In this document: positions 1 to 64,000 of the stretch, in pieces
Position numbering within the stretch: position 1 is the first letter of the stretch
How the letters are laid out: every line of letters starts with the position of its first letter
The notes under the pieces: model-generated
The model's input: only the letters and a program-made list of their open reading frames with translations
Databases searched by the model: none
What the model was told of the DNA's origin: nothing
Translations under genes and position numbers: made by a program
Virus record (IMG/VR): IMGVR_UViG_3300028045_000013
Coordinates: 1-64,000 of that record
Source of the DNA: a virus
DNA length: 64,000 nucleotides
Strand: one strand, 5' to 3'

Positions 1-293
1 ACTCAAAAAAAATCTGTATCAATCCACACAAATTTATCCAAACTGCCAGAAAGCCTCAACATAGCCTATTTAAGCCTTATCCATACTCAAACGATACATT
101 ACCCATCTATGCATGACTTATTGCCTTTAAGGCACCAAAGAATTGGAATTATAATCCACGTACTCACTCCAAACACCTTAAATCAGGCCACAACACGCAA
201 AATGGTTGCATTATCCCGATATATCGATACCTAGGGTAGATGCAACCATTGCACGCCTTAATACGCTAATCTGTAGCAATTATGTATAGACGC
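1..293. other. Noncoding left edge
   Basis: No convincing gene is seen here on either strand. The stretch is C-rich and G-poor on the plus strand, like the minus-strand gene blocks. Its only clear structure is the long imperfect inverted repeat at 201-250. The window starts inside or just beside this stretch, so whatever lies to the left is unknown. Confidence 0.5.
201..250. repeat. Imperfect long inverted repeat (hairpin)
   Basis: AATGGTTGCAT (201-211) is repeated inverted as ATGCAACCATT (240-250). The arms extend inward to 17 positions with 14 matches. The loop is itself palindrome-rich (CGATATATCG, TATCGATA, CCTAGG). No T-run follows on either side, so a classical terminator is less likely than a protein-binding or replication structure. 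Its function is not known. Confidence 0.55.
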
Positions 294-330
294 AAAAAAA
301 CCGATAACTACTTACTAGCTACCGGTTTTT
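294..330 (-). terminator. Rho-independent terminator ending the leftmost minus-strand genes
   Basis: Arms 296-306 (AAAAACCGATA) and 320-330 (TACCGGTTTTT) pair over 11 positions with one mismatch. Read on the minus strand, the hairpin is followed by a run of seven T. It lies 18 bases past the stop of the acidic-protein gene at 348-1127, where leftward transcription should end. Confidence 0.75.
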
Positions 331-347
331 GAAACTACTACTGATTA

Positions 348-1127
348 CTATGTGCGTACAGGCTTAAGATAAGACTTGCTCCCCCGTGTAATAATAACGC
401 CAGTCCCCTCCCTTTGATGTTTAGGTATCGCATTATTAATATCTTGCTTGCATGCCGTCATGTCCAATCGAGTACTAGTGCCTTCTTTTTTGCGTGATCG
501 GAGAAGTTCCTTTGCGAAACTTTGCTTAGTACCTCCTTGCTCTAGTATAGAGTCAATCAGAGCACCGTCGGAACCAACAACGTGACCGTAAGCATTTGTT
601 TGTCTGCCGTTGCCTTTCCCCTTGCCCTTGCCTTTCCCCTTCAATGGCTTTTTTGCAGTTTCTACAGTACCTCCAGTTTCTTCTATCCACAACTCAATCA
701 GAGCGTCGCGGAAGGCCTCTAGATCGTTGTAATAGGCCTTTTTCTTGTTGTATACTAGTTTTAGATTTTCGGAGTCTCTAGTATCACGTAACTCTTTGAT
801 AGTCTCGCAATCATCAAAGGGTGTCGTATCATCCTCTAAATCTTCTTCTTCCTCTAAATCTTCTTCTTCCTCTAAATCTTCTTCAAGATCTTCCTCATCA
901 TCCCCAAAATCGATTTGATCAAGTACTAGTGTAAGCTCACCCTTAATCTCTTCAAGATCCGATTTAGAGGTGATTTTGGGCATATCCTCTAATTCAGGCT
1001 CTGCCGCCAGCAATCCTTTTTTAACGCCTACTAACTGATTTAGTTTTGTAGAGCCGTCAATGATTGTTTCGATGGTATCTTTGTCTTGTGCTTCAACTGC
1101 ATTTTTTACTTGGTCTGATACTTTCAT
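348..1127 (-). CDS. Acidic protein, paralogue of the protein at 47507-48625
   Basis: The protein has 259 residues and no known function. A helical N-terminal part is followed by an almost purely Asp/Glu/Leu segment (about residues 76-100), then a ~45-residue module ('ETIKELRDTRD...AFRDALIEL'), a GKGKGKGKG lysine/glycine linker, and a C-terminal domain with 'AYGHVVGSDGALIDSIL'. The module, the linker and the C-terminal domain align in the same order with the larger acidic protein at 47507-48625, so the two are paralogues. The alternating acidic and basic tracts suggest an abundant nucleic-acid- or protein-associated phage factor, but that is inference. The start has an AAGGACTAAGTAAA leader. 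It is the last gene before the terminator at 294-330. Confidence 0.85.
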   Translation of the reverse strand: MKVSDQVKNAVEAQDKDTIETIIDGSTKLNQLVGVKKGLLAAEPELEDMPKITSKSDLEEIKGELTLVLDQIDFGDDEEDLEEDLEEEEDLEEEEDLEDDTTPFDDCETIKELRDTRDSENLKLVYNKKKAYYNDLEAFRDALIELWIEETGGTVETAKKPLKGKGKGKGKGNGRQTNAYGHVVGSDGALIDSILEQGGTKQSFAKELLRSRKKEGTSTRLDMTACKQDINNAIPKHQREGTGVIITRGSKSYLKPVRT

Positions 1128-1184
1128 TTTACTTAGTCCTTTTGTTTACTGTTAATGTTCTACTTTCTACTTACTACTTTCTAT

Positions 1185-1565
1185 TTATTCCGTTTCTTCT
1201 AGTTCCTTCTCATCATCATCATTATAATCTTCGTAAGATTCGTAATTAATATCGAGCCTGTCATTAGATAGCATTAAATCCATTTTGTCAACATGATTTT
1301 GTAGAAGATCCGTAGGCAACATAGCGTCGTGAGTGCCAGTCACTATTTTGAGCATGAGATTTTGCTCCACTGCTACACTACGTAATATAGTTTTACAGAG
1401 CAATACAGTCTCCTGCAAACTCACGTTATCATCCATAACTGTAATTATGCGTTGCTCTAATTCATCATTGAGATTTTCGAGTTGTTCCCGTTCATATTTT
1501 GATTTTGTCAACGCATCAAATACGAGCCCTAAAGTCTGTTCCTGTTGTTTTTCCGTTAGTTTCAT
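1185..1565 (-). CDS. Hypothetical coiled-coil protein
   Basis: The protein has 126 residues from the chosen ATG, which follows GGAG with 9-base spacing. An upstream in-frame ATG would add five residues but has no binding site. Residues 1-50 are rich in Gln/Glu/Lys and predict a long helix ('KLTEKQQEQ', 'REQLENLNDELEQRI'). The C-terminus is acidic (DDDEKELEETE). The family is not recognised. It belongs to the leftward early-type cluster between 348 and 2488. Confidence 0.7.
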   Translation of the reverse strand: MKLTEKQQEQTLGLVFDALTKSKYEREQLENLNDELEQRIITVMDDNVSLQETVLLCKTILRSVAVEQNLMLKIVTGTHDAMLPTDLLQNHVDKMDLMLSNDRLDINYESYEDYNDDDEKELEETE

Positions 1566-1595
1566 AATCTTATTCTCCATTTTAGTTACTAGTTA

Positions 1596-1670
1596 CTATT
1601 TAATCCTACAAATACCGATCCATAGGACTACACAATAGACTGCATAGATGCTAATGCCTACCCATATCAT
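1596..1670 (-). CDS. 24-residue hydrophobic peptide (putative small membrane protein)
   Basis: This small reading frame fills the gap between two neighbouring genes. It starts at ATG 1670 after GAGG with suitable spacing and ends at TAG 1596. The peptide begins MIWVGISIYAVYCVVLWIGI and ends CRIK, so it is essentially one transmembrane segment with a positive C-terminal end. Expression is not proven. It is supported by the binding site, the perfect fit between genes, and similar tiny membrane frames elsewhere in this window. Confidence 0.4.
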   Translation of the reverse strand: MIWVGISIYAVYCVVLWIGICRIK

Positions 1671-1672
1671 TT

Positions 1673-1903
1673 TTATACCTCTATTATCTCAACTGTAATA
1701 CCACTAAGGTCTATATTATGCATAGACTCGATACGTTTAATGCAATCCGCGACGTCTTGACCATACGCCACTAATACCGCTAGCACACGCACATAATCCT
1801 CTAATACCGGATCTTTATACGACACCAAAACACTACCTGCACTACCATTATGGGTAATACAGTTTAATTTATTATTGGTATTCCATTTTAATTTCTTATT
1901 CAT
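1673..1903 (-). CDS. Hypothetical protein
   Basis: The protein has 76 residues of mixed composition, with no signal or transmembrane segment and no recognised family. It begins directly after the stop of the gene at 1904-2203 with no gap, so the two are probably translated as a coupled pair. It contains 'EDYVRVLAVLVAYGQDVADCIKRIE', which looks like an amphipathic helical pair. Confidence 0.65.
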   Translation of the reverse strand: MNKKLKWNTNNKLNCITHNGSAGSVLVSYKDPVLEDYVRVLAVLVAYGQDVADCIKRIESMHNIDLSGITVEIIEV

Positions 1904-2203
1904 CTAATCAATCTCTACTGGATAATTGTTTCTATCTACTATAATATCAATCTCAGTCATTAACTCACCAAGACCACCCTCTAGTATCTCCACAATACTA
2001 TCGTTGAGCTTTTCCGACCCTGCCGCTATACAATCTACTGATAAATCCTCTACAGCCTCCCGTAGTGTGTCTACACGTTTATACATGTAGGCTGTAGTAC
2101 AATGATTAATAGATATAGCTGTACGTAGATTATTGAGGCGCATTACTAAGCGATTATATCTAGTCTGCAAGGCTGTAAACTCTCTATCGGTATCATTATT
2201 CAT
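1904..2203 (-). CDS. Hypothetical helical protein, tandem duplicate of the next gene
   Basis: The protein has 99 residues and is predicted mostly helical. It shares a colinear pattern with the adjacent 90-residue protein at 2216-2488: 'TRYNRLVMRLNNLRT' matches 'TRYINLVYRLESLKN', both contain 'EDLSVDCI', and both end in a 'LEGG/LEAGG...IDIIVD/LDCVIVD' stretch. This is a tandem gene duplication that has since diverged. The function is unknown. Confidence 0.7.
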   Translation of the reverse strand: MNNDTDREFTALQTRYNRLVMRLNNLRTAISINHCTTAYMYKRVDTLREAVEDLSVDCIAAGSEKLNDSIVEILEGGLGELMTEIDIIVDRNNYPVEID

Positions 2204-2215
2204 TTTTTCATTCTC

Positions 2216-2488
2216 CTATTTATTATCTACAATAACGCAATCAAGAGCTGTTAGTATTTTCCCTCCAGCCTCTAATAACTCAACGAATCTAGTATTCATA
2301 TCAATATCAATACAATCTACTGATAAATCCTCTATAGATTGTATTAATTTGTAAGTCTTATCATATAAATCACTTAAAATAGACGATCTTAATCCAGTAT
2401 TTATAGTACTTACTGTATTTTTAAGAGATTCCAGCCTATAGACTAAATTAATATATCGGGTATTCATCCTACTAGTAGCATTACTCAT
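2216..2488 (-). CDS. Hypothetical helical protein, tandem duplicate
   Basis: The protein has 90 residues from ATG 2488 (MSNATSRMNTRYINLVYRLE), which is preceded by GGAG at about 8 bases. The reading frame stays open to 2569, but that ATG lies inside the -35 box of the promoter at 2542-2569, so the downstream start is preferred. It is a paralogue of the gene at 1904-2203. It is the first gene of the leftward transcription unit. Confidence 0.7.
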   Translation of the reverse strand: MSNATSRMNTRYINLVYRLESLKNTVSTINTGLRSSILSDLYDKTYKLIQSIEDLSVDCIDIDMNTRFVELLEAGGKILTALDCVIVDNK

Positions 2489-2541
2489 TTTCAATCTCCA
2501 TAAACACACACACACACAACATAACTTGGCTCTGATAACTA

Positions 2542-2569
2542 TGTATACTCTCAATATCCTACATTGCAA
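2542..2569 (-). promoter_or_regulatory. Putative sigma70 promoter for the leftward cluster
   Basis: On the minus strand TTGCAA (2569-2564) and TATACA (2547-2542) are separated by 16 bases. Transcription would begin near 2535, about 45 bases before the first gene at 2488. The match is moderate. Confidence 0.45.
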
Positions 2570-3273
2570 GCTAATAATACGATCAATCTAGCAATCCACA
2601 CAACGCCCCTACCCTACAACCACAATGGATACAACACCATAATAAACGCACGTACGCGCAAATACAGGATTATCACAACCCTGTCAAACTAATAATTCAA
2701 TATATCCAATCTTTCTCTTATCGATACAAAATCCGAAAAGAACGGAATAGCACCTACAACGTAGGAACTAGAAAAAGTAATAGTATGAGACGTTTCAAAA
2801 AACAAATTGATTGTAGGTACTATACAGTCCGTTTAAACACTATATGGCAATTTCCCTATAAACCCGATTTATTACATATTTATTTGACATCCCTATCACT
2901 ATCCTATATCATCTTTCATCCACTCTTTCACCTCCTTTCTACAAACCCCTCTATAGCATATAGTTACTACATATCACCTATCCTCAAATCTCAACGGCAA
3001 GAATAGATACACAATGGAGGGATATAGTCAAATTAAAAAACAAAATAGTTTCAATCCCCTTACAATAGGATAATAGATTAGGTTATATATCCTACTCTAT
3101 ACTCTACAACCGACAACACTATATATGCATACTCTTTGCATGTATTACATTAAGCCTCCCACTATAAAAAAGTAGAAAGTATAAAAAACCTATTCAAATA
3201 AATATATCCATACTGTAACTAAGTAAGATAACAATATAACTAATACCATTGTACCTATCTCTGTACTGTTGAT
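2570..3273. other. Noncoding region, first part of the 1.4-kb gap
   Basis: No supported gene is seen. One 73-codon plus-strand frame (2785-3006) has no binding site, and its base composition is opposite to that of the plus-strand genes. The plus strand here is strongly C-rich and G-poor. A short inverted repeat, CCTACaacGTAGG, lies near 2751-2765. Confidence 0.5.
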
Positions 3274-3329
3274 TACTGTTGTTGTATCTATCTGTTGATT
3301 GTAATGGTTGTACTGTTGTTGTACCTATC
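3274..3329. repeat. 19-bp direct repeats in the noncoding region
   Basis: The block TACTGTTGTTGTAYCTATC occurs at 3274-3292 and 3311-3329 with one difference. A partial third copy (TTGTACCTATC) lies at 3249-3259. The spacing is 33-37 bases. With the iteron-like array just downstream, these repeats suggest a binding region for a replication or regulatory protein. Confidence 0.55.
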
Positions 3330-3399
3330 ACCACCTTACTTATACAGTAGATATGTATATACGCGCGTATCATTGCCTGTAAGCACTATACAACACTAT

Positions 3400-3539
3400 C
3401 CATAGTACCTGTTCTATCTATCCATATCCATACATTCTACAATTCCATATATCACTGTTCTATGTTTCCATAATCGATACATTCTACAATTCCATAATCG
3501 ATACATTCTATCTATCCATAATCGAGTGTTTTCATACGA
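3400..3539. repeat. Six-unit iteron-like array (22-24 bp units)
   Basis: Six consecutive units begin with CCATA at 3400, 3422, 3445, 3468, 3492 and 3516, a spacing of 22-24 bases or about two helical turns. Units four to six share CCATAATCGA exactly. Units two and four share 'TACATTCTACAATT'. Regularly phased short repeats in an AT-rich noncoding stretch between diverging transcription units are typical of replication origins or multi-site operators. This is an inference; no initiator gene is identified next to it. Confidence 0.6.
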
Positions 3540-4002
3540 CTAATTTATAGAGATTTTATAGTTACTATCACCCTCTATTTGTTCCTAATTATTCCTATAG
3601 TTACTATGATATTCTTTGTAGTTTCTTAATTCTTCTTTTACTTTCTATAGACCTATCAAACCCTCATATTTAGAAATTATAGAATGAGATATCTTTATGC
3701 TTATAGAAACTAGACCTAGGGGTTCTTTTATTGTTGTAGGACTTAGAAAGAAAAGTGTTGAAAGCCCACAAATTTAGTTACCCCCTACTAGTATACACTC
3801 GAATTTTTCCTACATACATTTTCTCCTTCCTCTTCCCTCCCTTCCCATAAATACATAAGCCTCCCTGTTCTCTCACACAGAAAAAGTCCCTATACCTAAA
3901 ATCCTAAAAAATACCAAACCTTTTCCTATATACACGCGAGATTCCTACATTCCCAAACTTCCCTATCTACCCGAACTAATTTCTATATGGTTGATATACT
4001 TT
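3540..4002. other. Noncoding region, second part of the gap
   Basis: No gene is seen. The stretch is AT-rich with short repeated words (for example 'tatagttacta' at about 3555 and 3597) and remains G-poor on the plus strand until about 3960. The composition flips sharply where the plus-strand genes begin. A packaging-recognition site would be expected near the terminase genes but cannot be identified by eye. Confidence 0.45.
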
Positions 4003-4011
4003 TGTTATAAT
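4003..4011 (+). promoter_or_regulatory. Extended -10 promoter for the structural genes
   Basis: The sequence TGTTATAAT matches the extended -10 consensus (TGn then TATAAT) perfectly. No good -35 box lies at the standard distance, as expected for extended -10 promoters. Transcription would start near 4018, about 30 bases before the terminase small-subunit start at 4049. An in-frame ATG at 4010 overlaps this element and is therefore unlikely to be used. Confidence 0.6.
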
Positions 4012-4048
4012 GGTACACCTACCCATAGGAATCACACAGGAGATGAGT

Positions 4049-4639
4049 ATGAGCAAAATGGTAGGTACAAGTGTATCGGAGATCAATTCCGGTAAAAGGA
4101 TGACGTACAGTGATTGGTGCTTCTTTAATGATGAAGGTTTGACGGTACAAGAAATAAAGTTTGCAGATGCATATACAGAGAATCCAGATATGCAAGCAGC
4201 AGCTATAGAAGCTGGGATAGAGGAGCAGAAGGCTAAAGGATGGGCTAAAGCTTTATTGAGGAAACCGCAAGTAAAGAGAAGGATAGAAAACAACCTAGCC
4301 ATAGCACGTAGGTCTAGTGTTATGTCTGTTAGAGAAAGATTGGATCTATTGACCAATATAGGTAGGTCTTCTATTGTGGATTGTATATCTGTAGTAAATG
4401 GTAGATTGGAAATTGATCTAGAGAAAGCGAAAGCTATAGGAAGTGATAGGGGTATATGTAGTATTAAGATTGATGATAAGTCAGATACATTGGGTGGAAG
4501 TAGTAGATCCAGATCGGTGCAGATGACTAGTCCTATCCAAGCTGTGCAGGAGTTGAACAGAATGCAGAAGGTATATGATCAGAAGTTGCAGAATACTGGA
4601 GCTATAGTTCTTATCCCTAGAGAAGATTTGGAGTTGTAA
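4049..4639 (+). CDS. terS: Terminase small subunit
   Basis: This is the DNA-recognition part of the packaging motor. It has 196 residues from ATG 4049, which follows AGGAG with a 6-base gap; the longer start at 4010 lies in the promoter. The N-terminal half carries the helix-turn-helix layout of the Terminase_2 family: 'LTVQEIKFADAYTENPDMQAAAIEAGI' (given here only as a motif span), then a second helix pair with 'LLRKPQVKRRIE'. The C-terminal half resembles the oligomerisation region. The stop overlaps the large-subunit start (TAATG), the usual terS-terL coupling. Assignment is by motif and context and is quite secure. Confidence 0.85.
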   Translation: MSKMVGTSVSEINSGKRMTYSDWCFFNDEGLTVQEIKFADAYTENPDMQAAAIEAGIEEQKAKGWAKALLRKPQVKRRIENNLAIARRSSVMSVRERLDLLTNIGRSSIVDCISVVNGRLEIDLEKAKAIGSDRGICSIKIDDKSDTLGGSSRSRSVQMTSPIQAVQELNRMQKVYDQKLQNTGAIVLIPREDLEL

Positions 4640-6045
4640 TGAAGGATACACCAATAGTAATAGAAGAGGAGTATGAACTTTCTACTCCTTCTAGGCTTGT
4701 AGGAGTTTCTGGAGCTAGGAGGGAGGAGGAAGGATACTGGGATAAGACAGATAAGCAATTCCAAGCTATTGCTATTATGTGCCAAGTGCAAACTAGGTTC
4801 TTTTTGATAGATGGAGGGTCTAGAAGTGGGAAGACATTTATATGTATCTATGCTATATGTGTTAGAGCATTGAAGTATAAGAATAGTAGACATTGTGTTC
4901 TAAGGTTGAGATTTAATCATGCGAAGACATCTTTGTGTAATGATACGATTCCTAAAGTGTTGAGAACGTGCTTCCCTTCTCTTGTAGATTTAGTGAAGGA
5001 GAATAAGCAATACAGTTACTACACCTTTCCAAATGGTTCTGAACTGTGGGTAGGTGGTCTAGATGATAAAGCAAGGGTAGAGAAGATCCTTGGTAATGAA
5101 TATGGAACCATGTATTTTAATGAGTGTAGTCAAATTGATTTTAATGCATATGAAATAGCCATTACTCGTTTGGCGCAGAAAGTAGAAGGGATGAAGCTTC
5201 TAGCATTGTTTGACTGTAACCCACCTAGTATTAAGCATTGGACTTATATTATGTGGTACAAGTTCCTAAACTATGAAGACCATATCCCAATGAAGAAGGA
5301 AGTGAAGAAGAGGTATAAGGTTCTAAAGATCAATCCATCTGATAACTTAGAGAACGTAGGTGACTCCTACTTAGAAATCTTAGAGGGAATGTCTGAAGCT
5401 AGGAAGAAACGATTTATGCATGGTGAGTATTCTACAGGAGCGGAAGGAGCTTTGTTCTCAGTTTCTAATATTCATAAGAATAGAATGCAGAAGAAGGATG
5501 TCCCAGATTATATTCATTGTGGAGTAGGAGTAGACCCTGCTGCTAAGGATAAGACCACATCGGATGAAACAGGGATTGTAGGTGGTGGAGCTGCTAAGTT
5601 CGAAGATGATGGTGAATGGCACTACTTTATAGAACTAGATTATTCTAGAAGAGGGAAACCAAATGTCTGGGCTAATACATCCAAGCGTTGTTATGATGAC
5701 ATAGAAGGTGATAAGATCATCGGGGAGACTAATAACGGTGGTGATATGGTAGAGTCCACTCTACGTACTGTAGATGAGGATATATCATATATAGGTGTTC
5801 ATGCTTCTAGAGGGAAGGCTATTCGAGCTGAGCCGGTAGCATCTCTAGCTGCTAGAAATAGATTGCACATAGTAGGACATTTACCAGATTTAGAAAATGA
5901 GATGGTATCGTGGGAACCTGATGAATCTAAATGGTCTCCGAATCACATGGATGCGATGGTGTGGTTAGTAACATGGCTAATGAATAAAACTAGAGTGAAG
6001 AGACCAAGGATCAGAAAGTTAACCGATAAAGGTAATAGAAAATGA
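4639..6045 (+). CDS. terL: Terminase large subunit (ATPase and nuclease)
   Basis: This is the motor that cuts the concatemer and pumps DNA into the prohead. It has 468 residues, normal for the family. A Walker A loop GGSRSGKT lies at residues 59-66, and a Walker B-like strand TMYFNE at 157-162 with the catalytic Glu162 preceded by Asn rather than Asp. The RNase H-like nuclease follows, with 'GVDPAAKDKTTSDETG' (Asp299), 'NNGGDMVE' near 367-374 and 'NHMDAMVW' near 435-443. Its start overlaps the terS stop and its stop overlaps the portal start (ATGA). Confidence 0.95.
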   Translation: MKDTPIVIEEEYELSTPSRLVGVSGARREEEGYWDKTDKQFQAIAIMCQVQTRFFLIDGGSRSGKTFICIYAICVRALKYKNSRHCVLRLRFNHAKTSLCNDTIPKVLRTCFPSLVDLVKENKQYSYYTFPNGSELWVGGLDDKARVEKILGNEYGTMYFNECSQIDFNAYEIAITRLAQKVEGMKLLALFDCNPPSIKHWTYIMWYKFLNYEDHIPMKKEVKKRYKVLKINPSDNLENVGDSYLEILEGMSEARKKRFMHGEYSTGAEGALFSVSNIHKNRMQKKDVPDYIHCGVGVDPAAKDKTTSDETGIVGGGAAKFEDDGEWHYFIELDYSRRGKPNVWANTSKRCYDDIEGDKIIGETNNGGDMVESTLRTVDEDISYIGVHASRGKAIRAEPVASLAARNRLHIVGHLPDLENEMVSWEPDESKWSPNHMDAMVWLVTWLMNKTRVKRPRIRKLTDKGNRK

Positions 6046-7391
6046 GCAGACAAACGATATTTGATTTAGAGTGTAAGAAGAGTAGGGCACAGGGTTCTTT
6101 TGTTCCTATGGGAGGGAGAGTAGAAGTGTCTTGGAATGATTGGGGTTCTTCTAGTAATAATACACATAATGCCTATGCTGAATGCTCCGCCGTTTATACG
6201 TGTATACATGAAATGGCAACCTCAGCAGCTATGGTTCCTTTTATTTTGAGAGACAGAGCTACTAAAACAAAAATAGAAAATGAGGTAACAGAACTATTAG
6301 CCTTTCCTAATAAGAAGGAAGACAGAACAACCTTCTGGGAGAATGTATATGGTTTCTATCTTTTACAGGGTAATGTAGGAATAGAAGCCACACCTTATTA
6401 TGAACCAAGGGATAAGAAGGTATTCCAGAAGGAAATAAAAGAGTTGTACGTAACTCCTTTTACTAATGTAGTACTTGTTCTGAGTGAATCAAGTGGAATG
6501 GTAACTTCTTATGTAGTGAATCCTTATAATACAAATGGTAAGGGGAAGAAGTTTACGGTAGCTCCAGCGTCAGGCCGTTGTAAGATGCTGCATATTAAAA
6601 CATTTAATCCTTCTAGTTTATGGAAGGGTTTATCTCCTATAGAAGCTGTCTCTAGAAATATCGATACTTTTCAGTCAGCTGGTGAGTGGAACCAAGGATT
6701 ACTACAGAATTCAGCTAGGCCATCAGGAGTATTCTCCTATGATGATACAGATGGTGGAGTTCTTACAGAACCTCAGTATGAAAGATTGAAGAAAGAAATT
6801 AATGAGAATTATACTGGAGCGACACATGCTGGAGTCCCTATTCTCCTAGAAGGTGGACTTTCATGGAAAGCTACAGGAATGACTCCACAAGAAATGGAAT
6901 TCCTATCTAGTAGAGCTTCTTCAGGAAAAGAGGTTGCAGCAGCACTAGGTTATCCACCACAACTGCTAGCTAATGCCGGGGACAATACTTATAATAATCA
7001 GAAGGAAGCTAGATTGTCTCTATGGACAGATACCCTAATGCCACTTACTATGAGGATGGGAATTTCCCTAACAGCATGGTTATCTAAGCTAGGGGCTATA
7101 GATGGTAAAACACAGGAAGTAGTACCTGTGTTTGAAGAAATAGGAGCCTTGCAAGCTATTAGAGATTCCCTATGGGAAAAAGCAGGTGTAAAAGGAAAGG
7201 ATATCTTAACCATAAACGAACGAAGGGATATTATAGGATTTAAGAATATACCGGGAATGGATGGAATTGTAGCAAATGCAGCTCAAGTACCTTTAGAATA
7301 TGCATTGCGGGACCCTTCCGAAAGGGAACCAGTCACTGTAATCAAAGATAACATTACTAAAAAGCCTAATAAAAATAAAGATGCAAAATAG
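6042..7391 (+). CDS. Portal protein (HK97 family)
   Basis: The portal forms the ring at the capsid vertex through which DNA passes. It has 449 residues. 'AECSAVYTCIHEMATSAAMVPF' (a family-typical N-terminal helix with its Pro), the stem region with 'NPSSLWKGLSPIEA', and a C-terminal 'VAAALGYPPQLL' segment all match Phage_portal (HK97-like) proteins. It lies directly after terL with a 4-base ATGA overlap and before the protease and coat genes, the classic order. Confidence 0.92.
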   Translation: MSRQTIFDLECKKSRAQGSFVPMGGRVEVSWNDWGSSSNNTHNAYAECSAVYTCIHEMATSAAMVPFILRDRATKTKIENEVTELLAFPNKKEDRTTFWENVYGFYLLQGNVGIEATPYYEPRDKKVFQKEIKELYVTPFTNVVLVLSESSGMVTSYVVNPYNTNGKGKKFTVAPASGRCKMLHIKTFNPSSLWKGLSPIEAVSRNIDTFQSAGEWNQGLLQNSARPSGVFSYDDTDGGVLTEPQYERLKKEINENYTGATHAGVPILLEGGLSWKATGMTPQEMEFLSSRASSGKEVAAALGYPPQLLANAGDNTYNNQKEARLSLWTDTLMPLTMRMGISLTAWLSKLGAIDGKTQEVVPVFEEIGALQAIRDSLWEKAGVKGKDILTINERRDIIGFKNIPGMDGIVANAAQVPLEYALRDPSEREPVTVIKDNITKKPNKNKDAK

Positions 7392-7469
7392 GGAGTTTAC
7401 CCGAACTATAAATAAAGGACTATACAGACAGAGTAGAAATGGTATAGTGCTAAGTAAGGAGACAGGAAT

Positions 7470-8195
7470 ATGAGTTTGAGTAAGAAATATATAGAAACTC
7501 CTTTTGAAGTGAAAACAATAGAGGAGACCGGTGCATTTACTGGTTACGCAGCTGTTTTCAATAATGTAGATTCACACAAGGATATTATATTACCGGGCGC
7601 ATGTACAAAATCCATTGAAGAGAGTGGAGGGATATGGCCAATTCTAGATAGTCATTGGGGTGAGCAGCTAGGGTGGAATGCTGTAGCTTCTGAAGATTCT
7701 ACAGGTTTGTTAGTAACTGGTGGACTTAACATGAAAGTTGCCAAAGCTGTAGAAAAACATGCACTTGCCCAGCAAGCTAAGAAGGTAGGAGGTAAAATGG
7801 GATTATCCATTGGTTTTTATACCAAAGAATCCTCCTATAATGAAGAGACTGATATTAGGACTTTAATGGAGATTGACATACAGGAATATAGTTTTGTCGT
7901 GTTTCCATCAAATACAAGAGCACAGGTGCTTTCTATGAAATCCATACTTGGGGATCTAGGAAAGCAGTTAAAGACATCTGAGATAACAACAGATCCTAGA
8001 TTGCTAGAAAGCCTCCTACGTGAGGTAGGGTTTTCTAATTCTGTAAGTAAGAAGACAGCCAGTACAGCTATCTCTCTTTCTCATACAGATACAAAGAATC
8101 TATGTGAGGTAGATGAAATTGATCAAAGCGAGCTAGAGGAATTATCGTTGATTATGACATTGATGGAACAGAAAGTAGAACTACTAAAAATATAA
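7470..8195 (+). CDS. Prohead protease (HK97 family)
   Basis: This serine protease matures the prohead by cutting the scaffold-like N-terminus of the coat protein. It has 241 residues. The N-terminal 'GAFTGYAAVFNNVDSHKDII' segment, His62 in 'LDSHW' and Ser113 in 'GLSIGF' match the U35 family, which has the same fold as herpesvirus assemblins. The ~50-residue C-terminal tail is helical and may bind the coat protein. An AAGGAGACAGGAAT leader precedes the start. A 78-base gap separates it from the portal gene. Confidence 0.92.
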   Translation: MSLSKKYIETPFEVKTIEETGAFTGYAAVFNNVDSHKDIILPGACTKSIEESGGIWPILDSHWGEQLGWNAVASEDSTGLLVTGGLNMKVAKAVEKHALAQQAKKVGGKMGLSIGFYTKESSYNEETDIRTLMEIDIQEYSFVVFPSNTRAQVLSMKSILGDLGKQLKTSEITTDPRLLESLLREVGFSNSVSKKTASTAISLSHTDTKNLCEVDEIDQSELEELSLIMTLMEQKVELLKI

Positions 8196-8205
8196 GGAGT
8201 ACAAA

Positions 8206-9495
8206 ATGCCTACACCGGGATTACAAGAAATTAAAGAGGACATGCAAGCTCATTTCACAAAGATGCGTGTTGCTGTAGAGGATATGAAAGCCCATGCGGA
8301 TCGTATGGAAGCAGTAGAAAAGAAAACAAATCACATCCCTACTGACTTCAAAGAAACATGGGATAAGATCAATACTGCGGTAGATAGCTTTGATGAAAAG
8401 CACACTGCCATGATCACTGAGCATAAGAAACTTACTGATGAGTATGATTCTATTGAAGTGAAGCTTGCAGAACTGGAACGTAACAACGGTCTTTCTACAA
8501 AAGAGAAAGTAGAAGCACTAGGTGCTAAACATATGGAACAGTATGAAGAATTCCTTCGTATGTCTCCTGATGACTTTGATACTAAGCGTAAACAGGCACT
8601 GCGGGATATTCAGAAAAAAGCTATGTATGTAGGATCTGATCCTGATGGTGGTTTCTTTGTACCACGTCCAATGTCTAATCTTATTGTTTCTGCAAAACGA
8701 GATGCTACACCTTTCAGACAAGAAGCAGCAGTAACTTCAGTATCAGGTGACACCTTCCGTTATATGATGGATATAGGGGAAATGACAGCTGTATGGGTTA
8801 AGGAACGTCAAGCACGTTCTAATAGTGCTACTCCTAAGATGGAAGAAGCAGAAATCAAAGTACACGAAATGTATTGTGCTCCTGCACTTACACAACAGTT
8901 ACTAGAAGATGCTGCTTTTCCAGTAGAGTCTTGGTTGGGTGGTAAAGTAGGGGAAGCTTTTGGTAATCTAGAAGCTTATGCATTCCTATTAGGTTCAGGT
9001 GTAGGACAGCCGCGTGGTATTCTTACCTATGATTCAGGAACTACATGGGACACGATTGAGCAGATTTCTACTGGAACTGCTAGTGTAGTAAAAGGCGACG
9101 ATCTGATGAATATTCAGAATCGTATTAAAGAAGCTTATGGAGCAAATGCAAAATGGTACATGAACCGTTTGACTTTACTTCCTATTCGTCAGCTTAAATC
9201 TGATAACACTCAGTATCTATGGCAGCCCGGATTGAAAGCAGGAGAACCAAATACACTTCTAGGTGATCCGATTGTTAAGATGTCCTATATGCCTACTGTT
9301 GTTGATAGTGGACTTCCCATTATGTATGGTGACTTGAAGAAAGCTTACCAGATTGTAGATCGTAGTGTAATTCGTGTTTTGCGTGATCCGTTCACACAGA
9401 ATCCTTACATTGTATTTAAAACGTCTTCTCGTGTAGGCGGTGATGTTGTTAATTTTGAAGCAATGAAACTTCTTAAAATTACAGCAGCAGCATAA
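8206..9495 (+). CDS. Major capsid protein (HK97 fold)
   Basis: The protein has 429 residues. Residues 1-130 form a charged coiled-coil delta domain that the protease is expected to remove. The mature part starts near 'KKAMYVGSDPDGGFFVPRPM' (about residues 138-157), the usual entry to the HK97 N-arm. 'GSGVGQPRGIL' and 'PIVKMSYMP' further along are typical coat-protein segments. Codon choice differs from its neighbours: many Arg codons are CGT instead of AGA, as expected for a very highly expressed gene. The cleavage site itself cannot be fixed from sequence. Confidence 0.93.
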   Translation: MPTPGLQEIKEDMQAHFTKMRVAVEDMKAHADRMEAVEKKTNHIPTDFKETWDKINTAVDSFDEKHTAMITEHKKLTDEYDSIEVKLAELERNNGLSTKEKVEALGAKHMEQYEEFLRMSPDDFDTKRKQALRDIQKKAMYVGSDPDGGFFVPRPMSNLIVSAKRDATPFRQEAAVTSVSGDTFRYMMDIGEMTAVWVKERQARSNSATPKMEEAEIKVHEMYCAPALTQQLLEDAAFPVESWLGGKVGEAFGNLEAYAFLLGSGVGQPRGILTYDSGTTWDTIEQISTGTASVVKGDDLMNIQNRIKEAYGANAKWYMNRLTLLPIRQLKSDNTQYLWQPGLKAGEPNTLLGDPIVKMSYMPTVVDSGLPIMYGDLKKAYQIVDRSVIRVLRDPFTQNPYIVFKTSSRVGGDVVNFEAMKLLKITAAA

Positions 9496-9525
9496 TTTTA
9501 ACTTTCTAAATTAGGAGAAAATAGA

Positions 9526-9948
9526 ATGCGTGATAATAGACATATGGCAATACCTGTACTTGGGGGCTATGTCGCCGCTGGTTCTACAGGTAGTACTGAT
9601 GGTGTTGAAGTAGATGCACAGGGAGATAAGGCTGTTTCCTTTACGTTGAATGTTACTGAAGCTACAGGAGTAACTTCCTGCGTGATGACTCTAGAAGACA
9701 GTGATACAAGTGGTTCTGGTTTTGCAGCATGTACTTTCGATGATGTTGTAGGTGCTACAGATGATGGATCTACTATAGGTAGTATCTCTACTGGAACAGC
9801 AGTAGGTTCAGGCACACTTGGTTATTCTGGAAACAAACGATATGTAAGAGCTACAGTAGATTATGTAGCAACAGATATTGACTTGAATGTAATTAATGTA
9901 ACGACTCCTTCGAAGTCAGCTTCATTGATTGCTATTCCGGGAGCGTAA
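9526..9948 (+). CDS. Probable head decoration or minor head protein
   Basis: The protein has 140 residues and is Gly/Ser/Thr/Val-rich with almost continuous beta-strand character ('AVSFTLNVTEATGVTSCVMT', 'GYSGNKRYVRATVDY'). It lies between the coat gene and the connector genes, where decoration proteins are often encoded, but no family was recognised with certainty. TAGGAG precedes the start. Its stop is followed by a strong hairpin (9958-10000), so it may share the coat gene's high transcript level. Confidence 0.6.
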   Translation: MRDNRHMAIPVLGGYVAAGSTGSTDGVEVDAQGDKAVSFTLNVTEATGVTSCVMTLEDSDTSGSGFAACTFDDVVGATDDGSTIGSISTGTAVGSGTLGYSGNKRYVRATVDYVATDIDLNVINVTTPSKSASLIAIPGA

Positions 9949-9957
9949 GGACTTAGT

Positions 9958-10000
9958 ATAGAATAGGAGTGGGATTTAAACCCTCGCACTCCTATTCTAT
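9958..10000 (+). terminator. Perfect 14-bp hairpin after the coat-protein genes
   Basis: ATAGAATAGGAGTG (9958-9971) pairs perfectly with CACTCCTATTCTAT (9987-10000) across a 15-base loop. No T-run follows, and a binding site plus start codon come only 16 bases later. It is more likely a partial terminator, an RNA-processing or mRNA-stabilising element than a full stop, because connector genes downstream still need transcription. It may set the coat-to-connector ratio. Confidence 0.65.
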
Positions 10001-10015
10001 TATAGGAGATAAAAA

Positions 10016-10354
10016 ATGCCAGAAGAAGTAAATGTAAAAATATTACAAATGTTCGGTATCGCCCACGATAATATAGGAATAGACAAGACTACATATATTA
10101 CAGGTCAGCAGACTATTATGGAAAAAGGATTTGCTGAACGACAAGAACGTGTAGGACGTGTTCAAATATTAGAGGCTGTAGAGAACATACCTGTAGAAGT
10201 AGAAGAAAAAGCACAGTTGACTTTCAAACAACTGATGAAAATGAATATCAGTGAGTTGATTGACTTTGTAGAAGAAGCTACTGATGAAGATGTAGATCCA
10301 AAAACTTCTAAAAAAGATTTAGCCAACCGTGTGTTGGAATTGCACAACAAGTAG
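10016..10354 (+). CDS. Hypothetical head-region protein with a HeH/SAP-like C-terminus
   Basis: The protein has 112 residues. The first 65 are not recognised. The last 45 ('FKQLMKMNISELIDF...TSKKDLANRVLEL') resemble a small helix-extended-loop-helix module of the HeH/LEM/SAP type, often found in phage head-region proteins and Rho N-termini. Similar modules occur in the ssDNA-binding protein and both acidic proteins of this genome. The position, after the coat genes and before the connectors, suggests a minor head or head-completion role. Confidence 0.65.
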   Translation: MPEEVNVKILQMFGIAHDNIGIDKTTYITGQQTIMEKGFAERQERVGRVQILEAVENIPVEVEEKAQLTFKQLMKMNISELIDFVEEATDEDVDPKTSKKDLANRVLELHNK

Positions 10355-10372
10355 TAATAAGGAAAGGTTTCT

Positions 10373-10984
10373 ATGAAAATAGTACCACATTATGATGTTC
10401 CTGTTCCTGCTAGTGCAAATGTAATACTAACTGTAGCAGAAGTAAAAGAATACTGTTATGCAGATGCGGTAGGGACTGAAGATGATAGTTTATTTGAATC
10501 TTTAGAACTAGGAGCACGAAATTTATGTGAGGAGTTTCTAGGAAGACCTTTACTAACCAGCACAGCAGTATTCTGGTATAACTATGCGAAAGTAGTAGAA
10601 CTAAACCAATGCAGTAAAAGAGTGTTAGAACTTCCATTAGGAAAGCTACAATCTATAGGAGCTATTAATACATATAAGATTGATACTACAGAAGTTGTAG
10701 TGGATACAGACAATTATGAAACGTCTGTTACATCTAATCAGTTTGCTTCTGTATACTTTTCAGAGGACATACTAGTTAACAACGATGATCCAAGAGTACT
10801 AGATACTATGAAGATCACAGTAACAGCAGGTTTTGGAGATACCACTACTTCTGTTCCTGATACTATAAAAATAGGTATGAAAGCTTTATGTGCTTATTGG
10901 TATGAATATAGAGAGAATCAAGAATCTATACCTTCTAATGTAAAAGCATTATGGTCCCCTTATGTAATAAAGAGGTTTAAGTAA
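10373..10984 (+). CDS. Head-tail connector (gp6-like adaptor)
   Basis: The protein has 203 residues. 'LTVAEVKEYCYAD' with 'DDSLFESLELGARNLCEEFLGRPL' is the helical core of the Phage_connect_1/gp6-like family, which forms the ring under the portal. The C-terminal 'IKIGMKALCAYWYEYRE' helix is also family-typical. The gene is somewhat longer than average because of a ~60-residue beta insertion. It overlaps the next gene by one base. Confidence 0.85.
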   Translation: MKIVPHYDVPVPASANVILTVAEVKEYCYADAVGTEDDSLFESLELGARNLCEEFLGRPLLTSTAVFWYNYAKVVELNQCSKRVLELPLGKLQSIGAINTYKIDTTEVVVDTDNYETSVTSNQFASVYFSEDILVNNDDPRVLDTMKITVTAGFGDTTTSVPDTIKIGMKALCAYWYEYRENQESIPSNVKALWSPYVIKRFK

Positions 10985-11388
10985 TGGCTACTCGTAGAAC
11001 AACTATAGGACAGATGAGGGATGTAGTTGAATTCTTAAGTAGAGACACAGCTATATCTGGTGATTATTCTGGAGAGGACACATATACTATAGAACTCTCC
11101 ACTAGAGGACGTGTCAGGAGTATGGAAGGAAGTCAGTCTAGGAATGGGATAGGGATGTATGATCTAGAAAGAACTAACACCCTTACTGTAAGAAGGAATA
11201 CTAGGACTGAAGCTATTGATACTGAAAATTTTGTAAGGTGGCAGGATAAGGTATATGCAATTAAGAATGCAGAACCTATAGGAGTTACGTCGGATGATCC
11301 TAAGAAAAGATTCTTAAGGATGGAACTTACATTCTATGTAGATAGTGTAACAACCACATTTCGTGATCCTAGTCCTGAAGCATCGTAA
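10984..11388 (+). CDS. Head-tail joining (head closure) protein
   Basis: The protein has 134 residues. 'GQMRDVVEFLSRD', 'RGRVRSMEGSQSRNGIGMYDLERTN' (family span) and 'RWQDKVYAIKNAEPI' match the Phage_H_T_join (SPP1 gp16/HK97 gp9-like) family, a beta-barrel that closes the connector after packaging. The gene order connector, closure, gp10-like, tail terminator is standard. Spacing to both neighbours is short or overlapping, indicating one operon. Confidence 0.85.
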   Translation: MATRRTTIGQMRDVVEFLSRDTAISGDYSGEDTYTIELSTRGRVRSMEGSQSRNGIGMYDLERTNTLTVRRNTRTEAIDTENFVRWQDKVYAIKNAEPIGVTSDDPKKRFLRMELTFYVDSVTTTFRDPSPEAS

Positions 11389-11397
11389 GGAGTAGGT

Positions 11398-11853
11398 ATG
11401 TTAACAGTCAATATATCATTAGATAAAAAACAAGTAGGACTTTTGACAAAACGCCTACATCTATTTCAAAGACGCTACATACCTAATATTATTAAGCAGA
11501 CAGGAAAGGATATAGAGAAAGGAGCCAAAAGATCTATAAGAACTGGGGGACGTTCCGGGATTCATTGGCATAACTTGCGTTATAGATCTTCTGGAGATGG
11601 GGAAGTTCCAAGATCACAATCAGGAGCATTAGCACGTTCTATAAAGTCTAGATTTACCAAAAGTAAAAAACATGGTATAAATATGACTGTAGGAACTCCA
11701 CTACCTTATGGAGAGTTTCTAGAGAAGGGAACTAAGGACAGAAGAGGGGGTAGAGGAAGGATAACACCTAGACCTTGGTTAAAACCACAACTAGATAAAC
11801 ACGTCCCTCTAATGGCTAAAAGAATAGAACAATCATTACGGGAGAATTTATAA
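11398..11853 (+). CDS. HK97 gp10-like tail/neck protein
   Basis: The protein has 151 residues. It has a basic N-terminal helix, 'KDIEKGAKRSIRTGGRSGIHW', 'GEVPRSQSGALARSI', 'GTPLPYGEFLEKGTKDRRGG' (consecutive parts of the family pattern) and a final 'PRPWLKPQLDKH'. This is the HK97-gp10_like family, found between head closure and tail terminator genes and thought to act at the head-tail junction. It overlaps the next start by one base (TAATG). Confidence 0.85.
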   Translation: MLTVNISLDKKQVGLLTKRLHLFQRRYIPNIIKQTGKDIEKGAKRSIRTGGRSGIHWHNLRYRSSGDGEVPRSQSGALARSIKSRFTKSKKHGINMTVGTPLPYGEFLEKGTKDRRGGRGRITPRPWLKPQLDKHVPLMAKRIEQSLRENL

Positions 11854-12545
11854 TGGTTAGATTCACGAAGCCCAGTGATGTTATAGAACGCTTAAGGACA
11901 ACAATAGCATTAGTGGAAGCAGCAGTTGGAATTCCTCCTGAAGGCAGTTTCCAAACAAGAGTATTAGGAACAGGAAGAATAGAAGAAATAACAGAGTCTG
12001 AATTACAGAGACTTCCAAGACCATGTTTACTAGTTAGTTTAATGGATACGTCTACAGAAACAACTAATACCTATCCTGTACATCAACATATTTTACATGG
12101 ATTTGATATAGGACTTGTATTAGACACTAAGGATGCTAGACAACAGTATGCAGAAGAGAAGGTTCCTTATTTTAAGGAGATGCTAGTATATGCTTTAAAT
12201 GGGTGGCTTCCTAGAGATTACCAAACTGATACAGGATTATCCCCTTTTAGATTTCTAGGAGATATAGGGTTATTTTCTGACAAGTCCAGTTATGTACGTT
12301 TATTCTCTTTTGTACAGGATGCTCAATTCTCAGCATTACAGGATGGATTAGGAAGTACAGAAACAGAATTGAATCTAGCAAACTTTGAATCTTTCTATGC
12401 AGATATGATTTATACTACATCTCAAACAGTCCCTAGTGTATGGGATGATACAGAAGTTTGGGATGATGCTGATGACTGGGAAGATGAAGTTACTAGTGAA
12501 GTAGAACAGACAGTACAAATGCAAGCATTAGATTTACACGATTAA
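11853..12545 (+). CDS. Probable tail terminator (gp37-like) with WDD-rich tail
   Basis: The protein has 230 residues. Position after the gp10-like gene and before the sheath, and the pattern 'LPRPCLLVSLMDTS...HGFDIGLVLDT', suggest the gp37-like/tail-completion family that caps the tail tube. The last ~35 residues carry a repeated 'VWDD/VWDDADDWED' acidic-aromatic motif. A similar 'IWDDNFIWDDRLIW' run opens the gp48-like protein at 21611. The family call is from context and partial pattern, so moderate. Confidence 0.65.
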   Translation: MVRFTKPSDVIERLRTTIALVEAAVGIPPEGSFQTRVLGTGRIEEITESELQRLPRPCLLVSLMDTSTETTNTYPVHQHILHGFDIGLVLDTKDARQQYAEEKVPYFKEMLVYALNGWLPRDYQTDTGLSPFRFLGDIGLFSDKSSYVRLFSFVQDAQFSALQDGLGSTETELNLANFESFYADMIYTTSQTVPSVWDDTEVWDDADDWEDEVTSEVEQTVQMQALDLHD

Positions 12546-12565
12546 AACACACAAGGAGAACGCAA

Positions 12566-14149
12566 ATGAGTGATATAGGAATTGGATCAGGAGTACTCAC
12601 GCCGGGATCTTACTTTGAGATTGATAAGTCTAGAGCAACAGACCCTTTTGCTGTAGATACTTTTAAGGTATGTATACTAGGGGAACATCAAACAGGAGCT
12701 GGCGGAACTACTCCTGAAACAGATATCCTTTTTCAAAGAGTAGCCTCTGTAGATGACGCTTTTCTAAAGTATGGCAATTCTCCTTCGTTTGAAATGTGCC
12801 GTTCTTTCTTTAGGAATTATAAAGTAGGAGTAAATGCAGAACTTTACTGTATCTCTAAACCTACAGATGTATCAGGCGGAGTAATTAAAGGAATCTCTCC
12901 CAAACTACAACTTACTATTCCTAGTGACATGGTAGCTGGTACATTGAATGTAATCTCCAATGGAGAGGCTTACACAGTTTCTGTAGGAGCTAATGATCTT
13001 AATGATGATATTATTAATAGGATTGTTAGTGCAGTTAATGTACAGAGTTCGCTAGAACCTACAGCTTCAGGTTCAGCACTAAGTCTAGTAGTAAACTGGA
13101 GTACTATAGAGAATGTATCAGAGGATCTAGCTTCAGAGCTTGATGCTGATAACCAACAGGTAATGGTAGTAGTAGAAAGTTATGACAAAGGACCATTGAT
13201 TGCAGCGGAAACAGCTGTAGGTGGTGGTTCTTATGGAACAGCTGCAAAACGCCAGCAAATCTACCTAGAAGCTCCAGATTCTTCTACACCTACTGCAATT
13301 GACCTTGCAGACCATATCGCTGTTATTCCAGATGAAGTAATTAGTATTTTTATTAATCCTTATGCTTCTACAGGAGACCTAACAAATTACAACCTTCTTA
13401 AAACAGAACTAGAAACTAGGTTTACTGCTACTGAACAACTAGAAGGAGTTCAGTTTGTTTCTGAGGATGGAACTACAGCTAATATCGACACTGCCCTTGA
13501 TGGTTTCAATGAATTCCAAACGGTGATGTTAGATGCAGGTTATAATAGAGCTACACCACGTTACTTGCAGATTGCAGCATTAGCAGGAGTAGTAGCTAGT
13601 ACTGTTTATGCAGATCCTGTTATTCCTATGATGAATAAAACACTTAAGAGTGTCATTGCGGAACCAGAACAATATAAACGTAAACAATTCCCTGATAGAA
13701 ATGATATCCTAAAAGCAGGTGGAGCAGCAACGAAAGTTAACCGTAATACTGGTACTGTACAAACAGAAAGTATAGTGACTACATATACTACAAATTCACA
13801 AGGATTACCAGATCAGAGTTATAGGTATTTGAATACTGTTTTGACAGCGTCTTATTTACGACAATCCGCCCTACGTTTCATTAGAGTTAATTATGATAAC
13901 TACAAACTAGGAGATGATCCTTATGAAGGTAAGGAAGGACAGAGAATTGTAACGCCATTGATAATGAGGGCTTCTTTGCTAGCATGGTACAAAGAGTTAC
14001 AGGATCTAGCCATTGTAGAGAATTATGCTGAGTTTGAAACTTCTCTTGTAGTAGTACGTAACGGACAAGAACGTTTAGATGCAATAATTAATCCTGATCT
14101 AGTGAATCAGTTCCGTCTATTAGGTGGACGTATCTCGTTCCTACTTTAA
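12566..14149 (+). CDS. Contractile tail sheath protein (Mu gpL-like)
   Basis: The protein has 527 residues. The N-terminus ('GSGVLTPGSYFEIDKSRA', 'FKVCILGEHQTGAG', 'RVASVDDAFLKYGNSPSF') has the layout of Mu gpL/FluMu sheath proteins. The C-terminal half contains the conserved domain that wraps the tube. It shows that the tail is contractile (myovirus morphology). The tube gene follows directly, as in Mu. The leader AAGGAGAACGCAA is strong, as expected for a high-copy structural protein. Confidence 0.9.
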   Translation: MSDIGIGSGVLTPGSYFEIDKSRATDPFAVDTFKVCILGEHQTGAGGTTPETDILFQRVASVDDAFLKYGNSPSFEMCRSFFRNYKVGVNAELYCISKPTDVSGGVIKGISPKLQLTIPSDMVAGTLNVISNGEAYTVSVGANDLNDDIINRIVSAVNVQSSLEPTASGSALSLVVNWSTIENVSEDLASELDADNQQVMVVVESYDKGPLIAAETAVGGGSYGTAAKRQQIYLEAPDSSTPTAIDLADHIAVIPDEVISIFINPYASTGDLTNYNLLKTELETRFTATEQLEGVQFVSEDGTTANIDTALDGFNEFQTVMLDAGYNRATPRYLQIAALAGVVASTVYADPVIPMMNKTLKSVIAEPEQYKRKQFPDRNDILKAGGAATKVNRNTGTVQTESIVTTYTTNSQGLPDQSYRYLNTVLTASYLRQSALRFIRVNYDNYKLGDDPYEGKEGQRIVTPLIMRASLLAWYKELQDLAIVENYAEFETSLVVVRNGQERLDAIINPDLVNQFRLLGGRISFLL

Positions 14150-14179
14150 TTCATATAACAATATAATAGGAGAATACCA

Positions 14180-14536
14180 ATGGCTGATAGAGCTGGAGTA
14201 AGAGGGATCAGAATAGCAGGGCTTGACTATGATGTTAAAGCCTTAGCCGCTATTAGAGTTTCTAATAAAATGCGGGAACCTATTCTAGGAGTAGATGCAT
14301 ATCATGGGACAGCACTTAAACCGGCTGTCCCCGGAGCAGATGTAACCATTACAGATTCTAGTGGAATTAGTATACAAACATTACAAGATGTAGTAGGACA
14401 GGAAGTACAAATAAGTTTAGCTAATGGCAAGATTTATACATTAGTGGATGCTACAGCTACAGACCAAATTCCTTTAAATCCTGAGAATGGAGAAATAGTA
14501 ATTGTGTTTGCAGCTTCTTCCTGTTTGCAGTCATAA
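14180..14536 (+). CDS. Tail tube protein (Mu gpM-like)
   Basis: The protein has 118 residues, the usual size. 'VRGIRIAGLDYDVKALA', 'ILGVDAYHGT' and 'VTITDSSGISIQTLQDV' fit the Mu-type tail tube family (Phage_tube), which forms the inner tube inside the sheath. It sits directly after the sheath gene and before the frameshifted chaperone genes. A TAGGAGAATACCA leader precedes the start. Confidence 0.88.
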   Translation: MADRAGVRGIRIAGLDYDVKALAAIRVSNKMREPILGVDAYHGTALKPAVPGADVTITDSSGISIQTLQDVVGQEVQISLANGKIYTLVDATATDQIPLNPENGEIVIVFAASSCLQS

Positions 14537-14565
14537 GAAGAAGTAACTAAAAAGGACAAAAGGAA

Positions 14566-14826
14566 ATGAGCACAAATTCAATAGTATATACATTACAGAT
14601 TCCCATTGATATGGGGGATAAAGAAGATATAACAGAACTGGTACTTACTAAACCAACACTAGAACGTTTAGAAAAGATTAAATCTACTACATCTTTTGGT
14701 CGTGTGGCTGAAATCTTGGAAGCTTGTTGTTTAGATACAAATAAGTTTGCGTTGAAGAGATTACAGTATGACGATGTAAAAGAATTAGGGGATACGGTAC
14801 TTCCTGATTTTTTGGGATTCGAGTAG
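14566..14826 (+). CDS. Tail assembly chaperone, short form (gp41-like)
   Basis: The protein has 86 residues. 'ITELVLTKPTLERLEKI' near the N-terminus matches the Mu/FluMu gp41 tail assembly chaperone family. The frame ends in TAG at 14824, just after a slippery heptamer at 14808-14814. A fraction of ribosomes should shift by -1 and continue into the frame that ends at 15104. The chaperones hold the tape measure protein during tube assembly. It sits between tube and tape measure genes, the conserved position. Confidence 0.85.
   Translation: MSTNSIVYTLQIPIDMGDKEDITELVLTKPTLERLEKIKSTTSFGRVAEILEACCLDTNKFALKRLQYDDVKELGDTVLPDFLGFE
14808..14814 (+). promoter_or_regulatory. Programmed -1 frameshift site (T TTT TTG)
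   Basis: In the gp41-like frame the codons read GAT TTT TTG, so 14808-14814 is a perfect X XXY YYZ heptamer, T TTT TTG. Slipping back one base leads straight into the downstream open frame, which has no stop before 15104. A 7-bp hairpin (14863-14869 with 14876-14882) lies about 50 bases downstream, probably too far to be the stimulator. Confidence 0.85.
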
Positions 14827-15104
14827 CAGCTTCATCTACACAAAGCTTATGGACTTTATTCTTACTACACAGAACTGTAGTAGGAGTAGAGTCCTTTATG
14901 TATATAGTAGATAAGTTAGCTGCTTACACCAGTCATTATAAGAAGGAGATGGATAATAGAGCAGCTTGGATAGCTCATAATTTCTCCTTTGGTTCTACAG
15001 AGATAATGAGAATGGATGAAGTCCAGTTATCCTACTGGATGGACCGTAGTCAGTATATCAATAAAGAGATAGAACGCGATAGAGCACTTAGAGGTAGAGG
15101 CTAG
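14814..15104 (+). CDS. C-terminal part of the frameshifted tail assembly chaperone (gp42-like)
   Basis: This is the -1 frame read after slippage; the fusion with the first 83 residues of the gp41-like protein would be about 179 residues. The added part starts GIRVAASSTQSLWTLFLLHR and includes 'DNRAAWIAHNFSFGSTEIM' and 'MDEVQLSYWMDRSQ', as expected for gp42-type extensions. An internal ATG at 14898 with GGAG upstream could also give a separate 68-residue protein, but the phage tail norm is the fusion. It ends 4 bases before the tape measure gene. Confidence 0.8.
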   Translation, partial: GIRVAASSTQSLWTLFLLHRTVVGVESFMYIVDKLAAYTSHYKKEMDNRAAWIAHNFSFGSTEIMRMDEVQLSYWMDRSQYINKEIERDRALRGRG

Positions 15105-15108
15105 TAAT

Positions 15109-17019
15109 ATGTCTGAATATGCCGTAAAGATAAAAATAGAAACAGAGCAAGATTTTGTCACTGAAGCAGAGAAGATCAATAACAAACTAGACAAGATGGA
15201 TGAGAAGTTTAGTAGGTTTGGAAATAACACTGCGAAGATAGACAAGAATGTAGCTAGACTGTCTAAAGGATTATCTAGACTAGCTCTTGTGGTTTTACCA
15301 TCTGTAGCATTAGGGTTAAGGAATGTAGTAACAGAAGGTGTAAAATTTGAACATGCCATTGCAGATTTAAGCGCATTAACAGGAATAGAAGGAAAAGGGT
15401 TAAAATCATTATCAGACCAATCAGAAAATCTTTCATTACAATTCGGTAGAACGGCAGATAGTATAGCGGTAGGAATGAAACGTATCGCTTCCAATAGATC
15501 TCAACTTATAGGAGTTGCAGGTGCCATTGAAGAAGTAGCAGAAAAAGCCACTATACTATCTGTCGCTACCGGAATGCCATTACTTAGAAGTTCAGATGTT
15601 CTTACAGCTACGATGAATCAGTTTAATCTAGCTCATAAGGATGTAGATAGAGTAATGAATGCTTTTGCTCAAGGTGCTAAGTTAGGAGCATTTGAAGTAG
15701 ATAGAGCGGCACAGGCATTCTCTAGATCAGGAGCAGCATTAAGACTAGCAGGCTTTTCATTCGAACAAGCTATGGCAGCAGTACAGGTAGGATCACAGTT
15801 GAACCTTACACCAGAAATGGTAGGAACACAAATGAAGACCATGATTCTACGTTTATCTTCACAGGATAATGTATTCAACCCACAATTGATGGGAGTAAAT
15901 AGAGCCTTAGAAAATATAAAACGTGCAAACCTTACTACTAGACAAGCCACAGCCTTATTTGGAATGGAATCTTTTCAGGTAGGAATGGCCCTTATAGAAA
16001 ACCTAGATTTATTCAAAAGGTGGACCAAAGAAGTAACAGGAACTAATAAAGCATATGATCAAGCTAATACCATGATGATGACAATGGGCTTTAGGTTCTC
16101 ATTACTAAAAACTAGATTACAGGATATAAAACGTGAATGGTTCTTTTCAGAAGGTGTATACAAAACACTATCTAGAATAGTAGATATAATGGATCACTTT
16201 TTGAAACAAGACACTATAATGGCTAGGTTCAATTGGGAACTAATAAAATTAACAGCAGGTTTAACAGCGTTCACATTAACTGTCTTTGGCCTTGTTAAAT
16301 TAACTGGTGCTATAGGGATTGTGACAGGGGCTTTATTTGGAGCCAAGGGATTATTCACATTACTAGCTGCTACTAAAATAGGGACATTCTTTGTAGGAAT
16401 TGGAGCAACACTCAAAGCAGTAGTAGGAACCATAGCAGCTGGGATGGGGATGAGTGCAGTGGCACTTGGTGCTTCTCTAGCTTTTATTGGTGTTTCATTG
16501 ATCGCTGGAATATCAGGAATCATACTTTCTTTTATAGAGACATGGGATTTATTATTTAATGCAGACACTATAGGAGGAGCTATAAGCATTTTCTTTAGAT
16601 CTATAGGATTTGGGATAACTAAGGGAATGGGAATGGTCTTAAAGATAGTAGAACCACTGATTGATAAGATAGGTGGGATCTTTAAGAAAGACTGGGAGAA
16701 AGGAAACTTAGCTGATAGATTTAATCAATGGGCAGTAGATGGATATTTCACACCAGAGGAACAAGCCCAGTTTACTTCTAAGACGAGAGACTTAAAAGCC
16801 AGTCTAGAAACTAGCTTCATAGCAGATCAAGGAATTGCTAAGCAAGTAGAAGATGGGACCTTGAAAGTAGAGTTTTCAGTAGATGCGAATGGAGCCCTTA
16901 TTCCAAAAGCTGTAGAAGTTCCTAAAAATGTGAGGGTTCTAAATAGTGGTGGAACCGGGTTTAACTTTGGTAGTGGAATGTATCCAGTGTATCAAGCTCC
17001 TGCTTTTGTAGGTGGTTAG
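15109..17019 (+). CDS. Tape measure protein
   Basis: The protein has 636 residues, so it predicts a fairly short contractile tail (very roughly 1.5 angstrom per residue, about 95 nm). It has an N-terminal coiled coil (residues 10-45), then the TP901-type PhageMin_Tail core with 'LSALTGIEGKGLKSLSDQ' and repeated helical 'GRTADSIAVGMKRI', 'AFSRSGAALRLAGFSFEQA' spans. A long Gly/Ala-rich hydrophobic region follows (about 380-500), suited to membrane passage during DNA injection. It follows the frameshifted chaperones directly. Confidence 0.92.
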   Translation: MSEYAVKIKIETEQDFVTEAEKINNKLDKMDEKFSRFGNNTAKIDKNVARLSKGLSRLALVVLPSVALGLRNVVTEGVKFEHAIADLSALTGIEGKGLKSLSDQSENLSLQFGRTADSIAVGMKRIASNRSQLIGVAGAIEEVAEKATILSVATGMPLLRSSDVLTATMNQFNLAHKDVDRVMNAFAQGAKLGAFEVDRAAQAFSRSGAALRLAGFSFEQAMAAVQVGSQLNLTPEMVGTQMKTMILRLSSQDNVFNPQLMGVNRALENIKRANLTTRQATALFGMESFQVGMALIENLDLFKRWTKEVTGTNKAYDQANTMMMTMGFRFSLLKTRLQDIKREWFFSEGVYKTLSRIVDIMDHFLKQDTIMARFNWELIKLTAGLTAFTLTVFGLVKLTGAIGIVTGALFGAKGLFTLLAATKIGTFFVGIGATLKAVVGTIAAGMGMSAVALGASLAFIGVSLIAGISGIILSFIETWDLLFNADTIGGAISIFFRSIGFGITKGMGMVLKIVEPLIDKIGGIFKKDWEKGNLADRFNQWAVDGYFTPEEQAQFTSKTRDLKASLETSFIADQGIAKQVEDGTLKVEFSVDANGALIPKAVEVPKNVRVLNSGGTGFNFGSGMYPVYQAPAFVGG

Positions 17020-17037
17020 TAGAAGGAGTATAGAAAA

Positions 17038-18564
17038 ATGGCCTTACCGAGAATATTAACAGGGATAATAGCAGAAGCTTCTAAACCTGTAGATGAACGT
17101 GTTCTAGAAGCACTTCTAAGAAAGGAGTCTTCTTATGGCAGTGTTCCTTTTGGTGTAGCTCATGCAACAATAGCATGTGGAAGGAAATTAAAAGTAGAGC
17201 AATACTTCCTACATAGAGATACTACAATATCTGGTTCTACAGGTATAATTTCTCAGGCAGCTGCGAATCTATCAAAAGAGGAACAGGACTTTTTAAAAAA
17301 GAAACTAGATGAAAGAAAGAAGAAGATAGCAGCTCAGAAAAAGAAGGTAGGGTTTAATACACCAGATGGAGTATCAGATGAACTAGACCCCGGAGAGGAT
17401 GTTCCTTCTATATTCGATCAAGGAGGAATTCCTAATAAAGTAACAGCCACTATATTCTTTGTAGATACTGTAGATACTGTAGCACACACTAGACAGTCCT
17501 ATGCTTTTCATAGGGACGCATTCCTATCTAAAGTAAATTCAGGAGGAGCCCACTTACTAAAACTCCCATCTTATAAACCCTTTCCAGCGATAGCAGGAGA
17601 ATGTAATATAACATGGAGAAATACAGCAGGTGGAATTGAGTATGCTGAGGTTACATTTTTTAGAAGTACAAAAAACCCTAATCTACTTACTACAGATACT
17701 GCATCTAAAGCTACAGTAACTGACTTTTATGAAACACTAGCTAAAGATGTAGCAGAGAGTCAACAAGAAATATTAGATGCTGTAGCTAATGATAGTGGAA
17801 CAATACCTAATGATGCTTCTTCTAGTTTTATAGGAAATGTAATTGATAAGATTAGTGAATTTGCAGACAAAGTATCTCAGATCAAATCAGCCATCTTACT
17901 AAAAGCAGGGGCTATCACAGGAACCATAGATGCTGTAATACAAGATGTAGAGAATATAACAAATGCAGTTTCTTCATTAATCCAATTGCCAGCAGATTTG
18001 GTAGGAAGTGTATTAAATAGTTATGCTTCGTTACTAGAGGCTATTGTAAGTCCTGTAGATGCTTTAAGAGATATGATTTCTAAGTTTAGTACTTTCTCTA
18101 GTACATTTGAAGGACTAACACAATCTGCTTTAGAGAGACTTAGATGGGACCAAAAAGATTGGTACTCTACTACTACCTCCCAATTACATATGAATGCTAG
18201 TTTTGGAGGGATGTTACAAGCAGCACAGGAAGTTCCATATGCTTCAGTAGAAGAAGCAGAAGAAGCATTAACCGAACTAGCAGATGCCTATGAAAAACTA
18301 AAGAGAGTTAGTAGTGCCTTTCCAGAATTCTCAGACTCTTTATATGCAGCTTCTAACATGTATGACCAAGCACGTAGGTACATACTAGAACAAGTTGTGT
18401 TTTTACCAGATGTAAGGGAAATTAAGTTTGGTACAGCTAATCCACTTATAGTAACTGCTTATGCTTTATATGGAGACATAGGTAGAGAAGAGGAATTAGC
18501 AACAAGGAATAATATCAAAAATAGATTAATTCCTCCTACAACTTTAGAGGTGTTAACAGAATGA
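17038..18564 (+). CDS. Tail/DNA circularisation protein (Mu gpN-like)
   Basis: The protein has 508 residues. 'KVTATIFFVDTV', 'YAFHRDAFLSKVNSGGAHLL' and 'FPAIAGECNITWRN' match the DNA_circ_N domain of Mu gpN-type baseplate hub proteins. Residues 240-340 are helical. A Lys-rich coiled coil (about 80-105) interrupts the N-terminal domain. The gene order gpN, gpP, gp45, gp46, gp47, gp48 is that of Mu. It overlaps the next gene by 4 bases (ATGA). Confidence 0.85.
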   Translation: MALPRILTGIIAEASKPVDERVLEALLRKESSYGSVPFGVAHATIACGRKLKVEQYFLHRDTTISGSTGIISQAAANLSKEEQDFLKKKLDERKKKIAAQKKKVGFNTPDGVSDELDPGEDVPSIFDQGGIPNKVTATIFFVDTVDTVAHTRQSYAFHRDAFLSKVNSGGAHLLKLPSYKPFPAIAGECNITWRNTAGGIEYAEVTFFRSTKNPNLLTTDTASKATVTDFYETLAKDVAESQQEILDAVANDSGTIPNDASSSFIGNVIDKISEFADKVSQIKSAILLKAGAITGTIDAVIQDVENITNAVSSLIQLPADLVGSVLNSYASLLEAIVSPVDALRDMISKFSTFSSTFEGLTQSALERLRWDQKDWYSTTTSQLHMNASFGGMLQAAQEVPYASVEEAEEALTELADAYEKLKRVSSAFPEFSDSLYAASNMYDQARRYILEQVVFLPDVREIKFGTANPLIVTAYALYGDIGREEELATRNNIKNRLIPPTTLEVLTE

Positions 18565-19544
18565 AACTGGAAGTAGATAATAAAACACTGGAAACATTTC
18601 AAACACTTAGATTTGAAACTAGTATAGCAGCCTTGGTAGATATACTTATATTTACCACTGCTATAATTTCTGAGATTAGAGTCAACGATGAAGTAGTACT
18701 TAGGAGTACAGGAGGTGTTTTATTATTTACTGGGAAAGTGGAGCATGTACAACCAATAGAGAATAAAGCCACCTGGACTTGTAGAAGCACAACTGGAATT
18801 CTTACAACTTCTGCTCCTATTACTGAAACAGGAGAATTCAAACAACTTACTTCTAAAGCACTCATTCAGAGAATTTGTAGTCCTTTTGGAGTTACTGTAG
18901 AAGGTGAAGACGGAATTCAAATCCCAAAGTATAATATAGAACTAGACAGACCTTGTAGTGAAGCCATAGCAGAGATATGTAAGTTTTCAGGACTTATAAC
19001 AACTCCTACACCTGAAGGCAATATAAAACTATTAAGGTATGGACCTGAACTTCCTAAGAAGGATGAGGTAGAACTTTACTTAACAGGTAACAATGCTAGG
19101 TTTGAGTTCGAGTGTGATTCCACAAACCAAGGTTCTTCCTACAATGTACTAGGACAAGGTTCCTTTAATAGTGGGGATCTTACACAATTAGAAGGTCAGC
19201 AGGATGGGACCTATCCATTCACAAAAAGAATGACTAGGATTTCTGATATGCTTTCTTCTAGGTTTACAGTGAGGAAGGAAGTTGAGTGGTTACACAGAGC
19301 TGGAGAAGCTAGTGTAGAATCTTTAAGAGCTTCTATATTCCCAATGACACTAGTAGAGAAAGGGAAATATGTTAATATAGATTCCCAATGGTGTAGGATC
19401 TATGATGGTGTAAGACTCATTGAGAGAGTTTTGTATGTATTAGATAAAAGCGTAACACCAAGTGTAGATACAACAGTCTTAGGATTAGTACTACCTATTA
19501 AATATGGTGGGCCTACAGTACTGACTACAGGATGGTTAAAATGA
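18561..19544 (+). CDS. Baseplate hub protein (Mu gpP-like)
   Basis: The protein has 327 residues. It corresponds to Mu gpP (gp44), related to T4 gp27, which forms the trimeric hub holding the spike. Position, size and features support this: an N-terminal beta domain, then 'LTSKALIQRICSPFGVTV' and 'AIAEICKFSGLI', the two helix-beta units typical of the hub LysM-like parts. It overlaps gpN-like upstream and gp45-like downstream by 4 bases each. Confidence 0.85.
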   Translation: MKLEVDNKTLETFQTLRFETSIAALVDILIFTTAIISEIRVNDEVVLRSTGGVLLFTGKVEHVQPIENKATWTCRSTTGILTTSAPITETGEFKQLTSKALIQRICSPFGVTVEGEDGIQIPKYNIELDRPCSEAIAEICKFSGLITTPTPEGNIKLLRYGPELPKKDEVELYLTGNNARFEFECDSTNQGSSYNVLGQGSFNSGDLTQLEGQQDGTYPFTKRMTRISDMLSSRFTVRKEVEWLHRAGEASVESLRASIFPMTLVEKGKYVNIDSQWCRIYDGVRLIERVLYVLDKSVTPSVDTTVLGLVLPIKYGGPTVLTTGWLK

Positions 19545-20041
19545 AGAAGTTAAAGAATGCAGCAGCAAGATGTATTGTGAAGTTATTAAATAGTTCTGAT
19601 GAGTTTTCATTTACATGCCTTAGTGGTGAAAACATTACTGGTGTAGAACATTTACAGGAATTTGGATTTGCTAGTAGAAAACCTAGTGATTCAGATGCTA
19701 ATGGAATAGCTTTATTCTATGGAGGAGATAAAGGTAATGCTTCTTTATTAGTATTAGAAGTTCCTGCATTTAAACCAGACTTGGATGATGGGGAAGCTGC
19801 ATTATTTAACGCCTTCTCTGCTATAGTTAAATTAGCATCTAATGGAAATGTAGAACTAAATGGAACTGGTAATTTAGGGTTAGTAAAAATAACTGAATTA
19901 ACAGCTAAGTTGAATGCTCATATAACAGAGTATAATACTCATATGCATCCTACAGCTGCATTAGGATCTCCTTCAGTTCCTAGTGTACCGGGAACAGTAT
20001 TTGTAGCCAGTGATTATGAAAACACAAAGGTGGTGCACTAA
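19541..20041 (+). CDS. Baseplate spike protein (Mu gp45-like)
   Basis: The protein has 166 residues from ATG 19541, chosen because it makes an ATGA overlap with the hub gene; the ATG nine bases upstream has poor spacing. It has an OB-like N-terminal domain, then 'GNVELNGTGNLGLVKI' beta-helix and near the end 'YNTHMHPTAA'. The HxH pair is the iron-binding motif seen at the tip of Mu gp45/P2 gpV-type spikes. It pierces the outer membrane, which fits a Gram-negative host. Confidence 0.85.
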   Translation: MKKLKNAAARCIVKLLNSSDEFSFTCLSGENITGVEHLQEFGFASRKPSDSDANGIALFYGGDKGNASLLVLEVPAFKPDLDDGEAALFNAFSAIVKLASNGNVELNGTGNLGLVKITELTAKLNAHITEYNTHMHPTAALGSPSVPSVPGTVFVASDYENTKVVH

Positions 20042-20526
20042 TGCCCGGAGATATTTCTTTTATACAGAGAGAAGGGGCTTCCTTCTGTGACATACTTATA
20101 GAGGATAATGATATTAGAAGAGGTGACACACTAGCTTCTGCTATAAGTATATTATTAATGACAGACAGAAGAGTCACACTAGAAGAATTAGACGATGCTA
20201 ATATGGATACTGATATTTTCCCAGCCGATAGAAAAGGATGGTGGGGGGATGCTCTCAGAGAACAAAACATAGGATCTAAAATGTGGCTGTCCACTAGTAA
20301 GAAGAGAACGGACAAAACATTAAGGGAACATAGTGAATATGCAGATGAAGCATTACAACCATTACTAGATTCAGGTGTAGTAAAGAAAGTGTTTGTTCTA
20401 GTAGAATGGACAGATGAAGCCAATGGTGTTATGGACATGCGTATTTTATGTGAACGTCCAGACAATACAGCTACGACTGTAAGGTTCAATTTTATATGGA
20501 GTGAAATAGAGAGTAATGGCTTATAA
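20041..20526 (+). CDS. Baseplate wedge protein (gp46 family)
   Basis: The protein has 161 residues. 'LASAISILLMTDRRVTLEEL', 'DRKGWWGDAL' and 'GSKMWLSTSKKRTDKTLRE' are the conserved signature of Phage_GP46 (Mu gp46, the gp25/GpW-like baseplate wedge). It starts on the stop of the spike gene (TAATG) and overlaps the gp47-like gene by 11 bases. Confidence 0.9.
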   Translation: MPGDISFIQREGASFCDILIEDNDIRRGDTLASAISILLMTDRRVTLEELDDANMDTDIFPADRKGWWGDALREQNIGSKMWLSTSKKRTDKTLREHSEYADEALQPLLDSGVVKKVFVLVEWTDEANGVMDMRILCERPDNTATTVRFNFIWSEIESNGL

Positions 20527-21601
20527 TAAATCAAGTATAGAAACTCTTACAGAAAGAGCCAAACAGAGCCTTGCTGAAGAAATGAATTTAAATGCCGATC
20601 TTATAGAAGAAGGCTCACTGACACTTATAGTCTCAAAAGTACTAGGAGGTATGTTCTCAGAACTGTATTCTACTGTAGAGTATAAAACGGATCAAGCCTT
20701 ACCCAATAGAGCAGCTGAGGAAGGTTTACGAGAATGGGGATCAGTAAAGGATATAGACTATCTAACTTCTAGGGTGGCTACAGGAAGCATTGATGTTTTA
20801 GGAACTAATGGTTCTACTATAGCAGCAGGACTACAATTGACTTATACAGATGGAACTGAGTATGAAGTTACTACACTAGCAACAATAGCAGGAGGAACAG
20901 CAAGTGTGGCTGTTACTTCTGTTACAGGTGGGGAAGATAAGAATAGAGAGAATGGGGATATCCTTACTTTCATTTCTACTCCAGCGGGAGTGGCTGACAC
21001 TGGTGCTGTAGATTCTAGTGGATTAACTGGCGGGACTGATGCTTATACATTAGCAGAATATAAAGCCCGTCTACTAGATGAATTTGCTAAACCTGCTAGA
21101 GGAGGTAGTAAAGCGGACTACATTAGATGGACTCAAGAAGTCATAGCTGCTACAGAAGTATACCCTTATAGCTTTGCTTCATGGCCAGCAGTGATAGCAG
21201 AAGGTGATGTGGAAATCTATTTTGTCATGTATGATGATGATCATGCTAACGGAATTCCTACAGCACCAGAAAGAGCAGCTGTATTAGCTTATATAGATGA
21301 TGATCGTAAACCAGAAGGAATGGGAACATTAACAGTACCAGCTCTAACAGAACAAACAGTAGCAATGAGTATTAAATTAGAACCTAATAATGCAGATACT
21401 GAAGCAGCTGTAACATCTAATTTAGAAAAACTATTTCAAAGTACTGCTCCGGGAGACACACTGACTACAGGGAAGATCAACAGAGCTATAAGTGATGCCG
21501 AAGGTGTAGAAGACTTTGAGTTAACATCTACTGGAACGTTAGCAGCTACAGGTAGGGATTACTTACTTACTGTAGGAGTTCTAACTATAACCACATTGTA
21601 G
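20516..21601 (+). CDS. Baseplate J-like protein (Mu gp47-like)
   Basis: The protein has 361 residues. 'NLNADLIEEGSLTLIVSKVL' with 'ALPNRAAEEGLREWG' is the baseplate J N-terminal signature. 'GGTDAYTLAEYKARLLDEF' and 'GGSKADYIRW' mark the central domain, and a C-terminal beta domain follows. It links wedge and hub to the fibre network (T4 gp6 counterpart). It overlaps gp46-like upstream. Confidence 0.92.
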   Translation: MAYNKSSIETLTERAKQSLAEEMNLNADLIEEGSLTLIVSKVLGGMFSELYSTVEYKTDQALPNRAAEEGLREWGSVKDIDYLTSRVATGSIDVLGTNGSTIAAGLQLTYTDGTEYEVTTLATIAGGTASVAVTSVTGGEDKNRENGDILTFISTPAGVADTGAVDSSGLTGGTDAYTLAEYKARLLDEFAKPARGGSKADYIRWTQEVIAATEVYPYSFASWPAVIAEGDVEIYFVMYDDDHANGIPTAPERAAVLAYIDDDRKPEGMGTLTVPALTEQTVAMSIKLEPNNADTEAAVTSNLEKLFQSTAPGDTLTTGKINRAISDAEGVEDFELTSTGTLAATGRDYLLTVGVLTITTL

Positions 21602-21610
21602 GGAGTATTT

Positions 21611-22318
21611 ATGAATCCTGTATATGATGCCTCTACAGGGGCTTTAGAAGTAACAACAGAATCAGTGATATGGGATGATAACTTTATATGGGATGATAGA
21701 CTCATATGGAGAGATACTATAGAACCTAGTCCTACTGGAGTCACATTAGGATTTGAGGATGGAGCAGGGATCTATGTAACGCCTTCATTTCCTCTAGGAC
21801 TAGCAATATATAGGTTACTACCATCTGGACAAGCATGGCCTCCTGAAGAAGAAGATTCTGATCTTAGGAAACTAATCTTTGGAATAGCTAGAACAGCAGA
21901 AGCTTTTCTAATAGATTTAGATGATATAATGAAACAGTACTACCCCGGAAATATAGGAATATTTCTAGAAGACTGGGAAGAAGTTCTAGGTTTAACTAGT
22001 ATTGTAATAGAACTGCAACTGACCTATGAAGCCAGAGTGAATGTAGTAAAAGCCATGTTTAATGTATCCGAATATAGCACTGGAGAATTCTTAGAAGTTA
22101 TAGCTGCTATTTTTGGATATGATATTACAGTTACACATGATCCTGTAACAGATCCTTTTGAAATAGTAATAACAATGAATGATGTAGATGATCCAGTATA
22201 TAGAACAGGACGTTCAAGAGCAGGGGATAGATTAGGAGAAAGTGGAGCTAGTGATCTATTGGAATCTATACTAGAAAGATTTAGACAGGAACACACATAT
22301 TTTGTGTTCATAACATAA
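21611..22318 (+). CDS. Baseplate protein (Mu gp48-like, DUF2313) with WDD-rich N-terminus
   Basis: The protein has 235 residues. 'LAIYRLLPSGQAWPPEEEDS' and 'DDIMKQYYPGNIGIFLEDWE' are the DUF2313/YmfQ (Mu gp48) signature; these proteins connect the baseplate with tail fibres. The first ~45 residues are additional and carry 'VIWDDNFIWDDRLIWRD', echoing the 'VWDD' repeats at the C-terminus of the tail terminator candidate (11853-12545). Confidence 0.88.
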   Translation: MNPVYDASTGALEVTTESVIWDDNFIWDDRLIWRDTIEPSPTGVTLGFEDGAGIYVTPSFPLGLAIYRLLPSGQAWPPEEEDSDLRKLIFGIARTAEAFLIDLDDIMKQYYPGNIGIFLEDWEEVLGLTSIVIELQLTYEARVNVVKAMFNVSEYSTGEFLEVIAAIFGYDITVTHDPVTDPFEIVITMNDVDDPVYRTGRSRAGDRLGESGASDLLESILERFRQEHTYFVFIT

Positions 22319-22331
22319 AAAGGCGTTTGTA

Positions 22332-23507
22332 ATGAAAACAACCTTAGAGGTACATGTTGCTTTCAAGAACCAAAGAGGAAGCAAACTAGAAATGCCCAAC
22401 CTGATTAATGATGGTGGGTTGGATATGCTAGCTGATGATTATGTAGCTAACATATTTAAGTATATACAAACAGGGGATGGAACTAGGATAAATAAACGTA
22501 CATCTACTACAACCTATATTTATGTGAATAGTAGCAGTATCGTAGAAGCTACAGCGGATTTCTTTTTAGAAGCAGATGTAGGAAGAGTATTACGTTATGG
22601 GATAGCACAAGAGTATATGGGTGAGATAGAAGCTTATATCAATCCTAAGCGTGTTAGAATCAAGAGACTGCATGATGATAGTGTCATTTTAGGTAAACCA
22701 TCATACCCGCAGGTTCTATACGTAGAAGAAACCGATCTAGATAACCCTCTGGATATCACAAGTATATGTGAAGCCAATGAGAATGGCAGTACAGTTGAAA
22801 CAGATCCTTCTAATCTAGAGTACATACTCATAAAAGATAAACGTACATTTGATTTAGGAACTGTAGCTGGTTCAGCTTTTACAAGGACTGAGTTTGGTTG
22901 GGGGCCTACTAATTCTATAGGAAGTGATGTTTTTGGAAGGATCTATTATCCAGCAGGAGTAACATGGAATATAGGAGAGGATGTACTTATTGAAGTTACT
23001 GTTATTAGGAAGTTTAATACTAGTGACTTCAATGGTAAGAGAAGTCCTATAGCTGGGATCGATGCTTATTGTGGTTATAGTTGTTTATTGAATTATACAG
23101 ACATCCAATCTACTGCTTTTAGATCTACAATACAAGCTACTGATGGGGCTTCAGTAATAGGAGCAGATGCAGACAGTTCTATGTTTGAAGGAGTCTTAAC
23201 AGATGGAGTAGGAAAATTTATACTATCTGAAGACAGTACTTCACTACTTCTAGAAAACTCCACACAAAATGGAGGGAGAAGCTTAACAGCAGACTGGACT
23301 ACTCTACCATATCGTGCAGGTACATTTGAGAAAAGACTTTTAGTTACTACTGAAGTGGATACTGGATGGCGTTCTAAAAAGTGGCGTAGTATTTTAATAC
23401 TCGTAGGAGATACCTATGTACAGTATAAGTTACTATGGAATTCTAATGTAGTCTTTAATGGTGTTTTGGAAAATATCTCATTTCTAGTAAAATGGGGAAG
23501 GGGATAA
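22332..23507 (+). CDS. Tail-fibre-region structural protein
   Basis: The protein has 391 residues and no recognised family. It is beta-strand rich with few cysteines. 'NLINDGGLDMLADDY' at the N-terminus is reminiscent of fibre or baseplate-attached proteins that follow gp48. It lies between gp48-like and the paired fibre genes, so it is probably the first component of the fibre assembly. Two bases separate its stop from the next start. Confidence 0.6.
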   Translation: MKTTLEVHVAFKNQRGSKLEMPNLINDGGLDMLADDYVANIFKYIQTGDGTRINKRTSTTTYIYVNSSSIVEATADFFLEADVGRVLRYGIAQEYMGEIEAYINPKRVRIKRLHDDSVILGKPSYPQVLYVEETDLDNPLDITSICEANENGSTVETDPSNLEYILIKDKRTFDLGTVAGSAFTRTEFGWGPTNSIGSDVFGRIYYPAGVTWNIGEDVLIEVTVIRKFNTSDFNGKRSPIAGIDAYCGYSCLLNYTDIQSTAFRSTIQATDGASVIGADADSSMFEGVLTDGVGKFILSEDSTSLLLENSTQNGGRSLTADWTTLPYRAGTFEKRLLVTTEVDTGWRSKKWRSILILVGDTYVQYKLLWNSNVVFNGVLENISFLVKWGRG

Positions 23508-23508
23508 A

Positions 23509-24186
23509 ATGTATTGGATAGACACAAGTGATGCTGTAAGTGTAGAACCTGCAAAAATCCCTACACAATCTACAGAAATGAAATATCACGAATCTACAGC
23601 GGGAACACTGAGGACAGTGACACCAGCATGGGTTCTTAATTCTATACAGAAGGAACTACTAGGAATAGTAAGGGCAGGCTTACTAACTCCTGACAAAGCA
23701 GATGACACTCAAGTTGGAGATGCACTAGTAGCTTATACAACACTTCGAATAGGAGAGCTGCAAGCTTTGTACAAAGTGCCTCAGTATATCATACGTCCTT
23801 TTAGAAACTTCACAGCTTTTGATGCTCCAGATCCAGTTGGGATGGAGTACTATCCTTCTTATGGTTCTATATATAGACCTAAGATGTTGCAACCTTTAGC
23901 TAATGCAGATGGGGAATACGCTACTTTAAATATAAGAGTAGTGAATGCAGTTACTAGGAGAATCACAGTAACAGTAACAGGAGGGAGTTATGTTGTTGTT
24001 GCTATCTTTATGAATGGGTATGTAAGGCAAATAGCGGACACCACTGTTACTTTTGATATTCACTTTCCTGTAGGAGACCACCAGTTAAAAATAGTAGAGC
24101 AGACTTACAGTTATGGATATGATTACAGTTATCACTTTATTCCAGAAGTTCCCATTATAGATAATGTTAATATTTTTGCTAGGTAA
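23509..24186 (+). CDS. Tail fibre protein, paralogue 1
   Basis: The protein has 225 residues. The N-terminus (MYWIDTSDAVSVEP, 'AWVLNSIQKELLGIV', 'TPDKADDTQVGDAL') is the fibre-attachment domain seen in many phage tail fibres. It is shared with the next gene, whose start MYWIDTASATTPEP and 'TPDKADDTQV' are nearly identical. The C-terminal ~140 residues are beta-rich and differ between the two. This is a tandem duplication with diverged tips. Confidence 0.75.
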   Translation: MYWIDTSDAVSVEPAKIPTQSTEMKYHESTAGTLRTVTPAWVLNSIQKELLGIVRAGLLTPDKADDTQVGDALVAYTTLRIGELQALYKVPQYIIRPFRNFTAFDAPDPVGMEYYPSYGSIYRPKMLQPLANADGEYATLNIRVVNAVTRRITVTVTGGSYVVVAIFMNGYVRQIADTTVTFDIHFPVGDHQLKIVEQTYSYGYDYSYHFIPEVPIIDNVNIFAR

Positions 24187-24203
24187 GAAAGGAGATTTTT
24201 AAA

Positions 24204-24869
24204 ATGTATTGGATAGACACAGCTTCCGCTACAACACCAGAACCTACAAGACCAGCTGTAGTATCAGGAACTGAAAAGTTTTTTACAGACTCTGGAACAG
24301 GTACTATACTACCTGATTGGTGGCTTAACATGCTACAAAAAGAATTACTTAATGTCCTAACAGAAGGTGGTGTAACTCCTGATAAAGCAGATGACACCCA
24401 AGTAATAACCGCCATAAATAATATAATAACAGCTGGGATAACAGCAGACTCTGAACTTTATAGATCTCCTTACTATACTATACAAGGAACTTCAAGTGTA
24501 AGTACTACACCAGTACCAGCTGACTTTTCATCAGAATCAGTTTCAGACTATGCCTTTTCTTATGGAGCTTTCTATGAAGCTAATGGGACACAAGTAGGAA
24601 CACATACAATGTATAGTATGACCTTAGATATTACTACTGGGATTACTATAACTTATGACTACAATGCAGATGATACTATGTATATCTATGTAGATGGGGT
24701 TTTAGAGAAAACACATTCAGGAAGTGGGTCTGATAGTGTTTCTATTATAGCAGGAAGTACAAGGCTATTACAGATAATAAGAAAGACAGCTAGCGGAACT
24801 GCTTATGTTGTCTTTGATCCAGATGCTGTTATAGTAGATCAGACAAATGTATTTTTTGTAACCCCATAA
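24204..24869 (+). CDS. Tail fibre protein, paralogue 2
   Basis: The protein has 221 residues. It shares residues 1-80 with the preceding protein, including MYWIDT, 'WWLNMLQKELLNVL' and 'TPDKADDTQV'. The rest is a Ser/Thr/Tyr-rich beta domain with 'ITITYDYNADDTMYIYVDGV' character, likely a surface-binding module. AAGGAGATTTTTAAA precedes the start. Confidence 0.75.
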   Translation: MYWIDTASATTPEPTRPAVVSGTEKFFTDSGTGTILPDWWLNMLQKELLNVLTEGGVTPDKADDTQVITAINNIITAGITADSELYRSPYYTIQGTSSVSTTPVPADFSSESVSDYAFSYGAFYEANGTQVGTHTMYSMTLDITTGITITYDYNADDTMYIYVDGVLEKTHSGSGSDSVSIIAGSTRLLQIIRKTASGTAYVVFDPDAVIVDQTNVFFVTP

Positions 24870-24894
24870 GAAAAGTAAGAAAAAGGAACTAGAT

Positions 24895-25323
24895 ATGAAA
24901 GGCAGAAAAATCAAACCTGTAGAAGTAGGCTACATAACATCAGCATTTGGGATAGTAGCTACCACAAGTTTTGCAGGAGCGTTGTTAAGTGATGATGGAT
25001 TAGCAGTACAGAAAGAATTAGCAAAAGGGGATAGTCAAACTATTCTTTCTATATTTACTGTACTTCTCATTTGTTGTAGTATTCTCCTCTTCCGTCAATT
25101 AATGAAAACCATCACAGAGAATAAACAGGAAAGAGATGTTAGGGAAGCAAAGTACTATGCTGCACTAGAAGAGATGAGAGTAACACTACAAGCTAATGGG
25201 ACACTGGTACGAGAAACAGCACAAGCATTTAGAGTATTTACAGATAAAATGGATGATGTATCTAAAGAGATGCAGAAATGCCATGACAGTCAAATTAAAA
25301 TGAATGCTTTAAGTAAGATATAA
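24895..25323 (+). CDS. Two-TM membrane protein, holin candidate
   Basis: The protein has 142 residues. Two hydrophobic segments, about residues 12-31 ('YITSAFGIVATTSFAGALL') and 47-66 ('ILSIFTVLLICCSILLF'), are followed by a charged coiled-coil cytoplasmic tail (70-135). Topology, size and location in the late region fit a holin or a membrane anchor of the lysis set, though the lysis enzyme is 3.5 kb downstream. No family match can be claimed. Confidence 0.5.
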   Translation: MKGRKIKPVEVGYITSAFGIVATTSFAGALLSDDGLAVQKELAKGDSQTILSIFTVLLICCSILLFRQLMKTITENKQERDVREAKYYAALEEMRVTLQANGTLVRETAQAFRVFTDKMDDVSKEMQKCHDSQIKMNALSKI

Positions 25324-25343
25324 TATAAAAATGGAGAAGGATT

Positions 25344-26297
25344 ATGGCAGTAGTAGTAATAGCAGATGGAATTGATTTCGCTACACATAGAGGTTTACTG
25401 AACTCCAACTTTGATGATTTAGAAGTACGAGCTCCTGAATATATAGCAATTACAAATGCATGGATCATGGGGGATAAGACAGGGAATGCTAGAGGTTCGG
25501 ATTCTATAGATATACAAGCTAGTAGAACAGCTGACACTCAAGTAGCTAGTGGTGATGATACTATCTGTTTTGGTAAGAATAATACAGGTGTAGGAGATAA
25601 TGGTGTTCTAATAGGGGAGGGAAATACAAGTAGTAGCTCCTCTAATATTATAAGTGTAGGAATAGACAATACTATAGCAGGATTATCTAGTATATGTCTT
25701 GGAAAAGATAATGTATTAAGTCAAACTGGAATTAATATAGGAAGGGACAATAATTTAGAGGCATATAATAATATAGCACTGGGACGTAGTTTAAATGCGG
25801 AACCATTGTCTAGTAATTCTATACTTATAGGAAGTAATATCAATCTAGATGATGATGTGTCAGCTTCCTCTAGTTGTGTGTGTATAGGATCTACCATATC
25901 AGTGGATGGAGGAACAAATAATGTCCTTGGTAATGGGAACACGGTTATAGGTGGTGGGAATACGGTTGTAGGGAAGTCAATAGATGCTACATGTGGGTTA
26001 TCCTATCTCTTTGGAGGTAGTATAAATAACACGGTTAGTAGTGTTATGGAACTTGGGATGTGGGGCACTAGTACTAGATCAGCTGCTATACGAATTCATA
26101 AGGTTGATGGAACAGTGTCTTTGTCTATAGAGGATAATGCTACAGCTCCTACAGATGGAGGAGCTACAGATGGATCTGAAGCAGATGGAACTTTAATGCG
26201 TGGGGGTTATGTTATTCGTAGAGATGGGGATGATCTCTATATAGACCTTAATATAGCAGGCACTATAAAAACACTTTCACTAGGAACAGCTACATAA
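25344..26297 (+). CDS. Fibre protein with YadA-like head repeats
   Basis: The protein has 317 residues. A central region (about 70-215) is built of short repeats of the form 'IxxGxxNxxxxxxxxxIxxG' ('TICFGKNNTGVGDNGVLIGE', 'INIGRDNNLEAYNNIALGRS'), the left-handed beta-roll of trimeric autotransporter (YadA/Hep_Hag) heads, also used in phage fibres. The C-terminal 'MRGGYVIRRDGDDLYIDLN' looks like a conserved fibre end. It is probably a trimeric host-binding fibre. Confidence 0.7.
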   Translation: MAVVVIADGIDFATHRGLLNSNFDDLEVRAPEYIAITNAWIMGDKTGNARGSDSIDIQASRTADTQVASGDDTICFGKNNTGVGDNGVLIGEGNTSSSSSNIISVGIDNTIAGLSSICLGKDNVLSQTGINIGRDNNLEAYNNIALGRSLNAEPLSSNSILIGSNINLDDDVSASSSCVCIGSTISVDGGTNNVLGNGNTVIGGGNTVVGKSIDATCGLSYLFGGSINNTVSSVMELGMWGTSTRSAAIRIHKVDGTVSLSIEDNATAPTDGGATDGSEADGTLMRGGYVIRRDGDDLYIDLNIAGTIKTLSLGTAT

Positions 26298-26347
26298 TAG
26301 AACTTTTCGTGGGTGTATTTATTTCTATTTAAAAAGGAGATATAAAA

Positions 26348-27580
26348 ATGTTTTATAAAGGAACAGTAGGGAATGGTACAACCCACTTAGGAACTGTACA
26401 TGACGGTACTGTAGATAGTGGATTAACTCCATCTCCACCAGAAGGTATGCTACAATGGTTATATGAATTAACTTCTCCAGAAGTACTAGATAAAACAATC
26501 AATCTATTGCTGGCAGATTTGGTAGAAAGTAATGGGGTCACGTTTGATGGACTTGGGGATTACATTACTACTGGAAAGAGCAATGCTTTTAATGGTGACT
26601 TTAGTTTTTCAGGTTGGATAAAAATAAATGAGAGTTCCTCTCAGTCTTTGATCTTAGGTAATGGTGGGAATGGAATTCGAATCAATGCTAATAAACTATC
26701 CATTCGTTTAGGGGGTTTAGATTATATCCATACACAGGTACTTACTATAGGCACTTGGTATTCTACGTCTATTAACAGGGTAGGGACTGCTATAACTATA
26801 ACCGTAGCAACCGTAGCAGAAGTATTTGTGAATCCTGGAATAGATAGTTTATCAGCTGCAATAGAATTAGCTTCTAGTACTGATGCAAGAACGAAGTCTA
26901 TAAGTATGTGTTGTATATATTATAGTGATACTGTTTGGACGGCTATGTGGCCTATGGCAGAAGGAGTGGCAAGTGGTAAAGTGTACGATACTTCTGGAAA
27001 TGGGAATGATGGTGTAATTACTACCGGGACTGGAGGACTAGCTGCTTTCTGGGGATTACAAGATGTATTCCATAATAATTTACTTGATGGTTTTAGTTTA
27101 TATGAACATGCTACACTAGAGCCTTTATATATTCCTTATGATGTGAATGGAACTCCTCTAGTAATAACACCTCCTTCTGGATATACAAAAACCTCAGACA
27201 ACCCACCTGCTATAGTACATAATGGAGCAGAAACTAAGATCCAGCAGAAAGCAGCTAATACAGAGTTTATAACAAATGAGTTTTGGAGTGCAGATGGGAT
27301 CACTTATGATAAGAAAACCTTTAGTAATTTAATTAACCATATAAACTTTGATGATAATGTTTTTGTAACTGCTCCTAGTGCTTCTTCCATAACTAATATC
27401 ATAACTTATCCAATAGATAGGGAATGGACTTATAATGATTATGTACGATTCATAGTCTGGCTTTCTGTATTTAATAGTATTATAGAAAATGCCATAGTGT
27501 ATCCAGTATTAAGTGGAGGATTAGAAGATGGAACCAAATATAATTACGATGCAGAGCATGTGTATTTAGTAAAGGAGTAA
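26348..27580 (+). CDS. LamG-like fibre/tip protein
   Basis: The protein has 410 residues. 'VTFDGLGDYITTGKSNAF' followed by 'FSFSGWIKINE' and 'GTWYSTSINRVG' is the jelly-roll concanavalin/LamG pattern, which in phages binds glycans. The segment 'VYDTSGNGNDGVITTGTGG' is the usual end of such a domain. The C-terminal ~170 residues are unassigned. It sits inside the fibre island. Confidence 0.65.
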   Translation: MFYKGTVGNGTTHLGTVHDGTVDSGLTPSPPEGMLQWLYELTSPEVLDKTINLLLADLVESNGVTFDGLGDYITTGKSNAFNGDFSFSGWIKINESSSQSLILGNGGNGIRINANKLSIRLGGLDYIHTQVLTIGTWYSTSINRVGTAITITVATVAEVFVNPGIDSLSAAIELASSTDARTKSISMCCIYYSDTVWTAMWPMAEGVASGKVYDTSGNGNDGVITTGTGGLAAFWGLQDVFHNNLLDGFSLYEHATLEPLYIPYDVNGTPLVITPPSGYTKTSDNPPAIVHNGAETKIQQKAANTEFITNEFWSADGITYDKKTFSNLINHINFDDNVFVTAPSASSITNIITYPIDREWTYNDYVRFIVWLSVFNSIIENAIVYPVLSGGLEDGTKYNYDAEHVYLVKE

Positions 27581-27585
27581 TTAGA

Positions 27586-28092
27586 ATGTCAACCTTATTT
27601 ACAAAAGCAGAAGTAGATTATGCTGTAGGAAAAGGAATAAAAACTCCTTGGGAAACATGCTCAGATAGTGAATATGACACTGGTAGTAGACAAGCTGTTT
27701 CCGCTGCTACAGAATATGCATTTGAGAATGACTGTGCAGCCTATAACGAACAGAACTTCCCCGCTGGGATAACAAAGATGTGGAATGCTACAACTAATAA
27801 GATAGAACTGGAGGATTTCTTAAACAACCCTTCTTTTCTAGTTAGAGTACAGTTCATGTTTGAACCTACAGTAGCATCAGCGGGACATATGGATGTTTCT
27901 ATACAACCAGATAATGTGTCACCAGATTTTGTAAATGTTATTACAATACCATATAAAGCTACTGAAACAAAAGTTGAGGTTTTATTCTCTATATACTTAG
28001 GAGCACAGGCTAAAACAGATGGTCTTAAAATCACATATACCCCATCTTCTGCTGGAGAAGTTTGGGATAGGGATTTATTTATTACAAATTAA
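27586..28092 (+). CDS. Small tail appendage protein, module-sharing pair 1
   Basis: The protein has 168 residues. It begins MSTLFTKAEVDYAVGKGI, which closely resembles the start of the next protein (MTTLFEKSEVDKTVEGIFG). The remaining ~150 residues form an unrelated beta-rich domain with no family match. The shared start suggests a common anchor by which different receptor domains attach to the same site. Confidence 0.6.
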   Translation: MSTLFTKAEVDYAVGKGIKTPWETCSDSEYDTGSRQAVSAATEYAFENDCAAYNEQNFPAGITKMWNATTNKIELEDFLNNPSFLVRVQFMFEPTVASAGHMDVSIQPDNVSPDFVNVITIPYKATETKVEVLFSIYLGAQAKTDGLKITYTPSSAGEVWDRDLFITN

Positions 28093-28106
28093 AAGGAGTA
28101 TAATAT

Positions 28107-28610
28107 ATGACCACACTATTTGAGAAAAGTGAAGTAGATAAAACTGTAGAAGGGATCTTTGGGGGGATGCATATGCATAATGCCTCTGCTTCTGCCCAAT
28201 CAATTCCTACAGGAGCTGCATATACAGCGGTAACAGCATATACAGATACAGATGCTACTAATATGGGGAATGGTGTAGCTTATGATAATACTACTAAAGA
28301 GTTAGTGTTTACTGAACCGGGATACTTTGTTATTATAGGTGGGGTTAGTTTTACAGGAACTGGAGTTAATAAGGAGTGGTTCCTAGCTGCCTTCCTTGAT
28401 GGAGTAGAAAGAGATGACATACACTTTCAACGTAAGATTTCTACAGGAGGAGATATAGGAAGCGCTCCACTTGCCGGGATCATTACTATTACTAGCACTA
28501 CTCCAGTAAGATTGAGTATTAGAGCTAGACACAATGATGGAGGAGCTTTGGATTTGACTGTTACTTATTCTAACATCATAGCATTTAAGATAGGAACATA
28601 CCAAGCCTAA
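28107..28610 (+). CDS. Small tail appendage protein with C1q/TNF-like fold, pair 2
   Basis: The protein has 167 residues. A short anchor (MTTLFEKSEVDKTVE) is followed by a beta domain with 'VYDNTT'-type turns, 'FTEPGYFVIIGGVSF', 'FLAAFLDGVERDD' and 'VRLSIRARHNDGGA', a spacing like C1q/TNF jelly rolls found on other phage tails. It is the last gene of the fibre island. Confidence 0.6.
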   Translation: MTTLFEKSEVDKTVEGIFGGMHMHNASASAQSIPTGAAYTAVTAYTDTDATNMGNGVAYDNTTKELVFTEPGYFVIIGGVSFTGTGVNKEWFLAAFLDGVERDDIHFQRKISTGGDIGSAPLAGIITITSTTPVRLSIRARHNDGGALDLTVTYSNIIAFKIGTYQA

Positions 28611-28690
28611 TATAACTAGACTTCTCATTAGGAGTTATCCTTTAGCTATAAAGAAAGTAGGAACTTAATAAATAACCAAAAGGAAAGAGA

Positions 28691-28891
28691 ATGAAAAAAA
28701 TAACACTAGGCACTATAGTTCTATTAGTATTGTCAGGTTGTACCATGTTCATGGGAACCCCAGAAATAGTAAATGTAGTCCACCAAGTTCAATATAGAGC
28801 TGCCAGTTCTCTAGATGGTGATGTAAATTATAATTCAGAAGGTGGTGGAGAACTAGAATCTGATGTTCAGGTTGCTCCTCTTGGGAACTAA
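28691..28891 (+). CDS. Small lipoprotein (possible outer-membrane spanin)
   Basis: The protein has 66 residues. Its type II signal peptide MKKITLGTIVLLVLSGC has a clear LSGC lipobox; Cys17 would be lipidated. The mature part is 50 residues and Ser/Gly/Asn-rich. Its place just upstream of the peptidoglycan-enzyme candidate suggests an Rz1-like outer-membrane spanin, which would imply a Gram-negative host. It lacks the usual proline-rich stretch and no inner spanin was found, so the role is uncertain. Confidence 0.6.
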   Translation: MKKITLGTIVLLVLSGCTMFMGTPEIVNVVHQVQYRAASSLDGDVNYNSEGGGELESDVQVAPLGN

Positions 28892-28893
28892 AA

Positions 28894-29391
28894 ATGCAAG
28901 TATACCTTTTAGGTTATAAAGGTATAGGGACAGGTGCTTCTGTAATTAAATGGTTTGGTCATGGAAGTTATAGCCATGTCTCTTTACTATTTATAGAGAA
29001 AGTATCTCACTATGCTGAAGAGTGGCAGTCCATACAAGGTGAAGGGGTTTACGGAAGATCCTTTGAATATACTAGAGATAGATATGTACATGACTTTGAT
29101 ATATTTAAACCTATCGGTACTCATAACGTAGAAGCGATTTTAGATGAGGCTATAGCTTTAGATGGGACAAAGTATGATTGGGGAGGAATATGGGGTTTCT
29201 TTGTACGAAAGAAACGCGAGAATCCTAACAAGTGGTTCTGTAGTGAATATACAGCTCATTGTTTTCAGAATGGAGGGTTTGAAATAATGAGATTGCCACA
29301 CTATAAGCAGTTCCCAATTATACAATGCTCATCTTTAGTTTTTAATAAAATGACAGAAGAAGAAATAGGAGAAGAAATATGTTTTTGCTAG
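28894..29391 (+). CDS. Permuted NlpC/P60-like cell-wall enzyme (YiiX-type), endolysin candidate
   Basis: The protein has 165 residues. His28 in 'GSYSHVSLLF' precedes Cys116 in 'NKWFCSEYTAHC', with 'GTKYDWGGIWG' between. This His-before-Cys order is the circularly permuted papain fold of YiiX/YaeF-like enzymes. Such enzymes cut peptide or amide bonds in peptidoglycan or lipids. It has no signal peptide, so it would depend on the holin candidate. It is the most plausible lysis enzyme in the window. Confidence 0.65.
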   Translation: MQVYLLGYKGIGTGASVIKWFGHGSYSHVSLLFIEKVSHYAEEWQSIQGEGVYGRSFEYTRDRYVHDFDIFKPIGTHNVEAILDEAIALDGTKYDWGGIWGFFVRKKRENPNKWFCSEYTAHCFQNGGFEIMRLPHYKQFPIIQCSSLVFNKMTEEEIGEEICFC

Positions 29392-29672
29392 AGGATCAAG
29401 CAACAGATACTACATCTGGGGATTTACTAAATTGTAAAGGAGGAACATATGTTCTTCAAGCAGCTGGGACTTTTGATGGAGCTACTATCACATTAGTAGG
29501 TTCTTTAGGGGGACTTCCATTTACCACATTGACTGATTTTAATGGAACAGATGTTACTATCACAGAAGCTGGATGGCGTTACGTTGTAGCTGCTAAACAT
29601 GGCTTACGTATTAGAGCAGATGTTTCAGATGCTGGAGGAAGTACAAGTGTTTCTCTAGTAGCTGTAGTATAA
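29379..29672 (+). CDS. Hypothetical beta-rich protein
   Basis: The protein has 97 residues with alternating Gly/Thr/Val strands ('GTYVLQAAGTFDGATITLVG', 'VVAAKHGLRIRADVSDAGG'). It overlaps the end of the lysis-enzyme gene by 13 bases and has AGGAGAAGAAAT before its start. The composition resembles small phage structural or decoration proteins. It is the last plus-strand gene before the terminator. Confidence 0.65.
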   Translation: MFLLEDQATDTTSGDLLNCKGGTYVLQAAGTFDGATITLVGSLGGLPFTTLTDFNGTDVTITEAGWRYVVAAKHGLRIRADVSDAGGSTSVSLVAVV

Positions 29673-29739
29673 ATGATTTTCCTAGTAGCCTAGTTTTTTG
29701 TCCTTTTTACTAGGTTAGTTATTAGGAGATAAAAAAAAT

Positions 29740-29773
29740 AACCCTACACTAGAAATTAATCTGGTGTAGGGTT
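29740..29773. terminator. Bidirectional terminator between the converging halves
   Basis: Ten base pairs: ACCCTACAC plus one A-T pair (29740-29749) with its complement at 29764-29773, and a 14-base loop. A T-rich run follows on the plus strand (TTTCTTT) and a run of eight T on the minus strand (29731-29738). It sits between the last rightward gene and the last leftward gene, so it can stop both. Confidence 0.85.
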
Positions 29774-29796
29774 TCTTTGTGTCTACAGATATGGAA

Positions 29797-30189
29797 TTAC
29801 ATAGCATTCCGTAATTTATTAACTAGTAGTTCTGCGTCATTAGGAGCCATAGCCATTGATAAAAGGAGTTCTTTTAACCTCCTTTCTGATAAAACCTCAT
29901 CCTTTGCTATAAGCCTATTCTCAGATTCAGGAATAGGTTTGGTTTTCGATACATCTATTACCTCCTCTCCTATCTTAATTGAGGTAATAGGACTATCAGA
30001 ACCTCTATCCCAGACTTCCTGTGGTGTTTCTCCTAACTTCTTCTCCTTAGTTATCGAAACCGCAATAGAACAGAGAGTTAGTAGATTACCATATCTAAGT
30101 TTGTGTTCAATCTCTTCTATATTTTTAGTGTAGAATTCTAACGCCTTTCCATTCTCTATAGTTAATTCAATCTTCAACTTTTCATTCAC
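29797..30189 (-). CDS. Hypothetical protein
   Basis: The protein has 130 residues. The start is GTG at 30189, placed directly on the end of the upstream gene after GAGGAAGG. Residues 90-130 are helical and end LLVNKLRNAM. No family is recognised. It is the last gene of the long leftward unit. Confidence 0.65.
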   Translation of the reverse strand: MNEKLKIELTIENGKALEFYTKNIEEIEHKLRYGNLLTLCSIAVSITKEKKLGETPQEVWDRGSDSPITSIKIGEEVIDVSKTKPIPESENRLIAKDEVLSERRLKELLLSMAMAPNDAELLVNKLRNAM

Positions 30190-30416
30190 TAAGAACCTTC
30201 CTCCTCTTCATCGACAGTAGCAAGAGTAAATGATAGTAGTTTCCAGTAGATGTAGTTTCTAAATAAACCTACACCATTATTATGCTTGTCTCTAAAAATC
30301 ACCTCATCTCCATTAGCTTCTATAGTCTCACATTTGATTTCATGTGTATTACCTAGAGAATCCATTACTTCATATACAACGTCGAATTTGTTTTCTTTTA
30401 GATTATTACGTGCCAT
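30189..30416 (-). CDS. Hypothetical protein
   Basis: The protein has 75 residues. It predicts a small beta-barrel-like fold ('KFDVVYEVMDSLGNTHEIKC', 'DEVIFRDKHNNGVGLFRNYI') followed by an acidic end. No family is recognised. It lies between dUTPase and the 130-residue gene with 1-4 base gaps or overlaps. Confidence 0.65.
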   Translation of the reverse strand: MARNNLKENKFDVVYEVMDSLGNTHEIKCETIEANGDEVIFRDKHNNGVGLFRNYIYWKLLSFTLATVDEEEEGS

Positions 30417-30420
30417 AAGA

Positions 30421-31029
30421 TTAAAGTTCCTCTTCTTTAGGTGGTTGTGGTTTACTTGAAGCTACTAAAGTATGACTTGCATCATCTGTACTTCCATGTC
30501 CACCAGAACCTCTAACACTAGGATACTGTTTCTCTAGATCAATCTCATCTTTAGTATATAGTACTATAGCATTGATTCCTTTCCCATCAAAAGGAACTAC
30601 TTGGAAGTATCTTTCCAATCTTTCAAATATACTACATTCCTGATGGAAGCTCAACATAGCAGCTTTCACTTCCCCTCTATATCCAGCATCTATAATCCCT
30701 ACACTATTAGCAAGAATAGCCTTTGTCTTTTTAAAGGTAGAAGATCTAGGAACAAACATCCACGAGATAGGTGTATAATATTCTAAGGGTTGTCCTTGAT
30801 GACCTTCAACCACAAGGATTCTACAATAGGTAGGAACCAGCATGAAAGCAGGAGTACTTCTAACATCTGAAGTAGAAGCAGATTTAGGCATGACAATATC
30901 TAGTCCAGCATCTCCTTCACATTTGTTTTCGGCAAGTAAGCTATAAGACTGGTGTAACATACTCCATGCATCTTTATCCAGCTCTATAGTAGGTTGTACA
31001 ATCATCACTCGTATTAGGTTACTTCTCAT
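30421..31029 (-). CDS. dut: dUTPase (trimeric type)
   Basis: It hydrolyses dUTP to dUMP, keeping uracil out of phage DNA and feeding ThyX with dUMP. It has 202 residues. All five motifs are visible in order: GDAGLDI (39-45), PRSST (94-98), GIIDAGYRGE (111-120), ERLERYFQV (136-144) and RGSGGHGST (173-181). A ~20-residue Pro/Glu tail follows motif 5. The third motif keeps the Asp-Tyr pair needed for uracil binding and catalysis. Confidence 0.92.
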   Translation of the reverse strand: MRSNLIRVMIVQPTIELDKDAWSMLHQSYSLLAENKCEGDAGLDIVMPKSASTSDVRSTPAFMLVPTYCRILVVEGHQGQPLEYYTPISWMFVPRSSTFKKTKAILANSVGIIDAGYRGEVKAAMLSFHQECSIFERLERYFQVVPFDGKGINAIVLYTKDEIDLEKQYPSVRGSGGHGSTDDASHTLVASSKPQPPKEEEL

Positions 31030-31255
31030 CTTTCTTTACTCCTTTTGTTTTTGTTATAAACGCTGACTTTTTACATTCTAGAAAAACGGAACGTCCTCCT
31101 CTAATAGGAGTAGCTACCCATAAAGGGGAACCAAAGAATAACAACCATCTTTCTTTTCTAGTTAATTTGAACTTCTTTAAATATAGATTAGCTACAGGAT
31201 TTCTAAATGTAGTCCCATCTGAATCATTTGCTTCTTTGAATTTAACTTCCTTCAT
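31019..31255 (-). CDS. Hypothetical basic protein
   Basis: The protein has 78 residues from ATG 31255, which follows AGGAG at about 9 bases; a TTG three codons earlier is too close to that site. Basic, with 'NLYLKKFKLTRKERWLLFFGSPLW' as a possible amphipathic helix. No family is recognised. It overlaps both neighbours. Confidence 0.6.
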   Translation of the reverse strand: MKEVKFKEANDSDGTTFRNPVANLYLKKFKLTRKERWLLFFGSPLWVATPIRGGRSVFLECKKSAFITKTKGVKKDEK

Positions 31256-31997
31256 TTGGTTCAATCTCCTTTGTATAGATCTCTAAGGTATCTATGTCTA
31301 GAGGAAGTAATTGTCCTATTTTGAGTTTCTTCACTTCTTTATCTTGTACATTTTCTACAATCCGTTTCCCTAGATCTATAGTTTCCTTAACACTAGTTAA
31401 AGCTACAGAGGTTCCATAATCTTCCGAGTTTTTAACTTCTGGTGCTACTTTATTTATTGCTTCTGTAAATCCAGAAACTACCAACTTTAATTGACCTAGT
31501 CTGTAAGATATTAACCTAACGTGATTCATATAGATTTGTACTTTCGAGACTCCTGTAAATAAACACTTCCACCAATTCTTAGAGAGTTTTTTATCATAAG
31601 TATGAGAAAGTTGCAAGTCTAAACTGTCTAATAACTCCTTACAAGTGTCTGAGAGGATATCTATAGAACTTACAAAACAAAGTATGCCATTATGCTTGTA
31701 CTCCAATGAATCCTCATATTTCTGAGGCACTGTAGTTGTCAACTCATAGTTAATAGTATGTAGTTCATTTAATAGGGCCACAATGAGGTTTACATTATCT
31801 TCTGTGAATACATAGTATAGATCCTTATCAGAACCCCAAGGGATTACTGGTTCTTCCTCTACTTCTAAAGGAACTACCCCTGTAGCTACTTCATTCTGAA
31901 ATATAGGTGTAGCTACTTCATTCTGAAACACTGCTACTTCTTGTGGTACTTCTGCTAGTATAGCTTCTTGTTCTGGTGTTAGTGTTACTCCACTCAT
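31242..31997 (-). CDS. Hypothetical protein with a short internal tandem repeat
   Basis: The protein has 251 residues, mostly helical, not recognised. Near the N-terminus 'FQNEVATPIFQNEVATGVV' contains two copies of FQNEVAT produced by a 27-base tandem duplication (31881-31928). The central part is Leu-rich ('NLIVALLNELHTINYELT', 'LQLSHTYDKKLSKNWWKCL'). Confidence 0.65.
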   Translation of the reverse strand: MSGVTLTPEQEAILAEVPQEVAVFQNEVATPIFQNEVATGVVPLEVEEEPVIPWGSDKDLYYVFTEDNVNLIVALLNELHTINYELTTTVPQKYEDSLEYKHNGILCFVSSIDILSDTCKELLDSLDLQLSHTYDKKLSKNWWKCLFTGVSKVQIYMNHVRLISYRLGQLKLVVSGFTEAINKVAPEVKNSEDYGTSVALTSVKETIDLGKRIVENVQDKEVKKLKIGQLLPLDIDTLEIYTKEIEPNEGS

Positions 31998-32368
31998 GTT
32001 ATCGGTGTCCTTTTTATCTTTGGTAAGTTACTATTATTCCTATCTTCGAGAGCTTTTTCCTTTTTAGATTTATAATTTTTCGCCATTGTCTTTCTATACT
32101 TCTCTATACGTCTTTCCTGTATATCCTTATAAGTTATATTAGTGTTAGGTTCATACACGGGTGTGTGTGCAGCATTATATAGTATTATTAGTTCTATAGG
32201 AGTATATTTGTCCCGCCTACTTTGTATAGATATATAAGAAAAGTTAGGACAAAAAGTAGTTATAAATTCAGGGATAGTGTAAACCTTTCCTTCTACACGC
32301 ATGTAAATACGGTTTCCTTTATAGAACCATCCTTGTTTTACCTTCTTCCTCTTCCTCTTACCGGCCAT
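31994..32368 (-). CDS. Hypothetical basic protein
   Basis: The protein has 124 residues and is strongly basic, with a Lys/Arg-rich start (AGKRKRKKVKQG) and end. It contains 'YTPIELIILYNAAHTPVYEP', which is helix-like. DNA or RNA binding is possible from charge only. It overlaps both the resolvase-like gene and the 251-residue gene. Confidence 0.6.
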   Translation of the reverse strand: MAGKRKRKKVKQGWFYKGNRIYMRVEGKVYTIPEFITTFCPNFSYISIQSRRDKYTPIELIILYNAAHTPVYEPNTNITYKDIQERRIEKYRKTMAKNYKSKKEKALEDRNNSNLPKIKRTPIT

Positions 32369-32900
32369 ACTTAATTTCCTTTTCCATATAGTATTTCATC
32401 ATAAGTAAACCATCTCCATCCTTATGCTTACGTAATAGAACTTCATGTTCAGGATATAGTTTAATAGCCTTCTGCATACTTGCCATTTTAAGAGCAGCAG
32501 AACCCTTTATGTTTCTAGGGAGTAGAGAGGACTGCCATTCCCTTGAATCAATGAATTCGTAACTTACGTTAGAGTAACGTCTATTGACTTGTTCTATCAC
32601 TATTAGTGTAGCTTCTAAGCATCTCAATGCAGAACCTGTAGCCACAAAGTTCCTAGGATTAACCATAGGACGCTCAATCACTACTCTTACAAAATCTGCA
32701 CGTTTAGCATAATATACAAGGAACTTCCTAAATTCAAGAACATTCAAACGAGTTACATTTACTTTCTTTTTCTGATAGTTCTGTTCCTTAAATGAAGGGG
32801 TTTTAATGAATCTAGTTTCTCCATTAAAATGACCCCCTATAGTTCCTGTGACTCCATTATCTACTCCTATGTAAGCATTGGTTATATGTGGCACAATCAT
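32358..32900 (-). CDS. RuvC-like resolvase / RNase H-fold nuclease
   Basis: The protein has 180 residues from ATG 32900, which has AGGAGG at ideal spacing right after the upstream stop; ATG 32918 is an alternative. Catalytic acids fit the RuvC pattern: Asp14 in 'YIGVDNGVTG', Glu76 in 'VVIERPMV' and Asp161/Asp163 in 'HKDGDGLL'. It probably cuts branched DNA before packaging. The flap endonuclease gene is directly upstream. Confidence 0.8.
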   Translation of the reverse strand: MIVPHITNAYIGVDNGVTGTIGGHFNGETRFIKTPSFKEQNYQKKKVNVTRLNVLEFRKFLVYYAKRADFVRVVIERPMVNPRNFVATGSALRCLEATLIVIEQVNRRYSNVSYEFIDSREWQSSLLPRNIKGSAALKMASMQKAIKLYPEHEVLLRKHKDGDGLLMMKYYMEKEIKYGR

Positions 32901-32901
32901 A

Positions 32902-33756
32902 TTATCTCCTCCTAGCATAGTACCTCCTCCATTCTTTTTCAAAATTAATATCGTAGCAGTCTTCTATAACAGTTTGATTTTCTTTTGTCAATCTATTACG
33001 AAGGAACTTATAGTTCTTAGGGATTCCACTTAGAGGCAATGTTACTAACCAGTGGTTCCTAATAAAGGTAGTAGTTAGATGGGTTTGTATTGTTTTGTAA
33101 GCCTGACAGGAAGTGCTTAACTTCTCATTCAAGTATTTAATTGCTGTCTTTTCCCCTACTCCCGGAATCCCCGGAACTTCATCAGACCCGCATCCACCTA
33201 GAGCTTTGACTAGATTCCATTCAGTAGGTTCTATATCATATTTATGAATGAAGTTTGTTTTATCAAATAACTCATTAGATCTACAACTGAAGATGCCTAT
33301 TAAGTTCTTATTTTTAAGTATCTGAAATAGATCATTGTCATTAGCTACTATAACAAACCTCTTATTAGGATAGTTCTCTACTATCTGGGCCATAGTGTCA
33401 TCAGCTTCATAACCTTCTATTTCAATATGATTTAGAAACCCTAGTCCCGGTAAGACTACTTCCTTTAATAGTTTCCTTTGCTCAAACATATTAGGAAGGT
33501 TAGGATCTTCTTTTTTCTTTTTAGCCCTAGTCTGTTTGTAGAATGTATGCTTCTTCTGTCTTATAGAAACAGGGCTATCCCAGAAGAAGATAAGATCACT
33601 TGTATGAAACTCTTCCATTAGTTGCAAGACTCTATTTATAAAACCTTGAATAACACAAATAGGAGACTCCTGATCTTTACAGCCATAGTAGACTGTATAG
33701 CAGATATGACTACAATCTACTAATACCTTTTTCTTCTTTATCTTTATCCTTGACAT
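32902..33756 (-). CDS. 5'-3' exonuclease / flap endonuclease
   Basis: The protein has 284 residues. It has the PIN-like 5' nuclease core: 'VLVDCSHICYTVYYG' at the N-terminus, 'DLIFFWDSP', 'IEGYEADDTMAQIV' and 'VIVANDNDLFQIL' with their metal-binding acids, then a helix-hairpin-helix 'VPGIPGVGEKTAIKYL'. It would remove RNA primers and flaps. It supplies the 5' nuclease function that the separate PolA protein lacks. Confidence 0.92.
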   Translation of the reverse strand: MSRIKIKKKKVLVDCSHICYTVYYGCKDQESPICVIQGFINRVLQLMEEFHTSDLIFFWDSPVSIRQKKHTFYKQTRAKKKKEDPNLPNMFEQRKLLKEVVLPGLGFLNHIEIEGYEADDTMAQIVENYPNKRFVIVANDNDLFQILKNKNLIGIFSCRSNELFDKTNFIHKYDIEPTEWNLVKALGGCGSDEVPGIPGVGEKTAIKYLNEKLSTSCQAYKTIQTHLTTTFIRNHWLVTLPLSGIPKNYKFLRNRLTKENQTVIEDCYDINFEKEWRRYYARRR

Positions 33757-33934
33757 CAGTTTTCCTTATTTTCCTATGGGACGGTGTGTAGTAGTATGTG
33801 GAATACACTTTACCAAGAGGGGTATACCATTCCTTTTTAACAGTCCCACATTCAGTACACCAAGATAGTTTATAGAAAGTAGGCCCTGTCATTAATTCAA
33901 GCCATTTTTTGGGCCTGCACTTAGTGAGTTTCAT
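33710..33934 (-). CDS. Hypothetical protein with a CxxC motif
   Basis: The protein has 74 residues, basic, rich in Tyr and Lys. A single 'WCTECG' pair could bind metal if dimeric. The C-terminus (KDKDKEEKGISRL) overlaps the start of the flap endonuclease gene by 47 bases. No family is recognised. Confidence 0.55.
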   Translation of the reverse strand: MKLTKCRPKKWLELMTGPTFYKLSWCTECGTVKKEWYTPLGKVYSTYYYTPSHRKIRKTDVKDKDKEEKGISRL

Positions 33935-33935
33935 T

Positions 33936-34232
33936 CTACTTTGCCTTTTCTACAGTAAATCCTTTTAACACTAGACCATTAGTAAAACGTACATAAGCCC
34001 TTTCAGGATTCCCATGTCCACAACAGGCATTATTAACACCCGGTAGTACTCCAAGACAAGTATCTACTTCTCCTTCTCCTAGTGTAAAGTGAGAACCACA
34101 TCTAACGCATGGTCTAGTATCTCCACCAGTTGCAGGAAGACGTTCTTTAGTATCTTCATAAACCCAATAGCCATCTTCTTCTGTTCCTATCCAAATAATT
34201 GGGTGTCCTCTGAAATCACTTCTTGCTGACAT
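33936..34232 (-). CDS. Small zinc-binding phage protein
   Basis: The protein has 98 residues. Cysteines in 'RPCVRCGSHF' and in 'DTCLGVLPGVNNACCGHG' would make a zinc site, and the 'ACCGHG...AYVRFTNG' ending is seen in many phage-encoded small proteins of unknown role. It overlaps the DUF3310 gene by 17 bases. Confidence 0.7.
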   Translation of the reverse strand: MSARSDFRGHPIIWIGTEEDGYWVYEDTKERLPATGGDTRPCVRCGSHFTLGEGEVDTCLGVLPGVNNACCGHGNPERAYVRFTNGLVLKGFTVEKAK

Positions 34233-35103
34233 TTCCTTCCTCCTGAGAATCCCCTTTTTTGTAAGAAGGTTTCTTTTCCTGCTCTACTATAGAGTTGATT
34301 TCCCTTTTAAGATACCAAAGAGCTTTCTGTAGATCTTCCAATCTCTTCTCTTTCTTCCCAGCCCTACTAATATACTTCACTGTATTACCTAGACAAAAAC
34401 CTAACTCCCAAGCTTCTATAACTTTTATAGCTTCATAAGGAGTATCCCCACCATAATGAATAGGATGATTAACTGCTTCCTTCAATGGGGGTTTCGGGAT
34501 ATCCAAGTCAAAGTTCTCTTTCACTTGATTAACCTCTAGGTCTTTATTCAAAGAGTTTCCTATTTCTAGATTAAGAGTGTTATATAGTTCTCCATCAGCA
34601 GCACACGCTACCCATATTTTATTCATTTCCAATTTTATATTTCTTTGAGGTTCTGTAAGGGATGTAAGACAGAACCTAATCCCTACAAACTTTTTACTTG
34701 TGTAAGGATCTATTACAATATCCCGTATGGTGTAATCAGTGTTGCCACTAAATCTATTTAAAGCATCTGTTATTTTCTTTTCTATATCTTTATTATTCAT
34801 TTCTGTAATTCCTGTAGGTTCAGGGATAATGTATTTTGGAGCAGTGGGGGCCTTCTCTATTAGTTCATTAAGTTTGTGGTTTAGTGTAGTTTTAGATGCT
34901 TTTATAATAAAATCCCTATCTATATAAATAGGACCTACATAAAGCCCTGTGGGGAAGGAACCAGTCAACTGAAAACATATCTGAAATCTAGTATATGGTT
35001 CTTCATAATCTATAACAAGATTACTGAGTGAATGTGGTATCCCACCACTATAGATAATATTTAAAGCTTCTGTAAGTATGGCTGCTACATCTTTGTTATT
35101 CAT
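34216..35103 (-). CDS. DUF3310 protein with internally duplicated N-terminus
   Basis: The protein has 295 residues from ATG 35103, which follows AAGGAG; an upstream ATG would add 10 residues without a site. The C-terminal ~75 residues ('AVNHPIHYGG', 'GFCLGNTVKYISRAGKKE', 'DLQKALWYLKREI') are DUF3310, a phage family of probable nucleotide-related function. The preceding part has two copies of one domain: 'MNNKDVAAILTEALNI...NLVIDYEE' and 'MNNKDIEKKITDALNR...DIVIDPYT', about 100 residues apart. Confidence 0.8.
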   Translation of the reverse strand: MNNKDVAAILTEALNIIYSGGIPHSLSNLVIDYEEPYTRFQICFQLTGSFPTGLYVGPIYIDRDFIIKASKTTLNHKLNELIEKAPTAPKYIIPEPTGITEMNNKDIEKKITDALNRFSGNTDYTIRDIVIDPYTSKKFVGIRFCLTSLTEPQRNIKLEMNKIWVACAADGELYNTLNLEIGNSLNKDLEVNQVKENFDLDIPKPPLKEAVNHPIHYGGDTPYEAIKVIEAWELGFCLGNTVKYISRAGKKEKRLEDLQKALWYLKREINSIVEQEKKPSYKKGDSQEEGNVSKK

Positions 35104-35335
35104 TTTCTGCTCCTTTCCTACAAATACATTCATCTTCCCATGCCCATCTTCTAATATATGCTTTCCTTAAAGAAATAAGAATATTCCTTTCTAGCTCTGA
35201 GCATACGCATCCATCCATAACAACAGTCCATCCTGTTCTTTTGTGCATTCCATAATCCCTATCAAACTCTAGACTGAAAGACCTCATAGGAATGAATAGT
35301 AACTTCCTGAGAAATACCTTATGTTTATACTTCAT
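35096..35335 (-). CDS. Hypothetical basic protein
   Basis: The protein has 79 residues from ATG 35335, about 9 bases after a GGTGGG site inside the end of the previous gene. Basic, with 'YKHKVFLRKLLFIPMRSF' and a Cys-containing end (DECICRKGAENE). No family is recognised. The start is uncertain because the frame is open further upstream. Confidence 0.5.
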   Translation of the reverse strand: MKYKHKVFLRKLLFIPMRSFSLEFDRDYGMHKRTGWTVVMDGCVCSELERNILISLRKAYIRRWAWEDECICRKGAENE

Positions 35336-35756
35336 AATAAACATCCCACCCACATTCAGTACACCACATATCACCAAACGAATTCTCCAATAGAAAACCA
35401 TAACCACAATGAGGGCAATCTTTAGCTATTAAAGAACCTGTGTATTCAGCTTCGAATTCAGGATTACAAATAGAACACCCATCTCCTACTAACTGCGTTC
35501 TTAAAGAACAAGAACATATACTGTTGTTTATTCTGGCATGATGATCTAGTATCTCATTCCCAACACTACAAATCTCCACATGATCAGCAGAAAGAGGAAC
35601 GTACTTTAAGGACTCTTCTATAAGGCGTTGCTGAAATAGTTTACTTTTCTTCCTTCTAGCTATGATAATCCTAACTTCCTTATAGGGGGCTGCTATTAAA
35701 AAAGCTATAAAGAAACCAAACAGACATAACAGACCTGAAATAAAAGTATCACTCAT
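35325..35756 (-). CDS. Membrane-anchored zinc-ribbon protein
   Basis: The protein has 143 residues. An N-terminal transmembrane segment (about 5-25, 'FISGLLCLFGFFIAFLIAAP') is followed by a basic stretch and then several Cys pairs: 'SICSCS', 'DGCSICN', 'KDCPHCGYGF' and 'MWCTECGWD'. The last two look like one zinc ribbon. No family is recognised. It may tether something to the membrane. Confidence 0.65.
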   Translation of the reverse strand: MSDTFISGLLCLFGFFIAFLIAAPYKEVRIIIARRKKSKLFQQRLIEESLKYVPLSADHVEICSVGNEILDHHARINNSICSCSLRTQLVGDGCSICNPEFEAEYTGSLIAKDCPHCGYGFLLENSFGDMWCTECGWDVYYEV

Positions 35757-35977
35757 TAACTTCCTCTTTTCTTTATCTCTTCCTTTATGAGTTCTTTAAT
35801 AGTGTGAACCCATGAAGGAGTAAGATCTCTATGCGGGATATGCTTTTTAGACAACTCTGCATGTTCTGCTTCTAGTTCTTGTATCTTCTTTTCTAGATAA
35901 GCCTTCCGTTCTCTAGTAGCTGTGTGTTTAAGTTCCTCTTCTACTCCTATTTCTATTAACTCTTTTAGTGTATTCAT
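35756..35977 (-). CDS. Small coiled-coil protein, duplicate A
   Basis: The protein has 73 residues from ATG 35977, which overlaps the upstream stop (ATGA). It has the layout 'LKELIEIGVEEELKH', a charged heptad helix ('LEKKIQELEAEHAEL'), then 'LTPSWVHTIKELIKEEI'. The gene directly upstream encodes a clear paralogue with the same layout. The function is unknown. Confidence 0.65.
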   Translation of the reverse strand: MNTLKELIEIGVEEELKHTATRERKAYLEKKIQELEAEHAELSKKHIPHRDLTPSWVHTIKELIKEEIKKRGS

Positions 35978-36219
35978 ATAGGTTTTTCCCTTTCTTCCAT
36001 CTTTTCTTTCACACCAGCTTCTATAAGTAAACCTATAGTCCTTTGCCATTTAGGAGTAAAACCCCAACCGTGAGGTTTACTGTTTAGATCATCTCGTTCT
36101 TTTTCTAATTCTTTTATCTTATTATCTAAGGTGTCTATTCTTTTATTCCTATCAATATAGGATAGGTGTTCTTCTATTCCTTCTTTTACTAAGTCTGCTA
36201 GCGTTAGTTCAGTACTCAT
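35974..36219 (-). CDS. Small coiled-coil protein, duplicate B
   Basis: The protein has 81 residues from ATG 36219 (MSTELTLADLVKEGIEEHLS). It is paralogous to the 73-residue protein at 35756-35977: both have a short N-terminal helix, a charged heptad helix and a 'TPxWxxTIxxLI' end. The first 20 codons also recur almost unchanged in the gene fragment at 36401-36517. Confidence 0.65.
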   Translation of the reverse strand: MSTELTLADLVKEGIEEHLSYIDRNKRIDTLDNKIKELEKERDDLNSKPHGWGFTPKWQRTIGLLIEAGVKEKMEEREKPI

Positions 36220-36263
36220 AATAATCCCATTTCTTCTACTATATGTTTGTTCACCTTTAATTT

Positions 36264-36389
36264 TTATGCGATAAAATGGATATGTGAGATCACCCAGAAT
36301 ATTCCTTCCCAAGTAACCCATCCAAGAAAAGTGACAATCAAAAACACAATCATAATTCCAAAAAACCCAATATTTAGTCCATCAAACAT
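36264..36389 (-). CDS. 41-residue membrane protein
   Basis: This small frame starts at ATG 36389 after GAGGAGAAGGCT, a very strong binding site, and ends at TAA 36264. The product starts MFDGLNIGFFGIMIVFLIVT and continues FLGWVTWEGIFWVISHIHFIA, one long transmembrane segment. It fits exactly between the coiled-coil gene and the gene fragment. The family is unknown. Confidence 0.6.
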   Translation of the reverse strand: MFDGLNIGFFGIMIVFLIVTFLGWVTWEGIFWVISHIHFIA

Positions 36390-36400
36390 AGCCTTCTCCT

Positions 36401-36517
36401 CTAGCCTAACCAGAGCCTGAACCCTACGAGGAACACGCCCCTCATGTTAATGTTAATCGATAGGTGTTTTTCTATTCCTTCTTTTACTACGTCTGCTAGT
36501 GTTAGTTCAGTACTCAT
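36401..36517 (-). pseudogene. Truncated third copy of the coiled-coil gene
   Basis: Bases 36459-36517 match 36161-36219 at 56 of 59 positions, covering the start codon and the first ~20 codons of the coiled-coil gene (MSTELTLADVVKEGIEKHLS). After that the similarity stops and the frame runs out after 18 unrelated residues. The start overlaps the thyX stop (TAATG). It is a recent partial duplication. Confidence 0.75.
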
Positions 36518-38304
36518 TACTGATCACTCCATATAAGATCGTTAGGTACATGTTCCTGCACTGCGAATCTAAGGGCTTTCCCTAGAGGTGTAAACTTCTC
36601 TCTTTTCCTACTTTTAGTACGTAGAGTAGTATCAGTTCCTATACCAGCAGCTACACAAGAAGATTTAGATGTAGGATGATATGCTGTTATTATAGAATTT
36701 CCATTACATATAGAAGGCTGCATACTCCAATCCTTAAATATATCTTCCGCTTCAAATTTAACTGAATCAAACAACGTAGGGCATTTCTTTACTAACTCCA
36801 TATATAGAGGCTGCATCACTTCTCTCATTTGTGGATGAGCTGTCTTGTCACATCGAAGCATAAACATATGTCTCCAGTCTCTCATGTTTGTAGTAATTAC
36901 AAGTTCAGTCTTTAGAGAATTAGGGAGTACAGATCTAGCTTCTTCAGGTTTCCACCCATCTTTTATTAAACTATCATAGTCTTCTTGAGCACCCAATATA
37001 GACCACATCCAGCGACTTTCTGTAGAAGGTTCAAGGACCGTACTGATTGATTCCACTTTCCAGTTTCCTAGAAACTTATCATCCATCCAACAAGGAAGTA
37101 TAAACTGCATTTCTTTTCCTTGATAATTAACATAGCGAGTTGATTCTTGGGAATTATGTACTACTAAACCATTCGCTACAAAGTTATGAGGCTCCTCTTC
37201 CATCTCTATATCAAATGTTCTGTTTTTACCACATGGTATAATAGATACTATCTCATCACTAAAAACAGAGAGTACACCACTCCCTACATGAAAAGCTTTA
37301 TGACAACTCCTACATAGGAATTTAATATTTTCCTTTTCATTATTAGTCGGGTCCTTATCCATATGGTGGCGTTCTAGATGCTCTTTAGAACCACAACCCC
37401 AACAAATATCAGGGGTATACATTTTATTAGCTCTTAAATATCCTGCCGAGCTGCCTATAGCATCTCCTTTCCATCTGGGGTTCTTTTCTCCCGTCATCCG
37501 TTTACTTATCTCATCACACTCTTTGTATGTTTTCTTTCTACCATAACCCCCCTTTCTATTTTTACGCATTGAAAGTGGTTTGTTAATATTATGTTTACGT
37601 AGAGTTCTTGTAACTATACTAACACAACATCCCATCAACACAGCCATTTCTTTTAAGGTGTTGTTTTCTTCTATATACTTCTTATATAACCATTCTTTAT
37701 TATCATATAAATCTAGACCATTAGCTGTTAATCTATCCCCTGCTTTTAGATTCCCTAGTTTCTGCCACCCTTCATCTGTTAGGAAACGATGTTGTGCTGT
37801 AGCTTTTATAGATCTGCCACTAACACATTTTACTTCTAGTAAATCCTTAACCCCAGAATCTATAATACTTTTAATTTTATTACGTACTAGAATCCCATCT
37901 TTATTTACACTTCTCAGTCTGATTAGTTTTAAACGACCTTTACGTTTAGGGTCATTTTGGTAATCCCAAAGTTGTTTCAGCGTCCATCTTTTTGAGGTCT
38001 TACTTTTTCCACCTTTAAAAGCTGTAACTACAGTATCTTCATCTAGGCAGAAACCACAATGTCTATGTCTTACAAACTCATGGCTAACACCACGATCTAT
38101 AACAAACCTTACAGTTATACTAGCATGTTCCAATGTACTTTCATGTCCATTTTCTATAATAGTACGTATAAGCTTATCTGCTGTTCCAGCGTTGATTTCC
38201 TTCTCTGACTTGTAGCAAGTCCTTATAGCCTTTTCTAAAGCTATAGTAACCTCATCCCAATCTGGTTCATTTACAATTTCATATGATGGTTTAATTAATT
38301 CCAT
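36517..38304 (-). CDS. thyX: ThyX thymidylate synthase interrupted by an HNH intein
   Basis: The frame has 595 codons. Host-protein parts 1-85 and 385-595 (296 residues) form a flavin-dependent thymidylate synthase, which makes dTMP from dUMP. Its RHRX7S signature is split: RHRHCGF (79-85) then SQESTRY (385-391). The intein is 299 residues, from Cys86 (CLDEDTVV) to HN at 383-384, with Ser385 as the next nucleophile. Block B is near 163-175 ('SIKATAQHRFL') and block F near 361-378. A helix-turn-helix-like segment (214-240) and an HNH endonuclease (C301, C304, H313-H314, C331, C334) lie inside. Confidence 0.93.
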   Translation of the reverse strand: MELIKPSYEIVNEPDWDEVTIALEKAIRTCYKSEKEINAGTADKLIRTIIENGHESTLEHASITVRFVIDRGVSHEFVRHRHCGFCLDEDTVVTAFKGGKSKTSKRWTLKQLWDYQNDPKRKGRLKLIRLRSVNKDGILVRNKIKSIIDSGVKDLLEVKCVSGRSIKATAQHRFLTDEGWQKLGNLKAGDRLTANGLDLYDNKEWLYKKYIEENNTLKEMAVLMGCCVSIVTRTLRKHNINKPLSMRKNRKGGYGRKKTYKECDEISKRMTGEKNPRWKGDAIGSSAGYLRANKMYTPDICWGCGSKEHLERHHMDKDPTNNEKENIKFLCRSCHKAFHVGSGVLSVFSDEIVSIIPCGKNRTFDIEMEEEPHNFVANGLVVHNSQESTRYVNYQGKEMQFILPCWMDDKFLGNWKVESISTVLEPSTESRWMWSILGAQEDYDSLIKDGWKPEEARSVLPNSLKTELVITTNMRDWRHMFMLRCDKTAHPQMREVMQPLYMELVKKCPTLFDSVKFEAEDIFKDWSMQPSICNGNSIITAYHPTSKSSCVAAGIGTDTTLRTKSRKREKFTPLGKALRFAVQEHVPNDLIWSDQ

Positions 38305-38945
38305 TAGTCTGTTTCTCCAAATATATCTAACAGTGCTTGCCGGTTATCTCTACTTTCCTTAATACATCTTAGTCTCATGCTTCTAATTGTGCTGTCACTT
38401 CCTTCTAGGACAGGAGCATTACGCAATCTGTCTAATTTCTTTTGCTGGGCATATATTCCTCTATAATTAATTCCATTTTCTATTTCCTTTTTTTCGAATA
38501 TAACTACCAAACCCCTATCATTATAATTCTTATAACACCGAGGGCATAACGTAACTAGCTTTCCTGATTTTGTTAGGCCTACTACTGTAGGTTTATCAGG
38601 GCAATGATTATCTTTAAGGTCTACTACAGAGCACAATTTCATAGGAATACTATAAGTGTTGAAAGGCCTATGTGTAAATGGGTCCTTTATTGGATGATTA
38701 CTTACTCCTCCAACATCAATAACAGTAGCCGCAAGGTCAACCTCTTGTAATATTCTCTTTCTACCTTCTAACGCTACACGTTCTATTTCTTTTAATTCTG
38801 ATTTACGTGCTTTAGTATGTTTAGTATAAAGATTATACCAAAGGTTACTATGAAGAAATGTCAGTAGTATTCCATTTCTTCTGAAACGGTTGTAGCTGAG
38901 TTTAAGTAATACTATTCTATTTTTCCATGATGGATGATAAGACAT
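38304..38945 (-). CDS. Hypothetical protein with possible zinc site
   Basis: The protein has 213 residues from ATG 38945 (MSYHPSWKNR), preceded by GAGGG at 8 bases. It is basic at the N-terminus. 'KLCSVVDLKDNHCPDKP' and 'VTLCPRCYKNYNDRG' could form a four-Cys zinc knuckle. It ends on the thyX start codon (TAATG), so it may be co-translated with ThyX. No family is recognised. Confidence 0.65.
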   Translation of the reverse strand: MSYHPSWKNRIVLLKLSYNRFRRNGILLTFLHSNLWYNLYTKHTKARKSELKEIERVALEGRKRILQEVDLAATVIDVGGVSNHPIKDPFTHRPFNTYSIPMKLCSVVDLKDNHCPDKPTVVGLTKSGKLVTLCPRCYKNYNDRGLVVIFEKKEIENGINYRGIYAQQKKLDRLRNAPVLEGSDSTIRSMRLRCIKESRDNRQALLDIFGETD

Positions 38946-39084
38946 CAATTATACCCTCTACTGTTTCTGCTATATCTCCTAGTTTTGTAGATAGGGTAGT
39001 AAGTTCCTCACTACATCCTAGTCCTTCCACTAATACCATAGCTTCGTGAATATCTTTTAATACTTTATGTTTACTAATGTTCAT
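38917..39084 (-). CDS. Hypothetical small helical protein
   Basis: The protein has 55 residues from ATG 39084 (MNISKHKVLKDIHEAMVLVE), which has GGAG at about 10 bases and starts 4 bases after the RecA-like stop. It is all-helical with an acidic middle. The frame is open further upstream but inside the RecA-like gene. No family is recognised. Confidence 0.55.
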   Translation of the reverse strand: MNISKHKVLKDIHEAMVLVEGLGCSEELTTLSTKLGDIAETVEGIIDVLSSIMEK

Positions 39085-39088
39085 TTCT

Positions 39089-40156
39089 TTACTCTCCAAA
39101 TTTAGGAACTCTATTACCAGCCGCTTTATCTTCAAAGGCATCCCAAGCTTTCTGTACTATAGCGCGGACTTCCTTCATCTTCTTATTCTTTTCTATGTAC
39201 TGAATCAATTTCTTTCTAGTCCCTTCAAACTTCCATTGAGGAACTACATAAGCCTGTGCTGTTTTCTTCCTCCACACTTTCATTTTTACTAGGAAGTCTA
39301 TACAGGAAGTGATGTCATCTACGCCATAGTTATAGTAAATATGCAATTCAAACTTCTTATACTTCCCAGTGATCTTATTCTTAGATACTTCAATCTGAAT
39401 TCTAATACCTACAGTTGTATCTATTCCATTAATGGTCTCTTTGATCTTTCCTAATTCTGTTAACCACATTTCAACTGAGCTATAGAATTTAAGAGCCTTC
39501 CCTCCTGCTCTTGTCCTCTTCTTTCTAGACATAGGGTCTATATTATCCCTAGTCTGTGAGATTATAATAAGAATAGAACTGGACTTCTTAATAGTACCAG
39601 TTATCTGTCTGAAGAAACTAGAAGCCTTCTTAGCTTTCCCCATTCCATAAGATCCTGCTGTTTCCTTCCCATCCTCATGAGCCTGTAGCCGCTTCTTAGT
39701 ATGCTCCTCCTCATCTTTATCTGATATACTGTCAAAACTATCTAGAACATACAAAGAAGGATTTATCAATTCATTCCTAGCGTTCACTTCAAAGTCTTCA
39801 AACAATTGGGAGGATTCTGATAGACCTTCTTTGTTTCTAGGATTCCTCATTTCGCCAGCTGCTTTCTTACCAAATAAATATTGTTTATTAAAACAGTCGG
39901 CGTTCTCTGCATCATCTAGAATCTTAGAGTGTTCCATAAAATTAGGATCATAGCAACCACAAGCCAAAGCAGTTAAGGCTAGAAATGTTTTACCTGAACT
40001 GCTATCTCCTATAATATTGAGCATTATTCCTGTAGGTATACCTCCTGCTGCTTTATCACAGATAGCCAAGTTAAGTAGAGTACTTCCAGTATCTAGATAG
40101 AGTCTGTTGCCTTTACTCTTTTTCCATTGCCTATATTCTTTGTATGTTACCCGCAT
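39089..40156 (-). CDS. RecA/UvsX-like recombinase
   Basis: The protein has 355 residues. Walker A GDSSSGKT (50-57) and Walker B 'SLYVLDSFDSI' (Asp139) are followed by 'ILIIISQTRDNIDPM', the RecA-type loop after the ATPase core, and 'GGKALKFYSSVEMWLTE', the Sak4/RecA-typical segment. It would pair homologous strands during repair and recombination-dependent replication. It overlaps the upstream gene by 26 bases. Confidence 0.9.
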   Translation of the reverse strand: MRVTYKEYRQWKKSKGNRLYLDTGSTLLNLAICDKAAGGIPTGIMLNIIGDSSSGKTFLALTALACGCYDPNFMEHSKILDDAENADCFNKQYLFGKKAAGEMRNPRNKEGLSESSQLFEDFEVNARNELINPSLYVLDSFDSISDKDEEEHTKKRLQAHEDGKETAGSYGMGKAKKASSFFRQITGTIKKSSSILIIISQTRDNIDPMSRKKRTRAGGKALKFYSSVEMWLTELGKIKETINGIDTTVGIRIQIEVSKNKITGKYKKFELHIYYNYGVDDITSCIDFLVKMKVWRKKTAQAYVVPQWKFEGTRKKLIQYIEKNKKMKEVRAIVQKAWDAFEDKAAGNRVPKFGE

Positions 40157-40412
40157 TAGAACTTACCTCTCTTTGATAGTAGCTACGTTGACTTCTATAC
40201 TGTTTATAAGTGATGCGACTAGAAACAAACCAACCACCTGTTTTAGTCTTCCTGTTATATACTAGAAAGACAATTAGGTTTATGGCTTGCTCTAGTCTTG
40301 TATACTTCTCATTCTCTACTGCTAGGTGAGGAGGAAAAAAGGGACCTAAGCCCCTTCTCAATATCTCTAAAAATACAGTAGATTTAGAAGCTAGAAATTC
40401 CCCTCTAGTCAT
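40131..40412 (-). CDS. Hypothetical protein
   Basis: The protein has 93 residues from ATG 40412, which overlaps the end of the ssDNA-binding gene (ATGACTAG). Basic C-terminal half with 'SSRITYKQYRSQRSYYQREV'. The middle 'LEQAINLIVFLVYNRK' is a short hydrophobic helix. No family is recognised. Position between ssDNA-binding protein and RecA suggests a recombination accessory, by context only. Confidence 0.55.
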   Translation of the reverse strand: MTRGEFLASKSTVFLEILRRGLGPFFPPHLAVENEKYTRLEQAINLIVFLVYNRKTKTGGWFVSSRITYKQYRSQRSYYQREVSSNAGNIQRI

Positions 40413-41529
40413 CATAGAAGTCGTCGTCATCATCTCCTACTTCGTCATCATCGTCATCGTCATCGTCATCACTTCCAGCTTCTAATGCTTCTTGGATCGC
40501 ATCTCTTATATCTTCTTCATCCCATTTCTTCTTAACAGTAATATCCAACTCCTCTTCTTTAATATACTGTTTCAATTCCTTTCTATTCATAGCATCTAGA
40601 TCGACAGTAGGATCATCATCGTCTTCATCCCCTTCGTCATCGTCATCATTACTAACATCGCCATAATCTAAATCATCGTCATCATCTATTTCAGATGTAG
40701 TATCTAGATCATCATCATTATCATCATTATCAAGGATGATACTATTAATTTCTTTATAGGGCAGAATCTCTAGAAACTCCATAGGATCTTGAAGTTCTTC
40801 AATCAAGTCATCGTCAATTACAGGGAGTCCTTTCTTACGTTCTTCTAAAGATACTTTACCTACATCAGAATAAACGTTCCCTCTATATGTTTCCTTTTTA
40901 AACTGAATCTTCACTACACATCCTTCTTCTGGATCAGCTAAGAGAACAGGATTGAAAGGGAACTCTTCTTTATCTTCATACTCTTCACTTTTAATCTCTA
41001 GGTCTAGTTTTTTCCCAAATAGATGCTGGGAAAAATCTAAGACCCTTACTGTAAGTTCCTTTGTTTTCTTCCATTCTGCAATATCAATCACATAATAGAT
41101 CTCACGTTTACTAGAAGCGAACGCTTTCAAAAGTTCTGGATTAGAACCCGCTAATTCATCCTTCAATTTATTATACATATCATTAATAGGACATTTCTTT
41201 CCTATAGAAGTAAGGCTGACTACTTTCTTATTCTCAGAACCTAAAGAAGCACGTCTATAGTTAGCACGATACCAAAGATCACCTTCAGCTTCTACTTCCC
41301 TACTAAACTTCCCTGTCATTCCTGTATAGAAAGGAACAATTATGAATCTATAGGTCGCTGTTTCTTTCTTCTCTGCATATTCAGGTTTGAAGAATTCTAT
41401 GTCTGAAGGAAGTTTAATGTAGTCCCATCCTCCTCCACCTCCTGCTTTACCTCTTTCTACATTAGCTGCTACTTTATCTGCATTGAATCTAGCTTTACGT
41501 TTGTTTTTATTTCCTTTTGTCTTTTTCAT
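40405..41529 (-). CDS. Single-stranded DNA-binding protein (T4 gp32-like)
   Basis: The protein has 374 residues. A basic N-terminus and an OB-type core (about 35-260, with 'YRFIIVPFYTG', 'KKCPINDMYNKLK', 'VLDFSQHLFGKKL') resemble gp32-like phage ssDNA-binding proteins. A ~100-residue acidic tail, almost all Asp/Glu, follows. Unusually a helical module ('DAMNRKELKQYI...IRDAIQEAL') of HeH/SAP type is embedded in this tail. Neighbours are RecA-like and clamp loader genes, which fits a replication-recombination role. Confidence 0.8.
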   Translation of the reverse strand: MKKTKGNKNKRKARFNADKVAANVERGKAGGGGGWDYIKLPSDIEFFKPEYAEKKETATYRFIIVPFYTGMTGKFSREVEAEGDLWYRANYRRASLGSENKKVVSLTSIGKKCPINDMYNKLKDELAGSNPELLKAFASSKREIYYVIDIAEWKKTKELTVRVLDFSQHLFGKKLDLEIKSEEYEDKEEFPFNPVLLADPEEGCVVKIQFKKETYRGNVYSDVGKVSLEERKKGLPVIDDDLIEELQDPMEFLEILPYKEINSIILDNDDNDDDLDTTSEIDDDDDLDYGDVSNDDDDEGDEDDDDPTVDLDAMNRKELKQYIKEEELDITVKKKWDEEDIRDAIQEALEAGSDDDDDDDDDEVGDDDDDFYDD

Positions 41530-41586
41530 GTATTATCTCTTTCTGTTGAGGTTTGTTTGTCCTTTTTAATAAGATGATAGTCCCTA

Positions 41587-41988
41587 CTAGGATTCATGAT
41601 AATAGCCTGTAGAATGTAATTTCACTAAGTTATCTAACATAGCTCTTCTTTGCAATAGTGTATGAACTCCATTCTCTGCTAACTTAACTGAACTAAGTAT
41701 TCTGCTTTTCTTTCTACCCAGTTCTATATACTTCATAGACTTTCTGTATGTAGCTTCTGATACAGCCACTCCTAGACCTTCCTCTTTTCCTTGAATCACC
41801 ATTTCAGCTTTGTATCTAGTTAATGCATGTTCTACCCTTCTAAGATTAGCCTCTGCCAAAGCCAGACGTTTAGACCACTTAACATATAAGAAGGTCTGTC
41901 TACAACACTCTTCATCTAGATTGTTCTTATCTATCTGAGCATCTTTTTTTAATTCTTGGTAGTGTCTATCTAGCTTATCCTTATTCAT
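41587..41988 (-). CDS. Hypothetical coiled-coil protein
   Basis: The protein has 133 residues, highly helical, rich in Lys, Glu, Arg and Leu ('KLDRHYQELKKDAQIDKNNL', 'LALAEANLRRVEHALTRYKA'). It looks like a helical bundle or coiled coil. No family is recognised. It is located between the ssDNA-binding and clamp loader genes. Confidence 0.65.
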   Translation of the reverse strand: MNKDKLDRHYQELKKDAQIDKNNLDEECCRQTFLYVKWSKRLALAEANLRRVEHALTRYKAEMVIQGKEEGLGVAVSEATYRKSMKYIELGRKKSRILSSVKLAENGVHTLLQRRAMLDNLVKLHSTGYYHES

Positions 41989-41993
41989 TTCCT

Positions 41994-42929
41994 TTATTTC
42001 CTTTTTGTCATCTCCGCTTCATAGAAAGCTAAGGCCATACTATCTATCCCACAAGAGAAAGGTTCATCAAAACAAACCATTATCTTAGGGGCTTTAGATA
42101 CCATATAGTTTCCTTTTAATAAACAAGATCCAAAGTAGCGCATTACTGTTCTTCGTATAGACTCAGGCTCTTCTTTGCAAGCTCTTATTTTAGCAGCTAG
42201 AGTAGTCCAGTCTTGCTTCCCATTTGCTAGGTGTCTACACAAGTCTATTATCTCTGGATTCTCTATCATAGAATCTATACTTTGGATGTGCTTTAGGATC
42301 TCTTCTACTCCATCTGAAGTATCCAATCCTAGCACACTCTCAAGAATTGTCAATGCTTTTCTTGAAGATCCACCAGCCTTAGCTATGATGGCTTCTACAA
42401 CCTCTTCCTCTAACTCTTCCTCTTCCCCCTCAACAACTCTTTCAATTACAGCTGTCATAGATTCACTGTCTAGTAATTCACAGTTAAATACTACACACCT
42501 ATCTTTAATCCCTTTTCTTATGTTTTTAGGATCTGTAGTACATATAACCAAGAAGGTAGTATTGTACTCTTCTTCTAGGGGTTTTAGTAGTAAGTCCTGT
42601 GTAGGTTTAAGAAGTGCATGAAACTCATCCAAGACAACCATTTTATATTCATCCCCTAAAGGACGTACTCCTAAAGAATCTGCAATACCTCTGAAGGACT
42701 CCATTGATCTATCTTTTCCACAATTGATTTCAGTATAGCAATGTTTAATCTCTAGATACTCTCTTATGATTCTAGCGAATGTAGTCTTCCCTGTACCATA
42801 ATCTCCTGTGAACATAAAGACTCTAGGCATAGTATCTACATCTTCAAAGTATTTATCTAGCATAGTCTTAATGTGAGTGTTACCTTCTATATCTTCTAGT
42901 TCCCCCGGTCGATAATCATTGTATAGCAT
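41994..42929 (-). CDS. Clamp loader ATPase (RFC/gp44-like)
   Basis: The protein has 311 residues. AAA+ features: 'YNDYRPGELEDIEGN' N-terminal box, Walker A GDYGTGKT (42-49), Walker B 'MVVLDEFHAL' (Asp101-Glu102), sensor 1 'VICTTDPKNI', the 'KDRCVVF' SRC-like arginine finger segment and sensor 2 'GSSRKALTILE'. It loads the sliding clamp encoded at 46676-47407. Only one loader gene is visible, so it may act as a homomer or use a small subunit not recognised here. Confidence 0.92.
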   Translation of the reverse strand: MLYNDYRPGELEDIEGNTHIKTMLDKYFEDVDTMPRVFMFTGDYGTGKTTFARIIREYLEIKHCYTEINCGKDRSMESFRGIADSLGVRPLGDEYKMVVLDEFHALLKPTQDLLLKPLEEEYNTTFLVICTTDPKNIRKGIKDRCVVFNCELLDSESMTAVIERVVEGEEEELEEEVVEAIIAKAGGSSRKALTILESVLGLDTSDGVEEILKHIQSIDSMIENPEIIDLCRHLANGKQDWTTLAAKIRACKEEPESIRRTVMRYFGSCLLKGNYMVSKAPKIMVCFDEPFSCGIDSMALAFYEAEMTKRK

Positions 42930-43471
42930 GAAAGATCCTCTGTTAAAAATTGAGTGATTGTAATTTGTTCTAATAACTGATTCTGTAGTCTATGTAATGA
43001 AGACAATTTTAGAGAACCATAAGAAGGTGGTTTGATAAAGAGATGATTCACAGAAGCAACACTAAGTACATCTAATAGACAACTTAAAGTGTAACCTCCT
43101 TTAGTTCCTCTTTCACCTTGGATTAGACCCCCTCTTACTAAACTGTCTAAGATTCTCTTTGTAGAGGCTATATGCCTTGATCTAGATGTATTATTTTCAT
43201 GAATATCATGCGCAGTACAAGACACAGACTTCTCATTAAGGAAGTCCAATATCTCTATTGCTTTTATAGTACTTGAAGCTATGTTCATCCTGCTCCTTCT
43301 AATTTCTATTTCAACTAAACTCTTTATTGCATAATGATCAAAAATCACATGCCCTCTTTTCCTTCTCATATAGAAAAGATACTTAATGGGGATTTGACAA
43401 ATAGCCATATTAGTATATCTACCAATCCCCATTTCTGTTTTAGATAGATAATTGTGTTTATTGTTTATCAT
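42896..43471 (-). CDS. Rrf2-like winged-helix protein
   Basis: The protein has 191 residues. Between about residues 45 and 145 it has the Rrf2 pattern: 'YAIKSLVEIEI', 'KAIEILDFLNEK', 'TKRILDSLVRGGLIQGER' and 'GTKGGYTLSCLLDVLSVASV'. The three cysteines that hold the Fe-S cluster in IscR-type members are not present in order. The start is uncertain (no good binding site). A phage-encoded regulator of host or own transcription is possible. It overlaps the clamp loader gene by 34 bases. Confidence 0.6.
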   Translation of the reverse strand: MINNKHNYLSKTEMGIGRYTNMAICQIPIKYLFYMRRKRGHVIFDHYAIKSLVEIEIRRSRMNIASSTIKAIEILDFLNEKSVSCTAHDIHENNTSRSRHIASTKRILDSLVRGGLIQGERGTKGGYTLSCLLDVLSVASVNHLFIKPPSYGSLKLSSLHRLQNQLLEQITITQFLTEDLSCYTMIIDRGN

Positions 43472-43727
43472 CGTGGTATCTGAAAGAAGTATTTAGTAGG
43501 ATTGGATATACTAATTCAGAAACTATACTCCGATACAATACGTTCTCTTTTAAATCTAGTACCATAAGTAAGGGGTCTATATTATCTTCTGGTTGCAAAC
43601 TAAGGTTCCTACTTTCTACAACTATATAAGGATTCTCCTGTAGCTGGAATAGGAAGCCATCTCCTACAGCTAATGTCTCTAGCCTAACAGTCCCAGGTAT
43701 CTTTTCTCTTTTATCTACTATTTTCAT
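43458..43727 (-). CDS. Hypothetical protein
   Basis: The protein has 89 residues. It appears to be a compact beta protein ('LETLAVGDGFLFQLQENPYI', 'PLLMVLDLKENVLYRSI'). No family is recognised. AGGATATAGAAT precedes the start, and the end overlaps the Rrf2-like gene by 14 bases. It lies next to the DNA polymerase gene. Confidence 0.65.
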   Translation of the reverse strand: MKIVDKREKIPGTVRLETLAVGDGFLFQLQENPYIVVESRNLSLQPEDNIDPLLMVLDLKENVLYRSIVSELVYPILLNTSFRYHDDKQ

Positions 43728-43737
43728 ATTCTATATC

Positions 43738-45081
43738 CTATTGTTTATCATACCAACTACCATCTATAGGGCTTTGTTCTATATCTACTTCTAAAGGAAC
43801 AATAATCCAAGGAAACCTTTTCCTAATATCTACAGACATTACTTGTTTCATTTTCTCTATTATATAATCTTTCTCTGGAGGGTATATATCCCATAGAATA
43901 CTATCATGTACCTGTACTATAGGATATGATTTAAGTCTATGTCTTTTCCTCCATGCATTAAGTTCTACAAGACACCACAATAACCAATGATATGCAGATC
44001 CTTGTATAGGATAATTAGACACCTGTTTCTTATCTAGTAATCCTTGAACAGTAAATCCAGTAAGTGTATGTAGATATCCTTTCTTTAGGTACTCAGCCCA
44101 CAAGTCATCTCTCCATTGATTATACACATAGAACCTTTCAGTCCAGAAGTCATATTCCACTCCTTCCATATGTTTTATAAACTGTTCTAATGAGTCTATC
44201 CCTTTCCTTCTAAGGTGCCTTTTCAACTTAACCCCAGAACTAGTTTTTAAAGACATAGTATCTATAGCTTCCCACATGTTAGTAGCACAAGGCTGATACC
44301 AGTCTCCATAGAACTGAGGGAATACAAACATATTCTTACCACAGTATCTAGTATTTTTAGAAACTTCATCTGGTGGAAGTAGATAACATTCAGAAGCCAT
44401 GTCCCTATGCATGTCTGTAGTAGGATCAGTGATGTATTTAATCATCATAGGATCTTTATGATAACAAGCGCCGCACTTTACTTCATTACCTGAAAAGTCA
44501 ACCTCTAATAGGAGGTTCCCTTTTCTGGCTTTAAACCCTTTACGGACTATGGCTTTAACCTCTTCATTTCGAACAGGGATGTTCTGCAAGTTAGGACCTT
44601 GCGAAGAGGATCTATAAGAAGATACTAGGAGATTACTAAAGGATGGGTGTAATACATATTCCCCATCTCTATGAACTACTTGCCTTAATATACCTATTAT
44701 GTATGTTGATAATGTTTTCTCTAACTTCCTGATATGTAGTAACTGTTCTGGAAACTCTCCTTTAAAAGAGGCTAGTACTTTTTCATCTACACTCCTTCCT
44801 TTTACTTGTGTATAGTTTAAATCATCGAATAATGCCTTCCCTAGTTTCTTAGAGGAAGTAAATCCATCCTGTCCATATTTCTTATGAATGAACTTCCCTT
44901 CATCTGTTTTCAGGATCTTAGCATATAGAAGTTTAAGAGTCATAGAAAGTTCATCTGCTTTAAACTTGAAATGTTTGACATCTATTCTAATACCGTTCAT
45001 TTCCATATCTGAAAAAGCAAGTCCCCCAGAAGCCATTAAATCATAACCCTCTTTACTATTTGGATTATACTTAATATTCAT
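43738..45081 (-). CDS. DNA polymerase, family A, polymerase domain protein
   Basis: The protein has 447 residues, so only the polymerase part of a PolA enzyme. 'SSSQGPNLQNIP' (158-169), motif A 'LLEVDFSGNEVK' (Asp195), motif B 'RYCGKNMFVFPQFYG' (246-259) and motif C 'VQVHDSILWD' are present. The usual motif A DYSQIE is DFSGNE. The proofreading domain is encoded by the upstream gene. It has its own AAGGAG site, so it is translated separately rather than by frameshift. Confidence 0.93.
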   Translation of the reverse strand: MNIKYNPNSKEGYDLMASGGLAFSDMEMNGIRIDVKHFKFKADELSMTLKLLYAKILKTDEGKFIHKKYGQDGFTSSKKLGKALFDDLNYTQVKGRSVDEKVLASFKGEFPEQLLHIRKLEKTLSTYIIGILRQVVHRDGEYVLHPSFSNLLVSSYRSSSQGPNLQNIPVRNEEVKAIVRKGFKARKGNLLLEVDFSGNEVKCGACYHKDPMMIKYITDPTTDMHRDMASECYLLPPDEVSKNTRYCGKNMFVFPQFYGDWYQPCATNMWEAIDTMSLKTSSGVKLKRHLRRKGIDSLEQFIKHMEGVEYDFWTERFYVYNQWRDDLWAEYLKKGYLHTLTGFTVQGLLDKKQVSNYPIQGSAYHWLLWCLVELNAWRKRHRLKSYPIVQVHDSILWDIYPPEKDYIIEKMKQVMSVDIRKRFPWIIVPLEVDIEQSPIDGSWYDKQ

Positions 45082-46291
45082 AATGTAGCTCCTTCATCAT
45101 ATCTCTTCCTAACCTATAGGTGATTAAAGAATCCATAGCCCCATAGAATAACAGAGAACCTCTAGGAGCATTGTGTATATTGTTAATAGCATTATCTCCA
45201 TAGTTCTCTGTTTCCACATCTTCAGGGACTAGATACTTAGACATGTGTTTATCATATTCAAATATACCATACCTTCTAAAAGCTTGGAATTTAATAGAAC
45301 ATATTGCTTTCCTATTATCTAATAGATGTTGAGCTAGCACCACATCAAATACAAGACCATTTACATTTACTCCTAGATCCTGTTTAGCCCATTTATATTC
45401 AAAGCCATTATTAGCTGCTATCTTCGGAATGTTTCTATTTGTTAAGAATCTCCTTATAAGTGGTTTTAAGCTATCATACATCAGAAACGAATACGAACAC
45501 GTATCAGAAGGTGCAATGCTCAGAGAGACAATCCTATGACCTTCTGCATATGGTTTCAAACCTGTTGTTTCAAAGTCAAAGGCTACATAGTCTGTAAACT
45601 CTCTATCTTCAACTATTTTAGCTAGTATCTTCAAAGCTCCTAGTTCATCTACTACAATGCAGTAATCCCTTATATGATTTGTCCAGTCTGGTAATGGTAA
45701 ATCTGTATACTTCATACAGGCTGTCATATCTTTTCTAAGTAATACTAACTCTAACTTCTCTACATCCTTATAGGTATTACCATTACCTGTGATCGAATCT
45801 TTGGTAGGTTTTGTTACTACAGATACCCATACATTATTCTGCTTATCTGGAAAGGTATAACCTCTCACTCTTTCATAGCAGTACTTCTTCTCATACCTTT
45901 CTGCCATATACATTCTATAGGACGTTAAGCCTAATGCAATGACTTGTGTGAATTCACCATCATCTAATAGTTTCTTCATTACAGAATGACAATGCATTAC
46001 TCTAGTGTTATAATCCTTCTCATTTTCTATAGCACCTTTACACATGACATCATGCATAATATAGTAATTATCAATACTGTGTTTCTTAAACCAACTGGAA
46101 ACCCATTGTTTATATATCTTAGAACGTGGACAGATGACTAATATCCTAGCATCTTTAGGAGCAGGAGGAAGCTTAAGGAAATTCTTCTTCTTTTTCCTAC
46201 CTACAGGACAATTAAAACAATCTGTCTTACCCTTCTTTTTCTTCGGGGATACTGCCATCGGATTCTTCTTCTCGAATAGAGGATGTTTCAT
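45071..46291 (-). CDS. 3'-5' exonuclease partner of the polymerase, with a UDG-like N-terminus
   Basis: The protein has 406 residues from ATG 46291 (GGAG about 10 bases upstream). Exo motifs: 'VAFDFETTGL' (Asp239, Glu241), 'AANNGFEYKW' (293-301) with 'FDVVLAQHLL', and 'YGAMDSLITYRL' (Tyr383, Asp387). Residues 20-200 resemble a degenerate uracil-DNA glycosylase-like fold ('TDCFNCPVG', 'ILVICPRSK', 'VIALGLTSYRMY'), but catalytic residues are not clear. It overlaps the polymerase gene by 11 bases and would supply its proofreading in trans. Confidence 0.85.
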   Translation of the reverse strand: MKHPLFEKKNPMAVSPKKKKGKTDCFNCPVGRKKKKNFLKLPPAPKDARILVICPRSKIYKQWVSSWFKKHSIDNYYIMHDVMCKGAIENEKDYNTRVMHCHSVMKKLLDDGEFTQVIALGLTSYRMYMAERYEKKYCYERVRGYTFPDKQNNVWVSVVTKPTKDSITGNGNTYKDVEKLELVLLRKDMTACMKYTDLPLPDWTNHIRDYCIVVDELGALKILAKIVEDREFTDYVAFDFETTGLKPYAEGHRIVSLSIAPSDTCSYSFLMYDSLKPLIRRFLTNRNIPKIAANNGFEYKWAKQDLGVNVNGLVFDVVLAQHLLDNRKAICSIKFQAFRRYGIFEYDKHMSKYLVPEDVETENYGDNAINNIHNAPRGSLLFYGAMDSLITYRLGRDMMKELHYEY

Positions 46292-46673
46292 TATACCATT
46301 CTCCAAAATGTTGCAACTTGTCACGTAATACTGATTTAGAAATAGGAACAAAGTATTGCGCTCCAGCTTTCCCTTCTGTTTTTATAAGATCCTTTTTCTT
46401 CAGTGTTCTAATAAGGTAATTTACAGAAGTAAAAGGGATTCCCATTAACCTTTCAAAATCTCTCTTATTGAACTTCTCAGGTCGATTTTTCATTATGTAC
46501 CTAAGATATGTTTCTACATTAGCTTTTAAAGCGTGTTCTCTTTTAGGTTTCCTTCTCAGTTTTGCAGCTGCTTCTATTTCTTTACGTTCTATATCATGAC
46601 ACTTGGAGCATAGTTTATCTTCTAGTAAAGCCCACTTATATTTTAAACACCTTCTACATTGAAATTTTTTCAC
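46227..46673 (-). CDS. Zinc-finger winged-helix protein
   Basis: The protein has 148 residues from GTG 46673, chosen because AGGAG lies 7 bases upstream and directly follows the clamp stop; a TTG further up has no site. Cys pairs in 'FQCRRC' and 'KLCSKCHD' make a zinc knuckle. Residues 60-120 form a winged helix ('FERLMGIPFTSVNYLIRTLK', 'KKDLIKTEGKAGAQYFV'). It is likely DNA binding. It overlaps the exonuclease gene. Confidence 0.7.
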   Translation of the reverse strand: MKKFQCRRCLKYKWALLEDKLCSKCHDIERKEIEAAAKLRRKPKREHALKANVETYLRYIMKNRPEKFNKRDFERLMGIPFTSVNYLIRTLKKKDLIKTEGKAGAQYFVPISKSVLRDKLQHFGEWYNETSSIREEESDGSIPEEKEG

Positions 46674-46675
46674 AT

Positions 46676-47407
46676 CTATTCTCCTCTTTCCGCATGTAAA
46701 GCAAATCCCCAATAATTCCCATCTTGTTCCATAATTAAAGGTTCATCTTCTGCTAAGTAGAAAGTAATGTCAGAAGAACCTATTAATGCCAATACACTTT
46801 TTATACGTTGACTTGGATATGTATTTTGATATGCAGTTTCACTTTTTAGTTTATTTAACTTTGTACTAAATCCTGTACTCTTCCCACTTTCTGATTGAAC
46901 CCACAATCTTTTTTTAGTTATCTTAGTTATAAAACATGAACATTCTGTAGCATCTAGATAGGAAATTAAATCTGCTATATCATCACTTCCTACAACTACA
47001 GTTTGATAATTAGATAAGGAGTCTTCATCTATTAAGTTCCCAGCTACTGAAGGTACTTGGTTTACTTCTAACATTGAGAATATTAATTCCCCTTTTCTGC
47101 TCTGCCTTATGACTTTAAATGTTCCTGCTTCATCATCTAAAGTAATAGTGAATGCTCTTTTGTCTCCTGATAGGTATTTGAGTAGTTTAGGGATTTCACC
47201 AAACCTCATAGGGACTTCATCTTCTATCTCAGAATCTATAGGAAGATAACACATAGAGAAAGCAAGCTGGGGATCATCTACACAAGCAGCGGCTAAACAA
47301 TCCCCTTGCGCTCGGATTTCAACTTCACTTATAATCCCTGCGAATGTTAATTTTTTTAGAAACGTAGCAAAGCCTACTCCACTTTCTACGTTGAATGAAT
47401 ACTTCAT
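46676..47407 (-). CDS. Sliding clamp (PCNA/gp45-like)
   Basis: The protein has 243 residues, the size of a two-domain trimeric clamp. It is beta-rich with two similar halves: 'VESGVGFATFLKKLTFAGII...LAAACVDDPQLAFSM' and 'GSDDIADLISYLDATECSCF...WVQSESGK'. The context (clamp loader, polymerase) supports it strongly. Paired with a PolA-type polymerase it is an unusual but known phage combination. Confidence 0.8.
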   Translation of the reverse strand: MKYSFNVESGVGFATFLKKLTFAGIISEVEIRAQGDCLAAACVDDPQLAFSMCYLPIDSEIEDEVPMRFGEIPKLLKYLSGDKRAFTITLDDEAGTFKVIRQSRKGELIFSMLEVNQVPSVAGNLIDEDSLSNYQTVVVGSDDIADLISYLDATECSCFITKITKKRLWVQSESGKSTGFSTKLNKLKSETAYQNTYPSQRIKSVLALIGSSDITFYLAEDEPLIMEQDGNYWGFALHAERGE

Positions 47408-47434
47408 AGTTTACCTCAACTATAAACATTAGGA

Positions 47435-47474
47435 TTAAAAAATAAGCAGAATAGAGAATACTCCCTACCCTGCT
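47435..47474 (-). terminator. Rho-independent terminator after the acidic-protein gene
   Basis: On the minus strand, AGCAGGGTAGGGAG (47474-47461) pairs with TTCTCTATTCTGCT (47458-47445). All 14 positions pair, four of them as G-U. The stem is followed by TTATTTTTTAA. It separates the acidic-protein gene upstream from the clamp operon. Confidence 0.75.
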
Positions 47475-47506
47475 ATGTAACTAAACCAGTTTTTGTTATT
47501 TACTAG

Positions 47507-48625
47507 TTATACGAGTTTTGCTTCACGACATTTCAATTTGCCGTTCTTCATTTTCTTAATCTCAAGACCCTTCTTCTCTAGGTTCTTAATATGCATTGTT
47601 AGTGCAGAACTCCTAGAAGATTCAGACTTGATATCTTTTCCATTATCTTCCTGCCATTCACCAATAGCATCGATGATGTCAGATTTCATAGAACCTTTAA
47701 AGATAAGATCATCCATCAGTGCTGCTTGACTTCCTGCTGTATGACCATAACGGCTCTTCTTACCTGCTTTCTTAGTAGGTTTAGTTACTACCTCTTTAGC
47801 TTTTTTAGCTGAGGATTTAGCTTTACCTTTTTTAGGAGCAGGTTTTTCATCTTCTACATCTTCAGAAGCTACTTCATAGATAGCTTGTCGGAATGCATCG
47901 ATGTCCTTAAAATAAGGCTGCTTCTTATTATACTTCAGACCTTTGAGTTCGTTCTCATCTCTATAGTCTTTCAGTTCTTGAATAGTAGAGAGTTCATCTA
48001 ACTCATCTTGCAGAGGATCACTGTCGTCATCATCTTCTTCTACATCTTCTAGATCATCCTCGTCATCCTCATCTTCTAGATCATCCTCGTCATCTTCATC
48101 TTCTAGATCATCCTCATCTTCTTCTACTACCTTCTTAGCTTTCTTTTTCTTGGATGCAGCTTTCTTCTTAGAAGGTTTAGGGGCTTCCTCTTCTTCCTCA
48201 TCTTCATCCCCGTCTTCATCCTCATCTAATTCGTCTTCATCCTCATCTTCTTCTACTTCTACCTTCTTGGCTTTCTTCCCTTTCCCTTTTCCTTTACCTT
48301 TCTTAGGTTTAGGAGCTTCTTCTTCTTCCTCTTCCTCTTCAGGTTGTGTAAACCCTAGAACTTCTAGCACTTCCCATGTATTAGTGTGAAGACCAAGATC
48401 TACATCTTCCTCAATAATCTCTTGTTCTACCATAGCAGCTTTCTTCAGTGCTTTCTTCAGTGCAGGGAAAGGAAGATCTACATCAATCTCACAATCCAAC
48501 ACTTCATTAAGATCTACAGCAGCTGCAATCATATGCAGGTGTTTAGCAGGTACTTTCTTTTTAGAAGCTTTACTGTCATTACTTTTCTTACTACTAGTCT
48601 TTTTACTATTTTTCTTCAGTGCCAT
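47507..48625 (-). CDS. Large acidic protein with alternating Asp/Glu and Lys tracts
   Basis: The protein has 372 residues. A basic start (NSKKTSSKKSNDSKASKKK), a helical domain (25-90), then acidic tracts alternate with GKGKGKGKKAKK and KKKAASKKKKAKK runs (about 95-210). 'DDEDDLEDE'-type repeats follow. Residues 215-255 form a HeH/SAP-like module ('ELSTIQELKDYRD...AFRQAIYEVA'). A C-terminal domain (290-372) has 'RYGHTAGSQAALMDDLI'. It is a paralogue of 348-1127. AAAGGAGAAAAGGAC leader; own terminator downstream. It is probably abundant and nucleic-acid associated (inference). Confidence 0.8.
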   Translation of the reverse strand: MALKKNSKKTSSKKSNDSKASKKKVPAKHLHMIAAAVDLNEVLDCEIDVDLPFPALKKALKKAAMVEQEIIEEDVDLGLHTNTWEVLEVLGFTQPEEEEEEEEAPKPKKGKGKGKGKKAKKVEVEEDEDEDELDEDEDGDEDEEEEEAPKPSKKKAASKKKKAKKVVEEDEDDLEDEDDEDDLEDEDDEDDLEDVEEDDDDSDPLQDELDELSTIQELKDYRDENELKGLKYNKKQPYFKDIDAFRQAIYEVASEDVEDEKPAPKKGKAKSSAKKAKEVVTKPTKKAGKKSRYGHTAGSQAALMDDLIFKGSMKSDIIDAIGEWQEDNGKDIKSESSRSSALTMHIKNLEKKGLEIKKMKNGKLKCREAKLV

Positions 48626-48689
48626 GTCCTTTTCTCCTTTGGTTGACTTGACTAATTGTTTCTATCATACTATATGTACTATAAATTTT

Positions 48690-48917
48690 TTAAAGCGCTG
48701 CCTTATATTCTTCTAAACCTTTTGTACTTCGTTCTATATCTGTTTTTGTACGTTCTAAGCTTCCTAGAAGGATGTTCCGTCTTTTATTCTCATGTACTAT
48801 GGAACTTTCACAGAAGGACAGTTCTCTTTGATCCTGCTTCAGATTAGCTTTCATCTGTGCAATTCTACTTTCTTCTTGTGCTATCCATCTAGCCTTACTA
48901 GCTGCATAAGTATCCAT
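48690..48917 (-). CDS. Small coiled-coil protein
   Basis: The protein has 75 residues that form one continuous charged helix ('AQEESRIAQMKANLKQDQRE', 'RNILLGSLERTKTDIERSTK'). AAAGGAGAAAGACCAT precedes the start. It is the first gene after the 230-base leader that begins at the promoter at 49156-49183. The function is unknown. Confidence 0.65.
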   Translation of the reverse strand: MDTYAASKARWIAQEESRIAQMKANLKQDQRELSFCESSIVHENKRRNILLGSLERTKTDIERSTKGLEEYKAAL

Positions 48918-49155
48918 ATGGTCTTTCTCCTTTGTTTTTTATTAACTATAAAATAAGTACAGTTGAGTTGCCCTCTTTGAATTGTTCTAACCGTTGCTTT
49001 TATATGTAGGAGTAATGATAAGGTGAGGTGTATGCTCTTCTACTTCTTAGAAGTAAGGCTTACTGTAGGAAACCTAATTAAAAGAAAGACACCCACCTAG
49101 TGTAGAAAGTAAAGGAACTAAAAAAGACACTAGATGAATGTCCAACTGAAATCAA
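48918..49155 (-). other. Long untranslated leader with hairpins
   Basis: No gene is seen on either strand. If the promoter at 49156-49183 is used, the transcript has a ~230-base leader. It contains CTAGTGT paired with ACACTAG (about 49097-49133), followed by a short T-rich run, and TACTTCT/AGAAGTA (49041-49055). The first may be the terminator of the helicase gene or an attenuator. Confidence 0.45.
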
Positions 49156-49183
49156 ACTATATCATACTCATAAAATTATGCAA
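49156..49183 (-). promoter_or_regulatory. Putative sigma70 promoter
   Basis: On the minus strand TTGCAT (49183-49178) and TATAGT (49161-49156) are separated by 16 bases. It lies just past the stop of the helicase gene and would drive the small coiled-coil gene and the acidic-protein gene. Confidence 0.5.
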
Positions 49184-49193
49184 GGATTATTTT

Positions 49194-50738
49194 TTAAAAA
49201 TAGCTACCAAGATGAATTGATCCTCTTCTCAAACTCTGCAACACCTTCACTTGTTGATTTGTTTTTTCCTCGTTCCTTGTCATAAATCGACCTACCCTCA
49301 TAACACCTAATTCTAATTCAGCTGCGGTTTGATTTAAGGTAAAGACACCACCAGAAACATGAGAGTATTTTCTCTTATCTTCTGAGTAATTACTCTCTGT
49401 TATAGTATCCTGATCATAGGCTTTTCCATCTGTCTGCGTAGCAGAACCTAGACATAAATCAAATTTCTCAGCATAGCTATTTGCAGCTGCCCACTTTTCA
49501 TTCTCTCTATGTCTGAAGTCATTAAAGTCTGTCATCCCTCCTGAAATATCCATATAATCTAAAATAACTAAACTGGGCAACCATCCTTCTTTCTCTGCTA
49601 ATTCTTCTGTCTTTCGATCTAGATCCTTTATACTAAATGTAGTAGCTGGATAACTATACATTTTAAAATCATTATAATCTAATCTGTTATCTGTTATAAA
49701 TTTCTTATTGATTGCTAGTGCTTCTCTCCACGTTAAAGGATTCTCTACAGTTACTTTCTTATACCACACAGCTCCTTTAAATGATGGAGTTCCTGTACAG
49801 AATCTACAGGCTTTATAGGAAGGTGGCGCTTGTTCTACATCTGCTGGAGATGCTATATCTACACCTTCTAAACCTACTCCACATTTCCTTCCTTCTTTAT
49901 TACAAGTGTTCTGTTGGTTCCATATACAGTCTAGAACAGGCACATAGAAGGAACCACAATACTTCATACGATTAGACCTTCCTGCTTCCATAATAGCTAA
50001 TCTAAGGGCTTGTTGCTTGTTACTCATATCCCCACAATTAATATATAGTACCTTGCACTTCTGTTGAAATGCTGTCTTAGCTATCTTATTTAACCACCAT
50101 GTCTTACCACTCTTCTCCATACCCATTAAAGTAAAGAAACTATTACGTATAAAAGCCCCTTCTGTGAATTCACCTAAAACATTAGGTAGAGAAAATAATG
50201 GAGTTGTATATTCTTCAAACCCTTTCTGTAGTGTCTCTGCATCAGTAAATACATTACAGGAATCTGTAGTCTCTATTTTATACTGAGGTATGATATCAGT
50301 TGTAAGTAGTTCCTGTAATTGTTCTATATCCCCTTTATCTAATAGGTCTTGAGCCTCTTCTAATGAAGCTCCTACTTTCTTAGTCTGAAAGAACTTAAGG
50401 GCTTTCTGTAAAGCAAAGGTATGATTATACTCACCATTCCTCCTATCCATTTCCTCAGTGAGCTCACCTAGTAAATATTCTACAGAAGTATATAACTCAC
50501 CATCTAATCCTATGCATCTCTCTTCCCATATAGCGTTTATATCTCTTTTAGGAGCACAGGCTTCTTCTGTATAATACTCTATACACCACTCTACTATGAG
50601 TCTTGCTGCTTTATTTTTAAATGCGTCTAAGTCTACTACTTCCTGTACTTTTTCTAGAAAGGTTGTATTGCTTAGGAACCCTAATAGAATTAGACGTTCT
50701 AATCCACCTTGCATCTTTACACGTTTTACACTTCTCAT
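49194..50738 (-). CDS. DnaB-like replicative helicase with a zinc insertion
   Basis: The protein has 514 residues. The N-terminal helical domain is DnaB-like. The RecA-like motor has Walker A GMEKSGKT (206-213), 'ILYINCGDMSN'-type motif 1a and Walker B 'LVILDYMDISG'. A Cys-rich insertion at about 260-325 (Cys271, 279, 286, 311, 314) is not usual for DnaB and could form a zinc site. It is encoded directly downstream of a loader-like protein. The final hexamer and 5'-3' direction are assumed from the family. Confidence 0.85.
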   Translation of the reverse strand: MRSVKRVKMQGGLERLILLGFLSNTTFLEKVQEVVDLDAFKNKAARLIVEWCIEYYTEEACAPKRDINAIWEERCIGLDGELYTSVEYLLGELTEEMDRRNGEYNHTFALQKALKFFQTKKVGASLEEAQDLLDKGDIEQLQELLTTDIIPQYKIETTDSCNVFTDAETLQKGFEEYTTPLFSLPNVLGEFTEGAFIRNSFFTLMGMEKSGKTWWLNKIAKTAFQQKCKVLYINCGDMSNKQQALRLAIMEAGRSNRMKYCGSFYVPVLDCIWNQQNTCNKEGRKCGVGLEGVDIASPADVEQAPPSYKACRFCTGTPSFKGAVWYKKVTVENPLTWREALAINKKFITDNRLDYNDFKMYSYPATTFSIKDLDRKTEELAEKEGWLPSLVILDYMDISGGMTDFNDFRHRENEKWAAANSYAEKFDLCLGSATQTDGKAYDQDTITESNYSEDKRKYSHVSGGVFTLNQTAAELELGVMRVGRFMTRNEEKTNQQVKVLQSLRRGSIHLGSYF

Positions 50739-50741
50739 TCA

Positions 50742-51281
50742 TTAGACCTCTATGCACTTACAATATGTAGACACTATTTTAAATACACTTTTCCCTAGAT
50801 TCTTAATTACCGTTTCTCTAGGAAATAGAGGACAGCAAAAAGAAAAATGCTTCTCGTTATTAATCCTATCAAGTAGAAATTCTAGCAACATATTCTGCTC
50901 CCAGTCTCTAATCCCATAAGCTCCAAAATGATAAATAAACAAACAGTCTATAGAAGCTAACTGTTTCTTTTTAATCTTCTCTCTTAAATGTTCTAGAAGA
51001 GACTGGAAGGATAATGCCTTTATCTGGACATTAGGGCGTCTTTGAATAAGAGCACTGTAAAGATCTATGGTTAATCGTTCTGAAGCGTCGTTAGTATTAG
51101 GGGAAGTGTAGATACGCTTTTCAAAACAATCTTCTGTTAAGTCTATATCTTCTAATTCTAACCCTCTACAATGTAAAGGGGGGACTCCAAACATGATTAA
51201 AGTTTCTACAGTTGTGGCTTCCTCACGTATAGGCTGTAGTTTGTCTAACCAGTCTGGATCAGTAATCCTATATTCTGACAT
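50742..51281 (-). CDS. Probable degenerate helicase loader (DnaC-like, no P-loop)
   Basis: The protein has 179 residues. 'SIDCLFIYHFGAYGIRDWEQ' followed by 'LLEFLLDRINNEKHFSFCCP' resembles the Walker B to sensor 1 region of DnaC/DnaI-type AAA+ loaders, where 'LIIDDLG...RY...TIITSN' would be expected. No GxxGxGKT loop is present. The gene ends 3 bases before the helicase gene, the standard loader-helicase arrangement. The identification rests on pattern and context and is tentative. Confidence 0.45.
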   Translation of the reverse strand: MSEYRITDPDWLDKLQPIREEATTVETLIMFGVPPLHCRGLELEDIDLTEDCFEKRIYTSPNTNDASERLTIDLYSALIQRRPNVQIKALSFQSLLEHLREKIKKKQLASIDCLFIYHFGAYGIRDWEQNMLLEFLLDRINNEKHFSFCCPLFPRETVIKNLGKSVFKIVSTYCKCIEV

Positions 51282-51313
51282 TAAAAGAGCTCCTTTTTTT
51301 CTGTAGGTATGTC

Positions 51314-51490
51314 TTATAAATACTGCAAAGCTATAAAACCAAATATAACTCCTACTGAATATCCCATCATTATATTATGTAGGAATGGCATTCTAACTAT
51401 GTCTGTTCTAGGGGACAGCATTAATATAAACTCAGGAATTAAAGAACCTATACTGACTCCTGCTATTATCATACAAATTACTATACTCAT
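51314..51490 (-). CDS. 58-residue membrane protein
   Basis: The frame starts at ATG 51490 after AAAGGAGAAATAAA and ends at TAA 51314. The product begins MSIVICMIIAGVSIGSLIPE and ends VGVIFGFIALQYL; two hydrophobic segments (2-23 and 41-57) flank a short polar loop (LSPRTDIVRMPFLHN). It sits between the loader-like gene and a strong hairpin. Family and role are unknown. Confidence 0.6.
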   Translation of the reverse strand: MSIVICMIIAGVSIGSLIPEFILMLSPRTDIVRMPFLHNIMMGYSVGVIFGFIALQYL

Positions 51491-51506
51491 TTTATTTCTC
51501 CTTTAT

Positions 51507-51544
51507 TATATAGAGTCTGGACCTCTGCATCCAGACTCTATATA
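51507..51544 (-). terminator. Perfect 15-bp hairpin
   Basis: TATATAGAGTCTGGA (51507-51521) pairs perfectly with TCCAGACTCTATATA (51530-51544) across 8 bases. It starts 3 bases after the stop of the acidic gene at 51548 and ends just before the binding site of the 58-residue membrane gene. No T-run follows, so it could be a processing or stabilising element instead of a full terminator, like the hairpin at 9958-10000. Confidence 0.65.
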
Positions 51545-51547
51545 ACA

Positions 51548-52969
51548 CTATACTTCTGTATTAAATGCATTTACCAACTCTTCCAGTTCCTCATCTTTAG
51601 GAGCTGTTTGCTTTTCTAAATGCCTTTCATAGGAGTTATACAGATTGGCATATTTAGGGTTATCATTAGACGCTGAGATTTTAGCAAGAGATCGAAATGA
51701 TAGTAACTGTTGTTTCCAGAATGACTCATCCTGAACCCCCCACTCAATAGCATCTAGAATATCATTAGTAGTTAATTCAGTAGCTTCCAGTTCAGCTTCA
51801 ATTTTCTTAAGAACTAGAAGTGCTTTCGATAATGCTCTACGTTTAGATTTATCTGTCTCAACTAGTTTTAGTTTAGAGCTGTTGTTATTGCTCATAGTCT
51901 CTATGATTGCTTTAATCCTATCCTTAAGATCACTAGGGACATCTGAGTTATCTACTTCTGGTTCAGACTGTACAGTTACTGTTGAGTTCTCTTCTAGATC
52001 ATCATCGTCAGGATCAGAAGTATATTTAGTTGTAGTAAGTATAAAGTCAGAATCTTCATCGTCATCATCTTCTATATCACTATCCTCATCCTCTCCTTCC
52101 TCTTCAAAGTCATCTTCTTCTGTAGTTTCTTCCTCATCTTCATCCCCTTCAAAGTAATCTGCTGGAAGTAACTCTTCATCAGATTCTATAGCAGCTTCTT
52201 CTAGGTTCTGGATGAGTTTATCTAATTTATCCTCTCCTTCTTCTACTACATTCAATTCTACTACAGCCTCATCAGGTTCTTCTGAATCTTTAGGAACCTT
52301 ATGCTTCAGGATAGTATCTGTTAGTAACTGCAACTGAAGAAGGATGTACTCTACATCTACTCTACCATATAAACTTTCAATTTGAGTCTTTGTTTTTACT
52401 TGGGCCTTTAGAGAGACTAGTTCCTTCTCTAATTCTACTTTCTGCTTTAGTCTATAGATTAACTCATCTTGCTTTTTATAAAGTCTCTCTAAACGTAATG
52501 TAAGATCTTCTATAATATGACGCTTCTCTGCATGTACTTCATATTCAAATGCAACATCTCTCTGTACAAAATGATCTAAAGCTTCTACACATACATCTTC
52601 AATATATGGAACCTCATATCCTACTTCGTTGTAGGTTCCTGAACAGATAGCTATATTGTCTAATTCAGAACCTAAATATTCTGTAATAACTAAACAGATT
52701 TCTTTTTCATCATCTCCTGTTTCACATGGGATTGCTTTTAATAGGAATAGATTATCCATTGTGGTGATTAGATCTTCTACTGCTTGTACTCCAAACAACT
52801 CTTCTAGTGACTCTAATGTATCTCTAGAGAACCTATCCATATAATCTAGTATACGGAATACATCTTTACTTATAGGCTGTTCGCCTTCATCCTTTGTCTT
52901 CATGCAGTTTAATGTATATTGACTTAATGGAAGATATACTACTTTTGCAATTACTTTTTCTTCTGACAT
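51548..52969 (-). CDS. Hypothetical acidic coiled-coil protein
   Basis: The protein has 473 residues. A globular N-terminal part (1-150) is followed by a coiled coil (155-200, 'LTLRLERLYKKQDELIYRLK'), a long Asp/Glu tract (about 240-315) and a helical C-terminus. It is the third highly acidic protein in this genome, but it lacks the GHTAGS domain of the other two. No family is recognised. Confidence 0.7.
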   Translation of the reverse strand: MSEEKVIAKVVYLPLSQYTLNCMKTKDEGEQPISKDVFRILDYMDRFSRDTLESLEELFGVQAVEDLITTMDNLFLLKAIPCETGDDEKEICLVITEYLGSELDNIAICSGTYNEVGYEVPYIEDVCVEALDHFVQRDVAFEYEVHAEKRHIIEDLTLRLERLYKKQDELIYRLKQKVELEKELVSLKAQVKTKTQIESLYGRVDVEYILLQLQLLTDTILKHKVPKDSEEPDEAVVELNVVEEGEDKLDKLIQNLEEAAIESDEELLPADYFEGDEDEEETTEEDDFEEEGEDEDSDIEDDDDEDSDFILTTTKYTSDPDDDDLEENSTVTVQSEPEVDNSDVPSDLKDRIKAIIETMSNNNSSKLKLVETDKSKRRALSKALLVLKKIEAELEATELTTNDILDAIEWGVQDESFWKQQLLSFRSLAKISASNDNPKYANLYNSYERHLEKQTAPKDEELEELVNAFNTEV

Positions 52970-52990
52970 TTCATTTATCCTTTTATTTAA

Positions 52991-53209
52991 TTAATATTCT
53001 GTTTCAGGGTCTTGCCGTTCATTGTGTGGGTTAATAGAAGGAGTTTCTATATTTCCATTATTCTCAATATGTGCCCAAGACCTTTTCTCTTCACCTTTAA
53101 CATCTAGAGTAAATTCTATTTCCCCATCTGGTAGTTCTGGATGTTTAGTTTCTCGTAGAATTTTCTGGACTGCTTCTGCTATCTCTCGTTTCTGTCTAAC
53201 ACTAAACAT
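52991..53209 (-). CDS. Hypothetical protein
   Basis: The protein has 72 residues, N-terminal helix (KREIAEAVQKILRETK) then 'IEFTLDVKGEEKRSWAHIEN', which could be a small alpha-beta fold. AAAGGATAGTTATT precedes the start. No family is recognised. Confidence 0.65.
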   Translation of the reverse strand: MFSVRQKREIAEAVQKILRETKHPELPDGEIEFTLDVKGEEKRSWAHIENNGNIETPSINPHNERQDPETEY

Positions 53210-53214
53210 AATAA

Positions 53215-53784
53215 CTATCCTTTAATCTCTAATTGTTTACTATTTAAAACGAGTTGTTGCGGTTCCTCTTTAGGTTGTCTCTTTACTACAAACTTACCAT
53301 AATTCACTATTGTATTCTTATAGATAATTGTATCCATTAATATTCCGGGCCTCTTTTGTGGCAGGTTATGACTGATCAACATATCATTCAATAGTAAGAG
53401 TAAAGGTTTTGTGTAGGATGGATCACCTAAAGAACGGATCATAAAGGACCTTAAGGTGTTAACAGGAACAGGAAGCCTCCTACATTTCTGCTCCTCTAAT
53501 TCTAGTTCTACTAACCATCTATCTACTGATACAAAAGGAGAGTGTGTAGTAACTCGTTTGAAGTATGCTTCTTTTAATTGTGTTACTATTTCTATAGAAG
53601 GGCTGTTTCTATGGTTGTGTTTCATTACTGTTATAAGTAGGATGAAAACATAATCCCATGTAGTGTATAGATCCACCTTCCTTAGTAACCTAGTTAATAA
53701 AATAGGGTAATCACATTGTTTTATTTTCCCTGCTTCTACTTCATTTATTTTTCTCTGTATAAATTCATAATCTTTAGTAACCAT
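53215..53784 (-). CDS. Hypothetical helical protein
   Basis: The protein has 189 residues, largely helical, with 'KQCDYPILLTRLLRKVDLYT', 'YVFILLITVMKHNH' and a polar C-terminus. No family is recognised. It is the first gene behind the near-consensus promoter at 53817-53844, with AGGACTGAACTT before the start. Confidence 0.65.
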   Translation of the reverse strand: MVTKDYEFIQRKINEVEAGKIKQCDYPILLTRLLRKVDLYTTWDYVFILLITVMKHNHRNSPSIEIVTQLKEAYFKRVTTHSPFVSVDRWLVELELEEQKCRRLPVPVNTLRSFMIRSLGDPSYTKPLLLLLNDMLISHNLPQKRPGILMDTIIYKNTIVNYGKFVVKRQPKEEPQQLVLNSKQLEIKG

Positions 53785-53816
53785 AAGTTCAGTCCTTTCT
53801 TTTGTGTTAAGAATCC

Positions 53817-53844
53817 ATTATAGCAGTTTTTCACATAATGTCAA
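53817..53844 (-). promoter_or_regulatory. Near-consensus sigma70 promoter
   Basis: On the minus strand TTGACA (53844-53839) and TATAAT (53822-53817) are perfect consensus boxes separated by 16 bases. The start would be near 53810, 25 bases before the next gene. It is the best promoter in the window and lies between the primase gene and the 189-residue gene, so it probably drives the helicase segment. Confidence 0.85.
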
Positions 53845-53856
53845 ATAAATTCAAAA

Positions 53857-54756
53857 TCAACCTTTCAATTCATGCATTAATGCACGTGCATAGGCTTTTG
53901 GTAAATCCGCCGGATCACACTTTGCATATTTCCCGGTCAGCCTCACATATTCTGTAGTTCCTTTATAACATGACAACTCTTCTGCTAACTGTTTACCTTT
54001 TCTAACTGCTTGTTTATCAGGAGTATCGAACAGAATGATTCTATTCTCATATGTAGAAAGTAGACGTACTTGACTTTGTGTATAGTCTATACCAAAAGTT
54101 CCTACAGCTCCATATCCTAACCTCCACACATCTGGTAAACCTTCTACTACTACAACTGTATCTGTATTAGTATAGTCAGCTCCATATAGTAAGTGTTGAT
54201 GTTGGATTACTTCATCTGCTTGTGGGCAGGCTTTATATCTTAATTCCTTTCTACCAGAAACATCCCTTGTTTGAAAAGATACTAATTGGTTATTAAAATT
54301 AATAGGAGCTACAATCCTATGCTGATACATTCCTGCTGCATAATGACCAGAAACCAAACCCCATAAAGTAACTAACTCAGAAGGGTTAAATCTCCTACCT
54401 CTAAGGTATCTTCTAGCTTCTTTAGATAGTGCTGTGTGGAAAGGAAGCTTAAGGGTTAAAGCTTGTTGTTTATACTTTTCCTTAACATCATCCTTTGGTT
54501 TACTAGAATCTATCTTTTTAGTATAGGTTTGTGTTATCTTCGCATCACCTATAATATGTAGTAGGACATCATAAGTAGAATGCCAACCACATCTCCAGCA
54601 GTTATAGTACTTACTGTTTATATGCCACCCTAGATGATACCCATGTGTACCTGTACAGAACATACATTCTGTCTGAAGCCATCCTCTTCTAGAATGTTTA
54701 TGAGAATCAGGTGCTGTAGATACTCCATAGGTTCTGTACAGATCTTCCATATTCAT
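53857..54756 (-). CDS. DNA primase (zinc ribbon and TOPRIM)
   Basis: The protein has 299 residues. A zinc ribbon near the N-terminus (Cys31, Cys34, Cys53, Cys56 in 'CMFCTG' and 'NCWRCGWH') recognises template. The TOPRIM core has 'TVVVVEGLPDVWRLG' (Glu205) and 'NRIILFDTPDKQA' (Asp244). Short for a DnaG, resembling compact phage primases. It would lay primers for the helicase-polymerase machinery. Confidence 0.88.
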   Translation of the reverse strand: MNMEDLYRTYGVSTAPDSHKHSRRGWLQTECMFCTGTHGYHLGWHINSKYYNCWRCGWHSTYDVLLHIIGDAKITQTYTKKIDSSKPKDDVKEKYKQQALTLKLPFHTALSKEARRYLRGRRFNPSELVTLWGLVSGHYAAGMYQHRIVAPINFNNQLVSFQTRDVSGRKELRYKACPQADEVIQHQHLLYGADYTNTDTVVVVEGLPDVWRLGYGAVGTFGIDYTQSQVRLLSTYENRIILFDTPDKQAVRKGKQLAEELSCYKGTTEYVRLTGKYAKCDPADLPKAYARALMHELKG

Positions 54757-55121
54757 TGTTTATTTATTTTTCCTATAGAAGCATTATATAGTCGTATTCT
54801 AGTTTTCATAACACTTATGTCATGGTGCATAGATAATAGTATATGGAGTATATTGGTCTCATCATCTGTTAAAGGGGCTGCATAGTCCTCATGGTATTGT
54901 AGAATAATTCTTCCTAGTTCTTGCACTTTCTTTGATTTTACTATTCTACATCGATTCATTCCTGTTGGTATAGTAGCTACAGGTATTAGCACCTGTATTT
55001 GTGTAGGTTCAAATGTAATACTATCTATTTCAAACTCCAACTCTATATTATACTTCTTTTCTATGAACTCTTTGATTTTAATTTCTATTTGACCTTCTAC
55101 TAGATTAAGTGCTTCAAACAT
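54753..55121 (-). CDS. Hypothetical protein
   Basis: The protein has 122 residues. The N-terminal half has an amphipathic helix and beta strands ('VEGQIEIKIKEFIEKKYNIE', 'IQVLIPVATIPTG'). No family is recognised. It overlaps the primase start by 4 bases (ATGA) and follows the 24-residue membrane peptide by 2 bases. Confidence 0.65.
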   Translation of the reverse strand: MFEALNLVEGQIEIKIKEFIEKKYNIELEFEIDSITFEPTQIQVLIPVATIPTGMNRCRIVKSKKVQELGRIILQYHEDYAAPLTDDETNILHILLSMHHDISVMKTRIRLYNASIGKINKQ

Positions 55122-55122
55122 A

Positions 55123-55197
55123 TTATTCTCCTATTTCCATAAGTAATAAAACTATAACTCCTACAACACATATAAACATGATAACTGTTATTATCAT
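55123..55197 (-). CDS. 24-residue membrane peptide
   Basis: The frame starts at ATG 55197 in an ATGA overlap with the upstream stop, preceded by AAAGGAGTT, and ends at TAA 55123, two bases before the next start. Product MIITVIMFICVVGVIVLLLM then EIGE: a single membrane span with an acidic tail. The tight fit between coding frames on both sides argues that it is translated. Confidence 0.5.
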   Translation of the reverse strand: MIITVIMFICVVGVIVLLLMEIGE

Positions 55198-55535
55198 AAC
55201 TCCTTTTGTGTAGAGTGACTTAAACCATCTAACTGTAATATAAAACCCTTTATATTGTTTACATTTGTCAAAACACCATTGAGTTTATGTAATGCTCCTA
55301 TATCTGTTTGAGCTTCTTCTATTGTAGTTATAACTACTCCAACCTCTTCCTTTAGTGCTATCACTACCTCCTGTAACGTTTGACTTTTATCTGCTGCTGA
55401 TGCTTGTTCTTCATTTACTATATTAGTATACTCTATAGAATCCATTATAGTTTTGTGTTGATCCTGTACTGTAGTTTCTAGATCTAATACCTTTTCAATT
55501 AGTAGATCTATTATTACTTCATCTCTAGTTCTCAT
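55194..55535 (-). CDS. Hypothetical coiled-coil protein
   Basis: The protein has 113 residues from ATG 55535 (MRTRDEVIIDLLIEKVLD), with GAGG at 9 bases. The frame is open to 55565, but that ATG lies at the start of the transcript predicted from the promoter at 55569-55596. Helical with heptads ('LQEVVIALKEEVGVVITTIE'). The function is unknown. Confidence 0.65.
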   Translation of the reverse strand: MRTRDEVIIDLLIEKVLDLETTVQDQHKTIMDSIEYTNIVNEEQASAADKSQTLQEVVIALKEEVGVVITTIEEAQTDIGALHKLNGVLTNVNNIKGFILQLDGLSHSTQKEL

Positions 55536-55568
55536 GTTTATAGATTCCTCTTCTACACTTCTCATTCA

Positions 55569-55596
55569 TATATACTCTATAGCGGTTTAATGTCTA
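55569..55596 (-). promoter_or_regulatory. Putative sigma70 promoter
   Basis: On the minus strand TAGACA (55596-55591) and TATATA (55574-55569) with a 16-base spacer. It would serve the coiled-coil gene, the small peptide, the 122-residue gene and the primase. Confidence 0.5.
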
Positions 55597-55619
55597 GTTT
55601 CTAGAATGGTACTTTTCCT

Positions 55620-55841
55620 TTACTTATTATTCTTACTCTTCCATATAGATACTAAACATGATATAAAGAAAGGAAACCAAAGAAAGGTTACTAGAACAAT
55701 AAGGAATGAGTCTATAACATCTATGCCTTTAGGTTCTTCCAGTTCCAGCTGCTCTTTATATAATTGACAAGCTGATATGACTCCTACTACTAGTCCTACA
55801 GTTATATAAAATGTTAATACATTTATAAATACTATATTCAT
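55620..55841 (-). CDS. Small two-TM membrane protein
   Basis: The protein has 73 residues. Two hydrophobic segments, about residues 3-24 ('VFINVLTFYITVGLVVGVIS') and 46-67 ('FLIVLVTFLWFPFFISCLVS'), join through an acidic loop. GAGGAGTTTGAA precedes the start. The family is unknown; it is one of several small membrane proteins in this region. Confidence 0.65.
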   Translation of the reverse strand: MNIVFINVLTFYITVGLVVGVISACQLYKEQLELEEPKGIDVIDSFLIVLVTFLWFPFFISCLVSIWKSKNNK

Positions 55842-56125
55842 TTCAAACTCCTCTTATTCTTCTTTCCACATACAGGGCAGTATTTAACAGCTATAACACT
55901 ATCTAAATGCACAATCTCTAAATTATCCTTCTGTTCTATCTTGTCTAAATACTCATGTGCTCTCTGTAATACTTCGGGGCTGCTATTATCCCTTAGTGCA
56001 TTGTTTAAGACACTTGAAGCCCTCATCCTTAATATTCTAGCTTGTTGTGCTATTTCTGTCTTAAATACAGGCTGCCCTCTATTCTCTTTAGAAAAACCTA
56101 CTACATGGTTACATGGTTTCTTCAT
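55838..56125 (-). CDS. Small zinc-binding protein
   Basis: The protein has 95 residues. 'KPCNHVVGFSKENRG' at the start and 'KYCPVCGKKNKRS' at the end would bring Cys/His ligands together around a helical middle ('RILRMRASSVLNNALRDNSS'). The layout is common in phage proteins of unknown role. It overlaps the two-TM gene by 4 bases. Confidence 0.65.
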   Translation of the reverse strand: MKKPCNHVVGFSKENRGQPVFKTEIAQQARILRMRASSVLNNALRDNSSPEVLQRAHEYLDKIEQKDNLEIVHLDSVIAVKYCPVCGKKNKRSLK

Positions 56126-56157
56126 TGTATTAGTTCCTTTTAATTCTATACTTCTAG

Positions 56158-56406
56158 TTAATATCCACGTTTCTTTTTTCTACTCTGTTTTCTCTTCTTT
56201 ACTTCTTTGTGATGTTGTACTACATCTGGTCTTCTAGAATTTGGTTCTCCTTCTGTATCAAATAAGCCTTCTCCTTTTATAGGTTTCATGGACATGCTAC
56301 ATTTCCTACGTCTGGGTTTATGTATTTCATAGTTTTCAGGAAGCGTTGTGTTCTGCTTACTATAAGCTGCTCCTATAAGTATAGCTTCTTTTATAGTTCC
56401 ATTCAT
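56158..56406 (-). CDS. Hypothetical basic protein
   Basis: The protein has 82 residues and is strongly basic at the C-terminus (KKRKQSRKKKRGY), otherwise polar. It starts in an ATGA overlap with the upstream acidic gene. Nucleic-acid binding is possible from charge only. No family is recognised. Confidence 0.6.
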   Translation of the reverse strand: MNGTIKEAILIGAAYSKQNTTLPENYEIHKPRRRKCSMSMKPIKGEGLFDTEGEPNSRRPDVVQHHKEVKKRKQSRKKKRGY

Positions 56407-56765
56407 AAATCAAAGTCTCCACTCTCTACTTTCCCTTCTATTTCCATGACCTTCTTGGCATATTTCTCTAATGTTTTTTTATAGTCTATATAATTCTCAT
56501 CATCATCATCTGAGTCAGTTTCTATGAATTCTATACATTCACTATTTACACATTCGTGTATATGATCTTCAAAAGCTTCTCTTAAAGCCTCTTCTTTAGT
56601 TTGAGGGAATGTTTCTTTTAGGTTTTCTAGTAGACCTACCATTTCATTTTTAAAGACTACATTCTTGTGCCCTTTAGATAAAGATCTATTTATTCTATCA
56701 AGTAGGAACTCTATTTCATCTTTGGTACATTGTTTCTCTAGTGTTACTGTTCTTTTATTTTTCAT
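56403..56765 (-). CDS. Hypothetical protein, paralogue of the pentapeptide protein's C-terminal domain
   Basis: The protein has 120 residues from ATG 56765 (AGGAA at 7 bases). 'QCTKDEIEFLLDRI', 'LLENLKETFPQTKEEALREA' and an acidic stretch match in order 'TCTKKEIEYLLKQM', 'IEQLKCLKARFPDTKEDRLDKV' of the neighbouring pentapeptide-repeat protein. So the free domain and the fused domain are neighbours in one operon. The function is unknown. Confidence 0.7.
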   Translation of the reverse strand: MKNKRTVTLEKQCTKDEIEFLLDRINRSLSKGHKNVVFKNEMVGLLENLKETFPQTKEEALREAFEDHIHECVNSECIEFIETDSDDDDENYIDYKKTLEKYAKKVMEIEGKVESGDFDL

Positions 56766-57768
56766 TACTAAATTCCTTTTCAATTTGATTAACTGTCTTT
56801 ACATACTCTTCTAAAATTTCCTGATAGTCTTGTTTATCTGAATTATCCATAACCAGCTCTCCTTCAAATTCATCTTCAAGTACCTCCAAATGCTCTTTAA
56901 AAACTTTATCTAGTCTATCCTCTTTAGTATCAGGGAATCGAGCTTTAAGACACTTAAGTTGCTCTATCATACTTTCTACAAACCTAGCATTTGGGGAAGC
57001 TTTTTTATAGACCATCCCTTCCATTTGTTTTAGTAAATACTCTATTTCTTTTTTAGTGCATGTTCTTGAAAATCTTACTGTAGGTTCTTCTGTACTAGTG
57101 ACTGTACTCATAGCTTCTAAATCAGTTCCTCTTAAATTAGCTCCTTCTAAATTAGCATCTTTTAAATCAGTTCCTTCTAAATCAGTTCCTTCTAAATTAG
57201 CACCTCTTAAATAAGCACCTCTTAAATTAGCTCCTTCTAAATTAGCATCTTTTAAATCAGTTCCTTCTAAATCAGTTCCTTCTAAATTAGCACCTCTTAA
57301 ATAAGCACCTCTTAAATTAGCTCCTTTTAAATAAGCAAATGTTAAATTAGCATCTTCTAAATTAGTGCCTAGTAAATTAGCACCTCTTAAATAAGCACCT
57401 CTTAAATTAGCTCCTTTTAAATAAGCAAATGTTAAATTAGCTCCTTCTAAATTAGTATCTTCTAAATTAGTATCTTTTAAATTAGCACCTTTTAAATTAA
57501 CTCCTTTTAAATCAGCATTTTCTAAATTAGTGCCTAGTAGATTAGCATTTTCTAAATTAGCATCTTTTAATTTAGCATTTTCTAAATTAGCATCTTTTAA
57601 ATTAGCAAATGGTAAATTAGCACCTTCTAAATAAGCTCCTCTTAAATTAGCACCTCTTAAATAAGCAAATGGTAATTTAGATCCTTCTAAATTAGCATCT
57701 TTTAATTTAGCAACTATTACTTCATGTAGTAGCTTCCCTGACTTACTATATATTTTTACTGTTTTCAT
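56755..57768 (-). CDS. Pentapeptide-repeat protein fused to a helical domain
   Basis: The protein has 337 residues. Residues 20-220 are nearly perfect A(N/D)LxG-type pentapeptides (more than 35), expected to fold into a right-handed square beta-helix. Such folds can mimic DNA (as in Qnr/MfpA gyrase protection), but many have other roles. Residues 230-337 form a domain homologous to the next gene's product. The repeat DNA holds perfect 90-base tandem copies. The gene starts on the SNF2 stop (TAATG). Confidence 0.9.
   Translation of the reverse strand: MKTVKIYSKSGKLLHEVIVAKLKDANLEGSKLPFAYLRGANLRGAYLEGANLPFANLKDANLENAKLKDANLENANLLGTNLENADLKGVNLKGANLKDTNLEDTNLEGANLTFAYLKGANLRGAYLRGANLLGTNLEDANLTFAYLKGANLRGAYLRGANLEGTDLEGTDLKDANLEGANLRGAYLRGANLEGTDLEGTDLKDANLEGANLRGTDLEAMSTVTSTEEPTVRFSRTCTKKEIEYLLKQMEGMVYKKASPNARFVESMIEQLKCLKARFPDTKEDRLDKVFKEHLEVLEDEFEGELVMDNSDKQDYQEILEEYVKTVNQIEKEFSNEK
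57128..57307 (-). repeat. Perfect 90-bp tandem repeat in the pentapeptide gene
   Basis: Bases 57128-57217 and 57218-57307 are identical over 90 bases, encoding six pentapeptides each (30 residues). A third partial copy continues for about 19 bases. A second 90-base periodicity links 57289-57350 with 57379-57440. Perfect identity implies recent expansion by slippage or unequal exchange, without frameshift. Confidence 0.85.
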
Positions 57769-59465
57769 TATTTATATTTCCTTTCAGCTATCATCGTTTC
57801 TAATTTATATGTCAACTCTCTCTGAACAGAAGCTCCAGCATCTGCTACATCCATTCCATCTACTATCTGTGAAATCATAACTCTCTTCTCATTTAGAATC
57901 TCTAATAAACCTTCCTCATAAGTTCCTGTACATATTAGATTCCAGATAGTAACATGGTTGTTCTGTCCCTTCCTATGGGCTCTATCTTCTGCTTGTTCCA
58001 TTGTTTTAGGGTTGTAAAGCATTTCACACATACAAACATCATTAGCAGCTGTTAGCGTCAATCCTTCACTACATGCTGTTAAACTACCTATGAACACTCT
58101 AACACTATCATCATTCTGGAATCTATACTCAGCATCCCTTCTATCTTCTGTTTTTACAGAACCATCTATCTTAACAGCCTTCGCGCCATAATGACTCTCT
58201 AACATATTAATAAGGAACTTATGATGTGCAAATAGGATTAACTTTCTACCAGTATCTTCTAGGAACTTATCAGCCCATTCTAAAAGAGCAGGGATTTTAT
58301 CATGAGCTATGCATTCTCTAAGTTTGGCTCTATAGGACATAGCACTACTATTGAAGTCTTCCTCTTGTGCCCACTGTTCTAAAATAGCATCGTACCTAGT
58401 AGTGTCTATTTCCAACTCTACTTGGATCTGTCTTTTAGGAGGTAGATCTTTCATTACGTCAGATTTTAAACGTCTAAACATTACAGAATTATAGAGAATG
58501 TCATTAAGTTCATGAGGGTTGAAAGCGGTTCTACATTGCATTCCTTGCCCACCACAGTACTTATAATTATAGTGTGTATAATCCCACATCTTAGGACGTA
58601 TAAGATTACATATAGTAAATAACTCCATAGGACTATTCGCTGCTGGTGTTCCTGTCATACCTATAACAAACTTAGCTTTATATGCTACTGTCTTTACATG
58701 CTGAGTGCGTTGTGCCTCTTTATTCTTTATCTTATGGATCTCATCACAAATAACCATATCAGGATTCCATTTTAGAAATGGTTTTATCCACTTCCCAACC
58801 ATTGCATAATTTATAACTACTAATCTACAAGGTCCAAAACCATTAGATAGATCATACTCATCTGGCCTACCATCTATAATCAATCTTTTACTTTCTGGAA
58901 CAACACCCCACTTGGCACATTCTGCATCCCATACATGTTTAATTGTTTTAGGGGCTATAACTAGAATACGTTTTATAGAAGGATACATTTTAATGAATGT
59001 AAGTACTTCTATGGTTTTTCCTAAACCCATATCGTCTCCTACAATCACCCTTCCATTATGTTCTATTATCTTCTTTACACCTTCCTTCTGAAAATCCATT
59101 AACACCTTATCTAGATGCTTAGGAATAGGTTTAGGTTTTAGAGTCACTTCATATTTGGACTTCTCACCTATCCTGTTTTTACCTTCTTTGATTTTAGCTT
59201 GGAGTTTTTCTTTCTTCTTATCAAAGGAGTTTGTTATCTCTATTGTATAACCACTAAGTTTAGCTACTCCTGTAGTAGTTGTATGCAGTTTAATAGCATT
59301 TATAATAGAAGGAGTGATGTAGTAAATATCTCTATTTGGATTATAGTGGAATTGTGTAGGTCCCATGAATGTAATGTTCTTATGAATCATAGGAGAATGA
59401 GGAGAACAGCGAACCATAAATCTTTTTTCTTTTACACTATATCCTAGTTTAAATACCTTCTTCAT
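57768..59465 (-). CDS. SNF2-family helicase/translocase
   Basis: The protein has 565 residues. Motif I GDDMGLGKT (143-151), motif II DEIH (241-244), 'GMTGTPAANSPMELF' (motif III) and the second RecA domain with 'IGSLTACSEGLTLTAA' and 'QAEDRAHRKGQNNHVTIWN' (motifs V-VI) are clear. It is compact, like HARP/SMARCAL1-type or phage SNF2 proteins that remodel forks or displace proteins from DNA. An N-terminal ~110-residue part is phage-specific. Confidence 0.92.
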   Translation of the reverse strand: MKKVFKLGYSVKEKRFMVRCSPHSPMIHKNITFMGPTQFHYNPNRDIYYITPSIINAIKLHTTTTGVAKLSGYTIEITNSFDKKKEKLQAKIKEGKNRIGEKSKYEVTLKPKPIPKHLDKVLMDFQKEGVKKIIEHNGRVIVGDDMGLGKTIEVLTFIKMYPSIKRILVIAPKTIKHVWDAECAKWGVVPESKRLIIDGRPDEYDLSNGFGPCRLVVINYAMVGKWIKPFLKWNPDMVICDEIHKIKNKEAQRTQHVKTVAYKAKFVIGMTGTPAANSPMELFTICNLIRPKMWDYTHYNYKYCGGQGMQCRTAFNPHELNDILYNSVMFRRLKSDVMKDLPPKRQIQVELEIDTTRYDAILEQWAQEEDFNSSAMSYRAKLRECIAHDKIPALLEWADKFLEDTGRKLILFAHHKFLINMLESHYGAKAVKIDGSVKTEDRRDAEYRFQNDDSVRVFIGSLTACSEGLTLTAANDVCMCEMLYNPKTMEQAEDRAHRKGQNNHVTIWNLICTGTYEEGLLEILNEKRVMISQIVDGMDVADAGASVQRELTYKLETMIAERKYK

Positions 59466-60024
59466 TATAATCCTCTACTCTCTCTTCTAGATAATCCAGT
59501 AAGGTTTCTGTTTCTACAATATGTTTTTGTATATGAAGTTTTAAAGCTTCTACATATTTCTGTATAGTGTATTGGTGTATAAGGGTAAACACGTCTGGTA
59601 GTTCTAGGAACTCACTTAAGGTTGCTTGGTATCTATTATTTAGAACTTCTTGTTGTGTTGTTGTAGTAGCATAGCCTTGTATATACCAAGGTGTGTATGT
59701 TCCTACTGGACACCTTTCATTAGTAACTGGATCATAGTACAAAGCTCTTCTTTTCACAGCTACAGTATCTACTTTCATCTTCTGCCCTCTAATAACTATT
59801 ACAGGTGATCCAATAGAATTCATGCATAACGCATTACTACATTTATGAACTAATACAGCGTTTATATTACTAGCCAGAGATTCTACTATATTTGTATACT
59901 CATAACGTTTAACAAACTGTATAGCTTTTACTTCCTTTTCTATATTGAAGGATAATAACTCAACATCCCAATTGACCTTTTCATCCTCTGGTTTAGTTTC
60001 TGTATCAAATAACGTTACTATCAT
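59449..60024 (-). CDS. Hypothetical protein
   Basis: The protein has 191 residues. The N-terminus MIVTLFDTETKPEDEKVN superficially resembles an exonuclease start, but the other motifs are missing. Central beta part, helical C-terminus ('IQKYVEALKLHIQKHIVETE'). It overlaps the SNF2 gene by 17 bases. No family is recognised. Confidence 0.6.
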   Translation of the reverse strand: MIVTLFDTETKPEDEKVNWDVELLSFNIEKEVKAIQFVKRYEYTNIVESLASNINAVLVHKCSNALCMNSIGSPVIVIRGQKMKVDTVAVKRRALYYDPVTNERCPVGTYTPWYIQGYATTTTQQEVLNNRYQATLSEFLELPDVFTLIHQYTIQKYVEALKLHIQKHIVETETLLDYLEERVEDYNEEGI

Positions 60025-60892
60025 AATCTACTCCTAACATTTTATATACTTTTATAGTATCTACTTTCTCTAATCTAATAATAGCTGTTCTTTCCTTTCC
60101 TTGGTAATGCCCATCTATCCGCAATAATCCATTGAAGGCATACGTGCTGTTATGCTCTTCAGCTGGTGAACCTTCACTGTAAGTCAAAGTATACTCTTCA
60201 AAGCCACTCAGTGCCCCTTTAAGCAGCTTGTCGTTAATGATACACGTATACAACATATCAACCGTATCGATAGTAATAACACGCAACCAATTATTAGTAT
60301 CTGTATCTATATACTTAAAGGACTGAGTTCTATCTTTAAAGTCTAGTTCTCCAGTCTGCACTAAGAATCCAGTTTGTGCATCTTTACCAGAAGGAAAACC
60401 GATTAGGAAATTAGGAGGCATACAGTAAGTATCTTCAAATTCCTTCTTGTTTAGGAACTGATTAGTAACACAATGTTTATATCCTTCTGGTTTCTCTGTT
60501 TTCCATTCTATATGGATCTTGTCTTTATTCCTTCCTATACATACTTTCTGTTTAGGTACTAATTCTTTTTCCCATTGTGAAATAGGAACTGCAAGATCAT
60601 CCAAAGCTATCGTCTGCATGAATTGCATAAAGTTGTCTGTAGTTTTAGAACAAGCATTACTAATCCAATCTTCTGTATTGCTCATTCCTTTAGCTACTAA
60701 TTTAGGAGCATGATACCTTTCCATCTTGCCTAGTAGTTCTACAAGTTCTAGAAGATCTTCTGGATATTTCTCAGATCTAGATACTAGGGTTTTTAGTTTG
60801 TATCTCATCTTATGTAGTACTTCAGTTCCTAAATCACTACCTGAATTTATACCTGTTAAATGATGTCGATTAAATGCTAGTTCATGTTTCAT
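60005..60892 (-). CDS. Hypothetical protein
   Basis: The protein has 295 residues of unknown family. An N-terminal helical part ('KMRYKLKTLVSRSEKYPEDL', 'LLELVELLGKMERY') precedes a mixed domain with 'PPNFLIGFPSGKDAQTG'. It overlaps the next gene by 20 bases and is preceded by GAGGTG. Confidence 0.6.
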   Translation of the reverse strand: MKHELAFNRHHLTGINSGSDLGTEVLHKMRYKLKTLVSRSEKYPEDLLELVELLGKMERYHAPKLVAKGMSNTEDWISNACSKTTDNFMQFMQTIALDDLAVPISQWEKELVPKQKVCIGRNKDKIHIEWKTEKPEGYKHCVTNQFLNKKEFEDTYCMPPNFLIGFPSGKDAQTGFLVQTGELDFKDRTQSFKYIDTDTNNWLRVITIDTVDMLYTCIINDKLLKGALSGFEEYTLTYSEGSPAEEHNSTYAFNGLLRIDGHYQGKERTAIIRLEKVDTIKVYKMLGVDYDSNVI

Positions 60893-61209
60893 GATGCATA
60901 CACCTCTACTAAGTTAATTAACAGGTTTCTATCTGTAGTTGTGCGTTTATCAGTTCCTATATTTACTAAGTACCAGAACATCCTTCCTTGTGGGGACTCA
61001 CTCCATAGAAAACTTTGAGGTAGTATACAATCAGAAAGGACTTCGTCTGGTGTATAGTAGTCGTGATCATTTATAGTCCCATTAAGAGACTGGATGTATT
61101 TAAAAGCCATAAGAACAATAAGAGTCTGTGTTTTAATATCTAGATCTGCTGTCTTTTTCTTTAGGTCTCTATATAGTTTTGTGTCTATCAATTTAGGTTC
61201 ATTTGTCAT
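60889..61209 (-). CDS. Hypothetical protein
   Basis: The protein has 106 residues, helical N-terminus ('RDLKKKTADLDIKTQTLIVL'), then 'VLSDCILPQSFLWSES' and 'RMFWYLVNIGTDKRTTT'. No family is recognised. AAAGGAACTAATGAA precedes the start; ends in an ATGA overlap with the 295-residue gene. Confidence 0.6.
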   Translation of the reverse strand: MTNEPKLIDTKLYRDLKKKTADLDIKTQTLIVLMAFKYIQSLNGTINDHDYYTPDEVLSDCILPQSFLWSESPQGRMFWYLVNIGTDKRTTTDRNLLINLVEVYAS

Positions 61210-61238
61210 TTCATTAGTTCCTTTTTTACTAATATAAA

Positions 61239-61604
61239 CTATAGTGCTTTTGCTATATCCTTTTGAATTGAAGTCAACATAGAAAGTAAAAGATCCCAGT
61301 CACCATCGGGAGTATCTATGGTTTCTATAACTTCTTCTATACTCTCTTTAATATCTAGTAATGTTTTTTTAAGAGGCTCCTCTCTATTATTATTATTATT
61401 ATTGGAAGCTTCCTCTATAGCATTAAGTAGCTTCCCTTTTTCTTTATTGGTTTTCTCTATTATAGTACCTTTCTCATGTATGAGTCTAGTATTCTCTTTA
61501 TCTAACTGGTCTACTACTTTCTGTAATCTATCCACCTCTGTTCTATTAGTTAATAAAAGCTCTGCTTGTAGTTCTATTAATTGTGTTAATTTAGTATCTG
61601 TCAT
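61239..61604 (-). CDS. Hypothetical coiled-coil protein
   Basis: The protein has 121 residues that form a long heptad helix ('LQKVVDQLDKENTRLIHEKG'), broken by a run of five Asn encoded by AAT repeats near residue 73. The C-terminal part is acidic and helical. AAAGGAATTATTAAA precedes the start. The function is unknown. Confidence 0.6.
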   Translation of the reverse strand: MTDTKLTQLIELQAELLLTNRTEVDRLQKVVDQLDKENTRLIHEKGTIIEKTNKEKGKLLNAIEEASNNNNNNREEPLKKTLLDIKESIEEVIETIDTPDGDWDLLLSMLTSIQKDIAKAL

Positions 61605-61605
61605 T

Positions 61606-61887
61606 TTAATAATTCCTTTCTATTGTAGGTAATATACTTCTCAAAGCTGTATAAATATGATCATCATTCATTCCACTATCATACATGGCTTTAACTAGTT
61701 CCCTAGGAACTTTAGAAGCGTAGTAAATATCAAAGCAGAATCTTTTCTGTAGATCCTTTACATGACCAGCTCTAGAGAATAATCCTTTCTGATATAAGTT
61801 TATTAATAACTCTCTTCTACCTTTAGGTGCTAGATAAGTATCGATATGTTTCTTTAACTCTTCTAGATGTTCCTGTTTGATTTTCAT
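61606..61887 (-). CDS. Small phage protein, helical
   Basis: The protein has 93 residues from ATG 61887, which follows TTAGGAGTTATACT; an upstream ATG lies inside the neighbouring gene without a site. The layout 'HLEELKKHIDTYLAPKGRRE', 'KDLQKRFCFDIYY', 'DDHIYTALRSIL' is common in small phage proteins of unknown function. It is immediately followed by the coiled-coil gene. Confidence 0.7.
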   Translation of the reverse strand: MKIKQEHLEELKKHIDTYLAPKGRRELLINLYQKGLFSRAGHVKDLQKRFCFDIYYASKVPRELVKAMYDSGMNDDHIYTALRSILPTIERNY

Positions 61888-61897
61888 AGTATAACTC

Positions 61898-62272
61898 CTA
61901 ATTATGATTAGAATAGAAAAAGATAGATTGCAGAACAGTATCATCTGATAAACATACTGCTTTAAAATCTGTTTGATCCTCTCTTAAGGCATTAGACATA
62001 TCTATAGTGTCTACAGTATAGACTAACCCCTCTTCTGTTTCCTCTATATTATCTAAAAGATGATCTGCTATACAGTATCTATTAGTAACAAACATTAACC
62101 AGTCAGCTTCCCCTTTAGTAAGTAGATACTTCTCACCATCTTCTAATTGGTAATGATCGTTTTCCATATCACCATCTTGCGCTCTTAAAGATTCTGTAGT
62201 ATGTATATGCATTTTCCTCTCCATTCTATCACTTGCTTGTTGCATGACCTGTGATGTATAAATCCTGTTCAC
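61898..62272 (-). CDS. Hypothetical protein
   Basis: The protein has 124 residues with an apparent GTG start (62272), GGGG about 11 bases upstream. Acidic, mixed fold ('GEKYLLTKGEADWLMFVTNR', 'GLVYTVDTIDMSNALRED'). The start is somewhat uncertain because of the weak site. No family is recognised. Confidence 0.55.
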   Translation of the reverse strand: MNRIYTSQVMQQASDRMERKMHIHTTESLRAQDGDMENDHYQLEDGEKYLLTKGEADWLMFVTNRYCIADHLLDNIEETEEGLVYTVDTIDMSNALREDQTDFKAVCLSDDTVLQSIFFYSNHN

Positions 62273-62287
62273 CTTACTATAATCCCC

Positions 62288-62761
62288 TTACTTTTTTAAT
62301 ACTATATGGTTGCGATCATTTTTAGTATCTGTACAAGTCTGGAAAGTAAAACCGCCTATGTTTTCTATTTTTTTATTATAAATTTCTATTCTTACTCCCG
62401 TTTGATCTTGTCCTTTTTCTATCATCTTAGTACTTGTATTTCCTTTGTACCATTCTAATCTTATAGAATAGCCTTCTCTGAGGATATTGCCTAGTAACTT
62501 AATAGGATTAGAGAGTACAAAGGAATAGTTAGTTTCTATTGCAAAGCCACCTACATCCTTTATAGTAACTCCTTCCTTTCCATAATCTGTTAAGTAGCCT
62601 TCTGTTTCTATTATATGTCTTTTTTCTTGTAGGTATGGATCTTTTTGTATTTGTGTGTAGGAAGGTGACCATATAGTTTCTATTATAGATTTTCCTTCTG
62701 CTAATCTAAGTACTAAAACAGTGCATCTTTTGATTGCATTAATATCTATTTTAGTTATCAT
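62288..62761 (-). CDS. Hypothetical protein
   Basis: The protein has 157 residues from ATG 62761, which follows AAAGGAGATAGTATA; the frame's earlier start lies within the neighbouring gene. Beta-rich second half. No family is recognised. The leader is identical over 18 bases to that of the gene at 62775-62963. Confidence 0.6.
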   Translation of the reverse strand: MITKIDINAIKRCTVLVLRLAEGKSIIETIWSPSYTQIQKDPYLQEKRHIIETEGYLTDYGKEGVTIKDVGGFAIETNYSFVLSNPIKLLGNILREGYSIRLEWYKGNTSTKMIEKGQDQTGVRIEIYNKKIENIGGFTFQTCTDTKNDRNHIVLKK

Positions 62762-62774
62762 TATACTATCTCCT

Positions 62775-62963
62775 TTACAATTCAAAATTCATGTTACTAT
62801 CTTCAGTATGATATGTTATGACACTTATATCTTTTGTGTTGATATCTATATCACCTCCACGAAGTATAGTAGAAGCATCTAGTAACCAACGTCTGTCTTT
62901 TCCTTCTCCTATCCAAACCGTTACACCATCTTCATTAGTTTCTATTTCTAAGTTAGTAGCCAT
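62775..62963 (-). CDS. Hypothetical small protein
   Basis: The protein has 62 residues, acidic, 'LEIETNEDGVTVWIGEGKDR' beta hairpin-like. It has the AAAGGAGATAGTATA leader shared with the next gene. No family is recognised. Confidence 0.6.
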   Translation of the reverse strand: MATNLEIETNEDGVTVWIGEGKDRRWLLDASTILRGGDIDINTKDISVITYHTEDSNMNFEL

Positions 62964-63355
62964 TATACTATCTCCTTTCCATCTGTATAGGCACTAAAGA
63001 TAATATCTAGTACCTGTTCTACAGTCTCTTCATCTTCTAGTTTCTCTACCTTAACTACCTGCTTACATAACAGCTCACTATATAACAAAGGATTAGCTTG
63101 CTTTATAATATGATTAGGTTCTGGAAACTTCCTTTTCTGCACATCACTCCAACCTTTATCATCTACAACCCCATGCACGTAGTAATTACAGGTGGATAAT
63201 ACAGACATTCTGTTTTTAGTAATTACTCCGAACGTTCCCAATAGTATTACAGAATCTTCATCAGCAGAAACTATAACAAACTCACCTGTTTTAGAGTTTA
63301 GGGTTTTTATAACATCTCCGGGGTTTAACTTTCTGGTACAATAGAACTTATTCAT
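62963..63355 (-). CDS. Hypothetical protein
   Basis: The protein has 130 residues. A beta-barrel-like first half ('LNPGDVIKTLNSKTGEFVIV', 'SVILLGTFGVITKNR') may be SH3-like. The second half is helical. It is the first gene behind the promoter at 63411-63439, with AAGGAAAGATAAA before the start. No family is recognised. Confidence 0.65.
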   Translation of the reverse strand: MNKFYCTRKLNPGDVIKTLNSKTGEFVIVSADEDSVILLGTFGVITKNRMSVLSTCNYYVHGVVDDKGWSDVQKRKFPEPNHIIKQANPLLYSELLCKQVVKVEKLEDEETVEQVLDIIFSAYTDGKEIV

Positions 63356-63410
63356 TTTATCTTTCCTTTATTTTCGTGACTTCTTGTTCCTACTATTTAA
63401 AAATCACGCA

Positions 63411-63439
63411 AACATAATATATGAGTGTGTATAAGTCAA
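63411..63439 (-). promoter_or_regulatory. Putative sigma70 promoter with upstream repeats
   Basis: On the minus strand TTGACT (63439-63434) and TATGTT (63416-63411) with a 17-base spacer. Just upstream, CACGCTA occurs twice 12 bases apart (63456-63462 and 63468-63474), possible activator sites. It would drive the leftward genes from 63355. Confidence 0.55.
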
Positions 63440-63484
63440 CCATTATTTTTACATGCACGCTACAAGCCACGCTATATGGTCTTA

Positions 63485-63976
63485 TTAGTGCAAAAGTTTC
63501 ATACGTTGAAAGACTGACCTTGTTACACGCTTGGACGCAATAAAACCATATGTGGGAGGTAAAAATAATATGTGTTTAGGATTGTTCCAATATTCAGAGA
63601 GATAATTTATATGGTAGTTACTACTAATACCTACAGGAAAGAACCCATTAAGTATTAACTCTCTAAATGTATAAGCTTCTGAACCTCTCTGTATATGACC
63701 ATGTGTTATAGAACGTAGAACATACTTGGTATTATTATCCTTAGCATCTTTGAATATTCTATGTACTATGAAATGGCCATGTAACCCATCTTGTTTATTG
63801 CCTACTACGTTTAATACATCTAACTCTCTAAATCTATGTTTAGTATGTAACCAATAGTCTTTATAGAATCTAGGAGATAACTGGAGGTATAGTACTTTGT
63901 AGTTAAATTCTGTAGGATCATAATATGGATACTCCACATAACCATATGCAGGAAGTACTTTTCTTACTAATTTCAT
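63485..63976 (-). CDS. Hypothetical protein
   Basis: The protein has 163 residues, rich in Tyr, His and Arg ('YGYVEYPYYDPTEFNYKVLY', 'YWLHTKHRFRELDV'). No family is recognised. Its start lies 24 bases from the window edge, so its promoter and upstream neighbour are outside the view. Confidence 0.6.
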   Translation of the reverse strand: MKLVRKVLPAYGYVEYPYYDPTEFNYKVLYLQLSPRFYKDYWLHTKHRFRELDVLNVVGNKQDGLHGHFIVHRIFKDAKDNNTKYVLRSITHGHIQRGSEAYTFRELILNGFFPVGISSNYHINYLSEYWNNPKHILFLPPTYGFIASKRVTRSVFQRMKLLH

Positions 63977-64000
63977 GAACTGTTTACAGTCTTTATAACG

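Follow-up and report, generated by a model that had tools for sequence, protein, structure and literature searches.

What does a short tandem array do in the largest gene-free stretch of an uncultivated phage genome of about 65 kb? We analysed 64 kb (the window) of a 65,262-bp viral record. A first-pass annotation had described six repeats beginning with CCATA, spaced 22–24 bases apart in a gap between diverging transcription units, and had read them as an origin or a multi-site operator. Coordinates of the array, its surroundings and one candidate binding protein are listed in Table 1.

Table 1. Features of the array region and a candidate array binder (window coordinates)
Feature	Position	Strand	Remarks
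Gene with C-terminal winged-helix-like domain, candidate array binder	348–1127	-	Paralogue of 47507–48625; low-confidence model
First gene of left-hand block, 90 aa, unknown	2216–2488	-
Gap A, between divergent transcription blocks	2489–4048	.	About 1.56 kb; GC 33.5%; GC skew -0.39
Half unit, TCCATA half-site alone (T at 3399)	3400–3411	+	Without the TTCTA half
Unit 1, TTCTATCTATCCATATCCATACA	3412–3434	+	23 bp
Unit 2, TTCTACAATTCCATATATCACTG	3435–3457	+	23 bp
Unit 3, TTCTATGTTTCCATAATCGATACA	3458–3481	+	24 bp
Unit 4, TTCTACAATTCCATAATCGATACA	3482–3505	+	24 bp
Unit 5, TTCTATCTATCCATAATCGAGTGT	3506–3529	+	24 bp; closest to the AT-rich flank
AT-rich flank, candidate DNA unwinding element	3541–3690	.	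Third-lowest 150-bp helix stability genome-wide, z -3.2
TATAGTTACTAT copy 1, with perfect dyad ATAGT-T-ACTAT	3557–3568	.
TATAGTTACTAT copy 2	3596–3607	.	39 bp from copy 1
Extended -10 promoter-like TGTTATAAT for the terS block	4003–4011	+	Array about 480 bp upstream
terS, small terminase subunit, first gene of right-hand block	4049–4639	+	PF03592 Terminase_2, phrog_51

A gap between divergent blocks

The gap between diverging units is real and somewhat longer than the 1.4 kb first given for it, and the genome outside it is compact, as the annotation had said. Nearly all genes are oriented away from gap A. On its right are the plus-strand structural genes, in the order terS, TerL, portal, protease and capsid; on its left are small unknown genes on the minus strand, plus replication genes. 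The ends of the record carry a 126-bp exact direct repeat (window positions 5–130 and the last 126 bases), so the genome probably closes into a circle of about 65,136 bp. At the left end a one-A difference shifts this repeat by four bases, and an exact end-to-end repeat was not found. Elsewhere in the window, gene 56755–57768 contains a long 15-bp-period repeat (57128–57711) that encodes pentapeptide-like repeats, and, on visual reading, a 595-aa frame (36517–38304) resembles a thymidylate synthase of the ThyX type split by an intein-like insertion that carries HNH-like motifs.

Cumulative GC skew had been suggested as a check on the origin reading. Computed on the closed circle, it has its minimum at about 4.04 kb (4039) and its maximum at about 29.9 kb, both exactly at gene-orientation switches. 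The minimum gives little support to an origin. The skew is mostly a coding property, because it is near zero at fourfold-degenerate sites (just 0.03–0.07), and its signal comes mainly from codon position 1. We therefore rejected GC skew as origin evidence; a second gene-free stretch, gap B (see below), has no consistent skew. Gap A itself has a strong excess of C over G on the plus strand, as leftward genes do, and no evident gene. Leftward transcription through the gap is one possible source of this bias.

Repeat units and their core

The six CCATA starts were found where the annotation had placed them (3400, 3422, 3445, 3468, 3492 and 3516; spacings 22, 23, 23, 24 and 24), with an additional CCATA copy at 3428. 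The three units it had reported as identical do share CCATAATCGA exactly, at 3468, 3492 and 3516; these are the units closest to the AT-rich side. The six-unit description needs refinement. What recurs is a two-part core, TTCTA-N4-TCCATA, present in five full copies (starts 3412, 3435, 3458, 3482 and 3506; spacings 23, 23, 24 and 24) and one half copy.

Chance does not readily produce such an array. None of 300 dinucleotide shuffles of the gap gave a chain of six identical 5-mers at 22–24-bp spacing; the longest chain in the shuffles was 3 at this spacing and 4 at any spacing. At a lag of 24 the autocorrelation score reached 29, whereas no shuffle exceeded 12. No other phased repeat outside genes is as strong anywhere in the genome; all higher scorers are coding, with periods divisible by 3. 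A coding repeat was ruled out for the array because its spacing (22/23/23/24/24) breaks frame. An RNA element was also rejected: Rfam gave no match, and the array with its flank folds no better than shuffles.

Eleven core positions are invariant in all copies. Pairwise identity is 110/110 within the core and 51/122 (42%) outside it. The core columns form two runs (p about 6e-4), in blocks about one helical turn apart. To judge from the alignment of the units, an invariant core in a diverged remainder is the pattern expected for protein-binding sites and not for drifting duplicates. None of the units is a palindrome, and none is in coding DNA. Their spacing corresponds to 2.2–2.3 helical turns, so they are not strictly in phase.

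Could the array be a neutral minisatellite, a functionless tandem duplication in unused DNA? The units are arranged head to tail, and the same N4 spacer is found in units 2 and 4, and again in units 1 and 5, as duplications would give. However, the units are too diverged outside the core for recent duplication, the contrast between 100% and 42% identity follows two blocks one helical turn apart, and the genome is otherwise compact. We consider a minisatellite very unlikely.

An unstable flank, and the operator and packaging readings

An AT-rich flank of low helix stability adjoins the array on its right side. It contains two copies of TATAGTTACTAT, and the dyad within this 12-mer occurs in the genome only in these two copies. 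Of 2000 shuffles of the flank, 24 produced an exact 12-mer repeat.

A pair of dyads beside tandem sites, between divergent blocks, could belong to a multi-site operator or enhancer. A phage regulator would bind the array, and perhaps also the ATAGTTACTAT dyads, and switch the divergent early and late blocks. The pair of perfect dyads is unique in the genome, and a perfect-dyad pair of any sequence appeared in 21 of 1000 gap shuffles. The gap also contains promoter-like sites at 2884–2912 and 4003–4011, and the coding-like strand bias of this non-coding DNA hints at possible leftward transcription. However, the strongest promoter-like sites lie about 480 bp off to the left and right, probably beyond the reach of a classical operator, and five or more tandem sites at 23–24 bp, as here, are unusual for a repressor. 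Scans of the AT-rich region found fewer promoter sites than in shuffles, using a sigma70-like consensus only, which may not fit host or phage promoters. On balance an operator seems unlikely.

The main rival to an origin is a packaging site of the pac or cosB type, where TerS oligomers bind repeats upstream of their own gene and start packaging. The array is indeed upstream of terS, and the only PDB match of the PF03592 product is the SF6 small terminase, at weak significance (E 0.046); PDB entry 3zqq is SF6 gp1 (PMC6316719). Lambda cosB and SPP1 pac similarly have repeated (lambda) or paired (SPP1) terminase-binding sites near terS (PMC4856287; PMC6316719). The distance differs. A pac or cosB site would overlap or directly abut terS or the cleavage site, whereas the array stops about 510 bp short of the start of terS; in SPP1, pac overlaps the promoter, ribosome-binding site and coding start of terS (PMC6316719). 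The TerS sites of SPP1, pacL and pacR, have no sequence identity to each other (PMC4856287), unlike the units of the array. A terminase site also gives no obvious reason for a low-stability neighbour with repeated 12-mers. We regard a packaging site as improbable, on a par with an operator.

Relatives, replication proteins and the origin reading

The annotation had named conservation in related phages as a check: the array sequence was not found in relatives, and position alone is kept, in one of them. The core occurs five times here and once each in 6 other loci among 334 fetched loci. The exact array pattern was absent from the viral contigs searched, searches with a triple-TCCATA pattern returned mostly 24-bp repeats without the core, a search for DNA matches to the phage gave nothing meaningful, and scans of genome contigs found distant TerL homologues only. 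Relatives with TerL at about 40% identity (L008–L087) mostly have no gap like this one, nor do they have the polymerase in common with the phage. Relatives with TerS at 62–64% (L335–L337) are short contigs, each of which breaks off before reaching the array position. In two of them, L335 and L337 (TerS 62–64%, TerL 71–73% identical to the phage), an extra segment of about 0.85–1.0 kb lies between terS and the TerL gene (990–1831 and 864–1905, respectively).

No close relative that has the gap was found. Among long records, G050 alone has homologues of TerL (43%) as well as of the polymerase (45%). Its gene blocks diverge in the same way, from a 1.9-kb gap that precedes the gene in the terS position. 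In this gap is an array of different sequence with a 27-bp period (score 24, shuffle maximum 13), and the genome-wide stability minimum of G050 (35307) falls on it. The G050 array is at the same place as ours, and the TerS there is different-looking, a pairing that counts towards the packaging reading. Part of the G050 array coincides with an open frame of 86 codons that has no evident ribosome-binding site, so its 27-bp period could conceivably have a coding explanation. A further genome, G063, has an array beside its stability minimum, between the genes for primase and helicase; another, G054, has a comparable gap with no array in it. As far as these comparisons go, place and architecture appear to recur in some relatives and the sequence does not.

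The phage encodes most of a replisome, which counts in favour of an origin. Its replication block includes an SNF2-like helicase, a primase, a DnaB-like helicase, a clamp loader and a RecA-like protein, with PolA exonuclease and polymerase as separate genes. The phage belongs to an uncultivated group, with many records of 60–75 kb, whose members have in common an SNF2 helicase, primase, DnaB-like helicase, split PolA, clamp loader and usually RecA.

The annotation saw no initiator protein beside the array, and this agrees with our searches: no phage protein tested matched a known initiator family. An origin need not adjoin its initiator gene, as SPP1 oriR shows (PMC6316719). Candidate binding proteins, all from low-confidence models, are the winged-helix-like products of 348–1127 and 47507–48625 and an Rrf2-like protein (42896–43471). 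The first two are paralogues with acidic and lysine-rich linkers as well as a winged-helix-like domain at the C terminus, and the product of 348–1127 may be an array-binding protein. Structure models of two candidate binding proteins had mean pLDDT of 52 and 32, too poor for a fold search. G050 encodes a protein similar to these paralogues (18184–18897) after its helicase gene.

We favour a replication origin because direct repeats with a conserved core, next to a low-stability stretch that carries short AT-rich repeats, are the architecture of SPP1, lambdoid and iteron-plasmid origins. In Bacillus phage SPP1, oriL and oriR consist of direct repeats and an AT-rich DNA unwinding element (PMC6316719). 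SPP1 is also comparable as a lytic phage with a DnaB-type helicase, and its oriR lies outside the initiator gene (PMC6316719); the likeness is one of layout. SPP1 differs in having a known initiator, gp38, and in using the host DnaG primase, whereas this phage encodes a primase of its own along with PolA and a clamp loader, and our searches turned up no known initiator. Origins of lambda and Stx phages have 4 or 6 iterons with an AT-rich region on one side (PMC7466680). In lambda the iterons lie within gene O and form imperfect inverted repeats, unlike the non-palindromic, non-coding units here. Iteron plasmid origins (RK2, P1, F) have mostly non-palindromic direct repeats and an AT-rich region, RK2 with 13-mer repeats, and helical phasing of plasmid iterons is general but not absolute (PMC5043065). 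In contrast to these plasmids, our array has no adjacent rep gene, its phasing is not strict, and gap A has no DnaA box within one mismatch.

The likeliest reading, with a probability of roughly 45%, is that the array supplies the iterons of a theta-type origin. A DNA-binding initiator of the phage would then occupy the five TTCTA-N4-TCCATA sites in multiple copies. The resulting complex would strain and open the neighbouring stretch at 3541–3690, where the phage-encoded DnaB-like helicase, primase and polymerase (replication block at about 39–59 kb of the record) would load. The anatomy fits the pair of alternatives first proposed, origin or operator, and the balance tips to an origin because of the low-stability flank with its repeated 12-mer and the positional analogue in the closest long relative; the lack of sequence conservation tells against it. 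Our confidence stays below even because helical phasing is imperfect, an initiator was not identified and gap B competes. The arrayless gap of G054 is a further point against. An origin-like way of working is better supported than identity as the actual origin.

Gap B is a gene-free stretch of about 1.05 kb, made up of window positions 1–347 and record positions 64433–65136, the latter outside the window. It has four CCTACTCAAAAAAA-type repeats (spacing 51, 31 and 31 bp) and a perfect 14-bp palindrome, CTCATGCGCATGAG. The repeats adjoin the least stable 150-bp segment of the genome (64822; z -5.4). Gap B is a competing origin candidate and holds the genome's true stability minimum. The phage may conceivably have a two-module replicator, with two unrelated arrays each beside an exceptionally unstable AT-rich stretch (3400–3690, and gap B over the contig junction). 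It would use an initiator of an undescribed family, with iterons swapped fast between related phages and their place kept. We hold this version to be rather improbable.

To our knowledge, no origin has been mapped in this uncultivated phage group. With a concrete candidate of 300 bp, and an analogue at the matching position in a relative, both the origin and its initiator become directly testable.

Follow-up and report, generated by a model that had tools for sequence, protein, structure and literature searches.

A pentapeptide-repeat gene in the early region of a phage genome encodes a 337-residue protein whose C-terminal domain is, judging by its sequence, a diverged paralogue of the product of the neighbouring small gene, with homology far beyond chance. 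Phage pentapeptide proteins with tails are already known, and what differs here is a tail with a free paralogue next door. Our tentative reading is that the pair is accessory and probably directed at the host, with a solenoid and a helical tail that would drive assembly and could associate with the free copy; we consider this plausible but somewhat short of an even chance.

The window, that is, the whole stretch of DNA analysed, comprises 64,000 of the 65,262 bases of the source virus record, with a G+C content of 0.36 and no detected tRNA genes. The source virus is a myovirus, with the terminase, portal, HK97-type capsid, contractile sheath, tape measure and baseplate hub encoded on the plus strand of the window and the replication region on the minus strand. 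The closest terminase in the phage collection is only 39% identical to that of the window, so this lineage appears to be poorly sampled there. Scans of the window predicted 36 promoters versus 36.9 in shuffled sequences, and 6 terminators versus 3.1. A perfect 12/12 sigma-70 promoter-like site (TTGACA, 16 nt, TATAAT, with a preceding TG) lies at 53817–53844 on the minus strand, between the primase and the next early ORF. Several other minus-strand genes of the window deserve mention in their own right. A ThyX thymidylate synthase (36517–38304; TIGR02170, 112.7 bits) carries an intein that includes an HNH endonuclease, and both ends of the intein score above the cut-offs of the respective models (N-terminal TIGR01445, 28.7 versus 24.5 bits; C-terminal TIGR01443, 27.8 versus 15.6 bits). 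The 65-kb phage also has a clamp-loader-like gene at 41994–42929, encoding an AAA protein that matches DNA polymerase III delta' (PF13177, E = 4.8e-9), and the family A DNA polymerase at 43738–46351 is apparently split into an exonuclease ORF (45071–46351) and a polymerase ORF (43738–45081).

The pair, namely, the fused gene (56755–57768, minus strand) and the stand-alone gene (56403–56765, minus strand), is located between two conserved core genes, a primase (53857–54756, minus strand; phrog_47) at the downstream border and an SNF2-type helicase (57768–59465, minus strand) as the upstream neighbour outside the pair. The original prediction had correctly named the latter as an SNF2 protein (Pfam SNF2-rel_dom, E = 1.5e-31). 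The slot between the two core genes (54757–57767, minus strand) contains five small ORFs besides the pair. These genes are packed head to tail, with overlaps of 1 nt between the SNF2 gene and the fused gene, 11 nt between the fused gene and the free gene, and 4 nt between the free gene and the next ORF, which suggests a single transcript.

For comparison of the slot, one relative, G003 (contig IMGVR_UViG_3300037245_000716), was reached via terminase relatives. It was the only genome returned by a lineage-specific SNF2 pattern in IMG/VR, and a primase scan returned G003 along with L174, a more distant phage. Two family scans in IMG/VR contributed relatives from among the matches listed, G003 not being among the SNF2 matches listed, and the terminase relatives L006, L007 and L009 are fragments with no SNF2 match that carry no weight on the question of the slot. 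The terminase, SNF2 and primase of G003 are 67%, 56% and 48% identical to those of the window, and the core genes of the early region follow in the same order; in L174, SNF2 and primase are 32% and 35% identical. Between SNF2 and primase, G003 carries about 2.3 kb of ORFs, whereas the small ORFs of L174 occupy about 0.8 kb. The ORFs in the 3.0 kb of the window slot have no match at E<=1e-3 among all ORFs of these two genomes, and the repeat protein and the tail domain are absent from both of these relatives, the two that hold both SNF2 and primase. Given that G003 and L174 keep the SNF2–primase order with unrelated ORFs in between, the pair seems to be accessory cargo, and the slot of the myovirus replication operon that carries it seems to be variable, as judged from these two relatives only. 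The unrelated ORF following SNF2 in G003 also overlaps the SNF2 gene by 1 nt, so that tight packing appears to be general in these phages. Separately, L174 encodes a DnaB-like helicase ORF (10557–13340, 927 aa) that aligns with the helicase of the window in two separate segments and is also similar to the ThyX of the window, the one with the intein; this helicase probably holds an intein.

The fused gene starts with ATG and encodes a pentapeptide-repeat protein, scoring 298.7 bits against Pfam PF00805 (cut-off 20.2, E = 3.3e-91). An N-terminal cap (residues 1–20; 57709–57768, minus strand), modelled by AlphaFold2 with two strands (residues 2–7 and 13–19) at a pLDDT of 53–58, is followed by 40 uninterrupted pentapeptides (residues 21–220; 57109–57708, minus strand) that, from the register count, the tandem repeats and the model, would form 10 coils of a beta-solenoid. 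The register is unbroken, the central position is Leu in all 40 repeats, and the underlying tandem DNA repeats (57128–57712) have a 15-base unit and a 90-base higher-order period. The predicted model has a strand every five residues, with a mean pLDDT of 63–91 per ten-residue block across residues 21–210, and, together with matches to HetL and MfpA, indicates a square beta-solenoid. All matches in a fold search against the PDB fall on this solenoid, the best being HetL and designed solenoids. The first match in a viral fold search was A0A514AAT2 (356 residues), with 324 columns aligned at a TM of 0.30.

The C-terminal domain (residues 220–337, 118 residues; 56755–57111, minus strand), delimited by BLASTP against the free copy and by a low-confidence model, is acidic and has four predicted helices (239–253, 261–276, 282–300 and 312–334; pLDDT 27–72 per ten-residue block, from a two-sequence input). 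AlphaFold2 predicted four helices for the free protein alone as well, at a mean pLDDT of 47 and also from a two-sequence input; we treat the helical character of the tail as a lead only. Troponin C was considered as a relative of the tail and dropped because the PDB profile match (E = 0.058) falls on the acidic stretch.

For the stand-alone gene, we took the ATG as the start, yielding 120 aa, in preference to the upstream TTG at 56783 at which the mechanical ORF list begins, because AAGGAA stands upstream of the ATG. BLASTP aligned the fused tail with the stand-alone protein at 35% identity over 106 aa (E = 2e-13), and the local alignment score of 148 compares with a mean of 37 (sd 6.9, maximum 66) in 2000 shuffles, bearing out the homology that had been proposed for these two proteins. 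A search of the whole virus record with the tail found exactly two copies, the fused and the free one. The alignment begins at a methionine in both, and in the fusion this residue, M220, is encoded by an in-frame ATG and is also the last residue of repeat 40, which fits a repeat gene reading through into a duplicated small gene. We infer that the small gene was first duplicated in tandem and that the upstream repeat gene then lost its stop codon and ran into the first duplicate, the start codon of which would persist as M220. As a potential internal start, M220 has a 16S-tail pairing energy of -6.8, with 19 gene starts ranging from -1.3 to -10.9 and a stronger pairing at 4 of 56 other internal ATGs; the AGAGGA motif stands 15 nt upstream, at a spacing that is too long.

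Searching the phage collection by tblastn with the full fused protein, we found matches in 453 of 50,697 records, and nearly all of the PHROG families matched here are of unknown function. The surroundings of such genes were surveyed in nine phages selected for spread rather than at random (KSAP7, Barba10S, CA1NRNZ, MaMV-DC, RapA, B025, Stickynote, Bruin and ST64T), covering a few kb around each gene and twelve annotated repeat proteins, with wrong-strand and short frames dropped by hand; Barba10S gp042, annotated through another Pfam model, was missed by the survey script. A non-repeat tail of at least 71 residues is present in nine of the twelve proteins (two of KSAP7, one of the two of CA1NRNZ, and those of Barba10S, RapA, B025, Stickynote, ST64T and Bruin, the last with a 139-residue tail that retains a few repeats), and the other three (one of CA1NRNZ and two of MaMV-DC) are tail-less. 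Like the fused protein of the window, ST64T orf-232, Barba10S gp044, RapA gp021, Listeria B025 gp51 and Silviavirus KSAP7 orf110 and orf113 combine an N-terminal solenoid with a C-terminal tail, here of 71–90 aa, but these tails are unrelated in sequence to the domain of the window (best BLASTP E = 0.39). A profile of seven such tails gave E = 550 against the fused protein and E = 260 against the free one, although it is a weak profile that misses 4 of its 7 own members when they are left out. Among themselves, the tails of ST64T, Barba10S and RapA are mutually homologous (E from 1e-8 to 2e-10), and those of KSAP7 orf110 and orf113 are homologous to each other (E = 2e-10), with a weaker link between orf110 and B025 (E = 1e-5). 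KSAP7 thus resembles the window in having two paralogous tails, but there both copies are fused, and no free tail copy was found beside the repeat genes in the surveyed stretches of the nine phages. As a side observation, the conserved tails fall into two groups that are shared among unrelated phages, one with members at 1821–2519 of L183, 1429–1986 of L176 and 1893–2726 of L179 (Salmonella, Rheinheimera and Caulobacter phages), and the other comprising orf110 and orf113 of L175 and 1953–2492 of L180 (Staphylococcus and Listeria phages); the five proteins of these groups that were scanned against Pfam had no match beyond the repeats.

Two annotations encountered among phage pentapeptide genes bear on a role in counter-defence, in which the solenoid would occupy a restriction complex or another DNA-sensing defence complex. 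The ST64T gene sits between ral, an antirestriction gene, and gene 17, and a Cutibacterium phage pentapeptide gene itself carries an anti-restriction annotation; the placement of the pair in an accessory slot also counts for this role. The ST64T neighbours point toward a host-directed role but prove nothing, and all that favours counter-defence is annotation and neighbourhood. Furthermore, McbG and QnrB, when tested in one study, did not block BREX (PMC7261183). We consider counter-defence an unlikely, if reasonable, specific function for the pair.

Relatives of the tail were also sought. In the phage collection, tblastn with the fused tail found no relative, and tblastn with the free copy gave only two matches at E = 9, both in records of one Pseudomonas phage. 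Pattern scans of IMG/VR yielded 0 of 6 and 0 of 4 confirmed matches with the single copies and 0 of 89 with the pair; a GTDB scan with the pair yielded 0 of 78, and a looser DNA pattern in GTDB returned 39 stretches, none of which passed the HMMER inclusion threshold (best E = 0.027). These collection scans depend on short conserved stretches and could miss distant relatives. A profile search of 24 of 80 terminase-related records detected no tail relative, an empty result that, coming with no positive control, carries no weight by itself. No relative was detected either when 13,259 frames of the fetched loci, with those of the window left out, were searched with hmmsearch (best E = 3.3). The PADLOC defence models gave no family for the fused or the free protein at E<=0.01, and no title listed in searches of the open-licence literature described a pentapeptide protein of a phage joined to a paralogue of the adjacent gene product. 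Three candidate families for the tail were rejected: MetOD1 (E = 0.0034) and DUF6034 (E = 0.0085) each matched one copy and scored under the Pfam cut-offs, and phrog_25536 (E = 0.003) also matched one copy only. On this evidence, the tail appears to be an orphan domain; the widespread occurrence in unrelated contexts that the original prediction had named as the outcome speaking against it was not observed when phages, IMG/VR and GTDB were searched.

The lack of conserved tail relatives in the profile searches of the 24 terminase-related records, the fetched loci and the GTDB stretches is what would be expected of a neutral or decaying fusion, in which chance joined the repeat gene to the duplicate, leaving a tail devoid of any separate function. 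The persistence of an internal ATG at the junction and repeats that look freely expanding are compatible with such an origin. However, both copies retain full-length open frames, and 38 columns of their alignment are identical, which suggests constraint on both, and we regard decay as rather improbable.

The fused protein can also be compared with characterized pentapeptide proteins. Qnr, MfpA and AlbG, which protect gyrase, likewise consist of a pentapeptide beta-solenoid of similar length and a C-terminal extension. Qnr solenoids are interrupted by loops, whereas the 40 repeats of the phage protein run unbroken, and the tails of Qnr, MfpA and AlbG are short dimer helices, in contrast to the 118-residue domain with a free paralogue seen here. 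Gyrase-binding pentapeptide proteins are typically dimers formed via C-terminal helices (PMC10886550). The very regular A(N/D)LXX solenoid is shared with HetL and Alr5209-type proteins. These are cyanobacterial cell proteins, and they have no tail like that of the phage fusion. Against the NCBIfam models, the fused protein passed the cut-off for Alr5209 (150.6 versus 125 bits) on its repeats alone and scored below the cut-off for HetL (149.8 versus 260 bits).

A DNA-mimicking modulator of topoisomerase, in which the solenoid would bind host gyrase in the manner of MfpA and Qnr and the tail would position or dimerise it, gains from the shared fold class, MfpA and QnrB1 being among the PDB matches at E<=0.001 and AlbG appearing as well. 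In a Listeria phage study, HHPred connected a pentapeptide protein from a phage with inhibitors of gyrase (PMC12282133). Counted from the sequence, the solenoid has 22 basic versus 29 acidic residues, a net charge of -7 in 200 aa, with -2, -2, +1 and -4 on its four faces. The charge is mild and mixed; the net value and that of face 4 would fit DNA mimicry, and the number of basic residues would speak against it. Moreover, HetL and designed solenoids rank first in the fold search, and the scores against the NCBIfam models for Qnr (70.8 versus a cut-off of 240 bits) and MfpA (77.1 versus 360 bits) are far below the thresholds, leaving gyrase modulation improbable. Weakest of all, and highly improbable, is the dedicated system including SNF2 that had been proposed, in which the free and fused copies would recruit the solenoid to the translocase: the immediate adjacency with a 1-nt overlap is its support, but G003 and L174 keep SNF2 and primase without the pair, and a pentapeptide-like ORF was found, with a crude pattern, near SNF2 at only 1 of 80 distant loci (L097) among the matches listed.

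We return to the pair as an accessory, probably host-directed solenoid with an assembly module. The solenoid would provide the binding surface, and the helical tail would replace the C-terminal helices by which known pentapeptide proteins dimerise, mediating self-association. The free copy may pair with the fused protein, joining or capping the assembly and thereby setting its size or the number of solenoids it contains. The assembly-module role is suggested by the predicted helicity of the tail at the position of the dimer helices and by the free paralogue encoded by an overlapping gene. In this respect, part of the original proposal of a targeting or oligomerising domain stands, since the solenoid is joined to a paralogue of the adjacent gene product, and this tail, which looks helical, could serve in this way; the part that involved an SNF2 system does not. 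The solenoid would most likely act on a host protein, which may be an enzyme that handles DNA or part of a defence system, instead of aiding the phage SNF2 protein. The host-directed role is suggested by the location of the gene in a replaceable accessory slot of the early operon, the host target being deduced solely from this accessory place and from the annotation around other phage pentapeptide genes. A more elaborate version, which we consider very doubtful, is an adjustable assembly, in which the solenoid with its helical pairing domain and the free partner, possibly with a third form initiated at M220, would regulate the number of solenoids that face a DNA enzyme or a defence complex of the host.

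The existence of the tail in both fused and free form offers a natural test of the tail as an assembly module. If the pair modulates neither gyrase nor a defence complex, it would be an orphan accessory gene; if it does, it would represent an adjustable inhibitor made by the phage.
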